The position numbers were made by a program, and so were the translations under genes. The notes below the pieces were generated by a model. It worked only from the letters and a program-made list of their open reading frames with translations, was not told the DNA's origin and ran no database searches. DNA of 64,000 nucleotides. It comes from Prevotella sp. 10(H) (GTDB lineage Bacteria; Bacteroidota; Bacteroidia; Bacteroidales; Dysgonomonadaceae). The stretch spans positions 310,001 through 374,000 of the forward strand of contig NZ_JOMI01000001.1 of assembly GCF_000711235.1 (NCBI RefSeq), read 5' to 3'. Positions 1-64,000 of this stretch are shown piece after piece (the stretch's first letter is position 1; the number at the start of each line of letters is the position of its first letter).

Positions 1-1111
1 CATCAGTTTCTTCGCTCTGTATTTCTTTCGGCAGGCGGGCAAAAGCGTCGTCTATCACTTGGTCGGTCAGCGTTGTTTTCAGATAACGCGCCTGTGTGAT
101 CCAGTCGCTTTGTGTGCTTCGTGCAGTGAGGGCTACATCGAGCGTGAAACCCAGTTTGTTGAATTTCTTTACATTCTTTATTTTGTCCTTATAGTCGGTA
201 ATAAACCCGAGCGAAAGCACGCTCAGCATCTGTCCCGTCAGTTTTCCGTCCACTTTCATAAAGGCGTGGCTTCGGTCGAGCACGATAGGATAATATTGCG
301 TGCGGCCTTCAGCTGTCTGCATCCGCCAGTTCCAGTTTTCGGGCGTTTTGTTCCAGTCGCCTATCAGCATATCGAATATGCGTTCGCGAATGTATATTTC
401 CTGATTTACCGACGATGATTTATCGTCCTGCAAACGCTTGAGCATATCTTCGGTGCTCAGGATATTCTTTTGGTCATTGAGGTCGGGAATATGAGTGATA
501 CTCACCAGCTTGTCTTCCAGTTTAATACCGTTTGCTATGGTATCCTGTGTCGCATTTTGCGCTATATAATATATATGCGGGTCGTTCCAGTTGAGCCCCG
601 CCATCCTTGCCAGATAGTCCGAAGCAATGAATGTATAAGGGTTTACAATGGTATAGGCGTCACCTATAAACTCATCCAGATATGTATCCTTAAAGTCTGC
701 CTGATTATACATTTCCTGAAAAAACTCGGACTGTATGAAGCTCGACGAACCGCCCAGCGGCTTTACAAGGAAATTGCGGCCGTTCTTGTCCGTCATATAT
801 AATCCGTGAAATTCATCTGCCTTGCCTGTCTCCTCCAGTACGTCGTATAGCGAATTGATAGTGGACGAACTTACGGTGATAGGTATTGTATATAGTTCGC
901 GGTAGTGCTTACCCCAGAAATAATCGTATCCGCGGCTTCGCTTTTTCATCTGCTGCGAATATATGGATTTTCGGATTGTACTGCCCGAATACAACGGAAT
1001 AGTATCCGTATCCGGTCCTTTTTTCTGGGCATTGGATGAATCGGGCAACAGCACGAGGAGCGTAATCAACAGGGCTGTGTATATTCTAATATTCTTTGAC
1101 AAACAGTTCAC
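1..1111 (-). CDS. N-terminal part of an outer-membrane/kinase-like protein (runs off the left edge)
   Basis: About 370 residues are visible; the C-terminus lies outside the window. I chose the GTG at 1111 because an in-frame stop lies two codons upstream and a signal peptide (hydrophobic TALLITLLVLL, ending near NAQK) follows. The body carries GKHYRELYTIPI near residue 75, GDWNKTPENWNW near 250 and PIVLDRSHAF near 278. These resemble the YRxxWxxPV, GDWDRHxDQWRW and DRDxxF motifs of Bacteroidetes proteins that precede a surface-antigen (BamA/TamA-like) barrel, a layout I recall rather than searched. The second motif looks like the catalytic loop of HipA/FAM20-type kinases, but here the DRH is degenerate. 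Expected location is the periplasm or outer membrane. Function is unknown. Confidence 0.6.
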   Translation of the reverse strand, partial: MNCLSKNIRIYTALLITLLVLLPDSSNAQKKGPDTDTIPLYSGSTIRKSIYSQQMKKRSRGYDYFWGKHYRELYTIPITVSSSTINSLYDVLEETGKADEFHGLYMTDKNGRNFLVKPLGGSSSFIQSEFFQEMYNQADFKDTYLDEFIGDAYTIVNPYTFIASDYLARMAGLNWNDPHIYYIAQNATQDTIANGIKLEDKLVSITHIPDLNDQKNILSTEDMLKRLQDDKSSSVNQEIYIRERIFDMLIGDWNKTPENWNWRMQTAEGRTQYYPIVLDRSHAFMKVDGKLTGQMLSVLSLGFITDYKDKIKNVKKFNKLGFTLDVALTARSTQSDWITQARYLKTTLTDQVIDDAFARLPKEIQSEETD

Positions 1112-1485
1112 TGCTTATATTTTCTTTTTGTTAAACAATCAAAGTTACTATTAATACCGGTAATTTGTGCGATATTTTTTTCTGTTATATAGAACAAAAA
1201 TAGAGGTCAGGTTGTTTATAATACTTGAGTAAAAATTAAAATATATTTATTTTAAGGACAAGTATAACGTGTGTTAAATAATAAATAATGCTTTATAACA
1301 TATTTCAAATGTTAATCATTTTATTTATATTTGCACAATATTGATAGACAACCACATAACAAATTCCCCCCATTAACAATTGTGAAATAATTTTAGTTGC
1401 ATATGCAATTATTTAAAAAATTATTATATCTTTGCAGTGGTAAGACTAGATAAAATTTGGAAGATAACTATTAAATTGAAGAGTA
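1112..1485. other. AT-rich intergenic region between divergent genes
   Basis: This 374-bp stretch separates the leftward membrane-protein gene from the rightward sigma-factor gene. It contains two matches to the Bacteroidetes -7 element TAnnTTTG on the plus strand (1326-1333 and 1427-1434). I see no coding sequence in it. Confidence 0.6.
1397..1434 (+). promoter_or_regulatory. Promoter of the ECF sigma gene with an adjacent palindrome
   Basis: TATCTTTG at 1427-1434 matches the Bacteroidetes -7 consensus TAnnTTTG, about 50 bp before the sigma-factor ATG. About 20 bp upstream, where the -33 element would lie, is the perfect 12-bp palindrome TTGCATATGCAA (1397-1408), which could be an operator. 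Promoter activity is inferred from consensus only. Confidence 0.5.
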
Positions 1486-1995
1486 ATGAAGACTAGCAAA
1501 CAAACACTAGAACGCGACTTGGTATTGATGCAAGGTAATATGTTAAATTATGCGTTGACCCTTACAACAAATCGAGACGAAGCTAAGGACCTTACTCAAG
1601 AAACTACACTGAAAGCCTTGAGTAACATTGACAAATATTACGACAATGTTAACTTTAAGGGCTGGGTATTCACAATCATGCATAACTTGTTTGTAAACAA
1701 TTATCGACGCGTGATGCGCACGCAGACGGTCATTGACCATTCCGACAATCTCTATCAGCTGAATATGCCGCAGGATTCGGGTTTCGATACTCCTGAGGGT
1801 GCTTATACATATTCGGAAATAATGAATGTGTTAAATAACTTCGCCGACGAGTACAGAACTCCGTTTACGATGTATTTCACAGGATACAAGTATGAAGAGA
1901 TTGCCAAAACTTTAGGCCTGCCGTTGGGAACAGTAAAGAGCCGCATCTTCTTCGCACGTAAGAGGTTGCAGGAAATACTGAAAGACTACAGGTAA
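1486..1995 (+). CDS. ECF-type RNA polymerase sigma-70 factor
   Basis: 169 residues, normal for an ECF sigma factor. Region 2 occupies roughly residues 10-80 (NRDEAKDLTQETTLKAL, then FKGWVFTIMHNLFVNNYRR, the core-binding and -10 recognition helices). Region 4 is roughly 110-165, with the HTH YEEIAKTLGLPLGTVKSR. It should bind core RNA polymerase and direct it to a small promoter set. No anti-sigma gene follows; the next gene is 280 bp away and a strong terminator lies between, so it is monocistronic. Regulon unknown. The family call is firm. Confidence 0.95.
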   Translation: MKTSKQTLERDLVLMQGNMLNYALTLTTNRDEAKDLTQETTLKALSNIDKYYDNVNFKGWVFTIMHNLFVNNYRRVMRTQTVIDHSDNLYQLNMPQDSGFDTPEGAYTYSEIMNVLNNFADEYRTPFTMYFTGYKYEEIAKTLGLPLGTVKSRIFFARKRLQEILKDYR

Positions 1996-2037
1996 TCAAA
2001 GTAGGATTAAAGTAAGTTTAAGCAATAAATTGTAATG

Positions 2038-2066
2038 GCCTTCCGGTATTTCCGGAAGGCTTTTTT
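2038..2066 (+). terminator. Rho-independent terminator after the sigma gene
   Basis: A perfect 9-bp stem, GCCTTCCGG/CCGGAAGGC, with a 5-nt loop is followed by six T residues, 43 bp after the sigma-factor stop codon. Confidence 0.93.
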
Positions 2067-2205
2067 GTATCTAAAGGCCTAAGCCACGTATGACAATATG
2101 TATCGATTACACACATTAGGCTTGCAAAATGAAATATAAATAACAATTTTTGACACACGACCGTCAGTTAACATTTAAGTGTAATAATAGTTTATTATAT
2201 GGGAA

Positions 2206-2221
2206 TAATTTTGTAAATTTG
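2206..2221 (+). promoter_or_regulatory. Tandem -7 promoter elements
   Basis: Two adjacent TAnnTTTG matches, TAATTTTG (2206-2213) and TAAATTTG (2214-2221), lie about 55 bp upstream of the next ATG. They are the likely promoter of the 341-residue gene. Confidence 0.5.
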
Positions 2222-2275
2222 TAAACACGAAGAACTAAGTTGTAATAATGCCTGAAAGGAAAGACAATTGGATTT

Positions 2276-3301
2276 ATGAAAAATGATTTTAATAAGAAGA
2301 TAGTAACTATACTTAATTCTTATTTTCCTCAAACTAAAGAACTTGCACACTATTTAATGGACATACTCGATCTCAGCAGGGAATCTGCATACCGCCGTTT
2401 GCGGAGCGAAGTTCCCTTCACTTTCGAAGAAGTCTGTACAGTGGCGCTTGATCTGGATTTGTCGGTCGACAAGCTTATCGGTATGAAAAATAACGATATA
2501 GCCTATTTTGTGCTTAAAATGTATAATGCAACCGAACCGGACGATATCTATCTGGAAATTATTCAGGATAATATAGATTTAATGGAAAAGTTCGGTAAAA
2601 ATGCAAACTTTAAGATGCTCTCGGTACTGAACAGGCTCCCGTTCGGCTTTACTCTCCGGTATCCGGAGCTTGCAAAATTCTATTATTACAAATTCTGCTT
2701 CCATTTAAAGAACGGTACTATGGATGAAGATTTCAGCAGCCTGCAAGTGCCGAAAAAAATCGAAGAGTGTGTGCAGAGATACATGAAAGTGAGCGACAGC
2801 ATGAGGGGCGATATGACTATGATAATGGACGAGAATGTGTTCACCTACATGCTGAAGGAAATCGATTATTTCAAGCGCAGGGGATTGATCAATGGTGAAG
2901 GTTTGGCAAAGCTGCGCGATGCGCTAATGGAAATCGTAGATCTGATGGAGGCCTTGGCAAAGAAAGCAACAAATACGGTCGGGGCCGATATTAAGCTATA
3001 CCTGTCTTCGATAGATGTAGAGCCAAGCTATGTGTACACCGAATATGGCGACAAAACGGCAATACAGTTCTACTCCCCGTCGGCCGAAGCCGCTACATGC
3101 TATAACCCGAAGTTCTGTGCCCGCAAAAAGGAATGGATCGATTCACTGATCAGGTACACCACCCTTATTACGCAATGCAACGAAATGGAACAGATTTCGT
3201 TCTTCAATAACCAGCGCAACCTTATCAGGGAAATGGCAGAAGTAAAAGTTGCCGGAGCAAATGTAAAAGAAGAAATATTGTTTTACAAAATAACAGAATA
3301 A
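2276..3301 (+). CDS. Putative HTH-containing regulatory protein of unknown function
   Basis: 341 residues, no signal peptide, probably cytoplasmic. Residues 15-70 look like an HTH: LAHYLMDILDLSRESAYRRL is a helix-turn-helix-like pair, followed by the hydrophobic FTFEEVCTVALDLDLSVDKL. The rest is mostly alpha-helical and lacks motifs I recognise. It is a single gene with its own promoter, downstream of an ECF sigma gene from which it is separated by a terminator. I would call it a transcriptional regulator of a Bacteroidetes-restricted family, with the effector domain unassigned. Confidence 0.7.
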   Translation: MKNDFNKKIVTILNSYFPQTKELAHYLMDILDLSRESAYRRLRSEVPFTFEEVCTVALDLDLSVDKLIGMKNNDIAYFVLKMYNATEPDDIYLEIIQDNIDLMEKFGKNANFKMLSVLNRLPFGFTLRYPELAKFYYYKFCFHLKNGTMDEDFSSLQVPKKIEECVQRYMKVSDSMRGDMTMIMDENVFTYMLKEIDYFKRRGLINGEGLAKLRDALMEIVDLMEALAKKATNTVGADIKLYLSSIDVEPSYVYTEYGDKTAIQFYSPSAEAATCYNPKFCARKKEWIDSLIRYTTLITQCNEMEQISFFNNQRNLIREMAEVKVAGANVKEEILFYKITE

Positions 3302-3359
3302 GCATTATTATAGCACGAAAATAAAACATTTGCCTTATATTTGGAGTTCATAAAAGAAT

Positions 3360-3920
3360 ATGGCAATAGAAAAGAAAAATACCGATATTGTATTTTATTC
3401 TCACAAGAGGTATAACTACATTATCGGTATTATCTTTCTCATTATAGCCATTGCACTCTTTGTTTCTTCTGTTCTTTTTATCAAAAACAGCATCATGGAG
3501 ATAATAGATAAAAAGCAGGACGAAGAAATTTCCGGCACTATCGTCGGGCTTATACTCACCTCTCTACTCTTTATAGCTATTACTTGCTTGTTCGTATTAA
3601 GGTCGTATGCCAACCTGTTTAATAAAAGGGAAGTAGCACGTCTGGCAGACGACGGGCTGTTCTTTTCCGAAATGAACGGGCGGATGCAGATACATCAGAA
3701 CTATATAAAATACAGCAATATAGGAAAGGTATACATTGAAAGAACACTACTTCCGGGAACAAAGGTTGTAATAGAAAGCAATGATGAACCGCCTGTCATA
3801 TTGGCGACAATAAACGGACTACTCCGCACTGCAAGTAAAACCGAGCTTACCGAGCAACTGAATGAACGTCTGATCCAAAGTAAAAAAGCCATTTCAGGCG
3901 ACTTGAACGATATCATATAG
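3360..3920 (+). CDS. Two-TM membrane protein, STM3941-like
   Basis: 186 residues. Two membrane helices (about 20-42 and 60-82) are separated by a short charged loop, followed by a soluble C-terminal domain of about 100 residues. Length and architecture match small STM3941-type proteins, whose C-terminal part resembles a PH-like domain; this assignment is from memory of the family. It begins 58 bp after the HTH gene and may be co-transcribed with it. A terminator follows at 4028-4064. Function unknown. Confidence 0.65.
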   Translation: MAIEKKNTDIVFYSHKRYNYIIGIIFLIIAIALFVSSVLFIKNSIMEIIDKKQDEEISGTIVGLILTSLLFIAITCLFVLRSYANLFNKREVARLADDGLFFSEMNGRMQIHQNYIKYSNIGKVYIERTLLPGTKVVIESNDEPPVILATINGLLRTASKTELTEQLNERLIQSKKAISGDLNDII

Positions 3921-4027
3921 ACTTTAGAAAGATTAACAGTGTTAAACTACCTGTCAGTAAGAACTTTATTAACCTGATAGAAGTTTATACTATGTGTAGT
4001 TTTGTAAAGTTTGTGTTAAGGTTTGGG

Positions 4028-4064
4028 AAAGTCAGCGATGTGATGTCGCGGACTTTTCTTTTTT
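4028..4064 (+). terminator. Terminator-like hairpin
   Basis: AAAGTC pairs with GACTTT and the inner GCGA pairs with TCGC. A long T-rich tract follows the stem. It lies 108 bp after the membrane-protein gene. Confidence 0.7.
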
Positions 4065-4176
4065 ATATATACTCGTCCTCTCGCAAAGAAGCAAAGTCGC
4101 TGTTTTTTTTGAAAACTAAAAGCACTTTACTTGCGTCTTCACGCCTTAGCGAGTAAAAAAATTATAAGTATTGCGG

Positions 4177-5199
4177 TTATTCTCCCGATAATTTCTTTAC
4201 AAATTCGTCCACCACATCTTCCGGTGTAGCCCACGATGTAATGAACCGCATCACGCTATGGTCTTCATCTGCAATACTCCATACAAGGCATCCGTAATCT
4301 TCCTGCATCTGAGGAATGATTGAATTGGATAATACAGGGAAAATCTGATTAGTATCCGAATCTATCGACAAGGCATATCCCTTTGCTGCAAAAGCATTAG
4401 CCATTTTAGCTGCCATACGGTTGGCATGACCGGCAAGGTCGAAAATAAGATTGTTGCGCAGCAATTGGTCGAACTGTATTCCCATGGCACGCCCTTTGGC
4501 AGTGAGGGCGCCACGTTGTTTCAGATGATATTTGAAGTCTCTTTTCAGTCCGGGGTTGGTGATAACTACAGCCTCACCTAGCAGTGCACCGCATTTTGTT
4601 CCTCCGATATAAAATACATCGGTCAGGGCTGCTATATCCGCCAGCGTGAGATCGTTCGATGGGGCGGTAAGCGCCATAGGCAGGCGTGCGCCGTCCATAA
4701 ATAAGATCAGATCGTTTTCTTTACAGAAAGTATAAAGGTCGGTCAGTTCCTGCTTTGTATATACCGTGCCCAGTTCGGTAGAATTGGAAATGTAAACCAT
4801 CCTTGTGCGCACCACATGATGTCCGCGTACTTTATTCAGAAAGGGCTTTATATCGGCAGGGCGCAACTTACCGTCGGCAGAGGGAGCGGCTTCCACTTTG
4901 TGTCCGGTTGCCTCAATAGCCCCGGTTTCGTTCACATAGATATGCCCTGTAGATGCAGCCACCACCGACTCGAACGGACGCAGTACCGACCCGATAACGG
5001 TAAGATTTGCCAATGTTCCTCCGGCTATCATATGTACGTCGGCATCGCTATTGGTCAGTTCCCTGATTATCTTTTCGGCATTTTTAGTATATGCATCGTC
5101 GCCATATCCGGCCTGCTGTATGAGGTTAGTTTCGGCTAATGCTCTTAGTATAGACGGGTGGCAGCCTTCGGCATAGTCGTTTGCAAAACTGTATATCAT
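4177..5199 (-). CDS. ltaE: Low-specificity L-threonine aldolase
   Basis: 340 residues, the usual length for PLP fold-type I threonine aldolases, which cleave L-threonine or L-allo-threonine to glycine and acetaldehyde. Visible signatures are the N-terminal FANDYAEGCHPSILRAL, the substrate/PLP region MIAGGTLANLTVIGSVL, FMDGARLPMAL with the PLP-contacting Asp, and the Schiff-base lysine in FYIGGTKCGALLGEA. Cytoplasmic. The start gives a full N-terminus. The downstream side holds only decayed repeats, and the upstream neighbour is a same-strand epimerase 71 bp away, so a two-gene operon is possible. Confidence 0.93.
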   Translation of the reverse strand: MIYSFANDYAEGCHPSILRALAETNLIQQAGYGDDAYTKNAEKIIRELTNSDADVHMIAGGTLANLTVIGSVLRPFESVVAASTGHIYVNETGAIEATGHKVEAAPSADGKLRPADIKPFLNKVRGHHVVRTRMVYISNSTELGTVYTKQELTDLYTFCKENDLILFMDGARLPMALTAPSNDLTLADIAALTDVFYIGGTKCGALLGEAVVITNPGLKRDFKYHLKQRGALTAKGRAMGIQFDQLLRNNLIFDLAGHANRMAAKMANAFAAKGYALSIDSDTNQIFPVLSNSIIPQMQEDYGCLVWSIADEDHSVMRFITSWATPEDVVDEFVKKLSGE

Positions 5200-5270
5200 C
5201 TTTTTGTAGTTTTTATTCTCTACAAAAGTAATATCTTAAAGAAGAAAAATATGAAGTAGCTGTTTAAATT

Positions 5271-6200
5271 TTATCCGGCAATTTCTTTAGTACCTTTCGT
5301 CCCCCCTTTCAGCAGATTTTCCAATGCATCATCGAGCCTCTCGTATGCAAACCTGTAGTGTAGATCGAGCAGATGTTGCGGCATTACCCGTTGCCCGTCT
5401 ACAACCATTGTAGCAGCTTCGCCCATTACTGCTTTTACTAAAAACGCAGGTACACGCAGCAGTCGCGGACGATATAGCGTAGTAGACAGTATATTAGAGA
5501 AACGTTTATTAGTAACGGGATTAGGTGCCGAAAGGTTAAATACGCCCTGCGCTTCGGGCATTTCCAGCAGGTAAGTCAGCGCATTTACCATATCTTGCAG
5601 ATGTATCCACGAAATATACTGGCATCCCTTACCCAGAACACTTCCCAATCCCCACCTGAACGGCAGAGCCAGCAGCGGAAGCATGCCTCCGTAACGGTCA
5701 AGCACGATTCCCGTACGCGATATGCATACGCGGGTATCTTCGCTTTGAGCAGCCAGAGCAAGGTCTTCCCATTTCCGGCACAGGCGGTGAGTAAATTCAT
5801 CGTGAGGTGTAGAAGATTCTGTAAGTATATTGTCGCCCTGATCTCCGTAATATCCTACTGCCGAACCCGAAATGAATACTTTGGGCGGAACCTCGCTGGC
5901 TTTTATCAGGTCGGTAAGTCGGCGGGTAATCTCCCAACGGCTGTTGCACAGGCGTTCTTTTTGTTTCTTCGTCCAGCGTTTACCGATAATAGGCTCTCCG
6001 GCGAGGTTGATAACAGCGTCATACCCGTCGAGGGATTTCATTGCCTGCAACGATGTGCAGAACTTCGCCATATTACCTGTTTTCTTTTCAGCTTTAACGG
6101 GATTTCGGCTCAGCACCATGATTTCGTGCCCCTGCCGGTATAAGTTCTTTATTAGTGCGGTACCTACAAGGCCAGTACCTCCTGTAATAAAAATGCGCAT
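5271..6200 (-). CDS. TIGR01777 family NAD-dependent epimerase (YfcH/SulA-like)
   Basis: 309 residues, full length. The Rossmann dinucleotide-binding motif ITGGTGLVG is at residues 4-12, and YDAVINLAGEPIIGKRW follows near residue 60. SGSAVGYYGD is characteristic of the TIGR01777 branch of extended SDRs. The C-terminal DUF1731 region (GQRVMPQHLLDLHYRF) is intact. The physiological substrate of this family is not established. It lies upstream of, and on the same strand as, the threonine aldolase gene. Confidence 0.9.
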   Translation of the reverse strand: MRIFITGGTGLVGTALIKNLYRQGHEIMVLSRNPVKAEKKTGNMAKFCTSLQAMKSLDGYDAVINLAGEPIIGKRWTKKQKERLCNSRWEITRRLTDLIKASEVPPKVFISGSAVGYYGDQGDNILTESSTPHDEFTHRLCRKWEDLALAAQSEDTRVCISRTGIVLDRYGGMLPLLALPFRWGLGSVLGKGCQYISWIHLQDMVNALTYLLEMPEAQGVFNLSAPNPVTNKRFSNILSTTLYRPRLLRVPAFLVKAVMGEAATMVVDGQRVMPQHLLDLHYRFAYERLDDALENLLKGGTKGTKEIAG

Positions 6201-6517
6201 AATTACAGATTTAATTTTTTGGACTATCTGTATTATTGAACAGCGGAAAGGGAGGTAATGTTTAGTGGGAAAATGTTAAGAATGAGATTTGTAGTGAAAG
6301 ATTTTTATTTAACCACAGAGTAAAAGTAGTAGCACGGAGTTTTTTATAAGATAGTGTCAATCGGCAATTCAGAATATAAAAACGGTTTTCTCGCAAAGAC
6401 GCCGGATTGTTATATATAAAGATTATTTCTCTCAAGGATAACATGAGAAAATAAAAAATGGGGGCAAAAAACAGATATCTTTTGCGTCTTAACGACTTAG
6501 CGTGAGCAAATTAAAGC
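6201..6517. repeat. Intergenic stretch of decayed dispersed repeats
   Basis: No gene. The stretch contains degenerate copies of two oligonucleotide families: ACCACAGAGTAAAAG and CACGGAG (6304-6340), TCTCGCAAAGACGC (6391-6404) and GCGTCTTAACGACTTAGCG (6484-6502). Related pieces lie at 4079-4155, 9752-9868, 26420-26495, 34166-34190 and 39051-39070. Confidence 0.6.
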
Positions 6518-7087
6518 TTACTTATCATACGCATAATCTTTCAACTCGCCCAATTCGTATGCAATCTGGTCTTCCCATTCTTTTTGCTTCACTGGGTCGC
6601 TTGCCGAGTTGGTTTCCTGCGTATATTTGCTGCGGCGGTCGAGGAATTCCGACATTACTTTCCAGTTCAGTTCGTCGGCAACCTTTGTGCCCGATATCAA
6701 TAGCTTACGGTTTTCTTTCAATGCTTTACGCAGTTCGCGGGCATAAACTTCGCTCAGGTCGAAAAGGGTTTGCTGGTAAAGGAGATATTGCTGCACGTTT
6801 CCGGTCGTATCTATCTGCGAAGTCGATTTCACCATGTAGTTGCGCACATTCTTATTGAAGTTTTTGCTCAGGAAATTGAAGCGGCTCACATCGTAGTCGA
6901 TAGCGAACTCGGCCGAAGTAGCTCCGCTTTCCATGCTGCCAGTCTTGATGCCGAAATCGTCGACAATCAGTTTTTGCCTGTCGCTCCAATACATCTTGTT
7001 TTCGTCTTTCTTCTGCGAAAAGGCAGTACCTGCAACAAACAGTAAAAGGAATGACGTAAGCAGTATTTTATGTCTGATAGTTTTCAT
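6518..7087 (-). CDS. Secreted protein of unknown function
   Basis: 189 residues from the ATG at 7087. This start is preferred over an upstream in-frame ATG because it gives a clean signal peptide (HKILLTSFLLLFVAGTAFSQ) cleaved before KKDENK. The mature domain has YWSDRQKLIVDDFGIK near its N-terminus and a long amphipathic helix, LFDLSEVYARELRKALKE. The tryptophan/aspartate start recalls DUF922-like proteins, but no zinc motif is present. Likely periplasmic or outer-membrane associated. It is divergent from the oxidoreductase gene. Not recognised further. Confidence 0.75.
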   Translation of the reverse strand: MKTIRHKILLTSFLLLFVAGTAFSQKKDENKMYWSDRQKLIVDDFGIKTGSMESGATSAEFAIDYDVSRFNFLSKNFNKNVRNYMVKSTSQIDTTGNVQQYLLYQQTLFDLSEVYARELRKALKENRKLLISGTKVADELNWKVMSEFLDRRSKYTQETNSASDPVKQKEWEDQIAYELGELKDYAYDK

Positions 7088-7301
7088 ATGAATGCTCTTT
7101 AGAGTTCTGCGTATAAATGTATTTAAAATGCTTTTACAGTAAAGGACAAGAGGCCGATTTCTCGGGGCTGCTAACAAAATAAAACTAATTTTATCTTAGT
7201 TTAACGAAATCCTTATTTATATCTTCCCGCCTAATCATTTTAACAAAAAATGAGTATCTTGCATCCTTGTTTCACAACTAATCATACAAGCAAATACATA
7301 T

Positions 7302-7898
7302 ATGAAAGTATCGGTCATACTGGCGCATCCTTATAATAAAAGTCTAAATAATGCCATTGCCGCAACAGTGGCACAGAGATTAAAAGAAAATAATCACACC
7401 GTATATTTCCACGACCTTTATGCCGAAGGTTTCAATCCGCTGATTACACCCGACGAACTGATTTCGGACAACTCGCGCGACGAACTGGTGATAAAACATA
7501 CCCGTGAAATAAGAGAAGCCGAAGGACTTGTCATCGTTCACCCCAACTGGTGGGGACAACCGCCTGCCATTCTGAAAGGCTGGGTAGACAGAGTTTTGCG
7601 GCAAGGTATCGCTTACGATTTCCCCGAAGGCGACAACGGCGGCGGTCTGCCTGTAGGCTTGCTGAATGTGCAGGCAGGCATCGTATTCAATACATCGAAC
7701 ACGCCGCAGGAAAGAGAAGATTCTGTCTTCGGCGACCCGCTCGAAAATATATGGAAAGAATGTATATTCGGATTTTGCGGCATACATACTTACGAAAGGC
7801 GTATGTACAGGGTGGTTGCAGACAGCACCGACGAAGAACGCAAAACGTGGCTGGAAGATGCGGCAAGTCTTATCAATAAATACTTCCCAAAAATCTAA
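7302..7898 (+). CDS. NAD(P)H-dependent flavodoxin-fold oxidoreductase (KefG/MdaB type)
   Basis: 198 residues. The N-terminus VSVILAHPYNKSLNNAIA is the FMN phosphate-binding segment of the NQO1-like flavodoxin fold. HPNWWGQPPAILKGWVDRV near residue 83 is the highly conserved FMN/dimer signature. Expected activity is two-electron quinone or nitro-compound reduction by NAD(P)H in the cytoplasm. It starts an apparent operon with the DUF4932 gene, with a 9-bp gap. No Kef channel is nearby, so an ancillary transport role is unlikely. Confidence 0.9.
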   Translation: MKVSVILAHPYNKSLNNAIAATVAQRLKENNHTVYFHDLYAEGFNPLITPDELISDNSRDELVIKHTREIREAEGLVIVHPNWWGQPPAILKGWVDRVLRQGIAYDFPEGDNGGGLPVGLLNVQAGIVFNTSNTPQEREDSVFGDPLENIWKECIFGFCGIHTYERRMYRVVADSTDEERKTWLEDAASLINKYFPKI

Positions 7899-7907
7899 AC
7901 TATAAAA

Positions 7908-9050
7908 ATGAAGACAAGAATCCTACTCTCTCTCCTATTATTTGCCCTATCGGTAAATAACATATGTGCCCAGAATAATATTAAATCGCAAGTGGAAGAA
8001 AGCGCCGAAATACTGAGTATCATATGGCGGCTAATAGGCTCGCCCGAATATGCCAAACGGGACAATTCCACAGGATTGATAAAAAAATACGACGAGCTGA
8101 TCGATTCGCATTTTTCCGCATTCAAAGATCATGATGCCCTGCGTATTGCAAAAGAATGCAGGAATAACGGCATAGGTTACGGCGACCTGATGGTATTGGC
8201 AATTCATCTCAATAAAGAAAATGGCCGCTTCGTCCTTAATAACGAAATCGATATTTATCTGAAAAAGACAGATAATAAAAGGTGGAACGGGCAACTGGAA
8301 GCTTTTGTCGGAAAACTAAACGGCTTTTATAAAGACACCAACTTCAGCGACTTTTTCAATAGCTGTAAATATATTTACACTCCCGCCGAGGAATCCATGA
8401 GACAGATTCTGCAAAATTACATGAATCTCTCATGGTTCACCGATTTCTACGGAGTTGCTATCAAAGACGGTACTTTCAACGTAGTAATAAGCATGGTGAA
8501 CGGCCCTCAGAATTATGGGTTGAAAGTAATACACAACGATAAAACGGAAACGCTGTATGCCGTACTCGGCTGCCATGATATCGACAGCGACGGCAATCCT
8601 TGTTTCTTCCCTGTGATAAAACCGATATTCCTCAGTGTACACGAATTTTCACATTCGTTCTGCAATCCGCTGATTTATGACAACGATGAAGTTTATAAGG
8701 AATTTGAGAAATCCGGAGAGATTATCTTTCCTTTGATCGAGGAAAAAATAAAAGCGCAGGGCTACAGCAGCTGGCGCGATGTGCAGGGCGAAGCCATAGT
8801 GAGGGCATGCGTTATCAATTATTTTAAGAAGTCACCCGAATTGTCAAAGATGATTGCTATTTTCGGTTTGGATCTTATCGGCGAAGAGGTCAAAGCCGGT
8901 TACTTCTGGATGGAAGATCTGGTGAAGAAACTCGATGAGTATGACCAAAACAGGGATATATATCCTACACTGGAAAGCTTTATACCTCAAATTGTCGACT
9001 TTTACAATAAGCTGGCAGCAGATACGCAGAAAAAGAATCAAAATAAATAA
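7908..9050 (+). CDS. Secreted DUF4932-like putative zinc metallopeptidase
   Basis: 380 residues with a signal peptide (ILLSLLLFALSVNNICAQ, cleaved near residue 22). The key feature is VHEFSHSFCNP with H245, E246 and H249, an HExxH zinc site, followed by helices containing QGEAIVRACVINYF that could supply a third ligand. This pattern fits DUF4932, a Bacteroidetes secreted family inferred to be metallopeptidases. Substrate unknown; location periplasm or surface. It sits between the oxidoreductase and the DUF2461 gene, all on one strand with gaps of 9 and 23 bp, suggesting co-transcription. Confidence 0.78.
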   Translation: MKTRILLSLLLFALSVNNICAQNNIKSQVEESAEILSIIWRLIGSPEYAKRDNSTGLIKKYDELIDSHFSAFKDHDALRIAKECRNNGIGYGDLMVLAIHLNKENGRFVLNNEIDIYLKKTDNKRWNGQLEAFVGKLNGFYKDTNFSDFFNSCKYIYTPAEESMRQILQNYMNLSWFTDFYGVAIKDGTFNVVISMVNGPQNYGLKVIHNDKTETLYAVLGCHDIDSDGNPCFFPVIKPIFLSVHEFSHSFCNPLIYDNDEVYKEFEKSGEIIFPLIEEKIKAQGYSSWRDVQGEAIVRACVINYFKKSPELSKMIAIFGLDLIGEEVKAGYFWMEDLVKKLDEYDQNRDIYPTLESFIPQIVDFYNKLAADTQKKNQNK

Positions 9051-9073
9051 TATATAAAAATAAACCCCTCATT

Positions 9074-9739
9074 ATGATAAAACAGGATACACTCGATTTT
9101 CTCAGTGCACTCAGCGAAAACAACTACCGTGAATGGTTCCTCGAAAATAAAAAGTGGTACGACCGCGCCCGTGCCGATTTTGAAAAACTGGTAGGCGAAG
9201 TGATACAGGCTATCGCTACTTTCGATTCTGAGATAGGCTTGCTGCAACCGAAAAAATGTATTTTCCGCATCTACAGGGATGTACGCTTTTCGCCTGACAA
9301 GTCACCGTATAAAACGCACTTCGGCGCAGTGATGCGGCACCACGGATTGGATAAGACATCGGGTTATTACCTGCATATTTCGCCTGAAGAGAGTTTTGTG
9401 TCCTGCGGCCATTATATGCTTATGCCCGACCAGCTGAAGAAAGTGAGAAGAGGCATATATGAAGATTTCGAGCATTTTCAGGAGATAATCGGCGAAAAAC
9501 ATTTCAAGAAAGAAATCGGCGACCTGTTCAGGGATGAAGACGCTCTGCAGCGTGTACCTAACGGTTTCGATAAAAATCATCCGGCAGCGGAATATCTCAA
9601 GTTGAAACATTTCTATGCTTACAAGCCGCTTCCTGAGGATAAATTATTTAGTGACGCGCTTGTTCCTTATATTAGGGATATGTATAAACTGATGCAGCCG
9701 TTGAGCAATTTTCTTAACGATTTGCTATTGGAAGATTAA
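9074..9739 (+). CDS. DUF2461 (TIGR02453) family protein
   Basis: 221 residues, the usual family size. Diagnostic segments are TLDFLSALSENNYREWFLENKKWYD at the N-terminus, IYRDVRFSPDKSPYKTHFGA near residue 68, and GYYLHISPEESFVSCGHY. Cytoplasmic. Biochemical function is unknown for the family, which is widespread in bacteria. It is the last gene of the three-gene rightward run. No strong terminator is seen; repeat debris follows. Confidence 0.9.
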   Translation: MIKQDTLDFLSALSENNYREWFLENKKWYDRARADFEKLVGEVIQAIATFDSEIGLLQPKKCIFRIYRDVRFSPDKSPYKTHFGAVMRHHGLDKTSGYYLHISPEESFVSCGHYMLMPDQLKKVRRGIYEDFEHFQEIIGEKHFKKEIGDLFRDEDALQRVPNGFDKNHPAAEYLKLKHFYAYKPLPEDKLFSDALVPYIRDMYKLMQPLSNFLNDLLLED

Positions 9740-9751
9740 ATAAATATTATT

Positions 9752-9868
9752 TTCTCGCAAAGGCTCAGAGACGCGAAGAAATGCATTTATTTAAACACGG
9801 AGTAAAAGGAGTCGCACGGAGTTTTTATTTCAAACTAAGTTGCCTCTGCGCCTTTGCGAGAGTCCACA
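9752..9868. repeat. Decayed dispersed repeat debris
   Basis: Contains TTCTCGCAAAGGCTC, ACACGGAGTAAAAGG, GTCGCACGGAG and TGCGCCTTTGCGAGAG. These pieces match those at 6300-6510, with the CGCAAAG motif present in opposite orientations at the two ends. Confidence 0.55.
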
Positions 9869-9886
9869 TTATTAAATTATTAAAAC

Positions 9887-11038
9887 TTATTCAGCCGGAG
9901 ACAACAGAAGCTGGTGCACACTTTGCTGTTCTTTTGCATCAGCTTTAGGCAAGGGCTGCGCAGTCCAGTGGCGCCGCGATTCGTAGTTGATTTTCGAACC
10001 GCTCCACAGGTCGTTTTTGAACTCGTATAAGTAACCGTCTTCATCAATCATATACGATTTATCGCCTATAACGACTTCGCCCAGATAGCCCGACAGCTTT
10101 TTCCTCATTTCGCGGAAGTATTTCGAATCGGTATTTATATAAGCATCGGCTTTGTCGAACATCGGAGGAAAGATCACCCTGTTAGGGCTCACAATGCCGT
10201 ATTTGCCATCGAGTTCGCTCACAGCTATGCTGTCGCCCTCATAGAGGTAACCGATTTTGTCATATATCACCGGCACTACCTCTTTACCCTCGCGGTTGAT
10301 AAAGCCTTCCTTAAATCCTAGATATGCGCGTGTAGACGACGCACCGTTGAAAGGGGCTATCTTTTTATATTTCGGCGGCACTATTTCGGTTCCGTTACGG
10401 TCTATCAGCCCCCACTTACCGTCGAGGCGCACGCAGGCCACATCGCCGTCGAATAGGCGTACAAATTCGTATTTTGGTTCTATGACAACATTATCCCTGT
10501 TGTCCGTATATCCCCATTTGTAGTCTACACGTACAGGTATCAGCATATTGTCCTCTACTCTGTCTATGCTTTCGCCGAAATCGTAGTCATAGCCGCCGGG
10601 AAGTATGAAAAAGTTTCCCCACGAATCTTCTATTTTGTTAACCAGCAATTTGCCGTCCATATCTTTTCCTAGCCTTACCTTATCGTTCGATACATTATTC
10701 ATAACGATAAATATCTTCCGCGACCGTTCGAAAACCAGCTCGAAGTAATTCTTTTTATAATCTACTTTTCCCCTGCGTGAGATATAATGCACATATCCCG
10801 AATCGGTCAGGCAATACATATTCAGCGAATCGGCGCCTGCAAATTCGATCTTCACAAGGTCTATTTCATTGTTGCGGATATTGAATGCGCGTGTAATGTA
10901 ATTTTCTTTATTCACATATGTGCCGTTGAGCGACTGCAACGAGCCTAACTCTCCAAAAACATATTTTTTGTGAGAAATACAGGACTGCATCAGGGCAATA
11001 GAGCATAGCAAAGCTGCGGTAAATATAAGTTTTTTCAT
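9887..11038 (-). CDS. WG-repeat lipoprotein
   Basis: 383 residues. A lipoprotein signal (LLCSIALMQSC) puts the acylated Cys at residue 20. Residues about 170-300 hold WG (Trp-Gly beta-leaf) repeats: YKWGYTDNRDNVVIEPKY, then GKWGLIDRNGTEIVPPKY, then a degenerate GKYGIVS unit. Such repeats form small beta modules thought to mediate protein contacts. The N-terminal 150 residues are not recognised. Probably anchored in the outer membrane. It is downstream of, and likely co-transcribed with, another lipoprotein gene 39 bp away. Confidence 0.88.
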   Translation of the reverse strand: MKKLIFTAALLCSIALMQSCISHKKYVFGELGSLQSLNGTYVNKENYITRAFNIRNNEIDLVKIEFAGADSLNMYCLTDSGYVHYISRRGKVDYKKNYFELVFERSRKIFIVMNNVSNDKVRLGKDMDGKLLVNKIEDSWGNFFILPGGYDYDFGESIDRVEDNMLIPVRVDYKWGYTDNRDNVVIEPKYEFVRLFDGDVACVRLDGKWGLIDRNGTEIVPPKYKKIAPFNGASSTRAYLGFKEGFINREGKEVVPVIYDKIGYLYEGDSIAVSELDGKYGIVSPNRVIFPPMFDKADAYINTDSKYFREMRKKLSGYLGEVVIGDKSYMIDEDGYLYEFKNDLWSGSKINYESRRHWTAQPLPKADAKEQQSVHQLLLSPAE

Positions 11039-11077
11039 GTTTTTCCGCTTCTGGTTTCCGGTATATTTTAAGATACA

Positions 11078-11734
11078 CTAGTGTTTCAAAGTATTGTCGG
11101 CAGAAAGTATCGCTTTTATCTTTGGGCCGGCTTCTGCATCTTTATAGTCCGCAATATAATCATTTTTCATTTTATGACCAACAAATTTCGAATAACAACT
11201 ATCCGCAGATATAACATATACGCTCGCTCCATACTCCGATCGTGACGACGGCTGGTTGAAAACCACAATCTCATCCGAATCGTAGCGTGCGCCGAATGCA
11301 CAGTCGCTAAACAGGGCGCTGCTACCCTCCATACGCGCGACAAAATGTATAGCATTATCTTTCACCCGATAAGCATACAATCCCAGCATAGGATAATACG
11401 GCAAGGCGATGATAATGGCGGATTTCGTTGCGGCCAGCCATGTAGCAGAAAGCTTTCCGTCGCTGCCTATATAATATAATGAATTGCCGAATTCCATATT
11501 CCAGTATTCGTCGAGGGTGATCACACTTTCCAAGTCGTTGTGATTGACAAAGAGGCGGCACTTTTGCAGTACTTGGTCATAGTCTACCTGTAGTATGATG
11601 CGGTTTCCGTTAATGATAGTGTCGGCCAGCTGACGGCTGTCTATAGCTGCGGCATAGTTATCTTGCATGGTGTTTTGGCGTCCTGTGCAGGCGGTAAATA
11701 ATAAAATTGCCAGTATAGTTGTGAAATTTCTCAT
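11078..11734 (-). CDS. Lipoprotein of unknown function
   Basis: 218 residues. The N-terminus TTILAILLFTACTG is a lipobox with Cys at residue 16. The mature part is predicted beta-rich and contains VITLDEYWNMEFGNSLYYIG near residue 80 and IIIALPYYPMLGLYAY near 128. No catalytic motif is seen. It forms a leftward pair with the WG-repeat lipoprotein. A Bacteroidetes-specific envelope protein is the best description. Confidence 0.75.
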   Translation of the reverse strand: MRNFTTILAILLFTACTGRQNTMQDNYAAAIDSRQLADTIINGNRIILQVDYDQVLQKCRLFVNHNDLESVITLDEYWNMEFGNSLYYIGSDGKLSATWLAATKSAIIIALPYYPMLGLYAYRVKDNAIHFVARMEGSSALFSDCAFGARYDSDEIVVFNQPSSRSEYGASVYVISADSCYSKFVGHKMKNDYIADYKDAEAGPKIKAILSADNTLKH

Positions 11735-12276
11735 AATTGTCTCTCTTTAATATATGAGTGTAGTTAAACATGTGTTTTCGCATAGTTTTTGTGTATCAGA
11801 CTGAATTTCATAGTTGTTACGTGAAGATAATGTTTTTTTTACACATTGGGAAATTTGAATGTTAAAATTTTAGTTTTCTACTATTTTTTTATATTTCTAC
11901 AATGGAAAATTACAAACGTTCATTTTATTAATAAAAAAAATTGCTTAAACTCAATAATCTAATATTGAACCATTCACTTTAACAATAATAATTCGAAAAA
12001 ATTTTTATTACCTATATAAAAATTAAGACAAAATACTCATGGAACCAGTATATTATGTATAATCCTTATTTATATTCAATCTAAATATAATTCAAAAATA
12101 AACTATTATGGTTTAATATTTTATTTATTCATAAATTTAGTGTAATTTTGAACTAATAAGTAATATAAATATTTAACAAAGGCAATAAACCTTTCATCAA
12201 AATTAAAATCAATTATCTATAGGGTACGGAGCAAACTCTGAAAAATTAAATTATCAATATATAAAATACACTAAAC
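11735..12276. other. AT-rich intergenic region without recognisable genes
   Basis: About 540 bp of very AT-rich DNA between the leftward lipoprotein pair and the rightward replication cassette. It presumably carries promoters in both directions. I see no coding sequence, hairpin or repeat that I would defend. Confidence 0.55.
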
Positions 12277-12609
12277 ATGGGGGCATTAAAAATTGACTGC
12301 TATTGCGACGAACAGCAAATGGAAAATATCCTGAAACGCATTGTTTGCCATTTGAACGATGCAAGTGTGAATGAAGTCAGCGACTTCGACGATATGATAG
12401 GGAATGTGCGTGTCTGCATCGAATTCGAAACCCATATGGACACCGTACAGATAAAGTTTTCGGAAGTTCTCGACAGTGATTGGAATATTTTATTCGAAGA
12501 TTCGGCCGTACTCACTTCACGCCTCAAACCCTTGCTGAAAGAGCATAATCGCAATCACCGCGAAGCGTTTGCACAGGCGCACCACATAATCGGCGACCGA
12601 CGATTTTAA
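12277..12609 (+). CDS. Small protein of the replication cassette, unknown function
   Basis: 110 residues, acidic, no signal peptide. It opens a rightward cassette with phage-type replication genes (next gene 35 bp away). Predicted alpha/beta: a first helix with DEQQMENILKRIVCHLND, a strand VRVCIEFETHMDTVQIKFSE, and a basic C-terminus HNRNHREAFAQAHHII. No motif is recognised. Function is inferred only from position. Confidence 0.65.
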   Translation: MGALKIDCYCDEQQMENILKRIVCHLNDASVNEVSDFDDMIGNVRVCIEFETHMDTVQIKFSEVLDSDWNILFEDSAVLTSRLKPLLKEHNRNHREAFAQAHHIIGDRRF

Positions 12610-12644
12610 ATTTCTCATTGTCAACTATTAATTATTAATTGTAA

Positions 12645-13301
12645 ATGTCTTACATACATCTCATAAATGCCGCTTGGGAGCTGAGAGAACAAGGTATTAT
12701 TTCGGCGCACGAGCACGATCTGTACAACTATCTTTTGCATAGGTGTAACAGGCTCAACTGGAAAAATCCTTTTAATCAATCCACGGAGGTTGTATGTGCT
12801 GTTTTGGGAATCAACCGAAATGCACTGACCAATCGCAGAAACCGGCTATTGCAGGCAGGGCTTATAACCTTCAAGGAGGGAGTTGCCAAAGGCAGGCCTG
12901 CCGAATATACTATCAACGGTATCGAAAACGATACACTCGGCGATACTCTGACCAATACGCTCACCGAGGCAGTTGCAGTGACACTTATACCTGCACTCCC
13001 CTATACCATTAATAAAGACAAGAAAAGACATGACCAGACAAGACAAAAAGAGAAACCTGCCGGCACTTGTTCTTTTTCTAAACCACTGGTAAAAGAAGTT
13101 ATCGATTACTGCCGCCAGCGACGCAACAGCATAGATGCCTGTGCATTCTACGACTTTTACGAATCGAAAGGCTGGATGATAGGCCGCAACAAGATGCGCG
13201 ACTGGCGGGCTGCCGTAAGGACTTGGGAAAAGAAAACGGATGCAGAACTAAACCACGGATCGGCTAAGCATGACAACAGCAGGCGGTATGAAGAGTTTTG
13301 A
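12645..13301 (+). CDS. Phage/plasmid-type replication initiation protein (winged helix plus DnaT/DnaD-like tail)
   Basis: 218 residues. Residues 1-90 form a winged-helix domain typical of phage replication proteins: TEVVCAVLGINRNALTNRRN as recognition helices, then LLQAGLITFKEGVAKGRPAEY as the wing. A linker follows, then a C-terminal domain of about 60 residues ending with FYESKGWMIGRNKMRDW, the signature seen in replisome organisers that recruit helicase loaders. The downstream DnaC-like gene overlaps its 3' end, which fits this role. Cytoplasmic, DNA-binding. Confidence 0.8.
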   Translation: MSYIHLINAAWELREQGIISAHEHDLYNYLLHRCNRLNWKNPFNQSTEVVCAVLGINRNALTNRRNRLLQAGLITFKEGVAKGRPAEYTINGIENDTLGDTLTNTLTEAVAVTLIPALPYTINKDKKRHDQTRQKEKPAGTCSFSKPLVKEVIDYCRQRRNSIDACAFYDFYESKGWMIGRNKMRDWRAAVRTWEKKTDAELNHGSAKHDNSRRYEEF

Positions 13302-13872
13302 AGATATCGCCGTGGAGATGAGGCGCTTGCAAATGCCTCTCCCGGTAGAAAGAATCGAAATAAAAGTACCCGGTGCGCGGGAGTGGCTAAGCGAAGCATT
13401 CAACTACTTCTTGCGGGTAGAGAAACGTGAAATGCAGTGGCTGCCCGAATACGATAAAGTGGCAGACTGGCTGACGGATAACAAGGGTAAAGGCATTTTC
13501 CTCTATGGAAACTGCGGACGGGGCAAGAGCATCCTCTGCCGCTACGTGCTGCCTGCTATCCTGCTCGGGTGCTGCCGCCGCGTGGCATCGGTATACGATA
13601 CGTACGGCATGAACAGCAATATCGACCATGTATTGTCGAAGCATATAATCAGCCTCGACGATGTAGGCACCGAAGAGGTGAGCAACATCTACGGCAACAA
13701 GCGCCTTGCCTTTGCCGAGATAATGGACGCCGCCGAAAAGTATAGTAAACTGATGATTGTATCTACCAACCTTTCGGTAGACGATATCCGCAAACGCTAT
13801 GGCGACCGTGTGCTCGACCGCATAAAGTCGACGACTGTGCGGGTACTGTTTGAGGGGGAAAGCCTAAGATAA
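13270..13872 (+). CDS. DnaC-like helicase-loader ATPase
   Basis: 200 residues. A P-loop AAA+ ATPase of the DnaC/IstB type: Walker A GNCGRGKS (residues 80-87), Walker B IISLDDVG (127-133), sensor 1 STN near 166 and an Arg-finger region GDRVLDRI near 178. It overlaps the replication-protein gene; an alternative ATG at 13288 still overlaps by 14 bp, so translation is probably coupled. It would load the replicative helicase at an origin bound by the upstream protein. No IS21 transposase is present, so an IstB role is unlikely. Confidence 0.88.
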   Translation: MTTAGGMKSFEDIAVEMRRLQMPLPVERIEIKVPGAREWLSEAFNYFLRVEKREMQWLPEYDKVADWLTDNKGKGIFLYGNCGRGKSILCRYVLPAILLGCCRRVASVYDTYGMNSNIDHVLSKHIISLDDVGTEEVSNIYGNKRLAFAEIMDAAEKYSKLMIVSTNLSVDDIRKRYGDRVLDRIKSTTVRVLFEGESLR

Positions 13873-13966
13873 TTGACAGTAGACAATTGATAGTGCACAG
13901 CGAAACTAGTAATTAACAATATCGCAAAATGTAACTCGTAACTAGTAACTCGTAACTCAAAAATAA
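13873..13966. repeat. Oligonucleotide-repeat spacer
   Basis: The spacer is built of short repeated words, including AATTGACAGTAGACAATTGA and then GTAACTCGTAACTAGTAACT. Spacers of this low-complexity style recur in the other phage-derived block of the window, between 53.3 and 58.6 kb. Confidence 0.55.
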
Positions 13967-13973
13967 AAATAAC

Positions 13974-14582
13974 ATGAAATTAGGTAACAGCAACGGAAAC
14001 AACACAGGTAAAAAGTATTTCATCCGCGGGCGCGACGATCAGAAGGAACCCAAGCCCGAGAACCGCAGAAAAGCTGACAAGTTCAATGAATGGTTTGCCT
14101 GCAACCAGCAAAAGCTGGCCAACTTCCTGATTGGGAAATACTCGTACGACGAAGATGTATTTTACAATACATTCATGCGCATCAGCGAAAAGATTTTATA
14201 CACAGGCATGTCGATAAGCGACTATAAGGCATACTTTCACCGCTCCTACTTCACCAATTATATACAGGACAGCGAAAAGGAAAGCCGTTACATCGCCATG
14301 CCTGCATACAGCAATCTTGAGGCTCACCACAGCAACCCTTACGAAAAGGAACGCATGCAGGCACAGTTGGAGTCGGACATTTTCGACTATGTATATCATC
14401 GCTACGAGCTGCGCGAATTCGAACTATTTAAGATGTATATCAGCCTGAAGCCTGCGATCAATTATCATACCCTGGCCGACATCACCAAGATACAGGCGCA
14501 TAATATACAGCGCATCGTTTCTAAAATACTGACCGATATACGGGGGAATAAGGTACTGGTGAACAGGTACAGGGATATATAA
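13974..14582 (+). CDS. Sigma-factor-like protein of phage type
   Basis: 202 residues, basic N-terminus, no signal peptide. The middle part (NFLIGKYSYDEDVFYNTFMR then SDYKAYFHRSYFTNYIQDSE) resembles region 2 of sigma-70-like proteins. The C-terminal part (ELFKMYISLKPAINYHTLADITKIQAHNIQRIVSKIL) resembles a region-4 HTH. Such proteins occur in Bacteroidetes phages and elements and may act as late-gene sigma factors. This is inference from sequence layout. It belongs to the rightward replication cassette. Confidence 0.6.
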   Translation: MKLGNSNGNNTGKKYFIRGRDDQKEPKPENRRKADKFNEWFACNQQKLANFLIGKYSYDEDVFYNTFMRISEKILYTGMSISDYKAYFHRSYFTNYIQDSEKESRYIAMPAYSNLEAHHSNPYEKERMQAQLESDIFDYVYHRYELREFELFKMYISLKPAINYHTLADITKIQAHNIQRIVSKILTDIRGNKVLVNRYRDI

Positions 14583-14601
14583 CACATTAAACACGAATGC
14601 T

Positions 14602-14754
14602 ATGTACATAATCAGGGAAATAATAATAACAGGTATCACCCGCCTGCGCGTAAACCTCGAAACGAACGACATCGAAGTTATCCGCAGCGAATGCGCCCGC
14701 ACCTATAAAGTAGCTAAAAGCAGGGTGAAATTCGTATACGACGAAAAGGAATAA
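14602..14754 (+). CDS. Small basic protein, 50 residues
   Basis: The ATG at 14602 lies 19 bp after the sigma-like gene and the ORF ends in TAA at 14754. The product has alternating strands and basic residues (ITRLRVNLETNDIEVIR; YKVAKSRVKFVYDEKE). It is on the cassette strand with matching codon use and is followed by a strong terminator hairpin. Unknown function. Confidence 0.55.
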   Translation: MYIIREIIITGITRLRVNLETNDIEVIRSECARTYKVAKSRVKFVYDEKE

Positions 14755-14760
14755 AAAAAT

Positions 14761-14795
14761 AAAGGTTTTAGACTGATACCAGCGCTAAAACCTTT
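14761..14795. terminator. Bidirectional terminator hairpin between convergent genes
   Basis: A perfect 11-bp stem, AAAGGTTTTAG/CTAAAACCTTT, closes the rightward cassette just after the 50-residue gene. Its A-rich left flank would also give a U-tract for the leftward 52-residue gene. Confidence 0.75.
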
Positions 14796-14891
14796 ATCTG
14801 ATTACTGAATTTTTAACTAGTCCGGCCGCAACCGGGAAATAAAATCAAAATGAACAAGATTTTGACTCATTTTTTATGTTTTGTGTTTGTT

Positions 14892-15050
14892 TTAGTTGCT
14901 TAAGGCCCTCAATTCCTTTGACATAACTTCCAGTTCTTCGAGCAACATATCCATGTCTTCTTCTGACATAAATTTGTGTGCATCTTCGAACCGCTTTCTG
15001 GCCATGTGAATTTCGTTAATCAGTTCTTCATGTCGGCTCATAGCTGTCAT
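14892..15050 (-). CDS. Small helical acidic protein, 52 residues
   Basis: The frame runs from the ATG at 15050 to the TAA at 14892. The product is a single amphipathic helical stretch rich in Glu and Met (LINEIHMARKRFEDAHKF; MDMLLEELEVMSKELRAL), probably a short coiled coil. It points towards the replication cassette and shares the hairpin terminator with it. Such small proteins are common in mobile elements. Function unknown. Confidence 0.55.
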   Translation of the reverse strand: MTAMSRHEELINEIHMARKRFEDAHKFMSEEDMDMLLEELEVMSKELRALSN

Positions 15051-15709
15051 TTTTTGTTAATAATTCGGGTTAGCACCTGCAATAAAAAGCAAAAATAGCC
15101 TCAATTGCAATGTAAAGTTAGCAAAATTTGCTAAGTCAACATTACAAATATACATATTTTTTAATATGTTTTTTAGCATATTTTTATTAACAAACTAATA
15201 ATCAGCACATTTAAAAAGGTGTTAGCTTATCCTATTATACTATATTCGTCAATAGATAACCAAGGATAAAGAAGGCAAAAACGGTATTTATCTCCAAAAT
15301 CATTTAAATGAAAAAAAATTACACATTGTAATTCGTTTAGTTCGAGGATATTAAAAAATAATTAAAAAATAATTTAAATATCTGAAAACTTTTTCATTTC
15401 AGAAATGTTTATTATCTTGACGACGAATATCAGAATTAAATTGGTGCAAACATTATTTCTCAGAAAAGTAATATTTGCCGATTATATACACACAATAATA
15501 AATGAGAGTTGAACTTGATCTGTCGCCCGGAGATGGACTTGTCCTTATACCGGTTGTACACTTCACAAAGACATATATACTTGCTGAAAAGGATATATTA
15601 GGAATGCGTTCTTAATATGTCCATCGAAGGCTTGTTGTAATTTTTATAACAGGAAGCTGAATTAAAAAGCAGACTTTTCAACCTTTTGATAGATAGCACA
15701 AAAACTTTT

Positions 15710-15757
15710 GCTCCGTATCCTCTAAATAATTTTATGAAAGGATACGGAGCCTTTTAT
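15710..15757 (+). terminator. Terminator-like hairpin in the long intergenic region
   Basis: A perfect 11-bp stem, GCTCCGTATCC/GGATACGGAGC, with a 19-nt loop, followed by CTTTTAT. No annotated gene ends just upstream, so it may end an unannotated small transcript. Confidence 0.55.
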
Positions 15758-15767
15758 GATATAAAGT

Positions 15768-15807
15768 GAGAGGCCACTTCCATCCCGGGAGCGGCCTCTC
15801 TGTGTTT
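15768..15807 (+). terminator. Second strong hairpin
   Basis: GAGAGGCC pairs with GGCCTCTC around a GC-rich 17-nt loop, followed by TGTGTTTT. It lies directly after the preceding hairpin, giving a tandem terminator-like arrangement. Confidence 0.5.
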
Positions 15808-16493
15808 TGAAGAGATTTTTGAGTAATTTAGAGTAATGTATTGTAACAATTAGAACACAAATAAACTTTTATTATATCGTTTTTATATTAACCTAAAAAA
15901 TTAAATCTTTATGTAGATTGTATTTGTATTGACGGATGCGCCGGGCTATTATTCCCACTTTACATCTATATTATTATCCGAAGACCTGACTTACTATAAC
16001 CATTACAAATTATATCCGGCGCTTCCATCAACATACTTACTACAATATTATACTACCGTCAAGTTTAAGAAACAGGAAAAATGAAACTAACCTTAACAAA
16101 CCCGCAGGAAATCTTATCACATACTACGTATTCCTGTTTCATTTTTTTACACCTTAGCTGATAACCTCACATCTTTATTTACTTTTATCCCAAACCTTAT
16201 TTTTACTTTTAACTACATTTCCTAATCACATAACAAAGGTCGCTCAAAACATAAGGCAAAAAAAGCCCTGTAAGACGGTAATAATGTCCTAAAATTCCTT
16301 TTTTGCATAAAAGCGATTAAAATGCAGACATGTAACATGTTCTGTTTTTCGGGTCATCTGTTCTGATATTCCTTTCATTAACTTTCTTGATAAAAAAGTT
16401 ACAAAAAGATCAAGGCAAAATGAAGAACAAGCCGATAGATGCGTTAGTAAAAATATTTCACTACCTTAACACACAAAACCGAAGCTATAAACT

Positions 16494-17786
16494 ATGAAGA
16501 TTATTCTCCACTACATATTATTATTTTTCACACTCCTATGTTGTAGTCCTGCAATGGCACAGTCGGCACGAAAAACCCCACCCTATATATCTGTGAATGA
16601 AACATTGCAAGGCACAACAACACTCAACGCTATGGTTTCCCAAAACGAAACCATATATGCAAATATAATATGGGTGGACGATACCCTGCGATACTTCAAC
16701 TATGCCAATATGCTGGAACCGTACGAAATCCCCATACGTAAAGGCAAGCACACTATACGGCTCAGAAATAATGCTTTCGAAATACTGCTGAAAGATTTCG
16801 AGATAAGTGATATGATGCGGACAAATCTCACAATATTTCCACGACGGATTACAAAAGATAAATCCCTGTATACCCGCAAACCGTCGAAGCTGAAAGACGA
16901 AGAGGTGCAGGCAATGATTCCCTTCCTCAGCGTAGTATACGCATCCGGCTTTGAAGATATACTCACCTATAAAGGGAAACGCTATACAAACTCTACCTGC
17001 GAATTATTCATACCCGAAGCAGACGACAGCATCACTATCACCCCCAAAGGCAAAGCGCCCTATACCGTAGCTTTACGAAAGGGTATGGTCTACCATATGT
17101 CTGACGGCACTTATAAGCCGATAGAGGATATCCCGCGCATATTGAGGACATTGACTCTCTCGCGGATTAGGTCGCCACAATTATATAATGACAGATATGT
17201 ACAGAAAATCCCGTACTACAATACCTATAATCCGAGTAGTGTACGATTGAGAATATCTTCATTCTACCAAAAATGGAATACCACTCCGCAATACATTATG
17301 CTGATAGACAAAACCGGAAATAATTCACAGGTATTCAGAGGCGACCAGACAATACAGGCATATCTACCCGAGGGAGAAACCAAGGGAATGTTCGATATAT
17401 ATTTTCTTTTTGGCGACCGTTCTCTGTATAAAGAGGCGGTGACAATAGAAGCAGGCAAAGAAAAAACATTGGAGCTTGAAGGTGATGCTAAACGCTTTAC
17501 CGACGAAAAAGAATTTGCCTACATCTTCGATAGGCTGGCACAAGGCAAACGCAAGGTGAAGGTACTCCTGCTGCACAAATCGGGCAATGAGGGAATGGAA
17601 AACATCGTGGTAGAATCTCAGCTTGCAAGAGACATGCAAACAACAAATTACGACGGGGTAGCCATGTTGGAAGTCAACCCAAACAATGTAGACGAAAAGA
17701 TTATCGTACACGACAAACGGGCCGGAGACCTTCAGCAAATGGATTATTTCGGCCAAAAAGAAATCACTATAAAATTCCGCGAATAA
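16494..17786 (+). CDS. Large secreted protein of unknown function
   Basis: 430 residues. The signal peptide (ILHYILLFFTLLCCSPAMAQ) is cleaved after AMAQ. The mature protein is beta-rich and hydrophilic and lacks catalytic signatures I know. It has segments such as SVVYASGFEDILTYKGKRY (about 145) and FDIYFLFGDRSLYKEAVTIE (about 300), the latter resembling an Ig-like or carbohydrate-binding strand pattern. The next gene starts 4 bp later, so the two are almost certainly co-transcribed; its partner is an inactive signal-peptidase-like lipoprotein. Envelope location inferred. Confidence 0.75.
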   Translation: MKIILHYILLFFTLLCCSPAMAQSARKTPPYISVNETLQGTTTLNAMVSQNETIYANIIWVDDTLRYFNYANMLEPYEIPIRKGKHTIRLRNNAFEILLKDFEISDMMRTNLTIFPRRITKDKSLYTRKPSKLKDEEVQAMIPFLSVVYASGFEDILTYKGKRYTNSTCELFIPEADDSITITPKGKAPYTVALRKGMVYHMSDGTYKPIEDIPRILRTLTLSRIRSPQLYNDRYVQKIPYYNTYNPSSVRLRISSFYQKWNTTPQYIMLIDKTGNNSQVFRGDQTIQAYLPEGETKGMFDIYFLFGDRSLYKEAVTIEAGKEKTLELEGDAKRFTDEKEFAYIFDRLAQGKRKVKVLLLHKSGNEGMENIVVESQLARDMQTTNYDGVAMLEVNPNNVDEKIIVHDKRAGDLQQMDYFGQKEITIKFRE

Positions 17787-17790
17787 TAAT

Positions 17791-18330
17791 ATGAAAAAAT
17801 CAGCACTTTATTTTGTGATAATCATTGCTCTTACTTGTTGCAACCTTATCAATCCCCGTTACAAGATGATGACGGACATCATGCTGCCCAACATAAACCC
17901 GGGCGATTATGTGAAGCTGGACAAGGAAGCCGACTCCTTTACCTATGGCGACATCGTACTATATGAATTCGGCATGGATGACGATTCGCAGCCGATGACG
18001 GGAATATACCGCATTGTCGGCCTGCCGAACGACAGCTTTGCCATAAAGAACAATATCTGCATCATTAACGGTGTAGAGAATAAAAACAGGCTGGTAAGGA
18101 AAGGCAACGCTGCCGACCAGCACGAAGAAGTTTTTCCCAACGGGGTAAAGGTTTCTACGCTCTTTCATCAATTGGATACGGTATACGGCACAATGAAAGC
18201 TATAAAGATACCCGAAGGACATTATTTCGTAATGGGCGACTACCGCAGCAATTCGGGCGACAGCCGCCTGCATGGCCCTGCTCCTGAAGGCAAAATATGG
18301 GGAAAAGTGACCGAAATAATAAGAAATTAA
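17791..18330 (+). CDS. Signal-peptidase-I-like lipoprotein lacking the catalytic Ser/Lys
   Basis: 179 residues. The fold motifs of S26A signal peptidases are present: box B region IMLPNINPGDYV (residues 30-41), box D region IYRIVGLPNDS (72-82) and box E MGDYRSNSGDSR (148-159). The nucleophile Ser that normally precedes M-x-P-T is Ile30, and the general-base Lys before R-V/I-x-G-L-P is Tyr73. The N-terminus is a lipoprotein signal (IIIALTCCN, acylated Cys16 or 17) instead of a membrane anchor. A genuine peptidase activity is therefore unlikely; a binding or chaperone role is inferred. It is coupled to the preceding secreted-protein gene, 4 bp away. Confidence 0.85.
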   Translation: MKKSALYFVIIIALTCCNLINPRYKMMTDIMLPNINPGDYVKLDKEADSFTYGDIVLYEFGMDDDSQPMTGIYRIVGLPNDSFAIKNNICIINGVENKNRLVRKGNAADQHEEVFPNGVKVSTLFHQLDTVYGTMKAIKIPEGHYFVMGDYRSNSGDSRLHGPAPEGKIWGKVTEIIRN

Positions 18331-18350
18331 GACCTATCTGTTATCCTTTT

Positions 18351-18381
18351 ATTACGGAATGAGTATATTTGTTCCGTAATA
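18351..18381 (+). promoter_or_regulatory. Promoter within a 10-bp inverted repeat, upstream of the MATE gene
   Basis: TATTACGGAA (18350-18359) and TTCCGTAATA (18372-18381) are perfect inverted repeats. The spacer between them holds TATATTTG (18364-18371), an exact TAnnTTTG -7 element. The layout is that of a promoter overlapped by a repressor operator. Transcription would start near 18378. Confidence 0.55.
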
Positions 18382-18396
18382 TAAGATTCTTATCAG

Positions 18397-18567
18397 ATGA
18401 AATGCCAAGTCTGCATATAGCTTATTACTATTGAAATAACTGCCGGAAAAACCTTTCCGACATATCCTGTATTTTCTTTACAGGGCGAAAAAACGTACAT
18501 TTTATAAATCAGCAATTATCCCGCATTCCTTTCTATGCGGCAATATGGCTATTTCAATAGTAATAAA
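18397..18567 (+). promoter_or_regulatory. Structured leader, candidate translational attenuator of the MATE gene
   Basis: A 17-bp perfect inverted repeat (18422-18438 with 18550-18566) has its right arm abutting the MATE start codon, so pairing would sequester the initiation region. Inside it are hairpins GGAAA/TTTCC (18445-18458), CCTGTA/TACAGG (18467-18484) and CCGCAT/ATGCGG (18521-18540). A 10-codon leader ORF (18402-18434, ending in three Tyr codons) terminates inside the left arm; an overlapping 7-codon ORF starts at 18397. The layout resembles leader-peptide attenuation as known for Bacteroides tetQ. Function is inferred. Confidence 0.55.
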
Positions 18568-19872
18568 ATGAATTTTACATATAAGCAGATCTGGCTCATC
18601 AACTTTCCTGTAATGATGAGCATCCTTGTCGAACAACTGATAAACATAACGGATGCAATTTTTCTCGGCCATGTAGGCGAGGTTGAACTCGGCGCATCGG
18701 CTATTGCCAGTATTTACTATCTGGCTGTGTATATGCTCGGATTCGGCTTTGGCATTGGACTGCAGGTAATGATTGCCCGCAGGAACGGAGAAAAGAATTA
18801 CGAAAGTACAGGCAGGGTATTTTTTCAGGGATTGTATTTTTTGGCTCTGTTGGCTGTCTTTCTTTTCATCCTTAGCAAAGCCCTCTCCCCTCTCCTGCTT
18901 CATCGCCTGATCAGTTCGGGTGAGGTATACGATGCTGTGATGAAATATATCGACTGGCGTTGCTTCGGCTTGCTGTTTGCCTTTCCGGCACTGGCTTTCC
19001 GCGCATTTTTTGTAGGGACTACCAATACAAAGATGCTGACATTGAATGCGCTGGCAATGGTATCTGTTAATATTCTTTTCAACTACCTGCTGATATTCGG
19101 CAAAGGCGGCTTTCCTGCACTGGGAATCACAGGGGCTGCAATGGCATCGTCACTGTCGGAACTTGTCTCGCTGCTTATATTCCTTATATATATTGCCTGT
19201 ATGAGCAACAGGCAGAGATACGGGATCCGCCCTGCTTTCGACTGGCAACTATTGCGGCAATTGCTGCGTCTGTCGGTATGGAGCATGCTGCAATCGTTTA
19301 TCAGTGTGGCGCCGTGGTTTCTGTTCTTCGTCACTATCGAGCATTTGGGCAAGAGCCAGCTGGCAATCGCAAATATAGTGAGAAGTATTTCTACACTGTT
19401 TTTTGTTATTGTCAATTCATTTGCCACTACTACAGGGTCACTTATCAGCAACCTGATCGGCGCAGAACAGAGTGATTATATACATATGGTCTGCCGTAAA
19501 GTCTTAAAATCGGGATATTTATCGGGAGTACCGATTATACTATTAGCTGCGGTTTTTCACAATCAGGCAATAGGTATATATACGGAAGATGTAGCATTAA
19601 CAGAAGCAGCATTCCCCACATTTATGGTTATGCTGGGTAATTATTTTATGGCGCTGCCCGCATATATTTATTGCAATGCCGTTACGGGAACAGGAAACAC
19701 AAGGGCTGCTTTTCTTTTCCAATGCATAACGATTGTTTTTTACCTGCTTTACCTGTGGATGATAAGCAATTTTGAGGATGTTTCGCTGACGATGTACTGG
19801 CTGGCGGAGTATATTTTTGTGATATTATTGTTTGTGTTTTCGTATGGGTTTATGAGGTGGAAGTATTTTTGA
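18568..19872 (+). CDS. MATE family multidrug efflux transporter
   Basis: 434 residues from the ATG at 18568; an upstream in-frame ATG at 18535 is rejected because it falls in the structured leader. Twelve hydrophobic helices are recognisable, with family hallmarks PVMMSILVEQLINITDAIFLGHVGEVELGA at the N-terminus (quoted in two parts: PVMMSILVEQLINITD and AIFLGHVGEVELGA) and GTGNTRAAF in the C-terminal half. MATE proteins export cationic drugs or metabolites in exchange for Na+ or H+ in the inner membrane. The upstream operator and leader suggest inducible expression. A bidirectional terminator follows. Confidence 0.94.
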   Translation: MNFTYKQIWLINFPVMMSILVEQLINITDAIFLGHVGEVELGASAIASIYYLAVYMLGFGFGIGLQVMIARRNGEKNYESTGRVFFQGLYFLALLAVFLFILSKALSPLLLHRLISSGEVYDAVMKYIDWRCFGLLFAFPALAFRAFFVGTTNTKMLTLNALAMVSVNILFNYLLIFGKGGFPALGITGAAMASSLSELVSLLIFLIYIACMSNRQRYGIRPAFDWQLLRQLLRLSVWSMLQSFISVAPWFLFFVTIEHLGKSQLAIANIVRSISTLFFVIVNSFATTTGSLISNLIGAEQSDYIHMVCRKVLKSGYLSGVPIILLAAVFHNQAIGIYTEDVALTEAAFPTFMVMLGNYFMALPAYIYCNAVTGTGNTRAAFLFQCITIVFYLLYLWMISNFEDVSLTMYWLAEYIFVILLFVFSYGFMRWKYF

Positions 19873-19881
19873 TGTTATTCT

Positions 19882-19925
19882 ATAATGAAACAGTTCGATA
19901 ATTGATTATCGAACTGTTTCATTAT
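19882..19925. terminator. Bidirectional terminator between MATE and cytolysin-like genes
   Basis: A perfect 19-bp stem (19882-19900 with 19907-19925) and a 6-nt loop between convergent genes. It begins 9 bp after the MATE stop and ends 18 bp before the stop of the leftward gene. Confidence 0.93.
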
Positions 19926-19943
19926 AATTGATTCTAATTCATC

Positions 19944-21479
19944 CTACTTCGGCACCTGAAATGAAAATTTTATCACACTCAACTCATGGCTGTCGAAATC
20001 CAACAAGGTGAATTCGAGCGGATGAATGTATTCGCTTCCCTCTTTCTTAGCTTTCTTATATGCCTTCACAACATCGAGATGACCTCTCTTTATCTGTTCT
20101 TCCACATTATTATTGAAATAAACATAGCTGATATCGGCAGCATCGAGAAGAGCCTTTTCTTCCGCTGTGGGTTCGTATCCCGTGTTTACCACCTTGTCTA
20201 TTATTGCTTGCAGATCGCGCGAATCAGTATCGGATTCCACTATCAGTAATCCGAGATTGCCATAATCTACACTCGCTACATAAGATACTCCTTTTGCCCG
20301 GTCGGCAGCTTTCAATTCCTCTTTGATAAGTTTGTCGGGCAAATCCACATCAAGTCCGAAAACTTTCCGTTTGAAAGAATAAATCATACCGTATTTCCTC
20401 TTCATTTCCTGTTCCTTGTACGATTTTCCCGAAATTAAAACATCGAGCTCCACTCCCAGATTGGCAATACCCACAGCGCGCAATTGCCTGTAATCATAAA
20501 ATTCGGTCACATCGTTGTACTCACTAACAGACTTTTGCGTAGATATTTTTTTGATAATTTCCTGTGCAAATGCATCCTGTGCCGCCCATGACGGTTCGAA
20601 GGTATCTGACGTTCCACCCACGGAAACACTTGTGGAAACAGTTACCGGATTGAATGTATAGCCTGTGAATACAGGTATGTTTAAGTGCGATCCGGCATTG
20701 TGGCTTATCAGGTTGCCCAAATATATCTTGTCTTTTATAGATGGATTTACCAACAGGGACTTTGCTTCTATACTATAATCGTCTCTTGCCGAAGTAAATG
20801 TCAACCTGCTGTATTTAAAAATCGGCAGTGTAGGACCTTGTATATAATCTTTGAGCCCGGACTGGTAAACAAACAACTTTTGTTCTATATCATTACCCCC
20901 TTTTATAAGAAGTTCAAAAGCTCTAGCCTCGGGGCTGCGGTTTTCCTTGATGGTAAGGACAACCTCCGCCGATTTGATACCTTCGGTAGGATTCACAGTT
21001 ATCCAGGCGGGTATATTAGTTATCTGCCATGCACAATTGCTGGTTATCTTTACAATTTCCTGCTTACCGGACTGAGATATCTCCAGCCTGTCCTTATCCA
21101 GTTCGATGAACGGGTCGCCGTCCATCCTGCTCAATTGTTCAACTTCGAGTGTACGGGTTATTTTGCCTCGGGTAAATACAAGAGAAGTATTTCGTTTCGA
21201 ATCGCCGTTGTTTTGTTTTGCCGAAATATTGACTGTTGTAGACTTGTCGCCAAAGGCAGGATCTATGACAAGCCATTCGGGTATGCTTTCAATTTCCCAT
21301 AACCCGTTGGCGGTGAGTGCGATTTTTTGCTCATCGCCTGTAGCAGTAAGAGTTATAGCGGTTTTGTCAATTTCTAAGTTTTCTTTTTCTTCCTCTATCT
21401 CATTATCATTATCACATGAGATAAACATTGCCGCAAATAATAGGGCCAACAGCGGCAATAGGATTTTATTCTTCATCAT
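19944..21479 (-). CDS. BACON-domain lipoprotein with cholesterol-dependent-cytolysin-like domain
   Basis: 511 residues. The lipoprotein signal LLALLFAAMFISC is followed by an acidic stretch, as in surface-exposed Bacteroidetes lipoproteins. Residues about 35-115 and 122-210 are two BACON domains (ANGLWEIESIPEWLVIDP; SNCAWQITNIPAWITVNP), beta modules often binding glycans or proteins. Residues about 225-511 resemble the thiol-activated cytolysin core: YGMIYSFKRKVFGLDVDLP and VSYVASVDYGNLGLLIVESD match the conserved CDC strand and loop segments. The Trp-rich membrane-binding domain 4 is absent. It may be a pore-forming or pore-partner protein used against eukaryotic or bacterial cells; target unknown. 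Confidence 0.82.
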   Translation of the reverse strand: MMKNKILLPLLALLFAAMFISCDNDNEIEEEKENLEIDKTAITLTATGDEQKIALTANGLWEIESIPEWLVIDPAFGDKSTTVNISAKQNNGDSKRNTSLVFTRGKITRTLEVEQLSRMDGDPFIELDKDRLEISQSGKQEIVKITSNCAWQITNIPAWITVNPTEGIKSAEVVLTIKENRSPEARAFELLIKGGNDIEQKLFVYQSGLKDYIQGPTLPIFKYSRLTFTSARDDYSIEAKSLLVNPSIKDKIYLGNLISHNAGSHLNIPVFTGYTFNPVTVSTSVSVGGTSDTFEPSWAAQDAFAQEIIKKISTQKSVSEYNDVTEFYDYRQLRAVGIANLGVELDVLISGKSYKEQEMKRKYGMIYSFKRKVFGLDVDLPDKLIKEELKAADRAKGVSYVASVDYGNLGLLIVESDTDSRDLQAIIDKVVNTGYEPTAEEKALLDAADISYVYFNNNVEEQIKRGHLDVVKAYKKAKKEGSEYIHPLEFTLLDFDSHELSVIKFSFQVPK

Positions 21480-21613
21480 CTTTCAGGTTTAGTGTGTTAG
21501 TTCTCAGATCGTCAAATTTACATATATTATAAGAGACAGTACTACACTTTTTGCTTAATTTATTTAATTATAAAGAAAAATACAGCACAATTAACGAATG
21601 ATTTGATATAATA

Positions 21614-21644
21614 CTTTGAAACGATGACAGTTTTATTATTTTTG
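21614..21644 (+). promoter_or_regulatory. Bacteroidetes-type promoter of the MaoC gene
   Basis: TTTG (21614-21617), a 19-nt spacer and TATTTTTG (21637-21644) match the -33/-7 consensus with correct spacing. The start codon lies 100 bp downstream. Confidence 0.65.
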
Positions 21645-21744
21645 CAGTTAAAATATGACTAAGATCAAGTTTTAGCAACGATCTTTATTTGGTAATATCA
21701 GTAAATATCAATATTTTTATACTGTATTTGTTAATTAACTTTCT

Positions 21745-22212
21745 ATGGCAAAATTAATTATTAATTCCTACAGCGAATTTGAGCAATATGTAGGCAAAGA
21801 ACTGGGAACTTCGGAATGGTTGAAAATCACACAAGACCGCATAAATAAATTTGCGGAAGCAACCCTCGACTACCAGTGGATACACACCGATCCTGAAAAG
21901 GCGAAGGCAGAGAGTCCATTCAAGAACACTATTGCCCATGGCTACCTGACAGTATCTATACTTCCCTACCTGTGGGATCAGATAATGGAAGTGCGCAACA
22001 TAAGGATGCTGATAAATTATGGTATAGAAAAGCTGAAATTTAACCAGCCCGTAGTTGTCGACAGCGAAGTGAGGATGAAAGTAAAACTGGCATCGCTGGT
22101 CAATCTGAGGGGAATTGCCAAAGCTGAACTAAAGGTTGTCCTTGAAATAAAGGATTGTCCTAAAAACGCATTCGAAGCTACAGTTGTATTCCTTTATCAT
22201 TTCAATAATTAA
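21745..22212 (+). CDS. MaoC-like hotdog-fold (R)-enoyl-CoA hydratase
   Basis: 155 residues, standard for single-domain MaoC dehydratases. The hydratase motif LDYQWIHTDPEKAKAESPF contains the catalytic Asp42 and His47, and is followed by AHGYLTVSILPYLW, which shapes the acyl pocket. The predicted reaction is hydration/dehydration between 2-enoyl-CoA and (R)-3-hydroxyacyl-CoA in the cytoplasm. It is a single gene with its own promoter and terminator. Confidence 0.92.
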   Translation: MAKLIINSYSEFEQYVGKELGTSEWLKITQDRINKFAEATLDYQWIHTDPEKAKAESPFKNTIAHGYLTVSILPYLWDQIMEVRNIRMLINYGIEKLKFNQPVVVDSEVRMKVKLASLVNLRGIAKAELKVVLEIKDCPKNAFEATVVFLYHFNN

Positions 22213-22236
22213 GCATTAAAAAGCATTAAAATATAG

Positions 22237-22270
22237 ATACCCTGCGCTTTACAGTGCAGGGTATTATATT
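22237..22270. terminator. Terminator between MaoC and S24 repressor genes
   Basis: A 9-bp stem, ATACCCTGC/GCAGGGTAT, with a 10-nt loop lies between convergent genes and is followed on the plus strand by TATATTTTT. Confidence 0.9.
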
Positions 22271-22287
22271 TTTACAGTTGACTGTAA

Positions 22288-23001
22288 TTATAATACCGAA
22301 TTGTAATTTATAGATGCTTTAATGATAGCTTTCCACTGAATAGCCTCTACAGGCACGTCCTTTGGCTGGTATTTTGTATTGTAGCCCGTAAGGCGCACAT
22401 AGTCCTTGCCCAATTCGGAACGCTCGATATTTTTTATTGTGAGGTAATCCTCCCCGTCGATAACGATGTATACGATATACATCTCTCCCCAGTGAATATT
22501 TTTGGTATTGTTCGCCGACTTGAAGCAGACGATATCGCCCGGCTTTATCATCGGATACATGCTGTCGGTCTTCACAAAGCTGGCACCGTCGCATGCCTCT
22601 ACATTCGGGATGGAAAGGTAGCCGTTGAATTTTCGCTTGTCGTTATACGAAAATATAGGCACGAATTCGGAAGGTGATTCCACTTCCAGAAAAGTCTTTT
22701 CTGATACCATCGACGGATCTATATTCATCGCCGAAGCATATTTGTCCATAAACGACTTCATATTGCCGTAGAGAGAAAACACCGACGATTTCGTCATATC
22801 GCCCTCGCCTGTTATCAGCCACTCGAGATTGAGGTCGGGATATGCGGCATATATCTTGGCTATGGTATCTCCTGTTATACCGCTTTTCTTATCGAGCGTA
22901 CCGTTGGAGACTCCGGTTTGATTATAGAATTTGTTTTTACTAATACCTTGCTTTTCAATAAATTGAATGACTCTTTCCTTTTGGGTTGTATTTACGTTCA
23001 T
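22288..23001 (-). CDS. CI/LexA-like repressor with S24 peptidase domain
   Basis: 237 residues. Residues about 8-68 form an HTH of the phage CI type (GISKNKFYNQTGVSNGTLDK). Residues 115-230 form an S24 autoprotease-like domain with nucleophile Ser147 in TDSMYPMIKPGD and general base Lys190 in YLTIKNIERS. The segment before the domain, EACDGASF, could hold the cleavage site. Such proteins repress prophage or stress genes until RecA-stimulated self-cleavage. No phage genes adjoin it, so it may act on a distant element such as the clusters at 12-15 or 50-60 kb; that link is speculative. Confidence 0.9.
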   Translation of the reverse strand: MNVNTTQKERVIQFIEKQGISKNKFYNQTGVSNGTLDKKSGITGDTIAKIYAAYPDLNLEWLITGEGDMTKSSVFSLYGNMKSFMDKYASAMNIDPSMVSEKTFLEVESPSEFVPIFSYNDKRKFNGYLSIPNVEACDGASFVKTDSMYPMIKPGDIVCFKSANNTKNIHWGEMYIVYIVIDGEDYLTIKNIERSELGKDYVRLTGYNTKYQPKDVPVEAIQWKAIIKASINYNSVL

Positions 23002-23385
23002 TATGTGTATTGATGTTCTATTGCAACTAAATGCAGGGCGTTTTTATCCCTGATGGCAGCCTGTAAGATTTGGTACAAAATTAGAGTTATTTATTGACAT
23101 ATCAAACAAGAATTTACTTAACGGCATCTTAAAACTGAGAGCAAAAAACTTAAAATATAGAAATTATACAGCATGCTATTTCGTGATGAGGAATATTTCT
23201 TTATATTTGTAGAAATTTTAATCATAGATAACAAAACAACGCGGTTATATATTGTTGTTTAAGCAAACAAAGATTGGCTTTGAGTAGTAGGATAAGGAGA
23301 CAAATTGAGCAATTTTTCTATAAAAAAAATCTAACGAAAATCATTCCGATCATTATTGAGCCGCCATACAAACTATGATAAATTA

Positions 23386-23449
23386 GTGGTAACGATTTAG
23401 AACCGAATCCCGGGAGAATTTGATCCCTCCCCGATACGGATGTTATCAC
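23386..23449. other. 64-nt imperfect hairpin in a 558-bp intergenic region
   Basis: GTGGTAAC (23386-23393) pairs with GTTATCAC (23442-23449). Inside, CCGAATC (23403-23409) pairs with GATACGG (23433-23439) with one mismatch, and GGGAG (23412-23416) pairs with CTCCC (23427-23431). The rest of 23002-23559 shows no gene. The element is upstream of the leftward repressor gene and could be a non-coding RNA or a large operator. Confidence 0.45.
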
Positions 23450-23473
23450 GAAATATACAGATTACATATATAC

Positions 23474-23510
23474 AAAATAAACGAGCCCTGCGAATCTCAC
23501 GACTCACAGG
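23474..23510 (-). terminator. Terminator of the AraC gene
   Basis: On the minus strand CCTGTGAGTC pairs with GATTCGCAGG (ten pairs, two of them G-T) around a GTGA tetraloop, followed after six bases by a T-rich tail. It is 50 bp after the AraC-type gene. Confidence 0.7.
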
Positions 23511-23559
23511 ACCCAACCTTAACACAAACTTTACAAAACTACATATATACTTCTTTATT

Positions 23560-24456
23560 TCATTTTATCATCCTGTATTGAGTAGGTGATAAACCTGTAT
23601 GCTTCTTGAAGAACCGGCTCAGTGAAGCCTGATTCGAAAAATTGGTCTTTACCGTAATCTCCTGTATATTCAGGGCGGGATTTTTCAACAGCGTTTTTAT
23701 TTCCATGATACTGTACTCTACAAGCCAGTCTTTGGCCGGCCGGCCGCTGATATCTCTCACTACCGATGTCAGATATTTGGGCGTGATGTGCAGCTTCTGA
23801 GCATAAAAAGCTATTTCCCTGTTTTCCCTGAAGAATTGCATTATCAGCAGGAAGAAGTCGTAAGTGATCTTTTCTTTACGCGTCTCTCCGTCCGAGTTTG
23901 CATCTACCTCAATCAGGTTGTTTTTATAATTATGATAAAGATCGAGATAGAAAAGCCTCAGCAGATTAGCGATGTATTCCCTCTGGAACAGATCGTCCGT
24001 AGGCTTCACCCAGCTGTGTATAAGGCGGTAATACTCCGAAAAGCGGTAATACTCATCCTCTGACAGTGTATAGTGATGTTTTCTTCTCATGTGTATGAAG
24101 AACAAGGGTGAAAGACGTGATATACTGCTTAAGACCTCATTTATCAATGCTTGCGATACTGTGAAGTAGTCGATTGAAAAATCATCGCTCTTCTCTTTTA
24201 TCGACACCAGCTGCCCCGGCAATATTACCAGCAGTTCGCCTTTCGACAAAAGTTGCTCTTGCATATATATATCAACTTTCGCTGAGCCCTCCTGGCACAG
24301 CCCTAAGATACCTATCGGAAGGTACGTTTGGGTATATGATACAGGAAGTGTTGTCTCTCCCATGCAAATATTGAAATCATTCCCAAATGAATGTACAGAT
24401 CTCCCTTTGCCCTCCGACAGAGTTTTACCTCCATACATTTTTACTTTTTCTCCCAT
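23560..24456 (-). CDS. AraC family transcriptional regulator
   Basis: 298 residues. The N-terminal half is a cupin-like effector domain with no recognisable ligand motif. Residues about 205-298 form the double-HTH AraC domain: IAFYAQKLHITPKYLTSVVRD (first HTH) and NIQEITVKTNFSNQASLSRF with FFKKHTGLSPTQYR at the C-terminal hallmark. It is transcribed away from the nucleotidyltransferase fusion, 818 bp apart, so regulation of a neighbour is not obvious. Effector unknown. Confidence 0.93.
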   Translation of the reverse strand: MGEKVKMYGGKTLSEGKGRSVHSFGNDFNICMGETTLPVSYTQTYLPIGILGLCQEGSAKVDIYMQEQLLSKGELLVILPGQLVSIKEKSDDFSIDYFTVSQALINEVLSSISRLSPLFFIHMRRKHHYTLSEDEYYRFSEYYRLIHSWVKPTDDLFQREYIANLLRLFYLDLYHNYKNNLIEVDANSDGETRKEKITYDFFLLIMQFFRENREIAFYAQKLHITPKYLTSVVRDISGRPAKDWLVEYSIMEIKTLLKNPALNIQEITVKTNFSNQASLSRFFKKHTGLSPTQYRMIK

Positions 24457-24732
24457 CTTGATCCTAGCTCGCCTCCATTACGGGTGCAAATATATAACTT
24501 CATTTCTTACGATTTTCATGTTGTGGAAATATGGTATAACTTTTCGGAAGTATGGTATCCATTTTTCCTCTTTTTGTGTAAAAATTCTGTGATAATTGAC
24601 AGGGAGTCCCCTGATTTTGTGTATAACTCAACTCTTTATTGTGTATTGTGAAAATTATATTGTCTCCGTTTGTAATTCTATTACAAGTACAAAATTAGTG
24701 AAAGAAATACTCAGATTATACTTTTGATAAGA

Positions 24733-24928
24733 TATATTAGCTAAACCATACAGGTTTTATCTAATATAAACAATAAAGAAAAAATCTTTACATTTAATAA
24801 GTAAAGATTCCCGATATTCTAAAACAATAATTGGAAGTTTTCTGAGTCCGATTGTATAGAGGCTACATTTATATCATGGTCACAAGTAGCACCACCCCCT
24901 TGTTTTCCACTCTGTAGCCTTATACAAT
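24733..24928. other. Cluster of three hairpins in an 818-bp intergenic region
   Basis: The hairpins are: TATATTAG/CTAATATA (24733-24768, with inner AAACC/GGTTT); a perfect 9-bp AATCTTTAC/GTAAAGATT (24783-24809); and a long one, ATTGTATA-GA-GGCTACA (24851-24867) with TGTAGCC-T-TATACAAT (24913-24928), enclosing ACAAG/CTTGT. No ORF is convincing in 24457-25274. The cluster may be a structured non-coding RNA, but its strand is unclear. Confidence 0.45.
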
Positions 24929-25274
24929 ACTTACATCTGTAATATCGCAGGTATTATCAGTGTTCTTTTATTATGATATATCATGGTGTAAATCCGCCGC
25001 GGATAATATTGTTTATCCGTTATAACCTGTTATTTTCAATTAATAAGAAGTTGTGAATAACCGTTTCATGATATTATAATGCCCAATTTGTGATTGTCGA
25101 TACAAATATAAATAATATTTAGAAAAACCCATACTAATATATATAAAAACTATATGGTATTTACAACTTTGATGACCTGGAATACTAATTTTCTTTCCTG
25201 TAAACACCTGCTAAAGAGATAAACATAAATAAAAGTCCTATATTTACAATCTCAAACCATATAGTAATCAACGG

Positions 25275-26417
25275 ATGAAAAAAGTTTTTGTCAGCGGATG
25301 CTACGACATGCTCCACAGCGGGCATGTTGCATTTTTTGAAGAGGCTGCCACCTATGGCGACCTTTATGTAGGCATAGGCTCCGACAAAACGGTGAACGAG
25401 CTTAAAGCCCGCAAAACCGTCAACAATGAACAGGAGCGGCTCTACATGGTCAGTTCGCTCAAGTCGGTAAAAGAAGCGTGGATAAACAGCGGTAGCGGAC
25501 TTATCGACTTCATGGACGACATCAAAGCGCTGAAACCCGATATATTTTTCGTAAACAGCGACGGGCACAGCGCCCTCAAAGAGCAATTGTGTAAGGAGTT
25601 GGGTATAGAATACATAGTCAGCAAACGTGTTCCGCACGGGGATCTTCCTATTCGCTCGACTACCGCACTGCGTGAAGAATGCCATATACCCTACCGTATC
25701 GATCTGTCAGGCGGATGGCTCGACCAACCCAATGTAAGCAGCCTCTGCGCAGGCCCTGTACTCACAATCTCCATAGAGCCGGATTATGAGTTCAATGACC
25801 GTAGCGGCATGTCTACCAGTTCGCGCAAAAAGGCTATAGAACTCTGGCAGGTGGATATCCCCGCCGGAGATAAAAAGAAACTGGCAATGACACTTTTTTG
25901 CTTCGAGAATCCTCCCGGCACGAAGTATGTAAGCGGTTCGCAGGATTCGCTGGGCATAGTTATGCCGGGGCTGAACAGGCTGCATTACGACGGTAGCTTC
26001 TGGCCGTCCGAAATAGAGAGTATATTGGATGAAGATATTTTAGGCTGGCTCGAAAAACGGCTTTGGCTGGTACCGTTATATCCGCGTCACGACGATTACG
26101 ATGTGCTGTCCGATACGAATATTACTGCCGAAAAGGCGAAGAAACTCAGTGACGCTGCCATAAATGCATGGGATGCACTCAAACGAAAAGATACCGAATC
26201 CTTCGGTAAGGCTGTACGCGAAAGTTTCGAAGCACAGATAACAATGTATCCGCATATGGTAAGCGAAGATATATTTAAGGTATTAAATGAATATAAAGAC
26301 AAAGCGCTGGGCTGGAAACTCAGCGGCGCAGGCGGTGGCGGATACCTTATATTTGTAAGCGAAACGCCCTTGGAAAACGCAATTCAGATAAGGATACGCA
26401 GGGGCGATAGTTATTGA
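25275..26417 (+). CDS. Fusion of a cytidylyltransferase-like domain and a GHMP kinase domain
   Basis: 380 residues. The N-terminal part (1-155) is a nucleotidyltransferase: GCYDMLHSGHVAFFEEA carries the HxGH motif (His14, His17), and the end-motif LPIRSTTALREE corresponds to the ISSTxIR type. Residues about 160-380 are a GHMP sugar kinase: RIDLSGGWLDQPNV, the degenerate phosphate loop GMSTSSRKK near 188, and LSGAGGGGYL near 350. It would phosphorylate a sugar and activate it as a nucleotide derivative, as HldE and Fkp do with other domain combinations. Substrate unknown; a heptose-like sugar is a guess. A methyltransferase gene follows 89 bp later. Confidence 0.85.
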   Translation: MKKVFVSGCYDMLHSGHVAFFEEAATYGDLYVGIGSDKTVNELKARKTVNNEQERLYMVSSLKSVKEAWINSGSGLIDFMDDIKALKPDIFFVNSDGHSALKEQLCKELGIEYIVSKRVPHGDLPIRSTTALREECHIPYRIDLSGGWLDQPNVSSLCAGPVLTISIEPDYEFNDRSGMSTSSRKKAIELWQVDIPAGDKKKLAMTLFCFENPPGTKYVSGSQDSLGIVMPGLNRLHYDGSFWPSEIESILDEDILGWLEKRLWLVPLYPRHDDYDVLSDTNITAEKAKKLSDAAINAWDALKRKDTESFGKAVRESFEAQITMYPHMVSEDIFKVLNEYKDKALGWKLSGAGGGGYLIFVSETPLENAIQIRIRRGDSY

Positions 26418-26506
26418 AATTCTGTGCTACTCCCTTAATTCTGTGTTTGATTTTAAAAACTTTTTTGCGCCTTTGCACCTTTGTGAGAATCAATAAAAAA
26501 AACATT

Positions 26507-27238
26507 ATGAAAGAAAATAAATACGATAACGACGAATTCTTCAAACAATACAGCCTCATGTCCCGCTCTGTCAACGGACTCGACGGTGCCGGTGAATGGC
26601 ATATACTTCGCAACATGATGCCCTCTTTCGAGGGGAAGCGAGTACTCGATCTCGGCTGCGGGTTTGGCTGGCACTGCATATATGCCGCAGAAAAAGGCGC
26701 AGCATCCGTTGTAGGCATCGATATATCCGAAAAGATGATTGCCGTAGCAAAGGAGAAGAACGCCTCTCCCGTTATCGAATATAAATGCATGGCTATAGAA
26801 GATTTCGAATACAAACCGGAATCATTCGATATAGTCATCAGTTCGCTGGCATTCCATTATTTGGAATCATTTGACGACATCAGTAATAAGGTATCCCGTT
26901 GCCTGACGGCAGGCGGCACATTTATCTTCTCGGTAGAGCATCCCATATTTACGGCATACGGAACGCAGGACTGGTATTACGATGATAAGGGGGAACGCCT
27001 GCACTGGCCTGTCGACAGGTACTTTACAGAGGGAAGGCGCGTAGCGAATTTTCTGGGCGAAGATGTTATCAAATATCACAAAACCCTGACTACCTATCTC
27101 AACGGACTGCTAAAATCGGGCTTCACCATAAAAGAAATAGTAGAACCCGAACCCGACAAGAATATGCTCCATATCCCCGGCATGCGCGACGAACTGCGCC
27201 GCCCTATTTTCCTGATAGTATCTGCCGTAAAGGGTTAG
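26507..27238 (+). CDS. Class I SAM-dependent methyltransferase
   Basis: 243 residues from the ATG at 26507, chosen because upstream in-frame codons fall in repeat debris. SAM-binding motif I is VLDLGCGFGWHCIYAAEKGA (near residue 46), with motif II acidic residue in VVGIDISEKMI and motif IV FDIVISSLAFHYL. A small-molecule type methyltransferase of the UbiE/Methyltransf_11 class. Same strand as the fusion kinase, so possibly co-transcribed; whether they share a pathway is unknown. It converges with the phosphoesterase gene with 5 bp between stops. Confidence 0.88.
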   Translation: MKENKYDNDEFFKQYSLMSRSVNGLDGAGEWHILRNMMPSFEGKRVLDLGCGFGWHCIYAAEKGAASVVGIDISEKMIAVAKEKNASPVIEYKCMAIEDFEYKPESFDIVISSLAFHYLESFDDISNKVSRCLTAGGTFIFSVEHPIFTAYGTQDWYYDDKGERLHWPVDRYFTEGRRVANFLGEDVIKYHKTLTTYLNGLLKSGFTIKEIVEPEPDKNMLHIPGMRDELRRPIFLIVSAVKG

Positions 27239-27243
27239 CCTGC

Positions 27244-28398
27244 TTACTTCTTCCGTAGGGTAATCACCGTGATTTCCGGCCATGCGCCATAGCGGAACGA
27301 CAGTATAGCCGTGCCTATACCGCCGTTTACATACAAGGCCTGCTTGCCCTCTTTGTACATTCCCCACCATTCCTTATATACAAAGGATGCAGGAGAAAGT
27401 CCGAATAGTGCAAACTGGGTAGCATGCGTATGTCCGGCAAGCATCAGGTCGACATCCGTTTTCAGCACCTCGCGGCGCCAGTGTGTAGGGTCGTGGCTGA
27501 GCAGTATCTTAAAGTCCTGCTTCGTTGTGCCCTGCATAGCCTTTTTCAGATTGCCGTAGCGGGGAAAAGGCGGTGCGCCGTCGTTCTCCACGCCGATAAG
27601 GGCTATTTTATCTTCTCCTTTCGTGAGATATGTGTGATGATTATTCAGTAGTTTCCAACCGAAAGAAGCCTGCCGCCGTTTCAGGTCTTGCAGATTCTTT
27701 TTCTGGTCGTCTTTGGTTTTCCATCCGCGGTAAAGCCCGTAGTCATGGTTACCGAGTACCGAATACACGCCGCCCGGCGCTTTTATGCCCGACAGCACCT
27801 TATCGAATCCGTTCAGTTCGGTGGCAACATTATGTACAAGGTCGCCCGTTACCATTACAGCATCAGGTTTCTGCGCATTAACCAAAGACACTACCTTTGC
27901 CAACGGCTTCGTATCGCCTTTCCATTTGCCAGTGTGCAGGTCTGATATTTGCACAATGCGGTAACCGTCGAACGATGCAGGCAGATCGGGCGAAGAATAT
28001 TCTACTTCGCGCACTTCGAATCGCGTTTGTCCGGCCGTACTTCCGTAAATAACGATATATAATACTCCCAGACTGGCAAGTACTCCCACAACAGTAAAAG
28101 GATATACTTTCCATTTGAAGAAGTATCGCAACGGTAAATCGAGCAAACTGATAACGAAAAAGATGATCTTCGGCAATGATAGGGCCATGAATACCATTGA
28201 AAATACTTCCCTGTGACTACTGCCGCGCCCACTGGAAAAGAAGAAATAATACATGCCTGCCAGCAATACGACAGAAGGTATGAACCAAAGTATGCGCAAG
28301 AGCATATTTTTAGTCAGCTTCCTTATATATAATATGAAAATATAGATATCAGCAAGCAGAAGAGCCACAAAGCAATAGGTAAATATCCGTCCCAGCAT
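27244..28398 (-). CDS. Membrane-anchored metallophosphoesterase (YaeI-like)
   Basis: 384 residues. Four hydrophobic segments occupy the first 120 residues, then a calcineurin-like phosphoesterase domain: QISDLHTGKW (metal ligands D and H), VMVTGDLVHN, SVLGNHDYG, LLSHDPTHW and AGHTHATQF, which is the full set of dimetal ligands in order. Related enzymes act on lipid-linked or phospholipid phosphates (YaeI) at the inner membrane. Substrate here unknown. It is the last gene of a leftward pair with the universal stress protein, from which it is separated by a terminator. Confidence 0.92.
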   Translation of the reverse strand: MLGRIFTYCFVALLLADIYIFILYIRKLTKNMLLRILWFIPSVVLLAGMYYFFFSSGRGSSHREVFSMVFMALSLPKIIFFVISLLDLPLRYFFKWKVYPFTVVGVLASLGVLYIVIYGSTAGQTRFEVREVEYSSPDLPASFDGYRIVQISDLHTGKWKGDTKPLAKVVSLVNAQKPDAVMVTGDLVHNVATELNGFDKVLSGIKAPGGVYSVLGNHDYGLYRGWKTKDDQKKNLQDLKRRQASFGWKLLNNHHTYLTKGEDKIALIGVENDGAPPFPRYGNLKKAMQGTTKQDFKILLSHDPTHWRREVLKTDVDLMLAGHTHATQFALFGLSPASFVYKEWWGMYKEGKQALYVNGGIGTAILSFRYGAWPEITVITLRKK

Positions 28399-28443
28399 GT
28401 ATTGTTTTTAATTTAATCCGCAAGATAAGCATTTATCCAGAAA

Positions 28444-28478
28444 AAAATCCGGTAAGTCATTGCAACCTGCCGGATTTT
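28444..28478 (-). terminator. Terminator of the universal stress protein gene
   Basis: A perfect 9-bp stem, AAAATCCGG/CCGGATTTT, is followed on the minus strand by a T-run of seven. It lies 26 bp after the stress-protein stop codon. Confidence 0.88.
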
Positions 28479-28504
28479 CACGGTTAATTAATGATTTAAA
28501 AGAA

Positions 28505-29614
28505 TTAACCCCTAAATATAAGGAGGTTAACATCAAAATTCGTTAAAAGTTTGCGGGAAACGCTCGGCAGGAAGATACGCCCGAAAAGGTTTCTCCGTTT
28601 CGTATTCAGAGCCACAATGTTCACCTGCTCTTCCTTGATGAAAGAACTCATTGCCAGCACCATATCGGGTGCATCAATCACTTTATATCCGACCTGCACT
28701 TCGGGATATTTCTTCCTGAAATAATCCTCCATACCGGCCATCTCGCTTTGCGTCCATTTAGCCCCGCTCTTATCTTTTGCATTCACATGAACAAAGGTAA
28801 TCTTCACCGACGGGAATGCCTTTAGTTTTGTAACGAAATAGTCGAACGACTCCAGATCGCGTTTTTGAAAATTAGTAAGGAAGGCTATGTGCTTGATATC
28901 CTCCATTTTTGCAAACTGTGAGTTTTCGGGAACTACCATTACCGGCACGTTCGTCATCTCGATAATATCGGCCGTCACATTACCTAATATACTGTGCTGG
29001 CTGTTGCTTTTTCCCTTTGTTCCTAAGACAAGCAGGAACGGCTTGTATTCGTCGATAAAGTTTTCAATTTCTTCCTCCACGGGACCCTCACGCAACGAAT
29101 AGGAGTAATTCACCGACGGGAAATCTTTTTCCGAAATCTTCTTATCTATTTCGTAGCAAAAATCCAGCATCTCCCTGCGCGCACTGTCGAGCATATTTTC
29201 GCCATCGCTCGTATGCACCGCATCGGCAAAAGGAAAAGTAATTGGAAAACGCATTTTGTATACATGCAGAATCTTCACCTTGGCATTCGCCTGATGAGCT
29301 ATTGCAAATGCAATCCGGCAGGCTTTGAGTGAATAAGGGGAAAAGTCGATAGGAACAAGTATGCGTTTACGTCCGTCGTCTATTTTCTGTATACGATCGT
29401 CATTGTAACGAAAGAGATGCGCGCTTTCTATAATCGTTAGCGCCTTTGTCAAGTCCGAAGCACTTATCCTTACAGCGATCGCACATGAGCCGTCAGCCTC
29501 TTTGTCGCTCAAGTCGACGAGAATAGAGTCTACGCCCATGTCTTCGAGGGTGTATTTCAGTATACGTGCTTTTTCGGGGGTATGGATAGCCAGAGTTATC
29601 AGTTTGTCGTCCAT
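28505..29614 (-). CDS. Tandem universal stress protein with N-terminal DUF2007-like domain
   Basis: 369 residues. Residues 1-75 (KARILKYTLEDMGVDSILV, then VRISASDLTKALTIIES) look like a small DUF2007-type signal-transduction domain. Residues about 83-225 are UspA domain 1 (ILVPIDFSPYSLKACRIAF; LVLGTKGKSNSQHSILGNV, with the G-2x-G-9x-G-S/N pattern of ATP-binding Usps). Residues about 240-369 are a second Usp domain with an eroded nucleotide loop. Cytoplasmic stress-response factor. Single gene with its own terminator. The domain fusion is unusual but the Usp call is firm. Confidence 0.9.
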   Translation of the reverse strand: MDDKLITLAIHTPEKARILKYTLEDMGVDSILVDLSDKEADGSCAIAVRISASDLTKALTIIESAHLFRYNDDRIQKIDDGRKRILVPIDFSPYSLKACRIAFAIAHQANAKVKILHVYKMRFPITFPFADAVHTSDGENMLDSARREMLDFCYEIDKKISEKDFPSVNYSYSLREGPVEEEIENFIDEYKPFLLVLGTKGKSNSQHSILGNVTADIIEMTNVPVMVVPENSQFAKMEDIKHIAFLTNFQKRDLESFDYFVTKLKAFPSVKITFVHVNAKDKSGAKWTQSEMAGMEDYFRKKYPEVQVGYKVIDAPDMVLAMSSFIKEEQVNIVALNTKRRNLFGRIFLPSVSRKLLTNFDVNLLIFRG

Positions 29615-29825
29615 ATCTTTTTACCTTTAGTTTTTCAGATTATTGCCTGACAGATCACGGTTGCAATCCCACATTAACCGATGATACCGTCTTCTCTAAC
29701 AAATTTACTAAAAACTATTGAAAATAAAAAGGGATATTTATATGCTTTTTAACAAAAAGAAACAAGCTTTTACTTAGTTTTACCGTTGGTCAAAATAGTT
29801 ATGTATTTCTCGTCGTCGCATTGCG

Positions 29826-29993
29826 GTTCCGGCCTCTGTTCCGAAGGCGGGGTACCCGTTCGGCGAAATAGCCTCCCCAACCTCTCCTAGGAAAGGGTTC
29901 TTTCCTCTCCTTGGGGAGGCTAGGAGGGGCTGGTCGCCGAGGAATGAAGCTTTGATTTTGTAACTTTTTTATCAAGAAAAAAGTTTATAGAAC
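29826..29993 (+). repeat. Composite of GC-rich dispersed repeat pieces
   Basis: The order is: CGAAGGCGGGGTACCCG, similar to a segment of the repeats at 32.9 and 34.3 kb; an inverted pair CCTCCCCAACCTCTCCTAGG / CCTTGGGGAGG (29871-29925), whose unit recurs at 39165-39205; and a 3' tail AACTTTTTTATCAAGAAAAAAGTT, a hairpin repeat also at 16.4 and 48.8 kb. It fills most of the 413-bp gap before the PHP gene. No coding content. Confidence 0.65.
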
Positions 29994-30002
29994 CTTTAAT
30001 CC

Positions 30003-30010
30003 TATATTTG
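30003..30010 (+). promoter_or_regulatory. -7 promoter element of the PHP gene
   Basis: TATATTTG, an exact TAnnTTTG match, lies 17 bp before the ATG. It sits immediately after the hairpin repeat tail, which may insulate it. Confidence 0.5.
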
Positions 30011-30027
30011 CATTAAACATCCACAAC

Positions 30028-30918
30028 ATGAAAAAAGCCGACTTACACATCCACACCCTATACAGCAGCGACGGAGAACATACAGTATCCGACATATTAA
30101 ATATGTGCCTGAATGCCGACATCGGCACATTCTCCATAACAGACCACAATACAGTTGGTGCTACAACAGAAGCGGCAGCATTAGCATCAGAGAAAGACAT
30201 CCTTTTCATCTCAGGCATCGAAATCGACTGTAACTATAAAGGAAACGACCTTCATCTCCTCGGATACGGCATCGACTGGGAAAGTGAGGATTTTGCCCGC
30301 CTCGAAGCATCTGTGTCGAAACTCGTTCTGGATTCGTTTTCACAAATGGTAGATAATCTGCTCGGGCTGGGATTCAATGTTGATGCCGAAGCCGTAATGA
30401 ACAAAGCCGACGGCAAACTGCCCTCGCCCGAACTGATAGCCGAAGTGATGCTGTCGGACAAAAAATATGAAACTCCTCTTCTCAAACCTTACATGGCGGG
30501 TGGCGAACGCAGCGATATGCCGTATATCAATTTCTATCTCGACTATTTTGCACAGGGAAAATCTGCCTATGTGCCCATCACATATATGGACTATAGCGAT
30601 GCCCTGCAACTGGTAACCGACAACGGCGGCATCCCCATCGTAGCCCACCCGGGACTGAACTTTAGAGGGAAGGAAGAAGTAATTCCCGAACTTCTCGACA
30701 AAGGTGCGAGAGGTCTGGAAGTATTTAATAATTACCACGATACGCAGCAAATACACTATTTTGCCTCATTGGTAACGGAGCGTAAGGCATTAATGACCTG
30801 CGGCAGCGACTTCCACGGTAAGACAAAGCCACTGATACAGATAGGACAATACAAATTCGACGATAAGTATAAAGAATATCTTGATATTTCGGTTACCACA
30901 ATAGCAGAGCGGAAATAA
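30028..30918 (+). CDS. PHP-domain phosphatase (TrpH/RNase AM-like)
   Basis: 296 residues. The PHP metal-binding motifs are in order: DLHIHTLYSSDGEH (motif 1), FSITDHNTVGA (2), SGIEIDC (3), VAHPGLNF with PIVAHPG (late motif) and CGSDFHGK at the C-terminus. The architecture matches TrpH/YciV, a 3',5'-nucleoside bisphosphate phosphatase and 5'-3' exonuclease that trims rRNA ends. Cytoplasmic. It is convergent with the CoA-transferase gene, with only 2 bp between the stops. Confidence 0.9.
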   Translation: MKKADLHIHTLYSSDGEHTVSDILNMCLNADIGTFSITDHNTVGATTEAAALASEKDILFISGIEIDCNYKGNDLHLLGYGIDWESEDFARLEASVSKLVLDSFSQMVDNLLGLGFNVDAEAVMNKADGKLPSPELIAEVMLSDKKYETPLLKPYMAGGERSDMPYINFYLDYFAQGKSAYVPITYMDYSDALQLVTDNGGIPIVAHPGLNFRGKEEVIPELLDKGARGLEVFNNYHDTQQIHYFASLVTERKALMTCGSDFHGKTKPLIQIGQYKFDDKYKEYLDISVTTIAERK

Positions 30919-30920
30919 GA

Positions 30921-32432
30921 TTACTTCCGCACAGTTTCTTCACATATATTTTCGCCTATCTCCGCATTGCGCATATCGCCCGTTTTCATAAAAGCCTGAT
31001 GAAACGAAAAAGCATAATCGAGATTGACAGGTGTTTGCCCCACAGCCCCGCTTGCCAGATAGCTGCGCAACAGCGGGCGATAATCGGGATGCGCACAGTT
31101 TTCGATAATACATTCCGCACGTTCTTCAGGCGATTTTCCGCGCAGGTCGGCCACTCCGTATTCAGACACAATTACCTTTACCGAATGCTCACTGTGATCC
31201 TGATGTGATACCATCGGCACAAAGGCGCTGATATTACCGTCCTTGGCAGTAGACGGCGTCAGGAATATGGAAATATAGGCATTGCGGGCAAAATCTCCCG
31301 AACCGCCGATACCGTTCATCATACGGCTACCCATGACATGCGTAGAATTGATATTGCCGAAAATATCTGCTTCGAGAGCTGTATTCATGGCAATTACGCC
31401 CAAACGACGGGCAATTTCAGGGTTATTGGAAATCTCAGATGTGCGGAATACTATCCGCTCTTTAAAAAATGGCAGGTTGCTGTAGATACGTTCGATACAC
31501 GGATTGCTGACCGTAAGTGTTCCGCCGCTGGCAAAAGTGACGCGTCCCGCTTCCATCAACCCGATAACGGCATCCTGTATCACCTCGGTATATACTTCAA
31601 AATCGGGAATATCTTTACTCTCTCCCATGGCTGCCAGTACGGCATTGGCGATATTACCCACTCCCGACTGTATCGGCAGGAAAGTATCGGGAATTCGCCC
31701 CTTAGCCATTTCTTCTACTAAGAAACCGACTACATTACGCCCTATCTGCGCCGTTATTTCATCCACAGGAGCGAAACCTCCGCCCTCGTTGGGCTTGTTT
31801 GTATGCACTACTACAATCTTATCGGGATCGATTTTAATATGGTCTTTTCCTATGCGGTCACGTACGGAATAGACAGGAATTTCTCTGCGGTGCGGCGGGT
31901 CGGATAATTCAATCAGGTCGTGCATACCGCGTAATTCTTTAGGATGCCAGCTGTTAAGCTCCACAATCACAATCCTTGCCATGCGCGCAATCGTCGGGCT
32001 GATACCTACGCCACAGGTAGGAACTATTTCGCCGTCTTCGGTCACATCGCTGGCCTCTATGATAGCGATGTCTACAGGGCCGTAAAAGCCATAGCGCAGG
32101 TCTTGAGCCATAGTAGACAGGTGCAGGTCGAAGTACTTCACTTCTTCACTGTTTATGGCATTCCTCAAATCCTTGTTGGTCTGGTATGGTGTGCGGAATT
32201 TGATAGCATGGGCGCGGGCGAGCGCACCGTCGATACTGTCGCCTGTGGATGCTCCGGTAAACATCCCTATTTTGAAGGGGTTGCCTTTTGCATGCTCTTC
32301 TTCGGCACGCTTGGCAAGTGCCACGGGCACTACTTTGGGGCAGCCTGCATGTGTGAAACCGCTGAATCCGACATTGTCATCGTTATTGATAAGGGTTGCT
32401 GCCTGTTCGGCAGTCATGAATTTTAGTGGCAT
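30921..32432 (-). CDS. Acetyl-CoA hydrolase/CoA transferase (succinyl-CoA:acetate type)
   Basis: 503 residues, full length for class I CoA transferases of the YgfH/AarC/Cat1 group. N-terminal SGFTHAGCPKVVPVAL; the catalytic glutamate lies in FEVYTEVIQD (Glu283), and a CoA-binding GxGxxG-like segment is SGVGNIANAV, then GIGGSGDFARNAY. It transfers CoA between acyl groups, such as succinate and acetate or propionate. This is a typical end step of succinate-propionate fermentation in Bacteroidales. Cytoplasmic, monocistronic. Confidence 0.94.
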   Translation of the reverse strand: MPLKFMTAEQAATLINNDDNVGFSGFTHAGCPKVVPVALAKRAEEEHAKGNPFKIGMFTGASTGDSIDGALARAHAIKFRTPYQTNKDLRNAINSEEVKYFDLHLSTMAQDLRYGFYGPVDIAIIEASDVTEDGEIVPTCGVGISPTIARMARIVIVELNSWHPKELRGMHDLIELSDPPHRREIPVYSVRDRIGKDHIKIDPDKIVVVHTNKPNEGGGFAPVDEITAQIGRNVVGFLVEEMAKGRIPDTFLPIQSGVGNIANAVLAAMGESKDIPDFEVYTEVIQDAVIGLMEAGRVTFASGGTLTVSNPCIERIYSNLPFFKERIVFRTSEISNNPEIARRLGVIAMNTALEADIFGNINSTHVMGSRMMNGIGGSGDFARNAYISIFLTPSTAKDGNISAFVPMVSHQDHSEHSVKVIVSEYGVADLRGKSPEERAECIIENCAHPDYRPLLRSYLASGAVGQTPVNLDYAFSFHQAFMKTGDMRNAEIGENICEETVRK

Positions 32433-32614
32433 ATTGTATTCTGTTTTAAATATTCTTTCTGTTTATTGTTCATTTTGGCATTAGCCAGTACAAAATTACA
32501 TTAAATACTTCTTGTCCTAAATGACAATAATCAAGCAGATTCTGCCATATATATTTGTTACAAATGTTTTATTAGAGTTTCTTTTTTGTATGATTTTTTA
32601 AATTTGTTCATGTC

Positions 32615-32813
32615 TGCCGCGCCCTCCCGGGCTTGGCTTTCATTTTGGCATTGCCCAAAACGAAACAAAAGGCTAGCGCTTCGTTCCTCGGCGACCCAAA
32701 ACTGTTTTACCGGCTGAAAGTGACAAACGGGCTATCGCCCCGTCCCTTTCCATGCCGCTTTCAACGGATTGGGTGCCCCGCCTGCGTCACTAATGCGCGG
32801 GAAGCTGACGCAC
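32615..32813 (-). repeat. Dispersed repeat family R, minus-strand copy
   Basis: About 200 bp, starting (in plus coordinates) TGCCGCGCCCTCCCGGGCTT, containing GGCTAGCGCTTCGTTCCTCG, and ending CTGACGCAC. Closely similar copies lie at 38815-39012 and 39815-39989 and a partial one at 48629. Read on the minus strand it begins GTGCGTCAGC, the same start as the plus-strand copies that follow. Confidence 0.85.
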
Positions 32814-32853
32814 TAATCAGCAATACCATCAAAAGCTTATTTGTGTGTCTCGT

Positions 32854-33100
32854 CGTGCTTTAGCCTGCGCCGTTAGCTTTAAGTACGGGGTACCCGTAGG
32901 GTGAAAAAGGCGTAAAACGAAAACGTGTTTGAGCTTATCTTTCAATTCGGATTTAACACGCTTTAGAGCGAGTTTTTTCGTTTAGCCTTTAAGCCCGTGG
33001 CGGGTCGGACATTGAAGCGGGGCGCTAAAGCGTTTTTGGTTCCTTTTGGGGATTAGGCCAAAAGGAACGCAAGTAATCTCCGATTGCGCGCAGTATAAAG
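32854..33100 (+). repeat. Dispersed repeat family R, plus-strand copy
   Basis: About 247 bp; its sister copy is at 34258-34507. Shared landmarks are TTAGCTTTAAGTACGGGGTA, GGGTCGGACATTGAAGCGGG and GGCGCTAAAGCGTTTTTGGT. With the preceding minus copy it makes a head-to-head inverted pair with a 40-bp centre. The GTACGGGGTACCC piece is also at 29.85 kb. Confidence 0.85.
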
Positions 33101-33141
33101 AAAATAGAACATTTTATTTCAACTCTTGATTTACTTATTAT

Positions 33142-33149
33142 TACATTTG
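33142..33149 (+). promoter_or_regulatory. -7 promoter element of the GlxA-type regulator gene
   Basis: TACATTTG matches TAnnTTTG and lies 16 bp before the ATG, just after the repeat pair. Confidence 0.45.
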
Positions 33150-33165
33150 TAAAAAGACCGAAAAT

Positions 33166-34158
33166 ATGACCGAAAACAAACATATAGCATTCCTTGTAAT
33201 ACCTGATGCCACCCTGCTCGATATCACAGGGCCTTACGAAGTATTTACCCAAGCCAATGAGTGCCTGCACAAAAGAGATTTGTCAGACGCATATATACTC
33301 CATACATTATCAGCCGGAAAGAGCAAGGCAGTGCGGACAGCTTCGGGAATGACCCTACAATGTGAAGATTACTACAATAAAACAGATTATGAAATTGACA
33401 CCTTCTTCATACCCGGTATGCCTAATTCGATGCAGCACCGTTATTCTCTGGATAAGAAAGTATTGCAATGGATAAATAAACAATCAAAAAAGGTACGTCG
33501 TATCTGTTCGGTATGTACAGGCACTTTCTTCCTTGCCGAAGCGGGAGTGCTGAACGGAAAGAATGCGACAACGCACTGGGAATTGTGCGACAAGCTGCAG
33601 CACGACTATCCGGATATAAAAGTAAATGCAGAGCCTATTTTCGTAAAAGACGGGAATACATATACTTCGGCAGGAATCTCCGCCGGAATGGACTTGGCGC
33701 TTGCACTTGTGGAAGAAGATTTCGGACGGGCGCTTGCTCTCGAAGTGGCAAGACAAATGGTACTCTATCTGAAACGGCCGGGCAGCCAGTCGCAATACAG
33801 TTCGGTACTGACGCATCAGGCCGTAGATTACCGCCCTATACAGGATATTGAAAGCTGGATAATGGAGCATCTGACCGATGACCTGAATGTGGAACGTCTG
33901 GCGGAACAGGCATCAATGAGCCCCCGGAATTTCGCCCGTGTTTTTACCCGCGAAACGGGAATCACTCCCGCCCGATATATAGACAAGTTACGTATCGAAA
34001 CCGCCTGTCGCTATCTGGTTGAGACCCAGCTTTCGCTAAAGGAAATAAGCGATGCCTGCGGTTTAGGCAGTCCGGATAATATGAGGCGTGTGTTTTTGAA
34101 GTATCTGCAGATATCGCCTGCCGATTACAGGAGGAATTTCGGGACTACGGTTAGTTGA
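33166..34158 (+). CDS. GlxA-type regulator: DJ-1/PfpI domain plus AraC HTH
   Basis: 330 residues. Residues 1-200 are a DJ-1/PfpI fold: FLVIPDATLLDITGPYEVF at the N-terminus and ICSVCTGTFFLAEAGVLNGK with the elbow cysteine. Residues about 225-325 carry the AraC DNA-binding domain: LNVERLAEQASMSPRNFARV (HTH 1), LKEISDACGLGSPDNMRRVF (HTH 2) and the closing SPADYR. It senses an unknown small molecule, as GlxA family members do. Cytoplasmic; single gene, flanked by dispersed repeats on both sides. Confidence 0.94.
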   Translation: MTENKHIAFLVIPDATLLDITGPYEVFTQANECLHKRDLSDAYILHTLSAGKSKAVRTASGMTLQCEDYYNKTDYEIDTFFIPGMPNSMQHRYSLDKKVLQWINKQSKKVRRICSVCTGTFFLAEAGVLNGKNATTHWELCDKLQHDYPDIKVNAEPIFVKDGNTYTSAGISAGMDLALALVEEDFGRALALEVARQMVLYLKRPGSQSQYSSVLTHQAVDYRPIQDIESWIMEHLTDDLNVERLAEQASMSPRNFARVFTRETGITPARYIDKLRIETACRYLVETQLSLKEISDACGLGSPDNMRRVFLKYLQISPADYRRNFGTTVS

Positions 34159-34257
34159 TTTATCAGTCTCGTAAAGGCGCTAAGACGCAACATAATTAAA
34201 TTTTATAATGTCAATCAAAAATTAAAGTAGAACTATCTTATTCAATCAACTCTTGTA

Positions 34258-34507
34258 GTGCGTCAGCCCGCGCCATTAGCTTTAAGTACGGGGTACCCGT
34301 AGGGCGAAAAAGGGTGAAAAACAAAAACGTGTTTGAACTTATTGTCTAATTCGGATTTTACAATTTATTGAGCGAGTTTTTTTGTTTAGCCTTTAAGCCC
34401 GTTACGGGTCGGACATTGAAGCGGGGCGCTAAAGCGTTTTTGGTTACTTTTGGGGATTTGGCCAAAAGTGACGCAAGCAATCTTCGATTGTGCGCAGCAT
34501 AAAAAAA
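34258..34507 (+). repeat. Dispersed repeat family R, plus-strand copy
   Basis: About 250 bp, beginning GTGCGTCAGCCCGCGCCATT and sharing long blocks with 32854-33100. Its 3' end has TTTTGGTTACTTTTGGGGAT and then GGCCAAAAGTGACGC, which is a near-inverted repeat. It lies in the 390-bp gap between two convergent genes; the flanks carry CGTAAAGGCGCTAAGACGC debris (34170). No gene. Confidence 0.85.
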
Positions 34508-34548
34508 GGTGTTCACATCAATTAAATAACCAGAATAGAAAGATACCC

Positions 34549-35289
34549 CTACTCCATTTCCTTTATCAACAATATCCCACTCAGAATAGAACTCACCACA
34601 TCCGCCTTTTTCAGCACCATCAGGTGGTCGCCGTCTTCAACGGGAAAAGCATTGCGGATGTTTTCGTATGGGAAAATCTGATCCAGTGTGCCATGTATGT
34701 GATAGAGATGCTTGCAATTTTCGGCAGGTATCCATTCGGTGATCTGTTTTGTCGCCCACTTGACATATACGGGGTCTACATAGGTCATTACCGAAGCCAG
34801 TTCACTAGTAGGCATATTGTATACCAGCCTGTTGAATGCGCTGGTAACGAAGTCGGTAGACGAATACAGGCGGTTGGGCACCCTCTCCACCAGATTAGTC
34901 ATTCTTACCGCCCTGAACAGTGCGGGGATTTCCGTCCGGCTCTTGAATGAAGAGATAATAACACTTTTGACAGGCGACAGGAATTTGTTCATCTCCTGCA
35001 TGATCACCGCCCCGAAGGAATAACCGACAATAACAAACGGACGGCTGGTATCTATCGCCTTAGCCATTTCGCGGGCATACTCTTCCAGCGATTCATCGGG
35101 GCGCGGGATATGCCATTCTATACATTTCTTGTTGAAGCCTTTAGGCAGTTTCAGTTTATCGAAGACACTACAGTTGTAGCACATGCCCGAAATGAAATAC
35201 ACATCCGTTGCGGTATCTTTTTTCCAGATACTCCTGATGCTTTTCCAAAGGTTTTTCAGCGGATTGGGTTTCTTACTCTCTTGTGCCAT
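34549..35289 (-). CDS. Alpha/beta hydrolase
   Basis: 246 residues, no signal peptide. The nucleophile elbow VIVGYSFGAV places Ser91 in the G-x-S-x-G motif. The late HGTLDQIFPYENIRNAF carries the catalytic Asp, and EDGDHLMVL the catalytic His. The N-terminal cap has VYFISGMCYNCSVFDKL, the oxyanion-hole strand. Substrate unknown; an esterase- or thioesterase-like activity is inferred. It is convergent with the GlxA-type gene across a dispersed repeat. Confidence 0.87.
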   Translation of the reverse strand: MAQESKKPNPLKNLWKSIRSIWKKDTATDVYFISGMCYNCSVFDKLKLPKGFNKKCIEWHIPRPDESLEEYAREMAKAIDTSRPFVIVGYSFGAVIMQEMNKFLSPVKSVIISSFKSRTEIPALFRAVRMTNLVERVPNRLYSSTDFVTSAFNRLVYNMPTSELASVMTYVDPVYVKWATKQITEWIPAENCKHLYHIHGTLDQIFPYENIRNAFPVEDGDHLMVLKKADVVSSILSGILLIKEME

Positions 35290-35460
35290 ATTTCAGTATG
35301 TAGTGTTACGTTAGGGCATATAAAGATACAGTTTTTTACCGGATGATAATCATCTCGCCTGCAATCATTTTTGTAAAAACTTTATGTTAAAAATGATAAT
35401 CTTTTATAAACATCAGCCGTGCTTTTACGTTAAAATATAGGTTTATAGTTTTATAAACTT

Positions 35461-35468
35461 TAAATTTG
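35461..35468 (+). promoter_or_regulatory. -7 promoter element
   Basis: TAAATTTG, an exact TAnnTTTG match, 33 bp before the start of the lipoprotein/barrel gene pair. Confidence 0.5.
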
Positions 35469-35501
35469 TTATACAAACTGAGAATAGTAAACTCATTGAA
35501 G

Positions 35502-36107
35502 ATGAAACTCCTGCGCAGCTTTATACTCCTTGTTCTCATACTTCTTCTCCCGATGCAGGCATGCGTTGAGAAAGAATATAACTGGAGCGAACTGGATACT
35601 TCCGGCATCATCAGTATACCCCCTATCCCGCTCGGCAGCATGGATACCTTATATATAGAAGGCCTGCCGCAGGGCGATGAATCGTGGGGCATACCTATTC
35701 CCGACGGCTCTGTCATCATTCGCTATACGATGTACAATCTTTTCGACCCCAATGCCATTAAGAAATTTTTCTATGAGGGAAACCACGATGTGGAGATTTC
35801 GGCAAAGATCGATTTTATGATAGCTGTAAAAGGTATTTATCTGGATATGTATTTCAATATTCTGGATGAGAACCAAAATAAAATAAAAGAGATAATTATA
35901 CCCTCGCAAAGGGTAACTCTCGGAGAAAGTCAGAGCTTTACGGTAAAAATAGCTCCCGAATATATGAAATACATGACCGATTCTTCCGACCTACGGATAT
36001 ATTTCGTCCTGAGTTCGAAAGATGCGACCGTATGGATAAGCGACAAGGACTATATTTATATATGGGATGCCATAATCAAGACAGGCGGCTTTTATTACGA
36101 ACTCTGA
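35502..36107 (+). CDS. Lipoprotein of unknown function, paired with a DUF5723 barrel
   Basis: 201 residues from the ATG at 35502, chosen for its lipoprotein signal (FILLVLILLLPMQAC, acylated Cys19); an upstream in-frame ATG lacks one. The mature part starts VEKEYNWSELDTSGI and is beta-rich. The next gene begins 20 bp later and encodes an outer-membrane barrel, so the two probably form one envelope complex. No motif recognised. Confidence 0.78.
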   Translation: MKLLRSFILLVLILLLPMQACVEKEYNWSELDTSGIISIPPIPLGSMDTLYIEGLPQGDESWGIPIPDGSVIIRYTMYNLFDPNAIKKFFYEGNHDVEISAKIDFMIAVKGIYLDMYFNILDENQNKIKEIIIPSQRVTLGESQSFTVKIAPEYMKYMTDSSDLRIYFVLSSKDATVWISDKDYIYIWDAIIKTGGFYYEL

Positions 36108-36127
36108 CGCAAGGAATAATCAATGAC

Positions 36128-37543
36128 ATGCATATTTCTGTAAAATTACATATAGTCCTCATCCTATCCTTAATGATATTTTCTGTAAAAACAGGGCGGG
36201 CACAGGTTACCCAGTCGGATTATTTTATGGAAACGTCTTACCTGAGAAACAGCCTCAATCCGGCACTACAACCCGAACAGGGGTATCTCGTGGTGCCCGT
36301 AATGCCGAATATAGGCGCCAACCTGCAGACGAACAGAATAATGCTGGATAACTTTACATTCAAAGGTCCTGACGGCAGGCGTGTAACCTTTATGCACCAG
36401 AGTGTAGGTGTAGATCAGTTCCTCTCGAAGCTGACACGCAACAATTACATGAATGTGGATGCAAATGTGAAGCTGTTCGGCTACGGATTCTTCAAAGGCG
36501 ACCACTACTGGAATATAGACTTAGGTGTGAGGGCACATGCCGATATTAATATACCTAAACCGTTCTTCGAACTTCTGAAAAGAGGCTTTACACAAAACGA
36601 ACAATCGCGATACGACCTTTCCGATCTGAAATCGACAGGCTATAGTTTCATAGAACTTGGTGTATCACATTCGCGCCCATTTCTCAATAAAATGCTGATA
36701 CTGGGTGCAAAAGCAAAACTGCTGGGCGGACTGGCCGACTACAGGCTGAATGCCGAAAGTCTCAGCATAGATGCAGGTCCCGACTTCTGGAGGGCAAAAT
36801 CCAAAGCTACCCTTATCGGGTCGGCGCCGGGTGTGGAACCGCGCTACGATGAAAAAGGCAACCTGGACGGGTTCCGCTTCGGGCACTTCAATATTCCCGG
36901 CTTCGGTCTGGCTGTCGATCTCGGTGCGGAATATGATGTAAAGAATATATTTCCTGCACTGGAAGGATTGAAAATATCGGGTTCGATAAATGATATAGGC
37001 TTTATCACGTGGTCGAAAAACAACTCCATTAGCCTGCAATCGCCCGAAACGGAAGTTACTGTATCGCCAAGCGATTATTCGATATACGAGAGAGACGGTT
37101 CGTCGGTGTTCGATGTATTCGAGGATGCGCTCGACGATATAAAGCAGGCCATAAACCTGAAAGGAGATAAAAGGCGTGCCAGGACTTCGATGCTGCGCAT
37201 GAGCATAAAAATGGGTGTCGAATATGAAATAATAAAAGATAAGTTATCGGCAGGAATTCTTTATACAAAACACTTCCGTAACTATTCGGATATATCGGAA
37301 TTTACGCTATCGACTAATTATCGCCCATGCCAATGGTTTGCAGGCAGCCTGACTTATTCGGTCAACCATAGCCGGTTCGATACATTCGGGTTAGCCATGC
37401 ATTTTGTACCGTCACGCGGAGTGAATGTCTTTATAGCAAGCGACTATGCCGTGCCGCATATATCTTCCGACTTCCTGCCTACTACCAGCCGCGCCCTGAA
37501 TATACAGCTTGGCATCAGCATACCGATAGGGCAAAGGCGCTAA
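36128..37543 (+). CDS. DUF5723-family outer-membrane beta-barrel protein
   Basis: 471 residues from the ATG at 36128. The signal peptide (VLILSLMIFSVKTGRAQ) is cleaved near residue 26. The mature region has alternating amphipathic strands typical of barrels: GYGFFKGDHYWNIDLGVRAH, GYSFIELGVSHSRPF, FGLAVDLGAEYDV. It ends with LNIQLGISIPIGQ, similar to a terminal barrel strand. Length and layout match DUF5723 proteins of Bacteroidetes. Transport role unproven. Co-transcribed with the preceding lipoprotein. Confidence 0.8.
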   Translation: MHISVKLHIVLILSLMIFSVKTGRAQVTQSDYFMETSYLRNSLNPALQPEQGYLVVPVMPNIGANLQTNRIMLDNFTFKGPDGRRVTFMHQSVGVDQFLSKLTRNNYMNVDANVKLFGYGFFKGDHYWNIDLGVRAHADINIPKPFFELLKRGFTQNEQSRYDLSDLKSTGYSFIELGVSHSRPFLNKMLILGAKAKLLGGLADYRLNAESLSIDAGPDFWRAKSKATLIGSAPGVEPRYDEKGNLDGFRFGHFNIPGFGLAVDLGAEYDVKNIFPALEGLKISGSINDIGFITWSKNNSISLQSPETEVTVSPSDYSIYERDGSSVFDVFEDALDDIKQAINLKGDKRRARTSMLRMSIKMGVEYEIIKDKLSAGILYTKHFRNYSDISEFTLSTNYRPCQWFAGSLTYSVNHSRFDTFGLAMHFVPSRGVNVFIASDYAVPHISSDFLPTTSRALNIQLGISIPIGQRR

Positions 37544-37547
37544 CCCC

Positions 37548-38558
37548 CTACTCTATTATAAATACGATTGTAGCCTCTACCGGAAAGTTATCATAGACAA
37601 ATTTAGCATGTGAAGTGGCATTGCGGACACACATATGCGAGCGGGGCGTCGTACCCAGCGATGCGCTGTATTCTATCAAAGCCGTGCGCGGTGCATTCAC
37701 GGGTACACCGTGTATATAGCCGCCATTGGTAAAGCGGTTGGCATAAGGGGCAAAGCCGCCGTTGCGCGTAGTACCGTCGACAAGAAAATACATCTTGCTT
37801 TTCTTTTCCTGTATAACAAACATACCGAGCGGTGTTTCCTGCTGGTAAGGCGGGTTATGAAGTCCTGTGGTAGCGGGATTCATGCTGCGGACAAGCCATT
37901 TATCGTCTTTCTTTTCCAGCGTCATAATGTTTTCATTCACGCGGTCGACAAATATGGCATGGGTGAACGAAAGGCTGTCGTGTATTTCTTTTACATATTT
38001 CTTCGGCACGAACCATTCGCCTGATATATATACTGTTTCCAGCTTAACGAACTTATCCGTACTGTCGGCCTGCTGCGTAATCTTCACCAGAGAGCCGTCT
38101 CGGCCGTATCGTTCTGCGGTAATGGTATCTTCCAATGCAAAAAGAGGCACTCCCTGAAAACGTTCTACGCCGTAATTGTCGGCAATACGTTTATACACAT
38201 TGCGCTTGTATTCTTTTACCAGAGATGCTTCGCCGTTGTTGTTCCTGTAGTTTTGCAGGACGCCCCACATAGCGGGTTGCTGCTGTACTGAATCGAGGAG
38301 CCTGAGTCCGGCGCGTATCTTTTCCCATTTGAATGAACGGGTAGTATCTTTATAGGGATATGTATCTTCGAGGGTATATTTGTCGTAAAGCAAATCCTTT
38401 TCTACGATAACCGTGTCGATTTTCTTTACTTCTTCTTTTTCAACTTTAACCGAATCTTGTTGCTGAATGTCGTTTGTTGCTGTTTCGGCGGGCTTTTTGT
38501 TGCACGCATGTAAAATAAGGAACCCAATAATTAAAAGAGCCGTAGTAATTCTTGTCAT
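37548..38558 (-). CDS. L,D-transpeptidase (YkuD) lipoprotein
   Basis: 336 residues. Lipobox ALLIIGFLILHAC at the N-terminus, then a Gln/Glu/Lys-rich linker of about 40 residues and a mostly helical middle. The C-terminal YkuD domain ends with GGYIHGVPVNAP and SLGTTPRSHMCVRNATSHA; Cys310 in SHMCVRN is the catalytic nucleophile and the upstream HGVP histidine pairs with it. It would cross-link peptidoglycan or attach proteins to it in the periplasm. Monocistronic, convergent with the barrel gene (4-bp gap). Confidence 0.92.
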   Translation of the reverse strand: MTRITTALLIIGFLILHACNKKPAETATNDIQQQDSVKVEKEEVKKIDTVIVEKDLLYDKYTLEDTYPYKDTTRSFKWEKIRAGLRLLDSVQQQPAMWGVLQNYRNNNGEASLVKEYKRNVYKRIADNYGVERFQGVPLFALEDTITAERYGRDGSLVKITQQADSTDKFVKLETVYISGEWFVPKKYVKEIHDSLSFTHAIFVDRVNENIMTLEKKDDKWLVRSMNPATTGLHNPPYQQETPLGMFVIQEKKSKMYFLVDGTTRNGGFAPYANRFTNGGYIHGVPVNAPRTALIEYSASLGTTPRSHMCVRNATSHAKFVYDNFPVEATIVFIIE

Positions 38559-38814
38559 ATGTATTTGTTTCGTTGTGAAATATCAGTCTGTATCAGGTAA
38601 AGGTAATATTATATGCTCTCCTTTAATAACCTTTCAATCCGATACAAAGATAATCTTTAGTATTGAAACAACAAGAGGGGGTTTTTGTTCTTTTATGAGT
38701 TTATTTTGGCTACAAGCCATACTGCCGGATATTAGTTTTCAAGTATCTTCTAATTAAAATATTTTTTAGTATAGTTCAAAACCTACTTTATATTTAGAAG
38801 ACTTGATTCATAAC
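38559..38814. other. AT-rich intergenic DNA upstream of the transpeptidase gene
   Basis: Probably the promoter region of the leftward transpeptidase gene. No ORF or repeat is seen here; the dispersed repeat starts at 38815 and completes the 591-bp gap to the next gene. Confidence 0.5.
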
Positions 38815-39012
38815 TGCCGCGCCCTCCCGGGCTTGTCCTTCATTTTGGCATTGCCCAAAACGAAGCAAAAAGCTAGCGCTTCGTTCCTCGGCGACCCAAA
38901 ACCGTTTGCCGTCTGAATCAAACATATGGGCTATCGCCCCGTTTGATTCTAAGCCGCCTTCAACGGATTGGGTACCCCGCCTGTGTCACTAATGCGCGGG
39001 AAGCTGACGCAC
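38815..39012 (-). repeat. Dispersed repeat family R, minus-strand copy
   Basis: A close copy of the repeat at 32615-32813, with the same 5' (CTGCCGCGCCCTCCCGGGCT) and 3' (AAGCTGACGCAC) ends and a diverged middle (CTGAATCAAACATATGGGCT replaces CTGAAAGTGACAAACGGGCT). Confidence 0.85.
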
Positions 39013-39149
39013 GACTGGGCATAGTTTTGATTATTTAAAACTCGGCAGCATCTTCGCGTCTTTGCGATAAAATCTTTTTTATATCCTTATCTGCATCTGC
39101 TGATTAGCATTGTCTAAGCTAACCAAAATAAATCAGAAACTTAACAAAC

Positions 39150-39767
39150 TTACAACTTTGGAGAGGAAATAGCCCCTCCCTTGGAGGGGTTGGGGAGGCC
39201 AACCCGCTTCCATTCCTTTACTTTCAGTATAAATTTATCGCTGTCCAGTATTTTCACCACATTCTCAACCTTTGCCGTGGCGCCGTTTCGCAACAGATAT
39301 ATATTGCCTGTGACTCCTACCTGATTGCCTGCGGCTTTATTCCATTCCACATAGTTTTTTATCTCTTTCAGGTGATAAGTGCGGTCGGAAGTAATCAGTA
39401 CCGGGTTTCCGTCGCGGAATTCCGCTGTGCCTTTCAGTGTTGCCTGTTCGTCCGCAGGAGCATTGTCCAGTCTCCACTGCGCATTCCTGATAAGGCGGTG
39501 GACTCCCATATAAGTGCCGGGAGGTATATTACTGACGGGGGCGTTGCTCCAGTCAGTTTCATGCAGATAGCCACTGACAACGACTTCGCGCTCGAGCAGG
39601 GAATCGGGCCAATGCGTTATTCCGTCGATAAGGTAAGGTGTATCATCAGCTATTTTTAATTCGGCTCCGGCTTTGGCATTGATTGCCTTTCCTGATAGTA
39701 TTACTCTCTGGCTATATAGAGTGGTATAGCCTGATAGAAGGAGAATTATTAAGATGATATATTTCAT
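39150..39767 (-). CDS. Secreted protein of unknown function with a repeat-derived C-terminus
   Basis: 205 residues from the ATG at 39767. The signal peptide (YIILIILLLSGYTTLYSQ) is cleaved after LYSQ. The mature part resembles two copies of an OB/beta module: RVILSGKAINAKAGAELKI and QATLKGTAEFRDGNPVLIT. The last 15 residues (VGLPNPSKGGAISSPKL) are encoded by a GC-rich dispersed repeat (39165-39205) that also occurs at 29.87 kb, so the original C-terminus has probably been replaced. A longer N-terminal extension exists upstream but would lie in another repeat. Function unknown. Confidence 0.72.
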   Translation of the reverse strand: MKYIILIILLLSGYTTLYSQRVILSGKAINAKAGAELKIADDTPYLIDGITHWPDSLLEREVVVSGYLHETDWSNAPVSNIPPGTYMGVHRLIRNAQWRLDNAPADEQATLKGTAEFRDGNPVLITSDRTYHLKEIKNYVEWNKAAGNQVGVTGNIYLLRNGATAKVENVVKILDSDKFILKVKEWKRVGLPNPSKGGAISSPKL

Positions 39768-39814
39768 TATCCTATTGATTTTTATGCTCATTCTTTTACT
39801 GCGCGAATTACTTC

Positions 39815-39989
39815 TTTTCATTTTGGCATCGCCCAAAACGAAACAAAAGGCTAGTGCTTCGTTCCCCGCCGACCTGTCAACGGCTTGCCGACTGAAAGTG
39901 ACAAACGGGCTATCGCCCCGTCCCTTTCTACGCCGCCTGTACCGGACAGGTGCCCGCCTTGGGAACTAATGCACGGGAAGCTGACGCAC
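39815..39989 (-). repeat. Dispersed repeat family R, minus-strand copy (diverged)
   Basis: About 175 bp, starting TTTTCATTTTGGCATCGCCC and ending GCTGACGCAC. The centre differs (CCGACCTGTCAACGGCTTGC; TGTACCGGACAGG) and the 5' GC-rich piece is missing. Confidence 0.8.
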
Positions 39990-40024
39990 GACAAGAAATA
40001 ATAATTTATAAAAATACAAATCCC

Positions 40025-41065
40025 CTACCAGCGACGGCCGCCCCATTGCACAGGCTCTTCTTCGAGTTCGACACTCATTACTTCATAATCAATTTTTACG
40101 GCCTTTTTCTTATATCCCAAATAAGTGAATATAAGTGTATCGCCATAACGGGCATCTATCGTAAACATGCCGTCTATATCGGTATATGCCTGCGTCTTCG
40201 TTCCCATAACACTTACTACTACACCGATTAAAGGCTCTGTATTATCGCGCACACTACCTGTGACGCACGTAAACTCGGGCGTAATAAGTTGTATATCCGC
40301 TACAGGCCCGTCTGCTATGTGTATACGAGGAAAAGCACCGGGCTTGGAAAACAGAATTTCGTCACCTTTGGATGCTTTTATGCAGTAGCGTCCGGCAGCA
40401 TCGGAGACAGTGCTTTCGCCTGCCGTCTTATTTACAATATAAATATTGGCGTATGGCTTCCCTTCAGGATTAGTAACGGTTCCCTCTACAAAGAAACTTG
40501 TACGGGCAATTACCACTGTGCGATAGGCGAAACCGCCCGATTCCAGTCTGTTGCGGGTGCTTTTCTGTATATCGAGGGAGGCTATATCTGAGGGAGTAAG
40601 GCGGACAAAGGTATCATAAGGTACCGTATCGCTGTCTATGACGTATATGGCATCGAACGGCTTATGCTGTACCAGATGCAGGTCGCTGGCAGGCAGGACG
40701 TATTCCCTTACGTTGCGCATCGAACTGATTACTTTTTGGTAATATGTATCGTTAGGAACCTGCGCGTCTGTTTCTTCTTCGGGCTTTACGATCCTTACAT
40801 CGGGCATCTTCTTAATGGCAGTAATACGCTGTTCGGGATAGTCGCGATAGGTAAATAAGAGCTGGTCACCTTTAGATGCACGTATCTCATAGTTCCCGTC
40901 GAGGTCACTGGCTGTTCCTAGCCCCGAATTCTTATTCACGACGGATACTCCCACAAGGCTGAAACCGAGTTCGTCCGACACCGTGCCTTTCACAGCGAAT
41001 GTTTGCGCATGGCTGCACAGGGCGAAAACGAAGAATAGTATTGTCAGGGGGAAGCGCCTTCTCAT
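40025..41065 (-). CDS. Secreted protein with three carboxypeptidase-regulatory-like repeats
   Basis: 346 residues from the ATG at 41065 (signal peptide LTILFFVFALCSHAQ). Three Ig-like CarboxypepD_reg units: FAVKGTVSDELGFSLVGVSV near residue 20, FFVEGTVTNPEGKPYANIYI near 180, and CVTGSVRDNTEPLIGVVVSV near 262. Each ends in a GDxLxFTYxGY/F-like strand, such as YGDTLIFTYLGYKKK. These domains precede SusC/TonB barrels in Bacteroidetes, but here they stand alone, between the repeat and the lipoprotein array. Likely surface or periplasmic adaptor; role unknown. Confidence 0.82.
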   Translation of the reverse strand: MRRRFPLTILFFVFALCSHAQTFAVKGTVSDELGFSLVGVSVVNKNSGLGTASDLDGNYEIRASKGDQLLFTYRDYPEQRITAIKKMPDVRIVKPEEETDAQVPNDTYYQKVISSMRNVREYVLPASDLHLVQHKPFDAIYVIDSDTVPYDTFVRLTPSDIASLDIQKSTRNRLESGGFAYRTVVIARTSFFVEGTVTNPEGKPYANIYIVNKTAGESTVSDAAGRYCIKASKGDEILFSKPGAFPRIHIADGPVADIQLITPEFTCVTGSVRDNTEPLIGVVVSVMGTKTQAYTDIDGMFTIDARYGDTLIFTYLGYKKKAVKIDYEVMSVELEEEPVQWGGRRW

Positions 41066-41111
41066 ATTGTTGGTTTTGTATTTGTGTAAAGATATAACTT
41101 TTTGCAGAATA

Positions 41112-41146
41112 TTATAAAAGCGCACGGAAATGAATTCGGTGCGCTT
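41112..41146 (-). terminator. Terminator of the first tandem lipoprotein gene
   Basis: AAGCGCAC (41118-41125) pairs with GTGCGCTT (41139-41146). Minus-strand T-rich bases follow (41112-41119). It lies between the lipoprotein array and the carboxypeptidase-regulatory gene. Confidence 0.8.
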
Positions 41147-41172
41147 CTGTTTATTAATATGTATGTAATCCT

Positions 41173-42168
41173 TTATTTTTCTTTCACCAGATATGTCGGA
41201 TACATCTTTTTTATTTTTGTGCCGCTATCGTCTGTGTTATTGGCCGAATTGCTGTAGTCTGTAAATACGCTCCTACTCTTAAAAGTTTCTATTACTTCAA
41301 CCGGAAAATTATTTTCATCGTTATATTTATATGTATATTCGAACACATTGGTGTTCACATTCTCCCACTGCTGAACCGAGCCGTCAGCAGTTGCACCCGG
41401 ATACTTTTTCGATACCTGCCTGTATTCCATAGAGGTGATCTCAGTGCTCATCTGGTGGCGCATTACGTCGGCAGGGAAAAAAGAAAGGAAGAGCAAAGAA
41501 TATTCGAGAGGTATGAGAGAATAAATATTCGATATTTTCGACTGGTTAACCACAGGTGTGAAAACGGTATATAGTTCCAGATAACCGTCTGGTATTTGCA
41601 TCGACTGATCTATAGTGAAAGTCTGCACATTACCTTTATCGTCGTATTTTAAATCATAGGAAAGATCACTCGCACTTTCGCCTTGCACGCTAACCTTCAC
41701 GATATGTCCCGATGCCCATTCGTATGACTGCGTACGGTTTGTTCCGTTGCCTGCCGAAGCATATTTTATAAGTTCTGTTACCTGACCACTGTCATCATAT
41801 ACAAATTTAAATTGGTATGTCCGTTCTTCCTCGTCCTCGTCATAATCATAGATATCTATGCATTCAGTAACCGCGGTATTCCCACTACGGGTGAGAGTAA
41901 AAGAAACTCTGGAATCTAATTCCCCCTCATCGTCATAAGTCTGTCTTACGGCCTTGGTCAGCCTGTCATTCTCATCATAGGTAAATTCAAGATAAGGGAG
42001 CTTCTTGTTTTTTATCTCCGTTTCTATTTTTGTAAGCAGAACGTTCTTGGTAGTTCCCGGCTTGGGATCGGGTTCAGGATCGGGTTTCGGCTGTGTGTCA
42101 TCGTCACTGCAGGCTGCAAAAAAGATTGCTACGAAGAGCAAACAGAATAAATTTCTTAATTGTTTCAT
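41173..42168 (-). CDS. Tandem surface-lipoprotein paralogue 1
   Basis: 331 residues. Lipobox CLLFVAIFFAACSDDDTQP: acylated Cys followed by acidic residues, the signal for surface export in Bacteroidetes. The body consists of YD-type beta units: LPYLEFTYDENDRLTKAV, VSFTLTRSGNTAV, YQFKFVYDDSGQVTELI, LSYDLKYDDKGNV. The C-terminus ends KIKKMYPTYLVKEK, shared with paralogue 2. Similar to DUF4595-like or Rhs-like proteins, but not assignable. Order in the array 41-46 kb suggests tandem duplication. Confidence 0.8.
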   Translation of the reverse strand: MKQLRNLFCLLFVAIFFAACSDDDTQPKPDPEPDPKPGTTKNVLLTKIETEIKNKKLPYLEFTYDENDRLTKAVRQTYDDEGELDSRVSFTLTRSGNTAVTECIDIYDYDEDEEERTYQFKFVYDDSGQVTELIKYASAGNGTNRTQSYEWASGHIVKVSVQGESASDLSYDLKYDDKGNVQTFTIDQSMQIPDGYLELYTVFTPVVNQSKISNIYSLIPLEYSLLFLSFFPADVMRHQMSTEITSMEYRQVSKKYPGATADGSVQQWENVNTNVFEYTYKYNDENNFPVEVIETFKSRSVFTDYSNSANNTDDSGTKIKKMYPTYLVKEK

Positions 42169-42185
42169 AAATTTTGTGTAGTTAA

Positions 42186-43175
42186 TTATTTCATCTCTTT
42201 TACCAGATATGTCGGATACAATTTCATGACTGTAATTACATTATCCTCTTCAAAGTCTTCGTCCGGATTTAGATAATCTTTAAATTTAGTTGTAGTAGTC
42301 AGGGTCTGGGTTACTTCCGACGGCAGGCCGTTATCCTCATATACGTATGTATATTTATAGTTATTCAGCTTGTCTTTTTCACCCAAAATATCCAAATCCT
42401 CGTAATTTTCATTCGGATAGGTTTTTTCTGAATATTTATAATCGAATGATGTTATCTCGTTACTGATCTGGCTGCGCATAAGGTCGCCCGGATACTGAGC
42501 GAGGAAAAGCAATGTCACTTCGAGAGGTATATGCGAAAAGAAATTCGTTAGCTTCGACTCGTTTATTGTCGGTGTGTAGGTTTCTGTATTATAATTATAA
42601 CGGTCATATTCTCCTTTTACTAATGCTGAAATACTAAGCGGTTGCGGAATACCCTTATCGTCGTATTTTATTTCATAAATATTAGCCTTGTTACTTAAAG
42701 CATCCATATTCACCTCTGTTATCTGTCCATAGGCCCACTTGTACGTCTGCGACTCGCTTTTTGTTGTTCCGTCCGAAGCGTATCGAATCTTCTCTGTTAT
42801 CTGACCGTTTTCGTCGTATACAAATCCGAATTTGTTATGCACCTGATTGTCGGGCGCGGTAGCCAAAACAAAGGAAGCATCGGCAACAGCATTGTTTTTC
42901 CCGTTGCGGGTAAGGGTAAAAGACTCGGTAGATACCAGCACCCCGTCTTCGTAATTCTTTTTTACGGCTGCTGTAAGCAGGTCATTGTCATCGTATGTAA
43001 ATTCCATATACGGTACTTTCTGGTTATTTACCTGCAATTCTATTTTTGTGACCAGTATTCTTTTTGCAGGATCGGGGTCGGGATCAGGGTCGGGTTTCGT
43101 ATCATCGCTGTCGCTGCATGCTGCGAAAATGACTGCAAAAGCCAGCACCCAAAAGAGGTTCGTTGATTGTTTCAT
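42186..43175 (-). CDS. Tandem surface-lipoprotein paralogue 2
   Basis: 329 residues. Lipobox VLAFAVIFAACSDSDDT with acidic +1 residues. It shares the array's strand units (VPYMEFTYDDNDLLTAAVKK; NKFGFVYDENGQITEKIR; YEIKYDDKGIPQ) and the closing VMKLYPTYLVKEMK. It is closest to paralogue 1 (17-bp gap), so the two were probably duplicated together and share a transcript. Function unknown. Confidence 0.8.
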   Translation of the reverse strand: MKQSTNLFWVLAFAVIFAACSDSDDTKPDPDPDPDPAKRILVTKIELQVNNQKVPYMEFTYDDNDLLTAAVKKNYEDGVLVSTESFTLTRNGKNNAVADASFVLATAPDNQVHNKFGFVYDENGQITEKIRYASDGTTKSESQTYKWAYGQITEVNMDALSNKANIYEIKYDDKGIPQPLSISALVKGEYDRYNYNTETYTPTINESKLTNFFSHIPLEVTLLFLAQYPGDLMRSQISNEITSFDYKYSEKTYPNENYEDLDILGEKDKLNNYKYTYVYEDNGLPSEVTQTLTTTTKFKDYLNPDEDFEEDNVITVMKLYPTYLVKEMK

Positions 43176-43310
43176 AATTTTTGTGCAGTTAATTTGGTTA
43201 ATTAAATGGTATCATAACCGATACTCCGGACATATGGATACAAACTTAATAAAAAAAGATATATTGTGGATAAATGTTAAATTATAAAATTCATTTTGGA
43301 TTATGTATAT

Positions 43311-43350
43311 AAAAAAAGCGCACGGTAGGTTGTGAGCCCGTACGCTTTTT
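43311..43350 (-). terminator. Terminator of tandem lipoprotein paralogue 3
   Basis: AAAAAGCG-C-ACGG pairs with CCGT-A-CGCTTTTT (one mismatch), with a 12-nt loop and a minus-strand T-run. It splits the array into 43369-46152 and 41173-43175 transcripts. Confidence 0.85.
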
Positions 43351-43368
43351 CAGATAGATTAAGTTGTT

Positions 43369-44391
43369 TTATTTTTTGTCTTTTTCTACAAAAACCGGAT
43401 ATAGTTTGGCAAAATAAGGCTCATGATTTGTTTCTGAATCATGATCAGAATTCTCATAGTCGATAGTTATATGCCTCGATGAATATGCACGTATAACTTC
43501 TGAAGGCAAACCACCATCGTCGTATTTATATGTAGTCTCGTAGAATAATTCGGTTGAATATTCCGAGAGCAAAATTTCTTTCGACGAGTTATTATAGTTT
43601 TTATATTCAGATTTAAAAATCTCCTTCGATATTTCATTTACACATTGGCTTTCTATTACCTGATAATCGAAATCCTCTTCGCCATCACCATCTACAATAA
43701 AAACATATTCTTTTGGCCATAATGAGAAGAAATTCGTTTTCTTAGAAGTATTAACGAAAAAGCTGAAACTGCTGTTATGCGTGTTATCGGATGGGATATC
43801 CTCGGGAAGTCTCGAAATTGTAATGAGTTTTGCATTACCTGCCGCGTCAAATTCTACTTCTGCACTTTCCGAATCATCTTCAAGTAAAAGCTGTTTATCT
43901 ATTCTGATCACCTTACCGTCAGCCCATGTATACGTGAATACAAACTTTTTTGTTTTATCATCCGAAGCATAAACTATTTTTTCGATAATGTTATTCTTAT
44001 CATCGTATATAAGCTCCATTTTGATTCTGCTTTGAGCATCCTCATCGTCATCCTCACTTTCATCATACTGCATGATAGCGGTAACCGTATTTCCATTCCT
44101 TGTCAATGTTGTTGTTGCAGAATAATCTAATTCTCCATTAGAATTATAACCATTTTCCACAGCTTTACTTAATTGATTATTATCATCATAAGTAAATACT
44201 CTGTAAGGAAGCTTTTTATCACCTATCAATATATTGATTTCGGTCATCAGTGTTACTTTCTCTGTCGGGGTTTCTCCACCGCCGTTATTTCCACCATTCT
44301 TGCCTCCGTTACCATTGTTGTCATCGTCGTCTCCACATGCAACAAACAGGCACACACATAGTGCCCAAAGCGTTGTTTTAATAAATTTCAT
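43369..44391 (-). CDS. Tandem surface-lipoprotein paralogue 3
   Basis: 340 residues. Signal TTLWALCVCLFVACGDDDDNNG: acylated Cys with four Asp. The first 30 residues are nearly identical to those of paralogue 4, pointing to recent duplication or gene conversion. Body units as in the array (LPYRVFTYDDNNQLSKAVEN; MELIYDDKNNIIEKIVY). The C-terminus is AKLYPVFVEKDKK. A Gly/Asn-rich flexible linker follows the Cys. Function unknown; the array may provide variable surface proteins. Confidence 0.82.
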   Translation of the reverse strand: MKFIKTTLWALCVCLFVACGDDDDNNGNGGKNGGNNGGGETPTEKVTLMTEINILIGDKKLPYRVFTYDDNNQLSKAVENGYNSNGELDYSATTTLTRNGNTVTAIMQYDESEDDDEDAQSRIKMELIYDDKNNIIEKIVYASDDKTKKFVFTYTWADGKVIRIDKQLLLEDDSESAEVEFDAAGNAKLITISRLPEDIPSDNTHNSSFSFFVNTSKKTNFFSLWPKEYVFIVDGDGEEDFDYQVIESQCVNEISKEIFKSEYKNYNNSSKEILLSEYSTELFYETTYKYDDGGLPSEVIRAYSSRHITIDYENSDHDSETNHEPYFAKLYPVFVEKDKK

Positions 44392-44474
44392 AAATTAAGT
44401 TTTGATTAATAGTAATTCTCTTATTTGTCTTATTATTTTAAATATAAACACTTAAATGCCAGAACTATGACATA

Positions 44475-45485
44475 TTATTTTTTGTCTTTTTCTACATATG
44501 TAGGATAAAGTTTTGTTACTTCAGGCCCTTTGGTTGAGCTGCTATTATTCGTATCATCTATATAATCTTCTATGCTGTATGTACTTAATTCACTCTCGGT
44601 GAATTCTGTAGATAAATCGTTTGCATCATATGTATAATTATACTCGTTGGTATGTTCGGAAACAGTTTTACCTATCAGGTTAGTCATATCCGAATCCGAA
44701 TATTTTTTTCTCTCCCATGTACTAACAAATTTAGTAACTTCATTTGCCGACTGCGCTTTTAAAAATCCTTCTCCATCATCTCCCGATACGATTAACGAAT
44801 ATTCGATAGGCATTAGAGAATAAAGCCTTTCCGGCTTCACTTTATTCACAGAGAGAGTATATGTATCTGTATCTATGTTCAGGAAGCTCTGTCCTGATTC
44901 CGTATATACTACTGTTATTGGCAAGGCATTCCCGTCGGCATCGCGTTTCACTTCGTACAAGTCCGCAATTGGTTTGCCTTCTTCCGATTTACTTACTTTC
45001 ACTATCTTTCCGTTAGCCCAAGTATATTGAAATACCTCATCTTCTGTACCGTCCGAATTATAGATTTTCTTTTCGATTATGTTGCCGTTATCATCATATT
45101 TCATTTCAATCTTTTCTGCTTCATCCTCGTCTTCTTCTCCGGCAACAGTTTTGGATACAGAAGTTATAGTCAGTAATTTTCCGCTTCTCACGAAAGTCAT
45201 AGTAGTAGCGCCTTCGAGAGTGCCATTTTCAAAATGCTCATATTCCACTACTTTTGTCAGTTGATTGTTGTCATCGTAAGTGAATTCAAGATAAGGAAGC
45301 TTTTTATCACTATCCATTTCCATTACCTGAAGTTCTGTTATCAGTGTTACTTTCTCTGTCGGGGTCTCTCCACCGCCGTTATCTCCACCATTGTTGCCTC
45401 CGTTACCATTGTTGTCATCGTCGTCTCCACATGCAACAAACAGGCACACACATAGTGCCCAAAGCGTTGTTTTAATAAATTTCAT
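44475..45485 (-). CDS. Tandem surface-lipoprotein paralogue 4
   Basis: 336 residues, with the same signal and Gly/Asn linker as paralogue 3. Units such as LPYLEFTYDDNNQLTKVVEY, KIEMKYDDNGNIIEKKIYN and LYEVKRDADGNALPITVV. It ends VTKLYPTYVEKDKK. The 83-bp spacer in front of paralogue 3 is almost repeated downstream of paralogue 5, a trace of unequal recombination. Surface location inferred. Substrate unknown. Confidence 0.82.
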   Translation of the reverse strand: MKFIKTTLWALCVCLFVACGDDDDNNGNGGNNGGDNGGGETPTEKVTLITELQVMEMDSDKKLPYLEFTYDDNNQLTKVVEYEHFENGTLEGATTMTFVRSGKLLTITSVSKTVAGEEDEDEAEKIEMKYDDNGNIIEKKIYNSDGTEDEVFQYTWANGKIVKVSKSEEGKPIADLYEVKRDADGNALPITVVYTESGQSFLNIDTDTYTLSVNKVKPERLYSLMPIEYSLIVSGDDGEGFLKAQSANEVTKFVSTWERKKYSDSDMTNLIGKTVSEHTNEYNYTYDANDLSTEFTESELSTYSIEDYIDDTNNSSSTKGPEVTKLYPTYVEKDKK

Positions 45486-45531
45486 AAGTTAAGTTTTGAT
45501 TAATAGTAATTCTCTTATTTGTCTTATTATT

Positions 45532-46152
45532 TTAGATATAAGTAATGGAAGATGTATAGCTATCAGAAGCTGTCTGTTCTTCAATACTTATAGGCAAGAC
45601 ATTCCCGTTTGTATCCCATTTTAGTTCATATAAATCTTCAAACGGTGTCTCATCCTTTGCTTTGATTATCTTTACTATCTTACCTTTAGCCCATGTATAT
45701 TGATATACTTCTTGGAGCCTGCCGTACGAGTTATATCTTTTCTTTTCAATGATGTTGCCGTTGTCGTCGTATTTCATTTCATACTTTTCGGATTCATACA
45801 GGTCTTCCTCTCCGGCAACATCCCTGAATACTGAATTCACAGTCAGCAGTTTTCCGTTTTTCACAAATGACATTGTAGTAGCGCCTTTGGCTTTGCCATC
45901 AAAATATTTATATTCCACTACTTCTGTCAGTTGATTGTTGTCATCGTAGGTGAATTCAAGATAAGGTAATTGTTTCTCTTCAATAGTTTTTTTCAATTCT
46001 GTAATCAGCGTTACTTTCTCTATCGGAGTTTCTCCGCCGTCATTATTACCGCCATTGCCTCCGTTATCGGTGTGGTTGTCGTCATCATCTCCACACGCAG
46101 ATAACAGGCACACGCATACAATCGCCCACAGTATAGTATTCAGTAATTTCAT
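45532..46152 (-). pseudogene. Truncated tandem lipoprotein paralogue 5
   Basis: 206 residues, about 130 fewer than its paralogues. The N-terminus is intact (LLNTILWAIVCVCLLSACGDDDDNH and units LPYLEFTYDDNNQLTEVVEY; YEMKYDDNGNIIEKKRYN). The frame then stops at TYI inside a copy of the intergenic spacer otherwise found upstream of paralogue 3. The 3' part therefore seems deleted by recombination between spacers. It may still give a short stable lipoprotein. Confidence 0.72.
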
Positions 46153-46273
46153 GAACTTGTGTAATTTATAAAAATTTACGTCTCGTTTGTTTTGTTAAGA
46201 TACGGGTGCAAATATAATTCTTTATTTTATTAAAAATATGGTAAAATTTGTTTTTAACAGTAAGGAAGTATAA

Positions 46274-46301
46274 TGAAAAAGCGCGGTGGTGTGCCGCGCT
46301 T
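46274..46301 (-). terminator. Terminator of the Asp-rich lipoprotein gene
   Basis: AGCGCGG (46280-46286) pairs with CCGCGCT (46294-46300) with a 7-nt loop and a minus-strand T-run of five. Confidence 0.83.
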
Positions 46302-46313
46302 GTATAGAATATA

Positions 46314-47150
46314 TCAACAATCAAACTCATAGCCCGACTCGCCTGCACATCTTACTATCTCGCCCTCTACGGCCTGCGATGAAAGGAACAGTTCTACCCG
46401 CCGCGACTCATAATCGCGCCCTACACTGAATATGAAATCGATGCGTCCGTCCTCGTCCAGATCGCCCATCCACAAAAGTTCTACAAATGTATCGTTGAAG
46501 GACGGAATAGCAATAAGCAGTTGTTCTCCCTCTACGCCATGTTCCGAGAGGTACAGGCGGTAGTTTATTACCTCGTCCCAGCGTGCAGGCTCTTCATTGT
46601 CACCCATATAGACCTTATCCTCATTAACTGTAACCCCGTCGCCACGAAGCGTGTATATCCGCCCGTTGAAAGTATATGTATATTGTTCGCCCACCCATAT
46701 ATGCTTATTCCTTTCGTTTACAGGCAGGCTTTTTATATGGGCTTCTTTCGGCTGCAACCCTTTGATAAGGAAAAAGCTACCCCGCTTGGATGCTATATAA
46801 GTCGTGGAATCCTGCAGGCAATCGTCATAAAATTTTCCGACCTCCAGTTCGGCCTTATGTAAATAATATTCGCCGCTGACAGTATCGCGATAGAAATCGT
46901 ACCACTCTTCTTCAAACATATGTGCATAGTCTTCCGGCTCTGTTCCGCGGTATCCGGCCGGCTCTACAAAGCCGATATTACCAAAGCTGAAATCGGGCAA
47001 CAGTAATGTATCGGGCTGTATATTTATGGATTGTACAGCAGAGATAATGCTGTCGGTATCGGAAGCCTGTTCTTCGGTATTGGTCTTGCGGCAGGCGGCT
47101 GCGGAGATGACAAGAAGAAGTAAATATATAATGTATCGCATATAGTTCAT
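46314..47150 (-). CDS. Lipoprotein with a Ca-binding-like DxDxDG loop
   Basis: 278 residues, or 275 from the ATG at 47141. Lipobox YLLLLVISAAACRK. The region WMGDLDEDGRIDFIFSVGRDY near residue 232 contains DLDEDG, a calcium-loop pattern of FG-GAP/VCBS-like repeats. The rest is beta-rich (YTYTFNGRIYTLRGDGVTV) with no known motif. The C-terminus ends YEFDC, with a terminal Cys. Leftward, its own terminator follows. Envelope protein of unknown role. Confidence 0.72.
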   Translation of the reverse strand: MNYMRYIIYLLLLVISAAACRKTNTEEQASDTDSIISAVQSINIQPDTLLLPDFSFGNIGFVEPAGYRGTEPEDYAHMFEEEWYDFYRDTVSGEYYLHKAELEVGKFYDDCLQDSTTYIASKRGSFFLIKGLQPKEAHIKSLPVNERNKHIWVGEQYTYTFNGRIYTLRGDGVTVNEDKVYMGDNEEPARWDEVINYRLYLSEHGVEGEQLLIAIPSFNDTFVELLWMGDLDEDGRIDFIFSVGRDYESRRVELFLSSQAVEGEIVRCAGESGYEFDC

Positions 47151-47243
47151 AATATTTGTGTCTTGTTTTATAAAGAACTCTGTGTTAATCTTTTTGCTCT
47201 GTGTTAAAATAAAATATTTCTTTCCGCTCTGGCGAGAGAAAAT

Positions 47244-47831
47244 CTATGCCATCTTATATTTCCCCTTATCCTCGTCCGTAATCTTACGTATCACCCTGCA
47301 CGGGTTACCCACTGCCAGCACTCCTTCGGGAATGTCTTTCGATACGACACTCCCCGCGCCTATCACGGTATTGCTACCGATATTCACTCCCGGCAATATA
47401 TTCACCCCTGCACCTATCCATACATTGTCGCCGATGGTAACGGGATAGGCATATTCCAGCCCTTCGTTGCGCTGCTGCACATCGAACGGATGGCCGGCCG
47501 TATAGATGCCCACATTGGGTGCAATAAATACATTGCTGCCGATGGTGACCATAGCCCCGTCGAGAATGACAAGATTCATATTGGAAAAGAAATTCTCCCC
47601 TATCTCGATATTGTAACCGTAGTCGCAATAGAACGGCGGTTCTATAATAAACTCTTTTCCGGCACTTTTCAGCAGCCCGCGTATGATTTGTTGACGCTCT
47701 TCTGTCTTCGAGGGGTGCAGATGATTGTAGTGGTATAGAATTTCTTTGGCTTTTTCCCTGTCGGAGATTATTTCTTTATCGTAATTGGCATTGTATAGAA
47801 GGCCTTTTGCCGCTTTCTCTTTTTCCGTCAT
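47244..47831 (-). CDS. Maltose/galactoside O-acetyltransferase-like sugar acetyltransferase
   Basis: 195 residues from the ATG at 47831; the upstream in-frame ATG (47909) gives an unlikely extension. The N-terminus TEKEKAAKGLLYNANYDKEI is the Maa/NodL-type helix. Left-handed beta-helix hexapeptide turns follow (IGENFFSNMNLVILDGAMVTIGSNV), with the catalytic His in YTAGHPFDVQQRN and the CoA-side IGDNVWIGAGVNILPGVNIG. It transfers acetyl from acetyl-CoA to a sugar hydroxyl in the cytoplasm. Single gene. Confidence 0.94.
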   Translation of the reverse strand: MTEKEKAAKGLLYNANYDKEIISDREKAKEILYHYNHLHPSKTEERQQIIRGLLKSAGKEFIIEPPFYCDYGYNIEIGENFFSNMNLVILDGAMVTIGSNVFIAPNVGIYTAGHPFDVQQRNEGLEYAYPVTIGDNVWIGAGVNILPGVNIGSNTVIGAGSVVSKDIPEGVLAVGNPCRVIRKITDEDKGKYKMA

Positions 47832-47928
47832 ATATTCTTTTCGGTTTGCTAATTGTTTAAAATCAGCGCCTAAGATAGTTAAATTAGACAGATTATCTGT
47901 AAAGGACAATCAGGTTTTTACATACGAC

Positions 47929-47959
47929 AAAGAGGCAAAGGAAATTCCCCTGCCTCTTT
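47929..47959 (-). terminator. Terminator of the 169-residue lipoprotein gene
   Basis: AAAGAGGCA (47929-47937) pairs with TGCCTCTTT (47951-47959) around a 13-nt loop, 31 bp after the lipoprotein stop. The T-run on the minus strand is short. Confidence 0.55.
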
Positions 47960-47989
47960 TACGTGCATTCAGCTCTTTGTTTAATAATT

Positions 47990-48499
47990 CTACTTAGTTA
48001 TGGTAACGACAAACGATTCGTCCGAATATCTCTTGCCGTCCACATATATTATTTTATGTACCGAAGGATCGGTCCTTTTTTCATTCCATGTAATGTAAAG
48101 GTCGAATTTTATGTCTGTCTGTGTACCGTCGCCCCATTCTATTGTGAATTTCTCATCCCTATAGTTACTTTCAGGGCTGAACTCGCCGAAAAACAAGGCA
48201 TTAGAGCCTTCTTCGAGCTGGTATGTCCTCAGATCTAACGGGTCTGGCATATTATATTTAGGTGTTTTCCTGTTAAATTCCTTTCCGTCATATTTGACTA
48301 CGATATCATTGTCGAGAATATTCTCTTCCGTTTCGGGATTGAGCAGATCATGTCCTGACTGATCCACGACTTTAAATATAACACTGTAGTTAATGAAATC
48401 CCAGATTATGCGATCGCCGTCATCTTCCTCTAATTTTTCATCTGCGCAGCTTGCAAACAAAAACATCACCGAAGCGAGTAACAGAAGTGCTTTATTCAT
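47990..48499 (-). CDS. Lipoprotein of unknown function
   Basis: 169 residues. Lipobox LLLLASVMFLFASCADEKLEEDD with acidic residues after the Cys, so probably surface-exposed. Mature beta-rich domain: YSVIFKVVDQSGHDLLN, a segment resembling a small Ig-like strand, then FTIEWGDGTQTDIKFDLYITW. No enzymatic motif. It stands alone, leftward, with its promoter in the AT-rich region before the 48.6-kb repeat. Confidence 0.72.
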   Translation of the reverse strand: MNKALLLLASVMFLFASCADEKLEEDDGDRIIWDFINYSVIFKVVDQSGHDLLNPETEENILDNDIVVKYDGKEFNRKTPKYNMPDPLDLRTYQLEEGSNALFFGEFSPESNYRDEKFTIEWGDGTQTDIKFDLYITWNEKRTDPSVHKIIYVDGKRYSDESFVVTITK

Positions 48500-48628
48500 G
48501 ACATTTTTTTTGTATAATTAAGTTAACGAGTACATCTATATATAAGATGCGCAATGGGTTAAATAAGTTGCATGGGATTTTAACTTTTTTGATTGATTTT
48601 TTAGTAAAAAATATTCCTTTAATTTTAA

Positions 48629-48857
48629 CGCGCCTGTCGGCTTGTTTTTCATTTTGGCATTGCCCAAAACGAAACAAAAGGCTAGCGCTTCGTTGCTCGC
48701 CTATCCGAAATAGACTCAGGAAATACACCCAGCGGAAGTAGCATAGAACGAAACGGGGCGATAACCCGTTCCCTTTCAGCCGCTAAGCCATTGGTGGGTC
48801 TGCGAGGGTTAAAGCCTTATTTTTGTAATTTTTTATTAAGAAAAAAATTATAAAAAA
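48629..48857 (-). repeat. Dispersed repeat family R, partial diverged copy plus hairpin tail
   Basis: CATTTTGGCATTGCCCAAAA and GGCTAGCGCTTCGTTGCTCG match the other minus copies for about 75 bp; the remaining part (GAACGAAACGGGGCGATAAC) keeps only scattered similarity. It ends in TAATTTTTTATTAAGAAAAA, the hairpin unit that also ends the repeats at 29.95 kb and, inverted, at 16.4 kb. Confidence 0.7.
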
Positions 48858-48884
48858 AACGCAGGCAATACCCATTACCCGCGT
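48851..48884 (-). terminator. Terminator of the SRPBCC/VOC operon
   Basis: On the minus strand ACGC-GGGTAA pairs with TTGCCT-GCGT (G-T wobbles included) and is followed by eight T residues. It lies 26 bp after the last stop codon of the operon. Confidence 0.75.
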
Positions 48885-48909
48885 CTTTACTATATACTAC
48901 CAAAACCGT

Positions 48910-49341
48910 TTACTTTTCGTTTATTTCCACATAATACTTGAAGCGGTCAAGAATAGCCTGCCAGCCCTCGCGCTGCTGCTCTTCGGAGTTTTCGCCTTCG
49001 AGTTCGAATGTTTCGGTGATTATGGAGCCGTCGGCCTCGTTTTCTTCGAAGTGAACATGTACCTGCCGGCCGTCGCCAAGGATATAATCTATCTGTTTAT
49101 TGATTTCCACATTGTCATATATCCCTTCGAAGTTGAAGCCTTCGCTGGCATCTAAAGCTTCCATGCGGTAATTGAACCGACCGCCCGGTTGCAGGTCGCT
49201 AACGGCACTGGTGGTATGCCAGCCGTCCGAAGCAGCATTCCATTGCATGACATGCTCGGGGTCGGTCCAGTAGTCCCAGACTATATGAGCAGGTGCATGC
49301 ACCTGAACCTGAACTGTAATAGATTTTCTTTTCTCTTCCAT
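48910..49341 (-). CDS. SRPBCC (AHSA1-like) domain protein
   Basis: 143 residues. START-like AHSA1 fold: VQVQVHAPAHIVWDYWTDPEH and WNAASDGWHTTSAVSDLQPGG at the N-terminus, FNFEGIYDNVEINKQIDYIL in the middle, and the long C-terminal helix REGWQAILDRFKYYVE. Such domains bind hydrophobic ligands or act as chaperone-like activators. It is the last gene of a leftward operon with the VOC and a second SRPBCC gene (gaps 12 and 33 bp). Confidence 0.9.
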   Translation of the reverse strand: MEEKRKSITVQVQVHAPAHIVWDYWTDPEHVMQWNAASDGWHTTSAVSDLQPGGRFNYRMEALDASEGFNFEGIYDNVEINKQIDYILGDGRQVHVHFEENEADGSIITETFELEGENSEEQQREGWQAILDRFKYYVEINEK

Positions 49342-49353
49342 CAGTTTATTTTA

Positions 49354-49746
49354 TTATTTCATAGAGTGCAACCCGAAAATATTGCCTTCGGTATCTACGC
49401 AGAGCGATATAAAACCGTGTTCGCCAATTGAAAATTTCGACTTATGTATTTCGCCTCCTGCCGACCTTACACGGCTTTCTTCTACGGCGCAGTCGTCGCA
49501 GCCGAAATATACAACGGTGCTGTTCGCCCCTGCATCCATATCCTTCATCCAAACCAATGCTCCGGGAGCATTGGGCGCATTCTGGTCTTCGGCATAAGGA
49601 AAAGTTACCATTTTGAAATCCGTGGAGTTCTCCATCGGCATATCCGACAATTTCTTTTCCAATACTGTTTCATAAAAATTGCGCGCCCGATCGATATCGC
49701 TTACATATATTTCGAACCATACTACCGGATTTACAGTTGTTGCCAT
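49354..49746 (-). CDS. VOC (glyoxalase/bleomycin-resistance fold) protein
   Basis: 130 residues. Two beta-alpha-beta-beta-beta modules: VVWFEIYVSDIDRARNFYETVL at the start and STVVYFGCDDCAVEESRVR followed by GGEIHKSKFSIGEHGFISLC, with metal-ligand positions consistent with VOC. The final DTEGNIFGLHS is a family hallmark. It could be a glyoxalase-like enzyme or a resistance protein. Central gene of the SRPBCC-VOC-SRPBCC operon. Confidence 0.9.
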   Translation of the reverse strand: MATTVNPVVWFEIYVSDIDRARNFYETVLEKKLSDMPMENSTDFKMVTFPYAEDQNAPNAPGALVWMKDMDAGANSTVVYFGCDDCAVEESRVRSAGGEIHKSKFSIGEHGFISLCVDTEGNIFGLHSMK

Positions 49747-49779
49747 GTCGTTAAATTTAAATTGTTACTAAATACATAC

Positions 49780-50208
49780 TCATCTCGCTAAATAGTCTTT
49801 CAGGTTTTCACCCAAAATCTCTTCCCATCCCTGTTCGTGATCTTCCCGTGAAAATCCTTCGCCTGCATCTGCAAAGTTTTCAGTTCCGAAGTGGGTCAGA
49901 GTCACTTCCGTACCTTCGGGTACAGATTCCATTTCCCATTCTACGACCGATTCGCCTTCGCTGTCTTCAGGGTGTGTCCAAGTATAGACAAGCTTTTTTT
50001 CGGGTTCGATTTCAATTATTGTACATCGGTGGTGATATGTGCGCCCGTCGAAAGTTACGCTGAAATTAAATTCAGAGCCTTTGTGCAGGGTGAAATCATC
50101 GATATCGAAATACCATTCCCGCATCTTGTCCTTATCGGTAATCGCTGCCCATACCTTAGATACCGGAACAGGATATGTTTTCTTTATTATAATAGGAGTG
50201 TTGTTCAT
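49780..50208 (-). CDS. SRPBCC (AHSA1-like) domain protein
   Basis: 142 residues, the first gene of the operon. N-terminus IIIKKTYPVPVSKVWAAITD, middle CTIIEIEPEKKLVYTWTHPE and tail WEEILGENLKDYL are typical of AHSA1-type START domains. The two SRPBCC proteins of the operon are paralogues of the same fold but clearly diverged. A ligand- or stress-related role is inferred; no effector is known. Confidence 0.9.
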   Translation of the reverse strand: MNNTPIIIKKTYPVPVSKVWAAITDKDKMREWYFDIDDFTLHKGSEFNFSVTFDGRTYHHRCTIIEIEPEKKLVYTWTHPEDSEGESVVEWEMESVPEGTEVTLTHFGTENFADAGEGFSREDHEQGWEEILGENLKDYLAR

Positions 50209-50369
50209 GAAGCGAAAAATTATGAAAGTTACTACTTCTCTTTTCGGTATAAACAGAGCAGAGATTGTGTATGTTCAAAAGTCTAAGTTAATAATAATGA
50301 AGCAGTAGTTAATTTTAAATCTTATTGATATATGTTCATATATCTGCCCCGTTTTCTATACTTTGACAC

Positions 50370-50431
50370 AATAAAAAACAAGGGTAAAATCCGATCTTAT
50401 ACTTTGTGATAATAGAAAGGAATTTACCCTT
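50370..50431 (-). terminator. Candidate terminator of the phage cluster
   Basis: AAGGGTAAA (50380-50388) pairs with TTTACCCTT (50423-50431); the loop is 34 nt. Minus-strand T-rich tail at 50370-50379. It lies 25 bp after the last phage-cluster stop codon. The large loop is atypical. Confidence 0.5.
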
Positions 50432-50455
50432 ATTTAGTGTGAAGTGCTATAAGAA

Positions 50456-50860
50456 TCAGATTTTTTTCCTGAGCCACCTCACCCCTACCCACCCTGCCAA
50501 TATCAGCAACAGTATTCGCCCGCACCATACCTGAAAAGACTGGAACGAACTGAGGCGGTTTACTTCCTTCTCCACCTCGACCGGATATGGCACCTGAATA
50601 GTATCGCTGACAAATACCGAATCTCTGAGAATTTTATCCCTGTACAGATATTTATATTTCTCCAGCCAGACTGTATCACCCTTTATTTTTATCAGCACCG
50701 AATCGTGCAGGTAAACCGAATCGCGCCACAACCGGTCTTTATATTCCGTGCGGACAGACTCGACGGGGACATGTACGATCCGTGTTTTACATCCGGCAAA
50801 ACAGATCATTAGAACCGTCGGGATTATAAGCCCCGACAGTATTCTGCACAGCCGTATCAT
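50456..50860 (-). CDS. Candidate unimolecular spanin (lipoprotein with C-terminal TM)
   Basis: 134 residues. Lipobox at residues 20-24 (CFAGC, acylated Cys24) and a C-terminal membrane helix at about 107-128 (FQVWCGRILLLILAGWVGVRW) are joined by about 80 residues of periplasmic, charged, partly coiled-coil sequence. An outer-membrane lipid anchor and an inner-membrane helix in one chain is the layout of u-spanins, such as T1 gp11, which fuse the two membranes at the end of lysis. It is the last gene of the phage cluster, close to the amidase and holin. Inference only; small Bacteroides phage proteins of unknown function also look so. Confidence 0.62.
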   Translation of the reverse strand: MIRLCRILSGLIIPTVLMICFAGCKTRIVHVPVESVRTEYKDRLWRDSVYLHDSVLIKIKGDTVWLEKYKYLYRDKILRDSVFVSDTIQVPYPVEVEKEVNRLSSFQSFQVWCGRILLLILAGWVGVRWLRKKI

Positions 50861-51165
50861 GCGAATGTTCTTAATGGTGTGGCAGGAGTCTCTTCGGTGA
50901 AATTCTTAAAAAGAGGCTTGTATTTCTCTGAAAGGAATTTCACATTGAATAAATAATCACTCCATACGGGTTCCTGTTCGGTACCGGTAATATTACCATC
51001 TTCATCTATGGTGTTTACATGTGATTCATTCATATCCACTACCCCGATAATATCTATCGAAATATACCAGTCGTCATAATTCTGCAAATCGGTAAGGTCG
51101 GCAACGCTTTTGAAAGCTTTGATTAATGAGGTTTTGTTTTTACATGAATAGTATTTTGTTTCCAT
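50857..51165 (-). CDS. Small phage-cluster protein of unknown function
   Basis: 102 residues. It overlaps the spanin-like gene by 4 bp, so translation is coupled. Acidic and mostly beta with segment YDDWYISIDIIGVVDM. No recognisable motif. Its location after the fibre-like gene suggests a structural or lysis accessory. Confidence 0.65.
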   Translation of the reverse strand: METKYYSCKNKTSLIKAFKSVADLTDLQNYDDWYISIDIIGVVDMNESHVNTIDEDGNITGTEQEPVWSDYLFNVKFLSEKYKPLFKNFTEETPATPLRTFA

Positions 51166-51167
51166 GA

Positions 51168-52127
51168 CTAATATATAATTAATAGTTGTATTCTTTCATT
51201 ATTCATGATACTATGAATATTCCATTCTCCTTCAGGCACAGTCAGGTTCTTTTCATCTTTGTTGGTTTTGATATACACCGCCGACTCTTCGGTCATAGTA
51301 TAGCTCATCAAGTCGGCGCTACGGGTCGCCTGAGAAGTTGTTGTAGGAATATATGATGTCGCTTCGGTTCTATTTCTTTCCTGTTGAGGCATAGCGTATC
51401 TGACTGCCTTATTAGCATTATCAACAGAATTTAGACCCGGATATAAACCCCAAAATCCATTGTTGGCAACGTTTTCTAATTTGTAAGTTACTATCGAAGC
51501 TGTACCATCGGGTGAATGGTTGCAGTATTTTTCTGCCTGAATTCTTCCCGGAGATATACTTGCATTTCCATATAATACTTCACCAATTCCGACAGCCCCA
51601 GATATTTCATATCCTTGTGCGTTATATGCCATAATGGAGCTCGAACCTCCGAGTTGCTTTTTAAGCGCAATACTTATTATCATTGGAGAGGTACTGTTCC
51701 ATCTTATTTGTTGGAAAGAATTACTGTTATTGCTTGCAATCTGTACAAAATCTTGATATCCGAAAGCTAATTCGTCAGTCTGTGTTATTGTGATATTACC
51801 GAGATTCCCCGGGCCAGTTCTTATAAAATAGTTTGTCGATTGAGGCTCCATTAATAATCCTGGTATGCCCGTCAGATAATCTATTCTCGGAATATTTACC
51901 GCTGCTGATTTGATAGTGGAATCACAATCAAAATAAGTAGCACTGGTTGCCCTTGCAAAATCAAATACCACAGGCTCACCCGTCTTATTATCCATTGCAT
52001 ATACTTTCCCTTCCGAAACGGCGACAGGCAGCAGTATTATTTTTGCATCACTCTTTATCCGGGGATCGAGATCGTTATATAGCTTCCTTAACTGAGCCTT
52101 GTCGACATCGACATGTAATGCCGACAA
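51168..52127 (-). CDS. Phage head-spike/fibre-like protein
   Basis: 319 residues. FARATSATYFDCDS (near residue 77) and later TSYIPTTTSQATRSADLMSY match the pattern of phage head-spike or tail-fibre binding domains, in which a beta-sandwich surface binds carbohydrate. The segment PRIDYLTGIPGLLMEPQST is also typical. It is probably a receptor-binding or decoration protein of the virion. Next gene 2 bp away, overlapping-style operon. Confidence 0.75.
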   Translation of the reverse strand: MSALHVDVDKAQLRKLYNDLDPRIKSDAKIILLPVAVSEGKVYAMDNKTGEPVVFDFARATSATYFDCDSTIKSAAVNIPRIDYLTGIPGLLMEPQSTNYFIRTGPGNLGNITITQTDELAFGYQDFVQIASNNSNSFQQIRWNSTSPMIISIALKKQLGGSSSIMAYNAQGYEISGAVGIGEVLYGNASISPGRIQAEKYCNHSPDGTASIVTYKLENVANNGFWGLYPGLNSVDNANKAVRYAMPQQERNRTEATSYIPTTTSQATRSADLMSYTMTEESAVYIKTNKDEKNLTVPEGEWNIHSIMNNERIQLLIIY

Positions 52128-52168
52128 GGCTGAGATATATTTATCGAGGACGCCTCCCGATCCCCCTC

Positions 52169-52405
52169 TCAGAAAAAAAGAGCTTCATTGAGCTTTTCAT
52201 CCACATTCTGCGGAGTCAGTACTTCCCCGTTGAGTTCTATATCTTCTATTCTTTCGGATAGAAATGTGCGACGCGTGCTCACATGCTGTAATATGACCGT
52301 ATCGTCACTTGCAATGATATAATCTACCGAGTTAAAAGGTTTTTCGTACTTATTGTCTCCTGTTACAAAAGTAACGTTCTTTGCATTTGTTGTGATTTTT
52401 AACAT
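52169..52405 (-). CDS. Small phage-cluster protein, unknown function
   Basis: 78 residues, mostly beta strands with DNKYEKPFNSVDYIIASDD and a C-terminal helix EVLTPQNVDEKLNEALF. No known motif. It lies between the fibre-like and amidase genes. Confidence 0.62.
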   Translation of the reverse strand: MLKITTNAKNVTFVTGDNKYEKPFNSVDYIIASDDTVILQHVSTRRTFLSERIEDIELNGEVLTPQNVDEKLNEALFF

Positions 52406-52424
52406 GATTGTTTGTTTTTATTGA

Positions 52425-52829
52425 TTAATATCTGAATTCTTTCTTCACATCGAAACAAGGGCAGGCTTTTGCTGCAAATTCGTTATGTCCGTAAACTCTT
52501 GAGCCGGGATACTTAGCTTTCAGATCGTTAACTAAATTTATCAGTGCCCTTTTCTGATTTGCCGTCCGCGTATCCTTCGGCTTGCCACTTTTGTCCAACC
52601 CGCCGATATAACATACACCTATCGACGTGGCATTCTGTCCGAGGCAGTGCGCCCCGATAAGCGACTCGTCGCGTCCCTTATGCACAGAGCCATCGAGATA
52701 AACGACATGGTGATAACCTATTTTGGCAAAGCCACGCTCTTTATGCCAGCAGTCGATATCTTCGGCTGTGAAATGCTGCCCCTCCTTTGTGGCGGAGCAG
52801 TGAAGAATTATTTTATCAATCTTTCTCAT
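52425..52829 (-). CDS. N-acetylmuramoyl-L-alanine amidase (phage endolysin)
   Basis: 134 residues from the ATG at 52829; the longer frame reaches back into the holin gene without added domain. Amidase_2 zinc ligands: His10 in KIILHCSAT, His115 in YGHNEFAAKACPCFDV and Cys123; substrate-side segments YHHVVYLDGSVHKGR and IGVCYIGGLDKSGKP. It cleaves the bond between MurNAc and L-alanine in peptidoglycan. Its start overlaps the upstream holin frame by 14 bp. No signal peptide, so it needs the holin for export. Confidence 0.93.
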   Translation of the reverse strand: MRKIDKIILHCSATKEGQHFTAEDIDCWHKERGFAKIGYHHVVYLDGSVHKGRDESLIGAHCLGQNATSIGVCYIGGLDKSGKPKDTRTANQKRALINLVNDLKAKYPGSRVYGHNEFAAKACPCFDVKKEFRY

Positions 52830-53286
52830 TTTCTTCGTTATTTTCCAGTTGTTTTTTAACAATGTCGGTGATTCCCTTTATCAGGTCGTCTTTGTTTTCG
52901 AGGATCGTGGTAAGTTCTTCGATGCTTCTCCCAAACCGTTTCTTATCCTTATCGTGCGCCTTCTCCAGTATCGATTTGGCTTCGATAAAGATCAGGAATC
53001 CTGCAGCAATAAGCGTCACATAGGGTTCTGCATAGAAGAACATGCCTATGCAGTCGAACATAAAGGCAAACAGCATCAGGGCATAGTACAGCACAGCTTT
53101 AGTTACTGTTCGCCTTAGCCCATACGATGTACGCACCTCGCCCCTCTCTTTAGCCTTGCGCCAGCCGCTCACCAGATCGAGCGATATGGCAATAGCTACC
53201 AGCAGCCACATAATGGCTACAATGGCAAGCTTGATGCGCAGGGTAACAAAGTCTTCGGTAAGGAATGATTCTATGATTAGTAACAC
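52816..53286 (-). CDS. Phage holin
   Basis: 156 residues. Three membrane helices (about 20-40, 65-85 and 87-108) are followed by a charged C-terminal coiled tail (KDKKRFGRSIEELTTILEN), the class I holin layout of the toxin-secretion/phage-lysis family. Adjacent to, and overlapping with, the endolysin gene. It would time and open the lysis pore. Confidence 0.88.
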   Translation of the reverse strand: MLLIIESFLTEDFVTLRIKLAIVAIMWLLVAIAISLDLVSGWRKAKERGEVRTSYGLRRTVTKAVLYYALMLFAFMFDCIGMFFYAEPYVTLIAAGFLIFIEAKSILEKAHDKDKKRFGRSIEELTTILENKDDLIKGITDIVKKQLENNEENEKD

Positions 53287-53379
53287 GTTATTATAATGAT
53301 GAATTATAAGTTATGAATTATGAATTGTTTAGATAACTGCCTACCCCAGCTATATAGCCGGAGCAGGCGGTAGTTAGTT
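53287..53379. repeat. Oligonucleotide-repeat spacer
   Basis: The spacer is built of the words GAATTATAAGTTATGAATTATGAATTG and GCTATATAGCCGGAGCAGGCGG (quoted only in parts: GAATTATAAGTTATG; TATGAATTG). The same style of spacer is found near 13.9, 56.8, 57.4 and 58.5 kb. Confidence 0.5.
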
Positions 53380-53604
53380 TCAGAGAAATGTAGCCCAGTT
53401 CCGTCCTGCAGGGCTGGTATCAATAGATATAACACTTATTCGCGGTATTTCGCTGTCTTCAGCATTCTGTTTTTCTACCATTACTAAGGATATACCGGAT
53501 ATTTCGCTGTCTTCGGCATCCGATTTATCTATTAAAACAACATTTAGCTGTTTATCTGAAATATCAGCTCCCTGTGGTGGTAATCCATTTTCCAAATCTG
53601 CCAT
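53380..53604 (-). CDS. Small phage-cluster protein, unknown function
   Basis: 74 residues. Three similar acidic units (DKSDAEDSEISGISLVMVEK; KQNAEDSEIPRISVISIDT) make an internal repeat. It overlaps the 636-residue gene by one base. No known motif. Possibly a chaperone or connector for the fibre-like protein. Confidence 0.6.
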   Translation of the reverse strand: MADLENGLPPQGADISDKQLNVVLIDKSDAEDSEISGISLVMVEKQNAEDSEIPRISVISIDTSPAGRNWATFL

Positions 53605-55514
53605 TATGTTATAGGATTAAGTGTAGTTATTTTCAATCTTAATTGCATATAGCTTCCTTTAATCGGAAAAGCAGGCAATAAGCCTCCGGCAGAGCCTTTA
53701 ATCTCATTATAAAAATCCGGATGTCCCGATGCAATATATTTCCCATCCCTTTCCTGCATTTCTACGGCTATACTGGAATTATTTTTCATGATACATCTCG
53801 GATCTTCAGGTATTACATCAAACCATTTAGGCTTTTGCTCATTTTGCCAAAAGGAAGCATCCGTAATTTCCTGAGTAGGATTATCATAATCTTCTCTCCA
53901 ACATCTGCGCAAATGAACATTGCTTCCCGTAGGAATAGAGAAATTCAGCACTCCTTTTACCAAAAATGAGCCGCCAACAGGATATCTTTTTCCATTATAA
54001 ATAACAACATCTGTAGCTATGGCATCTTCCCGATCGGAATTATGCTGTACGTAATACCAATAATTTTCCTGTAAGGTACCTGTCGTTATTTTTGATGAGG
54101 GAACCTTTCTTACTATACGCATTTGAATCGTTTGCGCCACAGTTTTATCTGTTATTTCATAAACTGCTGCATTTCCCTGAATGTCAGAAAACATTGTCTT
54201 ACCCGGAATACCTCTGAATAGGTTATTCTTTGATGTAAGATTTGTGGTATAAGTAACTCCATCATATGTAATTGAAGCCGGCAATTTATTCGAAGACCTT
54301 ACAATATAATCTCTGGCTGTTCCATCCTCGTAAGGTATTATAGATGTAACCGGTCCGGATAAGGAAGGAGTGTTATCAAGAAAAACCCCATATTCTACAG
54401 GCAGATTATTTACTATATTTATCTTATTTAATTGTTGTTTACCCCCCAGATATATAATATTTGATGTCACGTAAGCGGTACAAGGATTGGTGATATCAAT
54501 ATCAGAACTGAAAGTAAAAGAATCAGTATCAATATTGGCTTTATCATTTGATCCTGCAGGCGTAATACTGTTAGGAAGAGTCATATCTGTGGAAATCCTG
54601 ACATTCAATATTCGGGGTTCATAATAACCCAAAGTTATATACCGCCTTTTCTCAAAAGCATGAATCATTGAATCATTGAGTACAACTCCGTCCAATGCAG
54701 AGTCTTTAGAAAATATCCAACGGCCAACAGCCAGTTCTTCGTCGAAATCTAAAACAGAAGAGGCCGTTATATTTTCTTTTGTACATCTATTTACAAATTC
54801 ATCTCGAAAATCCGATTCGGTAGGATTGGATATTACATTATTATCTGAATCGGTAGGTAGAAGTGGACTAAAATCAGCTTCTTTCCCTATCTTGAAACGA
54901 CAATCATTAAATCCGATATAATTTTTCTTATACGAATCTATTAATGCCTGCGTTACAACCACATCACATTTGTCTACTAAATTCAGGTTTCCGGAGGGAA
55001 TATTCATTCCTTTGACACCTGTATAAGAACATCTTTGCCCTGAATAGTCAGGTATTCGAAACAAGCATTTATTGTAAATCAGGCTCCCAGCATCCTTTTT
55101 ACTGAATAATCCGTTTATTTCACAATTGGTGAATGTCCATGATACCGTTCTCATATTGCCGGAAGAATCCTGAGTTACAGCGCCCACAGTCATATCTTTC
55201 GCTTCAAAAGTTGTTCCGTAAATGCTGCCGTAGTTTACATGCATAATACCGGTTAATATTGTCTTATTAATACCTGCACCTTGCATTTTATGATTTACAG
55301 TGTTCCCTACTGTGGGTGTAAAATTTATGTGATGTTTTCCTCCACTGAAAACAAATACAGTAGATGTGTCGGTTGAAAGTCTGCAAGATGAATTTGCCGG
55401 ATAATCCCTTGTTCCGAGCGTACCAATCCCCATATTCGATATATAGAGTACTTTATATAATTTTTCCGCATCTAAATTATTCAGATAATATTTATCCTTC
55501 CATGTCCATCTCAT
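53604..55514 (-). CDS. Large fibre-like phage structural protein
   Basis: 636 residues. The N-terminal region (GTLGTRDYPANSSCRLS and KHHINFTPTVGNTVNHKMQG) starts a beta-helix-like repeat that continues to about residue 210, such as VSWTFTNCEINGLFSKKDAG. Such parallel beta-helix plus Ig-like strands are typical of tail-fibre or appendage proteins that bind surface polysaccharides. The C-terminal third is rich in strand-turn units (YVQHNSDREDAIATDVVIYN). No enzymatic motif seen. Confidence 0.68.
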   Translation of the reverse strand: MRWTWKDKYYLNNLDAEKLYKVLYISNMGIGTLGTRDYPANSSCRLSTDTSTVFVFSGGKHHINFTPTVGNTVNHKMQGAGINKTILTGIMHVNYGSIYGTTFEAKDMTVGAVTQDSSGNMRTVSWTFTNCEINGLFSKKDAGSLIYNKCLFRIPDYSGQRCSYTGVKGMNIPSGNLNLVDKCDVVVTQALIDSYKKNYIGFNDCRFKIGKEADFSPLLPTDSDNNVISNPTESDFRDEFVNRCTKENITASSVLDFDEELAVGRWIFSKDSALDGVVLNDSMIHAFEKRRYITLGYYEPRILNVRISTDMTLPNSITPAGSNDKANIDTDSFTFSSDIDITNPCTAYVTSNIIYLGGKQQLNKINIVNNLPVEYGVFLDNTPSLSGPVTSIIPYEDGTARDYIVRSSNKLPASITYDGVTYTTNLTSKNNLFRGIPGKTMFSDIQGNAAVYEITDKTVAQTIQMRIVRKVPSSKITTGTLQENYWYYVQHNSDREDAIATDVVIYNGKRYPVGGSFLVKGVLNFSIPTGSNVHLRRCWREDYDNPTQEITDASFWQNEQKPKWFDVIPEDPRCIMKNNSSIAVEMQERDGKYIASGHPDFYNEIKGSAGGLLPAFPIKGSYMQLRLKITTLNPIT

Positions 55515-55749
55515 AGTCTGTCTGTTTTTTAGTTATAATTACTCTACCGCTCTTCAATACCAGTATATTGTAGTTTTCTACATCTGCCGAATCAGTTTCA
55601 TATCCTCCAATCACATTTCCGTTTTCATCTGTTGTTTCTACATATCTGTGATCTTCATAAAGACTTTTAAACTCTTTTGGCTGCTTATCAAAAAACACAT
55701 TATCGTCTACCAATAATGTCATATCGTTTTTCTTTATTTCATATATCAT
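55492..55749 (-). CDS. Small phage-cluster protein, unknown function
   Basis: 85 residues, overlapping the fibre-like gene by 23 bp and the preceding gene by 4 bp, so the genes are translationally linked. Beta-strand rich with YEDHRYVETTDENGNVIGGY. No known motif. Confidence 0.62.
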   Translation of the reverse strand: MIYEIKKNDMTLLVDDNVFFDKQPKEFKSLYEDHRYVETTDENGNVIGGYETDSADVENYNILVLKSGRVIITKKQTDYEMDMEG

Positions 55750-56150
55750 GGTAATTCTGCTTTAGCGTAAATGAATAAATAAGCTGTTTCTTCCTCTTTT
55801 TCAAATTCAATAGAGAATCTTACCTTCGTGCATTTATCAATTTTTTTATTTACATGAGCAAGATCTGTAAATTTTTCATCACCAATTGTGAGTGCTTTCA
55901 CATTTAGTGGATCTACTTTATAGATAGTCATTTCTTCCCCAATAAAGATTTCTATTTCTTTATTTTCCATCGTCAGGGCGATGCGCCGTTCGAGTTGCAT
56001 CCTTTCTAAAGTATCGAACAGGCAACTGCCCGATTTCATCACTCCGCCTTTTTCCTCTTTCGCACCAAATACATAAAAACCCTTCGGGTCGTCTATTAAA
56101 TTCAGTTCCGATAATTTTACGGGGTCTAATTTTCTTGTATCATTAGCCAT
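55746..56150 (-). CDS. Small phage-cluster protein, unknown function
   Basis: 134 residues. The middle (LFDTLERMQLERRIALTMEN) is helical and the rest beta. The sequence KFTDLAHVNKKIDKCTKVRF suggests a compact domain. Coupled with its downstream neighbour by a 4-bp overlap. No motif recognised; a minor virion or chaperone protein is possible. Confidence 0.62.
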   Translation of the reverse strand: MANDTRKLDPVKLSELNLIDDPKGFYVFGAKEEKGGVMKSGSCLFDTLERMQLERRIALTMENKEIEIFIGEEMTIYKVDPLNVKALTIGDEKFTDLAHVNKKIDKCTKVRFSIEFEKEEETAYLFIYAKAELP

Positions 56151-56175
56151 TTCTTTATGATTTAGTTATTTGTTT

Positions 56176-56766
56176 TTATTGCTTACCAGTTTCTTCTACC
56201 AGCATGGCATATTTGTTGTCTTCGGTCATCACTATGCGCCTGTCTTCAGTCCCCAATACAGGAATAGTATTGAAGCGTGAGGCATCTGTTTCGAAAAGCG
56301 GATATACAGAACTCTTACTTATAGTTATCTGGTATCCTGCCGTTTCTCCCGTTTGCCCTGTTATCTGCGAAAAGTTGAGAGAGGCACCTCCATCGCTGCC
56401 GAAGCAATACATCAATCCCTGCGATGTACGGAAAGCTACCAGATGCTTATTGGCAGCTGCCAGTAACAGACCCGATGACTTCTCGCCACTCAGTGTATTT
56501 ACAAATGTGGTCAACGTCTGCTTGTACACATCGTTCTCCTGCATTTCGGTAAAAGTGCTTTCGTTGACGGCGCCGATCTCCACAAAAGGCGTTCTTACCG
56601 ATATCCTCTCCACATAGCATTTGTCGAACAAGCCTCCTTCTACAAAATAATATGTTTCAAAATCGCGTATATCTAGCAGATAGATATTGGTTATCCCACC
56701 GGGATTGTAATCGCAGGTATGGGTTATATTTTGTAATAATCTGCAAGTCATTAGTTTTTTTAGCAT
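56176..56766 (-). CDS. Phage structural protein, paralogue of the adjacent upstream gene
   Basis: 196 residues. Near its start, the CRLLQNITHTCDYNPGGITNIYLL pattern parallels CKLASNITKDNCHYTVAGIKAVYLI of the next upstream gene. Both then share a similar beta-sandwich profile. Two small proteins after the capsid gene suggest tube or head-decoration components. Function is inferred from position. Confidence 0.62.
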   Translation of the reverse strand: MLKKLMTCRLLQNITHTCDYNPGGITNIYLLDIRDFETYYFVEGGLFDKCYVERISVRTPFVEIGAVNESTFTEMQENDVYKQTLTTFVNTLSGEKSSGLLLAAANKHLVAFRTSQGLMYCFGSDGGASLNFSQITGQTGETAGYQITISKSSVYPLFETDASRFNTIPVLGTEDRRIVMTEDNKYAMLVEETGKQ

Positions 56767-56867
56767 TTAGCTATTAACTCATAGCCAATAGCAGTTAATA
56801 AATAGATTAAGCCGTCAGCGAAAGCCCTTGGGGCTACAGGCCAACGACTATAAGCTAAAATCTGATA
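56767..56867. repeat. Oligonucleotide-repeat spacer
   Basis: Repeated words TAGCTATTAACTCATAGCC and AGCAGTTAATAAATAG, then GGCCAACGACTATAAGCT. These AGCTAT/TAGC-type words also fill the gap at 58.5 kb. Confidence 0.5.
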
Positions 56868-57407
56868 TTACGGTGTTGTCACTGTCTTATCTGCCACTGC
56901 AGCGATTACATTCTCGTCTTTTAAGAGTTGCGCCATGGAGATTTCTGTTCCGGCCATAGTCACAGTCCAACCGAAAGCATCGGCATCGGCTGCGCCCGAT
57001 GCATAGTTGAATGCTGTAGCACTCAAACCATTGTAACGGCCAAGCATGATAGCGCGGTTCGACTTGTCTACCACAACAACTGTGTACTTACCCAAGCTCA
57101 ACGCCAAGTCCTGATTTAGCAGTTCGTAATTGTAGTTGCTAATGGTAAAGTTTACGGTGTGGGTACGGTATTTACCACCATTGCCGTTTATTGCAAGTTC
57201 GTCGGAAAACGAGGCTGTATTGTCGGCAAAGTCGATACTGTAGGCTTTTGCATCGCCAGCAAGTTCTATTTTCTCAATCCCGCCGTCGGTATTTGGTGTA
57301 TACTCGTTTTCGGGATCATAGTTGATAAGATATACTGCTTTGATACCAGCTACCGTGTAGTGGCAATTATCTTTTGTAATATTGGAAGCTAATTTACATC
57401 CTGACAT
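56868..57407 (-). CDS. Phage structural protein, candidate tube or decoration protein
   Basis: 179 residues, beta-rich, ending in ENVIAAVADKTVTTP. The start CKLASNITKDNCHYTVAGIK matches the neighbouring paralogue. Segment RTHTVNFTISNYNYELLNQ resembles a strand-helix-strand region of tail-tube-type folds. It lies directly downstream of the capsid gene. Confidence 0.6.
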   Translation of the reverse strand: MSGCKLASNITKDNCHYTVAGIKAVYLINYDPENEYTPNTDGGIEKIELAGDAKAYSIDFADNTASFSDELAINGNGGKYRTHTVNFTISNYNYELLNQDLALSLGKYTVVVVDKSNRAIMLGRYNGLSATAFNYASGAADADAFGWTVTMAGTEISMAQLLKDENVIAAVADKTVTTP

Positions 57408-57518
57408 AGTCTTATTTTTTAATTTGTTAATTTGAATATTAGCATATTAGCAAATGCATCGTCTGAATATTATTTTCATTTGCTAATTTTCGAATTTACT
57501 AATTGAATATTTAATTAT
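57408..57518. repeat. Oligonucleotide-repeat spacer
   Basis: Words ATATTAGCATATTAGCAAATG and TTTGCTAATTTTCGAATTTA repeat imperfectly. It fills the gap between the capsid and the tube-like gene. Style as at 13.9 and 58.5 kb. Confidence 0.5.
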
Positions 57519-58460
57519 TTATTTACTGTAGAACACCACTTCGTCTTCGAACGGAATAGCAAAACCTAAGCGTAGACGTCCGTCAATGAAGATTTTGTTA
57601 TCCTGCGGCGCAGCGAATTGTCCGAGGCGGATTTCTTCCAGATCGCTCAACAGGTCTGTTCCAAGCAGGAAGTTCGATGCTTCGGCTACTACCATGTTAT
57701 TATCGCCGATACCTTTCACCGGAACGATTTCAGCGCCGAGGTATTTCACTACATCATTTTCTACGATGAAGTTCGGATTCACAACCACATTTGCACCGAA
57801 CACACCGCCCAAAGCGATTTTCACTTTCAGCAAAGTAGCATATGACACGTAAATATTCAGGCTTTCCTTTTCAAGTCCGGCAGCAGCAACATCTTCGGGA
57901 AGTGCGGCAAATGCCTTACTGATTTCGTCCAGTACATTGTCTTTTGTAAGGGTTACGCCTGCTAATTTTACCGCTTCCGCACTGTCGGTCAAAACTTTGA
58001 TTACTCCGTCGAAATCATTGCTGTTTGCTGCACTGTCGCCGTTGAAGATTTTAGCTTCTATTTCGCCACTCAGTTCATTAGCCAAAAGAGCCATTGTTGC
58101 TTCTTCGAGAGAGTCGGGCAACTCCTGATTTTTTGCACCGGGACCCATCATCCAGATAGTGCGTTTACGCTCTAGGTCGTCGAGGCACTGTTCAAGATTG
58201 ATTTTGTAAGTCTTTACCTTCAGTTCCTTTTCGCTCAGTTTGGCTATCTGTTTAGGATCCCATGCACAGTCGCGCGAATCGGCCTGCAGGATGTTTCCGG
58301 CAAGGTCTATAAGGTTGAGCTGTGTAGATTCCTTCACGCCGATAATCGGGGTGATTTTTCCTTTTTCGATAAGTTTGCCACCGAATACGGCTTTTGTAAA
58401 CCAGTCCATATTTGAGGACGGCTGGTAAGTCAGTGACGAGATGTCATAAATGTTTGCCAT
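57519..58460 (-). CDS. Phage major capsid protein
   Basis: 313 residues. Major-capsid profile of Bacteroidetes phages: central helix LEEATMALLANELSGEIEAK, a segment AKIFNGDSAANSNDFDGVIK, and the C-terminal VVAEASNFLLGTDLLSDLEEI, followed by a basic R-L-G-F strand near the end. This fits the HK97-like fold. The upstream gene is an XkdF-like protease with coiled-coil tail, the classic protease/scaffold then capsid order. Confidence 0.85.
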   Translation of the reverse strand: MANIYDISSLTYQPSSNMDWFTKAVFGGKLIEKGKITPIIGVKESTQLNLIDLAGNILQADSRDCAWDPKQIAKLSEKELKVKTYKINLEQCLDDLERKRTIWMMGPGAKNQELPDSLEEATMALLANELSGEIEAKIFNGDSAANSNDFDGVIKVLTDSAEAVKLAGVTLTKDNVLDEISKAFAALPEDVAAAGLEKESLNIYVSYATLLKVKIALGGVFGANVVVNPNFIVENDVVKYLGAEIVPVKGIGDNNMVVAEASNFLLGTDLLSDLEEIRLGQFAAPQDNKIFIDGRLRLGFAIPFEDEVVFYSK

Positions 58461-58560
58461 TTTTTTATTGATTTAAATTGGGTTATTATTATTTTTTAAG
58501 CTGTTAGCCATTAGCTGATGGCTGTTAGGTGTTTTTAAGCTAATAGCTAAAGGCTACAAG
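58461..58560. repeat. Oligonucleotide-repeat spacer with a promoter-like AT stretch
   Basis: TTAGCCATTAGCTGATGGCT and TAGCTAAAGGCTACAAGCTA are repeated words, partly palindromic. They separate the protease and capsid genes. Confidence 0.5.
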
Positions 58561-59736
58561 CTAACGGCTTTTACGTTGTATAGTCTGATTAAGCACCATC
58601 GCCATACGTTCGGCAGTAGTCATTTCGCTTACATCTTTCGATATATTAGACAGCTGTACGGCAGGACGTGCCGACGGAGTTTTGCGGCGCATTTCTTCTA
58701 CCTGCCCTTTGGTGTCTTCGAGCATACCTTGCGCTTCCTGCAACGCTTGTGTAAGTGCATCGATAGTCTGCTGCATCTCGGCAATCTTGGCTTTGAGCGC
58801 TTCGGCTGTTTTCGGGTCGAATTCTGCGAGTCGGTGACGTGCCTTGTTGCGACGGAGTGTTTGCGGAGCTTTTGTTTCTTCCGGTTTGGTTTTGTTTTCG
58901 GAAGCTTCGCGGGTTTCTATAAATTGCCCTTGTTCGTCCACTACAAGCAGGTTGCCGTTTGCCAGCTGATGTTCACCGGCAGGCATCTGTTCGCCGTCGA
59001 GCGTGGCAAAGCCGTCTTCGTCGACATAGGCCTCTGTGCCGTCGGCCAGTACGAACACGACGTAAGGCACGCCGCTGGTAGTGGCATCGGCCTTTTTCAC
59101 CGCCTCGATGTCGAGCAACAGGCTGGCCAGACGGCCGAGCAATGTTTGTTTCGGTTTCTTTTTGTTCATTCTTACATTCATTTGATTTTTAATTTTGGAA
59201 ATATCCGGTTGTTGATTGAAGAAACCTTCCAAAGAGAAGCCTTTGACGTGGCCGGTCACCACCTCTGTGTTCCAATATTGCTCGTCCTCGACCTTGTAGC
59301 TGCACATCAAGGTCCCTTTGGGAAGGTCTTCAAATCCTAATGCTTTCGATTTGTCGGTCTGCGGGTCTTCCACTATCCATAGTTCGGTGAGGTAGTTGCC
59401 CGAGAGTTGAGTCTGATGCTGGTGCGTAGTATTGTGCAGGGCGATGCCTGTACGCATCATTTTATGTGCGATTTTCTCTATCTGTTCAGCCGAGAAGCGG
59501 ATGTAGTAGTCGCCCAATTCGGGGCTGGTGCGATAGATCAGCTGGTCGGGTTTGAGTACTACGCCTGTGAGTATACGTTTCTTGCTGTCACGGTTGAGGA
59601 ATACTTTGGCAGCATCGCGTTTCAGTGCTACGAAATCGACCTCATTGGCCGGACAATCGACAAACGATATGGCGCAGATGCCTGTCATGTCGTCTTCGTT
59701 GTCGTCTATAATGCAGTTGTAGATAGGTAAGTTCAT
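58561..59736 (-). CDS. XkdF-like prohead protease fused to scaffold
   Basis: 391 residues. Residues about 1-180 are the XkdF-like serine protease: LHNTTHQHQTQLSGNYLTEL, a histidine-containing segment, LPKGTLMCSYKVEDEQYWN, and the GFSLEGFF motif carrying the probable nucleophile serine. A middle region has repetitive Asp/Gly strands (ADGTEAYVDEDGFATL), then a coiled coil about 310-350 (LKAKIAEMQQTIDALTQAL) that looks like the scaffold. It is the first gene of the structural cluster, with the capsid gene following. Confidence 0.85.
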   Translation of the reverse strand: MNLPIYNCIIDDNEDDMTGICAISFVDCPANEVDFVALKRDAAKVFLNRDSKKRILTGVVLKPDQLIYRTSPELGDYYIRFSAEQIEKIAHKMMRTGIALHNTTHQHQTQLSGNYLTELWIVEDPQTDKSKALGFEDLPKGTLMCSYKVEDEQYWNTEVVTGHVKGFSLEGFFNQQPDISKIKNQMNVRMNKKKPKQTLLGRLASLLLDIEAVKKADATTSGVPYVVFVLADGTEAYVDEDGFATLDGEQMPAGEHQLANGNLLVVDEQGQFIETREASENKTKPEETKAPQTLRRNKARHRLAEFDPKTAEALKAKIAEMQQTIDALTQALQEAQGMLEDTKGQVEEMRRKTPSARPAVQLSNISKDVSEMTTAERMAMVLNQTIQRKSR

Positions 59737-59831
59737 AGATTCTCTGCTTTTTTTAAGGTATAGATAATTGAGTTGGGGAAAAATGCAGAGTTGGGGGAAA
59801 TAATTTAGAACATGTTAAGATTTATGAAATA

Positions 59832-59906
59832 CTTTATCTATGATGTGAAAAATTCACGTGAAAAACTCACGGATAAAGAATTAATTATATATTTGCGCAA
59901 TATTGC
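59832..59906 (+). promoter_or_regulatory. Dyad array and promoter of the AAA/RloB module
   Basis: CTTTATC (59832-59838) and GATAAAG (59872-59878) are outer arms; between them lie GTGAA, TTCACGTGAA (a 10-bp palindrome, 59853-59862) and CTCAC. TATATTTG (59888-59895) is an exact -7 element and GCAATATTGC (59897-59906) another palindrome overlapping the start site. It is 25 bp before the ATG. A repressor-controlled promoter is inferred. Confidence 0.5.
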
Positions 59907-59930
59907 ACTTAATCAATTACTTTTTGCATT

Positions 59931-61256
59931 ATGTTATTAAAATTAAAAGTCAAAAATTTCCTTTCTTTTTACGAAGAGGTTGTCTTCGACATGTTCCCTA
60001 ACCCTAAGCGCACTACTTTAGATCATCATGTTTATACAAATATGGATGTACCTTTATTAAAACAGGCGGCTTTGTATGGTCCTAATGCTTCTGGAAAGTC
60101 TAATTTATTGAAAGCAGCAGATTTTATTTTGAATTTCGCTTATAATGAGAACTTTCTTGATATATCGGATACCAAAATAAAAGATGTTAAGTTTGCATTA
60201 ATTGAAAATAATAATAACCCTATATACATATCTATTGAATTTTTCATAGAAGGAAATTATTTTATCTATGAAATTGAAATTAATAATAGTAGCGTTGAAA
60301 AGGAGGCATTATATATATCGGGCATCGGAAACAATGATAATAAAGTTGTATTTGAACGTTGTAAAAAAGAAATAACAACTGGCACTAAAATTAATAAAGA
60401 CATTAAGGAAGCTGTAGATAAAATGATAACAGATAATCCTTTTTCATCTATCCTTTCCTTGAATAATAGATTTCCAATAATCAAAAATGAAAAAGCTAAA
60501 CTTGCTTATAAGTGGTTTTCTGAGAAAATGGATGTTTTACCACTAAATAGGGATGTGCCAAGGCTTGTGAATCTTTTTGCTGAGAATCATGAGATGTTGA
60601 TTTTTGCAAATCATCTCATTTCCAATATTGGTTTAGGGGTAGATGCAATTGAAGTAGAAGAAAAAAATATAATTGATTTATTAAATGAAAACTCCGAATT
60701 GTATGAAGAAATTTCAGGCTATTACAATGAAAAAATAAAAACAGGAAAAGCAGATGGATTTTCCATTACTAGAGATAAGAAAATATTTATTTCTGTTGAA
60801 AAGATAGATGACGAACCTATTGTTAGAAGATTACTATTCAGACAATTAGGATTGGATAATTACGTTGGAAAATTAGGTCTTCATGAACAATCCGATGGTA
60901 CAGCTCAATTACTAGATTTAATTCCAGCTTTGTATTACATAGTAAATGAGCCATGTGTTTATTTCATAGATGAAATTGAACATAGCATACACCCAACATT
61001 GGCTTTTGCATTGCTTAAATATCTTTCAAATACCACAACAAAAGGGCAGCTTATCTATACTACACATCAAACAAAATTGATGGATCAGAAAGAACTTTTG
61101 AGGCCCGATGAAATTTGGATAACTGAAAAGCATCAAGGAAATTCAGTACTCTATTCACTAAATGATTTTAAAGAACACAATTCAATTAATCTTGAAAATG
61201 GATATTTAGATGGTCGTTATGGAGGTATTCCCGAAATAGAGGATCTAGGATCATAA
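59931..61256 (+). CDS. AAA/ABC-type ATPase of an AbiL/RloAB-like defence module
   Basis: 441 residues. OLD/RloA-type ATPase: N-terminal KVKNFLSFYEEVVFDMF, Walker A GPNASGKS (residues 50-57), signature-like EQSDGTAQL (319-327), Walker B VYFIDE (343-348) with SIHP D-loop, and His379 in YTTHQTK. The next gene encodes an RloB-like protein, matching the AbiLi-AbiLii gene pair that aborts phage infection. AT-richer than its neighbours, consistent with horizontal transfer. Cytoplasmic. Confidence 0.88.
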   Translation: MLLKLKVKNFLSFYEEVVFDMFPNPKRTTLDHHVYTNMDVPLLKQAALYGPNASGKSNLLKAADFILNFAYNENFLDISDTKIKDVKFALIENNNNPIYISIEFFIEGNYFIYEIEINNSSVEKEALYISGIGNNDNKVVFERCKKEITTGTKINKDIKEAVDKMITDNPFSSILSLNNRFPIIKNEKAKLAYKWFSEKMDVLPLNRDVPRLVNLFAENHEMLIFANHLISNIGLGVDAIEVEEKNIIDLLNENSELYEEISGYYNEKIKTGKADGFSITRDKKIFISVEKIDDEPIVRRLLFRQLGLDNYVGKLGLHEQSDGTAQLLDLIPALYYIVNEPCVYFIDEIEHSIHPTLAFALLKYLSNTTTKGQLIYTTHQTKLMDQKELLRPDEIWITEKHQGNSVLYSLNDFKEHNSINLENGYLDGRYGGIPEIEDLGS

Positions 61257-61266
61257 ATCGAATACT

Positions 61267-62106
61267 ATGGATGAAAAAAAGAAAAATCCGTATTCGAAAG
61301 GTGAAGGCTTCCGAGAATTACGAGATGTAAAAAAAACTGATGATCAAAAGATTAATACAGCTCTGGAAGTTGCTGTTGTATCCGCTTCCATTGAAAGTCC
61401 AAATGGATATTATAAATCTGAAGGAACTATCGACCAATCTCTTTTTATAATAATATCAGGAGGTGATAAACGAGAAAGAGATTATTTTCATGTATTTAAA
61501 GGGGAAGATATTCGAAGTATAAAAAGGTTTCCTCGAATACATATTAAATTTATATCAAAAGACGGACAAGGTTTACATCCGAAACAAATGCTTGATAAAG
61601 CTATAGAAGTGAAGTCATCTAAAAGAACTGAGATATTAACGGATAAGTACTTTTTAGTAACTGATGTTGATGAATTTAGAAACGATATTTTAAAGATTAT
61701 TCCATTATGTAAACAAGAAAATTTAGAACTTATTATCAGTAATTACTGTTTTGAAATATGGCTGTATTATGGAAAATCTAGTACAAAACCGATTAAATAT
61801 ATAATACCAGCAGATAAATCTAAATGTAGCCAAGAGTTTAAAAAATTTGTACATGAAGAATCAAATGGTGGAATTGATTCAAGAAAAGCCATTTTTGATA
61901 TAGAAAATGCAATAAAAAACTCTGAAACTAATTACGAAGAGGATGAAGAAGGTATACCCCATATTTTTTCAACCACTATGCATAAACTTGCGAAAGAAAT
62001 GTTTATTTTTATTGGTGATGATTTGAAAAAATATATTGCTGCACAGAAAGAAAAAGAAGAAAATTTCAGAAAAAGATATATTGCAGCTTCAAAAACTCTG
62101 GAATAA
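61267..62106 (+). CDS. RloB-like protein of the defence module, altered TOPRIM-like motif
   Basis: 279 residues. Residues about 56-170 match RloB: LFIIISGGDKRERDYF, where the family normally has an E-G-E-x-T-E motif, then FLVTDVDEF (Asp133, Asp135) and IISNYCFEIWLYYG (the S-N-x-x-F-E-x-W signature). The key acidic Glu of the first motif is Gly65 here, with Asp67 and Glu70 nearby. The N-terminal 50 residues and the C-terminal helical tail are variable. It is presumably the effector partner of the ATPase, 10 bp upstream. Confidence 0.85.
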   Translation: MDEKKKNPYSKGEGFRELRDVKKTDDQKINTALEVAVVSASIESPNGYYKSEGTIDQSLFIIISGGDKRERDYFHVFKGEDIRSIKRFPRIHIKFISKDGQGLHPKQMLDKAIEVKSSKRTEILTDKYFLVTDVDEFRNDILKIIPLCKQENLELIISNYCFEIWLYYGKSSTKPIKYIIPADKSKCSQEFKKFVHEESNGGIDSRKAIFDIENAIKNSETNYEEDEEGIPHIFSTTMHKLAKEMFIFIGDDLKKYIAAQKEKEENFRKRYIAASKTLE

Positions 62107-62124
62107 TCATTCCGGAGTTTTTTT
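62091..62124 (+). terminator. Terminator overlapping the end of the RloB gene
   Basis: A 12-position stem (AAACTC-T-GGAAT with ATTCC-G-GAGTTT, one T-G wobble) and a 4-nt loop contain the RloB stop codon (62104-62106). Seven T residues follow. Confidence 0.9.
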
Positions 62125-62186
62125 CACCCCTCAAAATAATTAACTAGCTTTAGCCCACAAAACTAAAACACATAAAACAAACTCAA

Positions 62187-62930
62187 ATGAAACACTTATT
62201 ATTAGCGATATTTTTCCTCTCCGCCACTTTCATTTACAGTCAGGATAACACTACCGATACACAGGCACAGCTGGACGAACTCAACAAAGTGATAATGAAA
62301 GCCAACCAAGAAAAAGCTCCCGGCAAAAAAGACAATAAGAAAAAAGATAAATCAGAATACACTTTCTACGACTATTATGCAAGAGCTTTAACCGCCAAGA
62401 ATAACAAAAAATACGAAGACGGCATTTATTATTACAGGAAAGCGACCGAAGCAGACGGCTTCGAAGGGATGAGCAAAAAAACACGCATGTATTCTTATTT
62501 CAACTGGGCTTATTGTTTGTATAATATAGCCGTGAATGATGAGAGCATTGACTTTCACAAGGAAGCGATTGACAAATATGCCATAGCTCTTTCTATCGAC
62601 CCCGACTATTCTCTGACCTACAATAATATAGGCGCTTCGATTCTCGATCTTGCTGTTCTGAATAAAACATTGGAAAAAGAGAAAGAGATAATAGACGCTT
62701 ACCTGCAGAAATCATATCTGCTGGGTGAAAAAGTATATTCAGTCTATAATCTCACCCGTCTTTATTCTTTATTGAACGAGAAAGATATGGCTTTCAAATG
62801 GTTTGAAAAAATGGTCAGAGATACCGACAGGACAAGATCTACAATAGATTCGTACCGGTCACTGGACAACCTGCGCAATGATCCATATGATCAACGATAT
62901 GAGAAGTTGCTGGAAAAATACCGCAAATAG
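62187..62930 (+). CDS. Secreted TPR-like protein
   Basis: 247 residues. The signal peptide (LLLAIFFLSATFIYSQ) is cleaved after YSQ. A Lys-rich linker (PGKKDNKKKDKSE) leads to tetratricopeptide helices: YYARALTAKNNKKYEDGIYY, AIDKYAIALSIDPDYSLTYN (with the canonical A-x-x-x-DP-Y), and a third unit. TPR proteins mediate assembly of protein complexes, here in the periplasm. GC and codon use return to host level after the defence module. Confidence 0.85.
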   Translation: MKHLLLAIFFLSATFIYSQDNTTDTQAQLDELNKVIMKANQEKAPGKKDNKKKDKSEYTFYDYYARALTAKNNKKYEDGIYYYRKATEADGFEGMSKKTRMYSYFNWAYCLYNIAVNDESIDFHKEAIDKYAIALSIDPDYSLTYNNIGASILDLAVLNKTLEKEKEIIDAYLQKSYLLGEKVYSVYNLTRLYSLLNEKDMAFKWFEKMVRDTDRTRSTIDSYRSLDNLRNDPYDQRYEKLLEKYRK

Positions 62931-63023
62931 GCCAAATCAAAAAAAATATCAATTTTTTCTACCCTGTTTTATGGAATATTTGTGAAAATATGCTCCATAT
63001 AATATAAAACAAATATAAATCGA

Positions 63024-63031
63024 TATATTTG
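63024..63031 (+). promoter_or_regulatory. -7 promoter element of the metzincin-motif gene
   Basis: TATATTTG, an exact TAnnTTTG match, lies 69 bp before the ATG. Confidence 0.5.
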
Positions 63032-63100
63032 TAGTAAGGGGGATGTGCGTCGGACTGTTTTTGACAGCGCATTTTGTGAATCTACATAATACTGAAAGAC

Positions 63101-63937
63101 ATGGTGAAATATGTAAAATATCCCATATTCTCCTTGATAATCCTCGCGACTGCCGTAGGATTACTCTCTTCTGTATATGAAAATGCCGCTGTAAAGGAAA
63201 CCCGCCGATTCAATGCCGACACATTCCGCGAGACAGGATACAACGATGACGAATTGAGCTTGTTCTGCGATGTGGCGTTTATGCATGAGAACGTCCGTGT
63301 ACGCAAATGGAACAGGGATATAAAAGTGGAGATAAAAAATATAGCAGACCTTTCGCAAAAATCAATAGATGAAGTAGATTCTGTAATTGCCATACTTGCA
63401 CCTTTAATTGCCCCATTGAAAATGGAACGCGTAAACAGAGGTGGCAACCTACTCGTATACAGGCGGGTACCCGAAGTTATCTCTAATAAGCTGCCCGAAT
63501 CGGTCTGCCTCAACGGACTGTCGAAAGTAAACCGCAAATCATCCTATTCGTGGGCAATAAATTTTGCCATGGTATATGACGGCTGCAACTCCAATTCGCA
63601 AACGCTGATGCACGAATTTCAGCATGCACTGGGGCTGGATCACCCGATTAAAATATACCCGTATTATGTCACTATCGGCAGGTCGGTAATACCTCAGTTC
63701 TTCCGTTCGCAGGACGAAGTGAGGGCTATGCTTCGTGAACCGTTCTATATCTCAAAGGAAGAAAAGACAGTATTGAAAATGCTTTATTCATCGGAAATAA
63801 GACCGGGGTTGCATGTAGAAACTTTTGCACAGAAAATGGGCTTCACCGACGAAGAACGTAAACGCATGATACCGGATGTGAACAAGCGCCCTCGGATTAT
63901 TATCTATCCTGAGGAAGAGAAATTACTTCGAAAATAA
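63101..63937 (+). CDS. Membrane-anchored protein with a metzincin zinc motif
   Basis: 278 residues. The N-terminal hydrophobic segment (residues 8-24) is a signal anchor. HEFQHALGLDHP contains HExxHxxGxxH (His171, Glu172, His175, Gly178, His181), the metzincin signature, and Glu172 is the catalytic base. The segment upstream resembles DUF2927-like proteins in layout. It would be a periplasm-facing zinc protease; substrate unknown. The next gene starts one base after its stop, so they are probably co-transcribed. Confidence 0.78.
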   Translation: MVKYVKYPIFSLIILATAVGLLSSVYENAAVKETRRFNADTFRETGYNDDELSLFCDVAFMHENVRVRKWNRDIKVEIKNIADLSQKSIDEVDSVIAILAPLIAPLKMERVNRGGNLLVYRRVPEVISNKLPESVCLNGLSKVNRKSSYSWAINFAMVYDGCNSNSQTLMHEFQHALGLDHPIKIYPYYVTIGRSVIPQFFRSQDEVRAMLREPFYISKEEKTVLKMLYSSEIRPGLHVETFAQKMGFTDEERKRMIPDVNKRPRIIIYPEEEKLLRK

Positions 63938-63938
63938 A

Positions 63939-64000
63939 ATGCGCAAAGGCTATATAAAATATGTTGTAATAATCTTCATAGTAGCACTTACCGCATTAGG
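63939..64000 (+). CDS. Start of a gene running off the right edge
   Basis: The frame MRKGYIKYVVIIFIVALTAL begins one base after the stop of the metzincin-motif gene and continues out of the window. It has an N-terminal hydrophobic helix like that of its neighbour, so it is probably another membrane-anchored or exported protein. Confidence 0.55.
   Translation, partial: MRKGYIKYVVIIFIVALTAL

What the first reader, a model, noticed from the sequence alone, without database searches (positions are those of the whole stretch)
18397..18567. Leader-peptide-like attenuator upstream of a MATE exporter
A perfect 17-bp inverted repeat (18422-18438 with 18550-18566) places its right arm one base from the MATE start codon. 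Three hairpins fill the interior. A 10-codon ORF (18402-18434, ending Tyr-Tyr-Tyr-stop) terminates inside the left arm. If a ribosome on the leader blocks that arm, the start region is freed; otherwise it is paired. Bacteroides tetQ is known to use leader-peptide translational attenuation; a chromosomal MATE gene under such control would be new to me. A ligand-binding riboswitch is the alternative.
Basis: partly seen in the sequence, partly recalled or inferred. Interest (0 to 1): 0.82.

Follow-up and report, generated by a model that had tools for sequence, protein, structure and literature searches.

The report
Antibiotic-sensing leader peptide before MATE exporter
Many gut and related Bacteroidales carry the same tiny hidden gene, encoding a five- to seven-residue peptide, just ahead of a drug exporter or an antibiotic-inactivating enzyme, and the RNA around it looks like a switch in which a stalled ribosome exposes the start of the resistance gene.

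Summary
Overlapping it in another frame, 18397-18420 encodes MKCQVCI-stop. An ORF of this family, MK(WQ)[L/V/I]C[I/K/R]-stop, precedes the window's MATE and its eight closest orthologues, and 33 of 36 orthologues in a pattern-free survey of another genus; 0 of 46 more distant MATE homologues have it. One lineage lost exactly two codons (MKLCI), keeping the frame. The same leader precedes Vat-like acetyltransferases (13 loci); in 11 genomes leader, MATE and Vat-like gene are in tandem. A -7-like motif lies 33-54 nt upstream in 76 of 82 loci. Covering the leader with a ribosome-sized footprint lowers the computed cost of opening the MATE start by 5.0 kcal/mol (shuffled 0.02), although the pairing partners differ between lineages; the 17-bp arms occur only in the window. 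Best reading: a ribosome-stalling leader-peptide attenuator, chiefly translational here, sensing a ribosome-targeting antibiotic, perhaps of the streptogramin A class (inferred). Known mechanism; leader family not found in print in the searches made. No drug response was tested.

The parts
18346..18385 (.). Imperfect 14-bp inverted repeat (93% complementary) whose loop holds the -7-like element; end of the upstream gene's transcript or promoter region
   Evidence: I2
18364..18371 (+). TATATTTG, match to the Bacteroidota -7 consensus TAnnTTTG, 33 nt before the leader ATG
   Evidence: sequence; the motif lies 33-54 nt before the leader in 76 of 82 loci against 40 of 648 background segments. The consensus itself is recalled, not from a call
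18397..18420 (+). Leader ORF ATGAAATGCCAAGTCTGCATATAG = MKCQVCI-stop, the conserved leader peptide
18402..18434 (+).
   Evidence: codon pattern; in MKLCI-type leaders this frame has no ATG/GTG/TTG in 10 of 11 loci
18422..18438 (+). Left arm of the perfect 17-bp repeat; about half of it would lie under a ribosome stalled near the leader stop
   Evidence: (13.1 to 4.7 kcal/mol with the stall footprint)
18441..18462 (+). Interior hairpin 1 (TGCCGGAAA / TTTCCGACA)
18466..18484 (+). Interior hairpin 2 (CCTGTA / TACAGG)
18521..18540 (+). Interior hairpin 3 (CCGCAT / ATGCGG)
18550..18566 (+). Right arm of the 17-bp repeat, covering the MATE translation-initiation region
18568..19872 (+). MATE family efflux transporter, 434 aa
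   Evidence: TIGR00797 179.5 bits against cut-off 147.4; PF01554
18580..18600 (+). 5' part of the MATE coding sequence predicted to pair with the leader ORF (18396-18419)
19881..19926 (+). 21-bp perfect inverted repeat with a 4-nt loop just after the MATE stop, probably its terminator

Best explanation
18364-18600 is a leader-peptide attenuator of the MATE gene. Transcription starts just after 18371. A seven-codon leader (MKCQVCI) is translated first. When its ribosome clears, the RNA after the leader stop (18422-18438), with the leader ORF itself, pairs with the MATE start region (18550-18566 and 18580-18600) and shuts translation down. When a ribosome-targeting antibiotic stalls the ribosome near the end of the leader, its footprint covers the leader and about half of the left arm, the long helix cannot hold, and the MATE start is freed. 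Shown by sequence: the leader peptide is conserved at codon level across several families of Bacteroidales and shared by MATE and Vat-like genes. Shown by calculation only: leader occupancy releases the start. Inferred: the transcript start, the stalling, its drug dependence, and that the drug is one these genes counter, perhaps a peptidyl-transferase-centre drug of the streptogramin A kind.
For: Leader ORF upstream of the window's MATE and its eight closest orthologues (9 of 9) and of 33 of 36 listed orthologues at 52% identity or more in another genus, found by protein only; 0 of 26 further homologues and 0 of 20 paralogues, one of which has only 67 nt of upstream. Frame kept through a two-codon deletion (MKLCI) and through synonymous changes AAA/AAG, CTC/CTT, TGT/TGC, ATA/ATC. 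Reversed-pattern control: 0 matches. Same leader before Vat-like genes in 13 loci and leader-MATE-Vat tandems in 11 genomes. -7-like motif at a steady place. Opening cost of the start, 37 non-redundant MATE leaders: 10.2 free, 5.2 with the leader blocked; shuffled drop 0.02, and 30 of 37 exceed all 12 of their shuffles; the leader block beats every control block in 47 of 54 MATE and 8 of 11 Vat leaders. Leader x start-region pairing is better with its own partner than with permuted ones: -17.4 against -15.0, sd 0.41, 0 of 20000. Covariation in 29 aligned leaders: 51 cells changed on both sides against 19.7, sd 4.7 shuffled.
Against: The 17-bp arms are private to the window (1 of 79). Some MKLCI leaders show little computed release (L106, L108, L110, L132: drops 1.8, -0.1, 2.2, 0.3), and Vat leaders a weaker one (3 of 7 beat their shuffles). 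Helices 1 and 2 of the aligned group, the ones that tie up the leader, barely vary, so covariation supports mainly the hairpin next to the start; of the five measures two are less striking (pairs with double change 11 against 7.3, reached by 5 of 500 shuffles; pair types 35 against 32.7, reached by 56 of 500). The permutation result includes the window's own extreme value (-38.5); individually only 3 of 39 rank first. Close relatives inflate all counts. Two variable sites of the leader (13 and 20) are not third codon positions. MKCQVCI has no arrest motif that I know of, and nothing here shows stalling or drug response.
Confidence: 0.78

Rival explanations
1. Transcription attenuation: ribosome stalling on the leader prevents an intrinsic terminator between leader and gene, as in vmlR or msrD.
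For: A terminator-like hairpin with a T-rich tail lies between leader and MATE in L077, and the corresponding hairpin is kept in the aligned group (helix 5).
Against: In the window no terminator-like site is found on the + strand between leader and MATE, nor in L107; only these three loci were scanned. Start-region release is computed without any terminator.
Confidence: 0.2
2. Ligand-binding riboswitch controlling MATE translation; the short ORF is incidental.
For: Strong fold with three hairpins on a closing stem; MATE genes are under riboswitches elsewhere (recalled).
Against: No Rfam riboswitch at gathering threshold in the window or in 11 relatives. The element common to the groups is a coding one: frame kept, in-frame deletion. 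The interior differs between groups.
Confidence: 0.06
3. Amino-acid or general translation-stress attenuator: the leader senses starvation (Trp, Cys, Ile) or slow translation, not a drug.
For: Trp and Cys are rare residues, and the last sense codon is mostly AUA. VmlR is induced also by ribosome-assembly defects (PMC9226507 abstract).
Against: Trp is missing in MKC- and MKLCI-type leaders and Ile is replaced by Lys or Arg in others; there are no runs of one codon; the controlled genes are an exporter and a drug-acetyltransferase-like enzyme, not biosynthetic genes.
Confidence: 0.12
4. Phase-variable invertible promoter flanked by the 17-bp repeats, as at Bacteroides capsule loci.
For: Perfect inverted repeat of typical length and spacing; such switches are known in Bacteroides (recalled). 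One sigma-70-like site lies inside the repeats on the minus strand, 18543-18515.
Against: That site is at chance level (2 found in the region, 1.7 expected). No TAnnTTTG lies inside the repeats on either strand; the one found lies outside. The arms exist in 1 of 79 loci. Inversion itself could not be looked for.
Confidence: 0.02

Closest known systems
erm/cat-type translational attenuators, and tetQ of Bacteroides (PMC5418344, passages)
   Same: Short leader ORF, start region of a resistance gene sequestered, release by a stalled ribosome (computed here, not shown)
   Different: Controls a MATE exporter and/or a Vat-like acetyltransferase; in the window the leader and the RNA right after it pair directly with the start region; a leader peptide not found in print. 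The tetQ leader sequence was not compared
msrD leader MsrDL (MYLIFM) of Streptococcus (PMC10314930, abstract and passages)
   Same: Very short peptide ahead of a resistance gene; there stalling occurs at the stop codon, and here the end next to the stop is the most constant part
   Different: MsrDL works by transcription attenuation and senses macrolides; no sequence relation is claimed. MKLCI and MsrDL share Leu at position 3, which may be chance
vmlR leader uORF of Bacillus subtilis (PMC9226507, abstract and section 18)
   Same: Leader ORF ahead of a gene against pleuromutilins, lincosamides and streptogramin A
   Different: Tripeptide MIN, ABC-F protein, terminator/antiterminator plus SD hairpin; Firmicutes

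Membership tests
Ribosome-mediated leader-peptide attenuators of resistance genes | A translated short ORF in the 5' leader, conserved as peptide | tested here: met
   Conserved across MATE orthologues with many synonymous changes and one in-frame deletion; translation itself not measured
Ribosome-mediated leader-peptide attenuators of resistance genes | Leader lies between promoter and resistance gene | tested here: met
   -7-like motif 33-54 nt upstream of the leader in 76 of 82 loci; gene 117-262 nt downstream in 79 loci; no transcript start measured
Ribosome-mediated leader-peptide attenuators of resistance genes | Ribosome occupancy of the leader changes access to the gene's start (or a terminator) | tested here: met
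   Computed only: 30 of 37 MATE representatives exceed all shuffles; Vat 3 of 7
Ribosome-mediated leader-peptide attenuators of resistance genes | Drug-dependent stalling at a defined codon and induction of the gene | not testable with these tools
   Needs toeprinting and reporters
tetQ-type attenuator (CTnDOT) | Sequence or leader peptide related to the tetQ leader | not tested
   No tetQ leader was read; only the review's statement
Transcription attenuators (vmlR, msrD type) | Intrinsic terminator between leader ORF and gene | tested here: not met
   None on the + strand in the window or L107; one in L077
Riboswitches in Rfam | Match to a curated covariance model | tested here: not met
   0 in the window; only two tRNAs among 12 sources
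MATE family transporters | Score above curated cut-off | tested here: met
   TIGR00797 179.5 bits, cut-off 147.4
Vat streptogramin A acetyltransferases (downstream gene in relatives) | NF000311 score at or above 300 bits | tested here: not met
   226-232 bits in three proteins: best family match but below cut-off, hence called Vat-like
Invertible promoters | Promoter inside the inverted repeats | tested here: inconclusive
   No TAnnTTTG inside on either strand; one minus-strand sigma-70-like site inside, at chance level

The most novel reading that the evidence does not exclude
A Bacteroidales-wide arrest peptide, read from its stop codon backwards as [L/V/I]-C-[I/K/R]-stop with a variable N-terminal spacer (MKWQ-, MKCQ-, MKHQ-, MK-), holds a drug-bound ribosome at termination. 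It forms one portable sensor for peptidyl-transferase-centre drugs that has been wired, by different RNA helices, to a MATE exporter and to a Vat-like enzyme; this would imply that this MATE clade exports streptogramin A-like or related drugs.
Probability: 0.35. Interest if true: 0.82.

Novelty: new variant of a known kind. Interest (0 to 1): 0.7.

Why it matters
Drug-sensing leader peptides are known mainly from Firmicutes (recalled); in the passages of one review read here, tetQ is the Bacteroides case. A leader peptide conserved in several families of Bacteroidales, tied to both an exporter and a drug-modifying-type enzyme, would give these chromosomal genes an inducing signal and point to the natural drug they face. 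The peptide is 5-7 residues long, so its arrest motif can be tested residue by residue. The rewiring of the sequestering helix between lineages while the peptide stays nearly constant is a clean natural case of a conserved sensor with a drifting output.

Tried and rejected
That set is biased by the search pattern, so the protein-found set was also used.

17-bp helix as the conserved core: rejected (1 of 79).

Riboswitch, invertible promoter, starvation sensor: see rivals. A viral-contig scan with the leader pattern gave nothing. In a phylum sample 3 of 395 genomes matched, all in this order. A defence-protein library gave nothing for the MATE. No close Vat in the window's genome (best 42% over about 130 residues).

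Literature: searches (open PMC papers only) listed no paper on such a leader or peptide; most subscription papers are not in that library.

Dropped or unresolved rows: L037 (pattern hit inside a 623-residue open frame); L081 (MKRQLCK-stop with no gene in sense just downstream); L047, L052, L089 (leader with broken or missing MATE; L047 stayed in the counts); L090 (contig ends at the gene start); L117, L118, L120 (MATE without leader, repeat-filled upstream); L164 (partial Vat-like). Alignment A1 took 29 of the 33 leaders listed for that group (L082, L083, L084, L091 left out).

Full report
What is there. The window lies in a 4.3-Mb genome of nine contigs; it belongs to Bacteroidales, judged from its named relatives. 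The MATE gene (18568-19872) follows a signal-peptidase-I-like gene (17791-18330) after a 237-nt gap. The minimum-energy fold extends the helix, pairing 18396-18419 with 18580-18600 within the MATE coding sequence.

The leader. The closest MATE orthologues, in three congeners (61 genomes searched) and five named species (Parabacteroides gordonii, goldsteinii and faecis, Bacteroides salyersiae and nordii), share one upstream element with the window, ATGAARTG.CAA.T.TG.A.ATAGC. It encodes MKCQVCI, MKWQLCI, MKCQLCI or MKWQICR, then stop. In the window it is 18397-18420. The 26 other, more distant MATE homologues fetched (38-43% identity) have no such ORF within 330 nt (0 of 26).

Spread. By pattern (slightly different patterns, one mismatch allowed) the leader is in 8 of 393 genomes of the order (the window and six others before MATE; one, L037, is a chance hit inside a coding frame), 7 of 101 of the family, 24 of 301 of a second family, 2 of 5 of a third (one of them an orphan, L081), 27 of 119 and 5 of 15 of two genera, and 3 of 395 of a phylum sample, all within the order. 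The reversed-pattern control gave none in any of these. Samples overlap.

A pattern-free survey. Of the 36 listed places at 52% identity or more, 33 have the leader and three do not (L117, L118, L120). Here the leader appears in forms that no pattern had asked for: MKLCI-stop, MKHQLCI-stop and VKHRLCI-stop (GTG start). Relative to MKWQLCI, MKLCI is an exact two-codon loss; Ile is ATA or ATC, Leu CTC or CTT, Cys TGT or TGC, Lys AAA or AAG. Twenty upstream regions of more distant MATE paralogues have no such ORF (0 of 20, one with only 67 nt of upstream). This is coding evidence for the short peptide, and it shows that the end next to the stop is the more constant part.

A second gene. In 13 leader loci the gene downstream is not MATE but a Vat-like xenobiotic acetyltransferase (L060, L072, L078, L085-L088, L092, L096, L101, L104, L150, L152). 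Three of these proteins score 226-232 bits with the Vat streptogramin A family, best of all families but below its cut-off of 300. In the same 119 genomes, Vat-like proteins at E of 1e-60 or lower occur at 33 places in 30 genomes. At 11 of these, in 11 genomes, the gene lies 17-34 nt after a leader-bearing MATE (aligned coordinates; two of these tandems carry an in-frame stop, in the MATE of G618 and in the Vat-like gene of G869), at 11 others it has the leader itself, and at the remaining 11 neither was found or the place was partial. So leader, exporter and acetyltransferase form a recurring unit, with either gene able to stand alone. In two genomes (L137, L138) the Vat-like start codon stands where the leader start codon stands in L078, with 141 of 153 bases identical: the leader and what follows are absent there. 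The effect on expression is unknown. The window genome has no close Vat-like gene.

Promoter. TAnnTTTG, the Bacteroidota -7 consensus (recalled), lies 33-54 nt before the leader start in 76 of 82 loci, against 40 of 648 upstream background segments. In the window it is TATATTTG at 18364-18371. The transcript therefore most likely begins before the leader.

Does the leader control access? I computed the free energy needed to open the downstream start region (-15 to +12) with the leader free or covered. Over 54 MATE leaders the mean is 10.1 free and 5.0 covered; a block of equal size elsewhere leaves it at 10.0 (median), and the leader block beats every other position tried in 47 of 54; for Vat leaders 7.1, 3.3 and 8 of 11. 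Over 37 non-redundant MATE leaders it is 10.2 against 5.2; with the upstream part shuffled the drop is 0.02, and 30 of 37 exceed all 12 of their shuffles. In the window 13.1 falls to 4.7 under a footprint from the leader start to nine nt past its stop, whereas an initiation footprint changes nothing (13.1). That fits stalling near the end of the leader. In the non-redundant set Vat-like leaders behave the same way more weakly (6.7 to 4.1; 3 of 7 exceed their shuffles), and some MKLCI leaders hardly respond; there another route may act.

Different wiring. In the window the post-leader arm and the leader ORF pair with the start region. In the large MATE group TTGTTCAAC before the leader matches GTTGAACAA at the MATE start, and leader AATGGCAA matches TTTTGCCATT further down. 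In others AACTCTGT of the leader matches ACAGAGTT. In part of the MKLCI group GCTCAAC after the leader matches GTTGAGC at the start. Leader and start regions pair better with their own partners than with permuted ones: -17.4 against -15.0, sd 0.41, over 39 representatives of 65, 0 of 20000 permutations; without the window's -38.5 the own mean would be about -16.8 (by hand). In 29 aligned leaders of the large group (of 33 listed) the structure carries 51 cells changed on both sides against 19.7 (sd 4.7) shuffled, mostly in the hairpin just before the MATE start; the leader helices hardly vary.

How it most likely works. Shown: a conserved leader peptide between a promoter-like motif and a resistance-type gene. 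Computed: leader occupancy frees the start. Inferred: a drug-bound ribosome stalls near the leader stop. The association with a Vat-like enzyme suggests a drug at the peptidyl transferase centre; this is guilt by association. For comparison, MsrDL (MYLIFM) stalls at its stop codon with macrolides (PMC10314930, passages), and the vmlR uORF serves a gene against pleuromutilins, lincosamides and streptogramin A (PMC9226507, abstract and section 18). In the window no terminator-like site on the + strand lies between leader and gene, so control is probably translational; L077 has one, so transcription attenuation may add to it elsewhere.

Verdict. The finding is real and better than first described, with another ORF. 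The mechanism class is known; this leader family, its gene partners and its shifting helices were not found in the open literature searched, and no Rfam family other than tRNA matches in the loci scanned.

Noticed in passing
L137 and L138, around base 1500: Vat-like gene whose start codon occupies the place of the leader start codon of relatives; promoter-like motif and upstream sequence kept, leader absent. A natural comparison pair to L078.
   Followed up: partly
L117, L118, L120, about 200 nt before the MATE start: MATE orthologues without leader; upstream filled with short repeats around ATGATGCCTATCATCAATGCC and no TAnnTTTG within 200 nt.
   Followed up: partly
L081, 1501-1524: Leader-like MKRQLCK-stop followed by a stretch (TTTACAGAG) complementary to it but no gene in sense just after it; a possible orphan leader.
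   Followed up: no
window 18594-18621: Hairpin GCTCATCA/TGATGAGC inside the MATE coding sequence; similar complementary stretches are seen by eye at the same codons in several orthologues, perhaps part of the switch.
   Followed up: no
window 18346-18385: Inverted repeat around the promoter-like motif; could be the terminator of the signal-peptidase-like gene or an operator.
   Followed up: no
window 18568-19872: The MATE is closer to that of Parabacteroides gordonii (64%) than to those of its own congeners (56-57%), which hints at horizontal transfer.
   Followed up: no
L157, before base 1500: Vat-like gene after a MATE-like open frame of only 257 residues.
   Followed up: no
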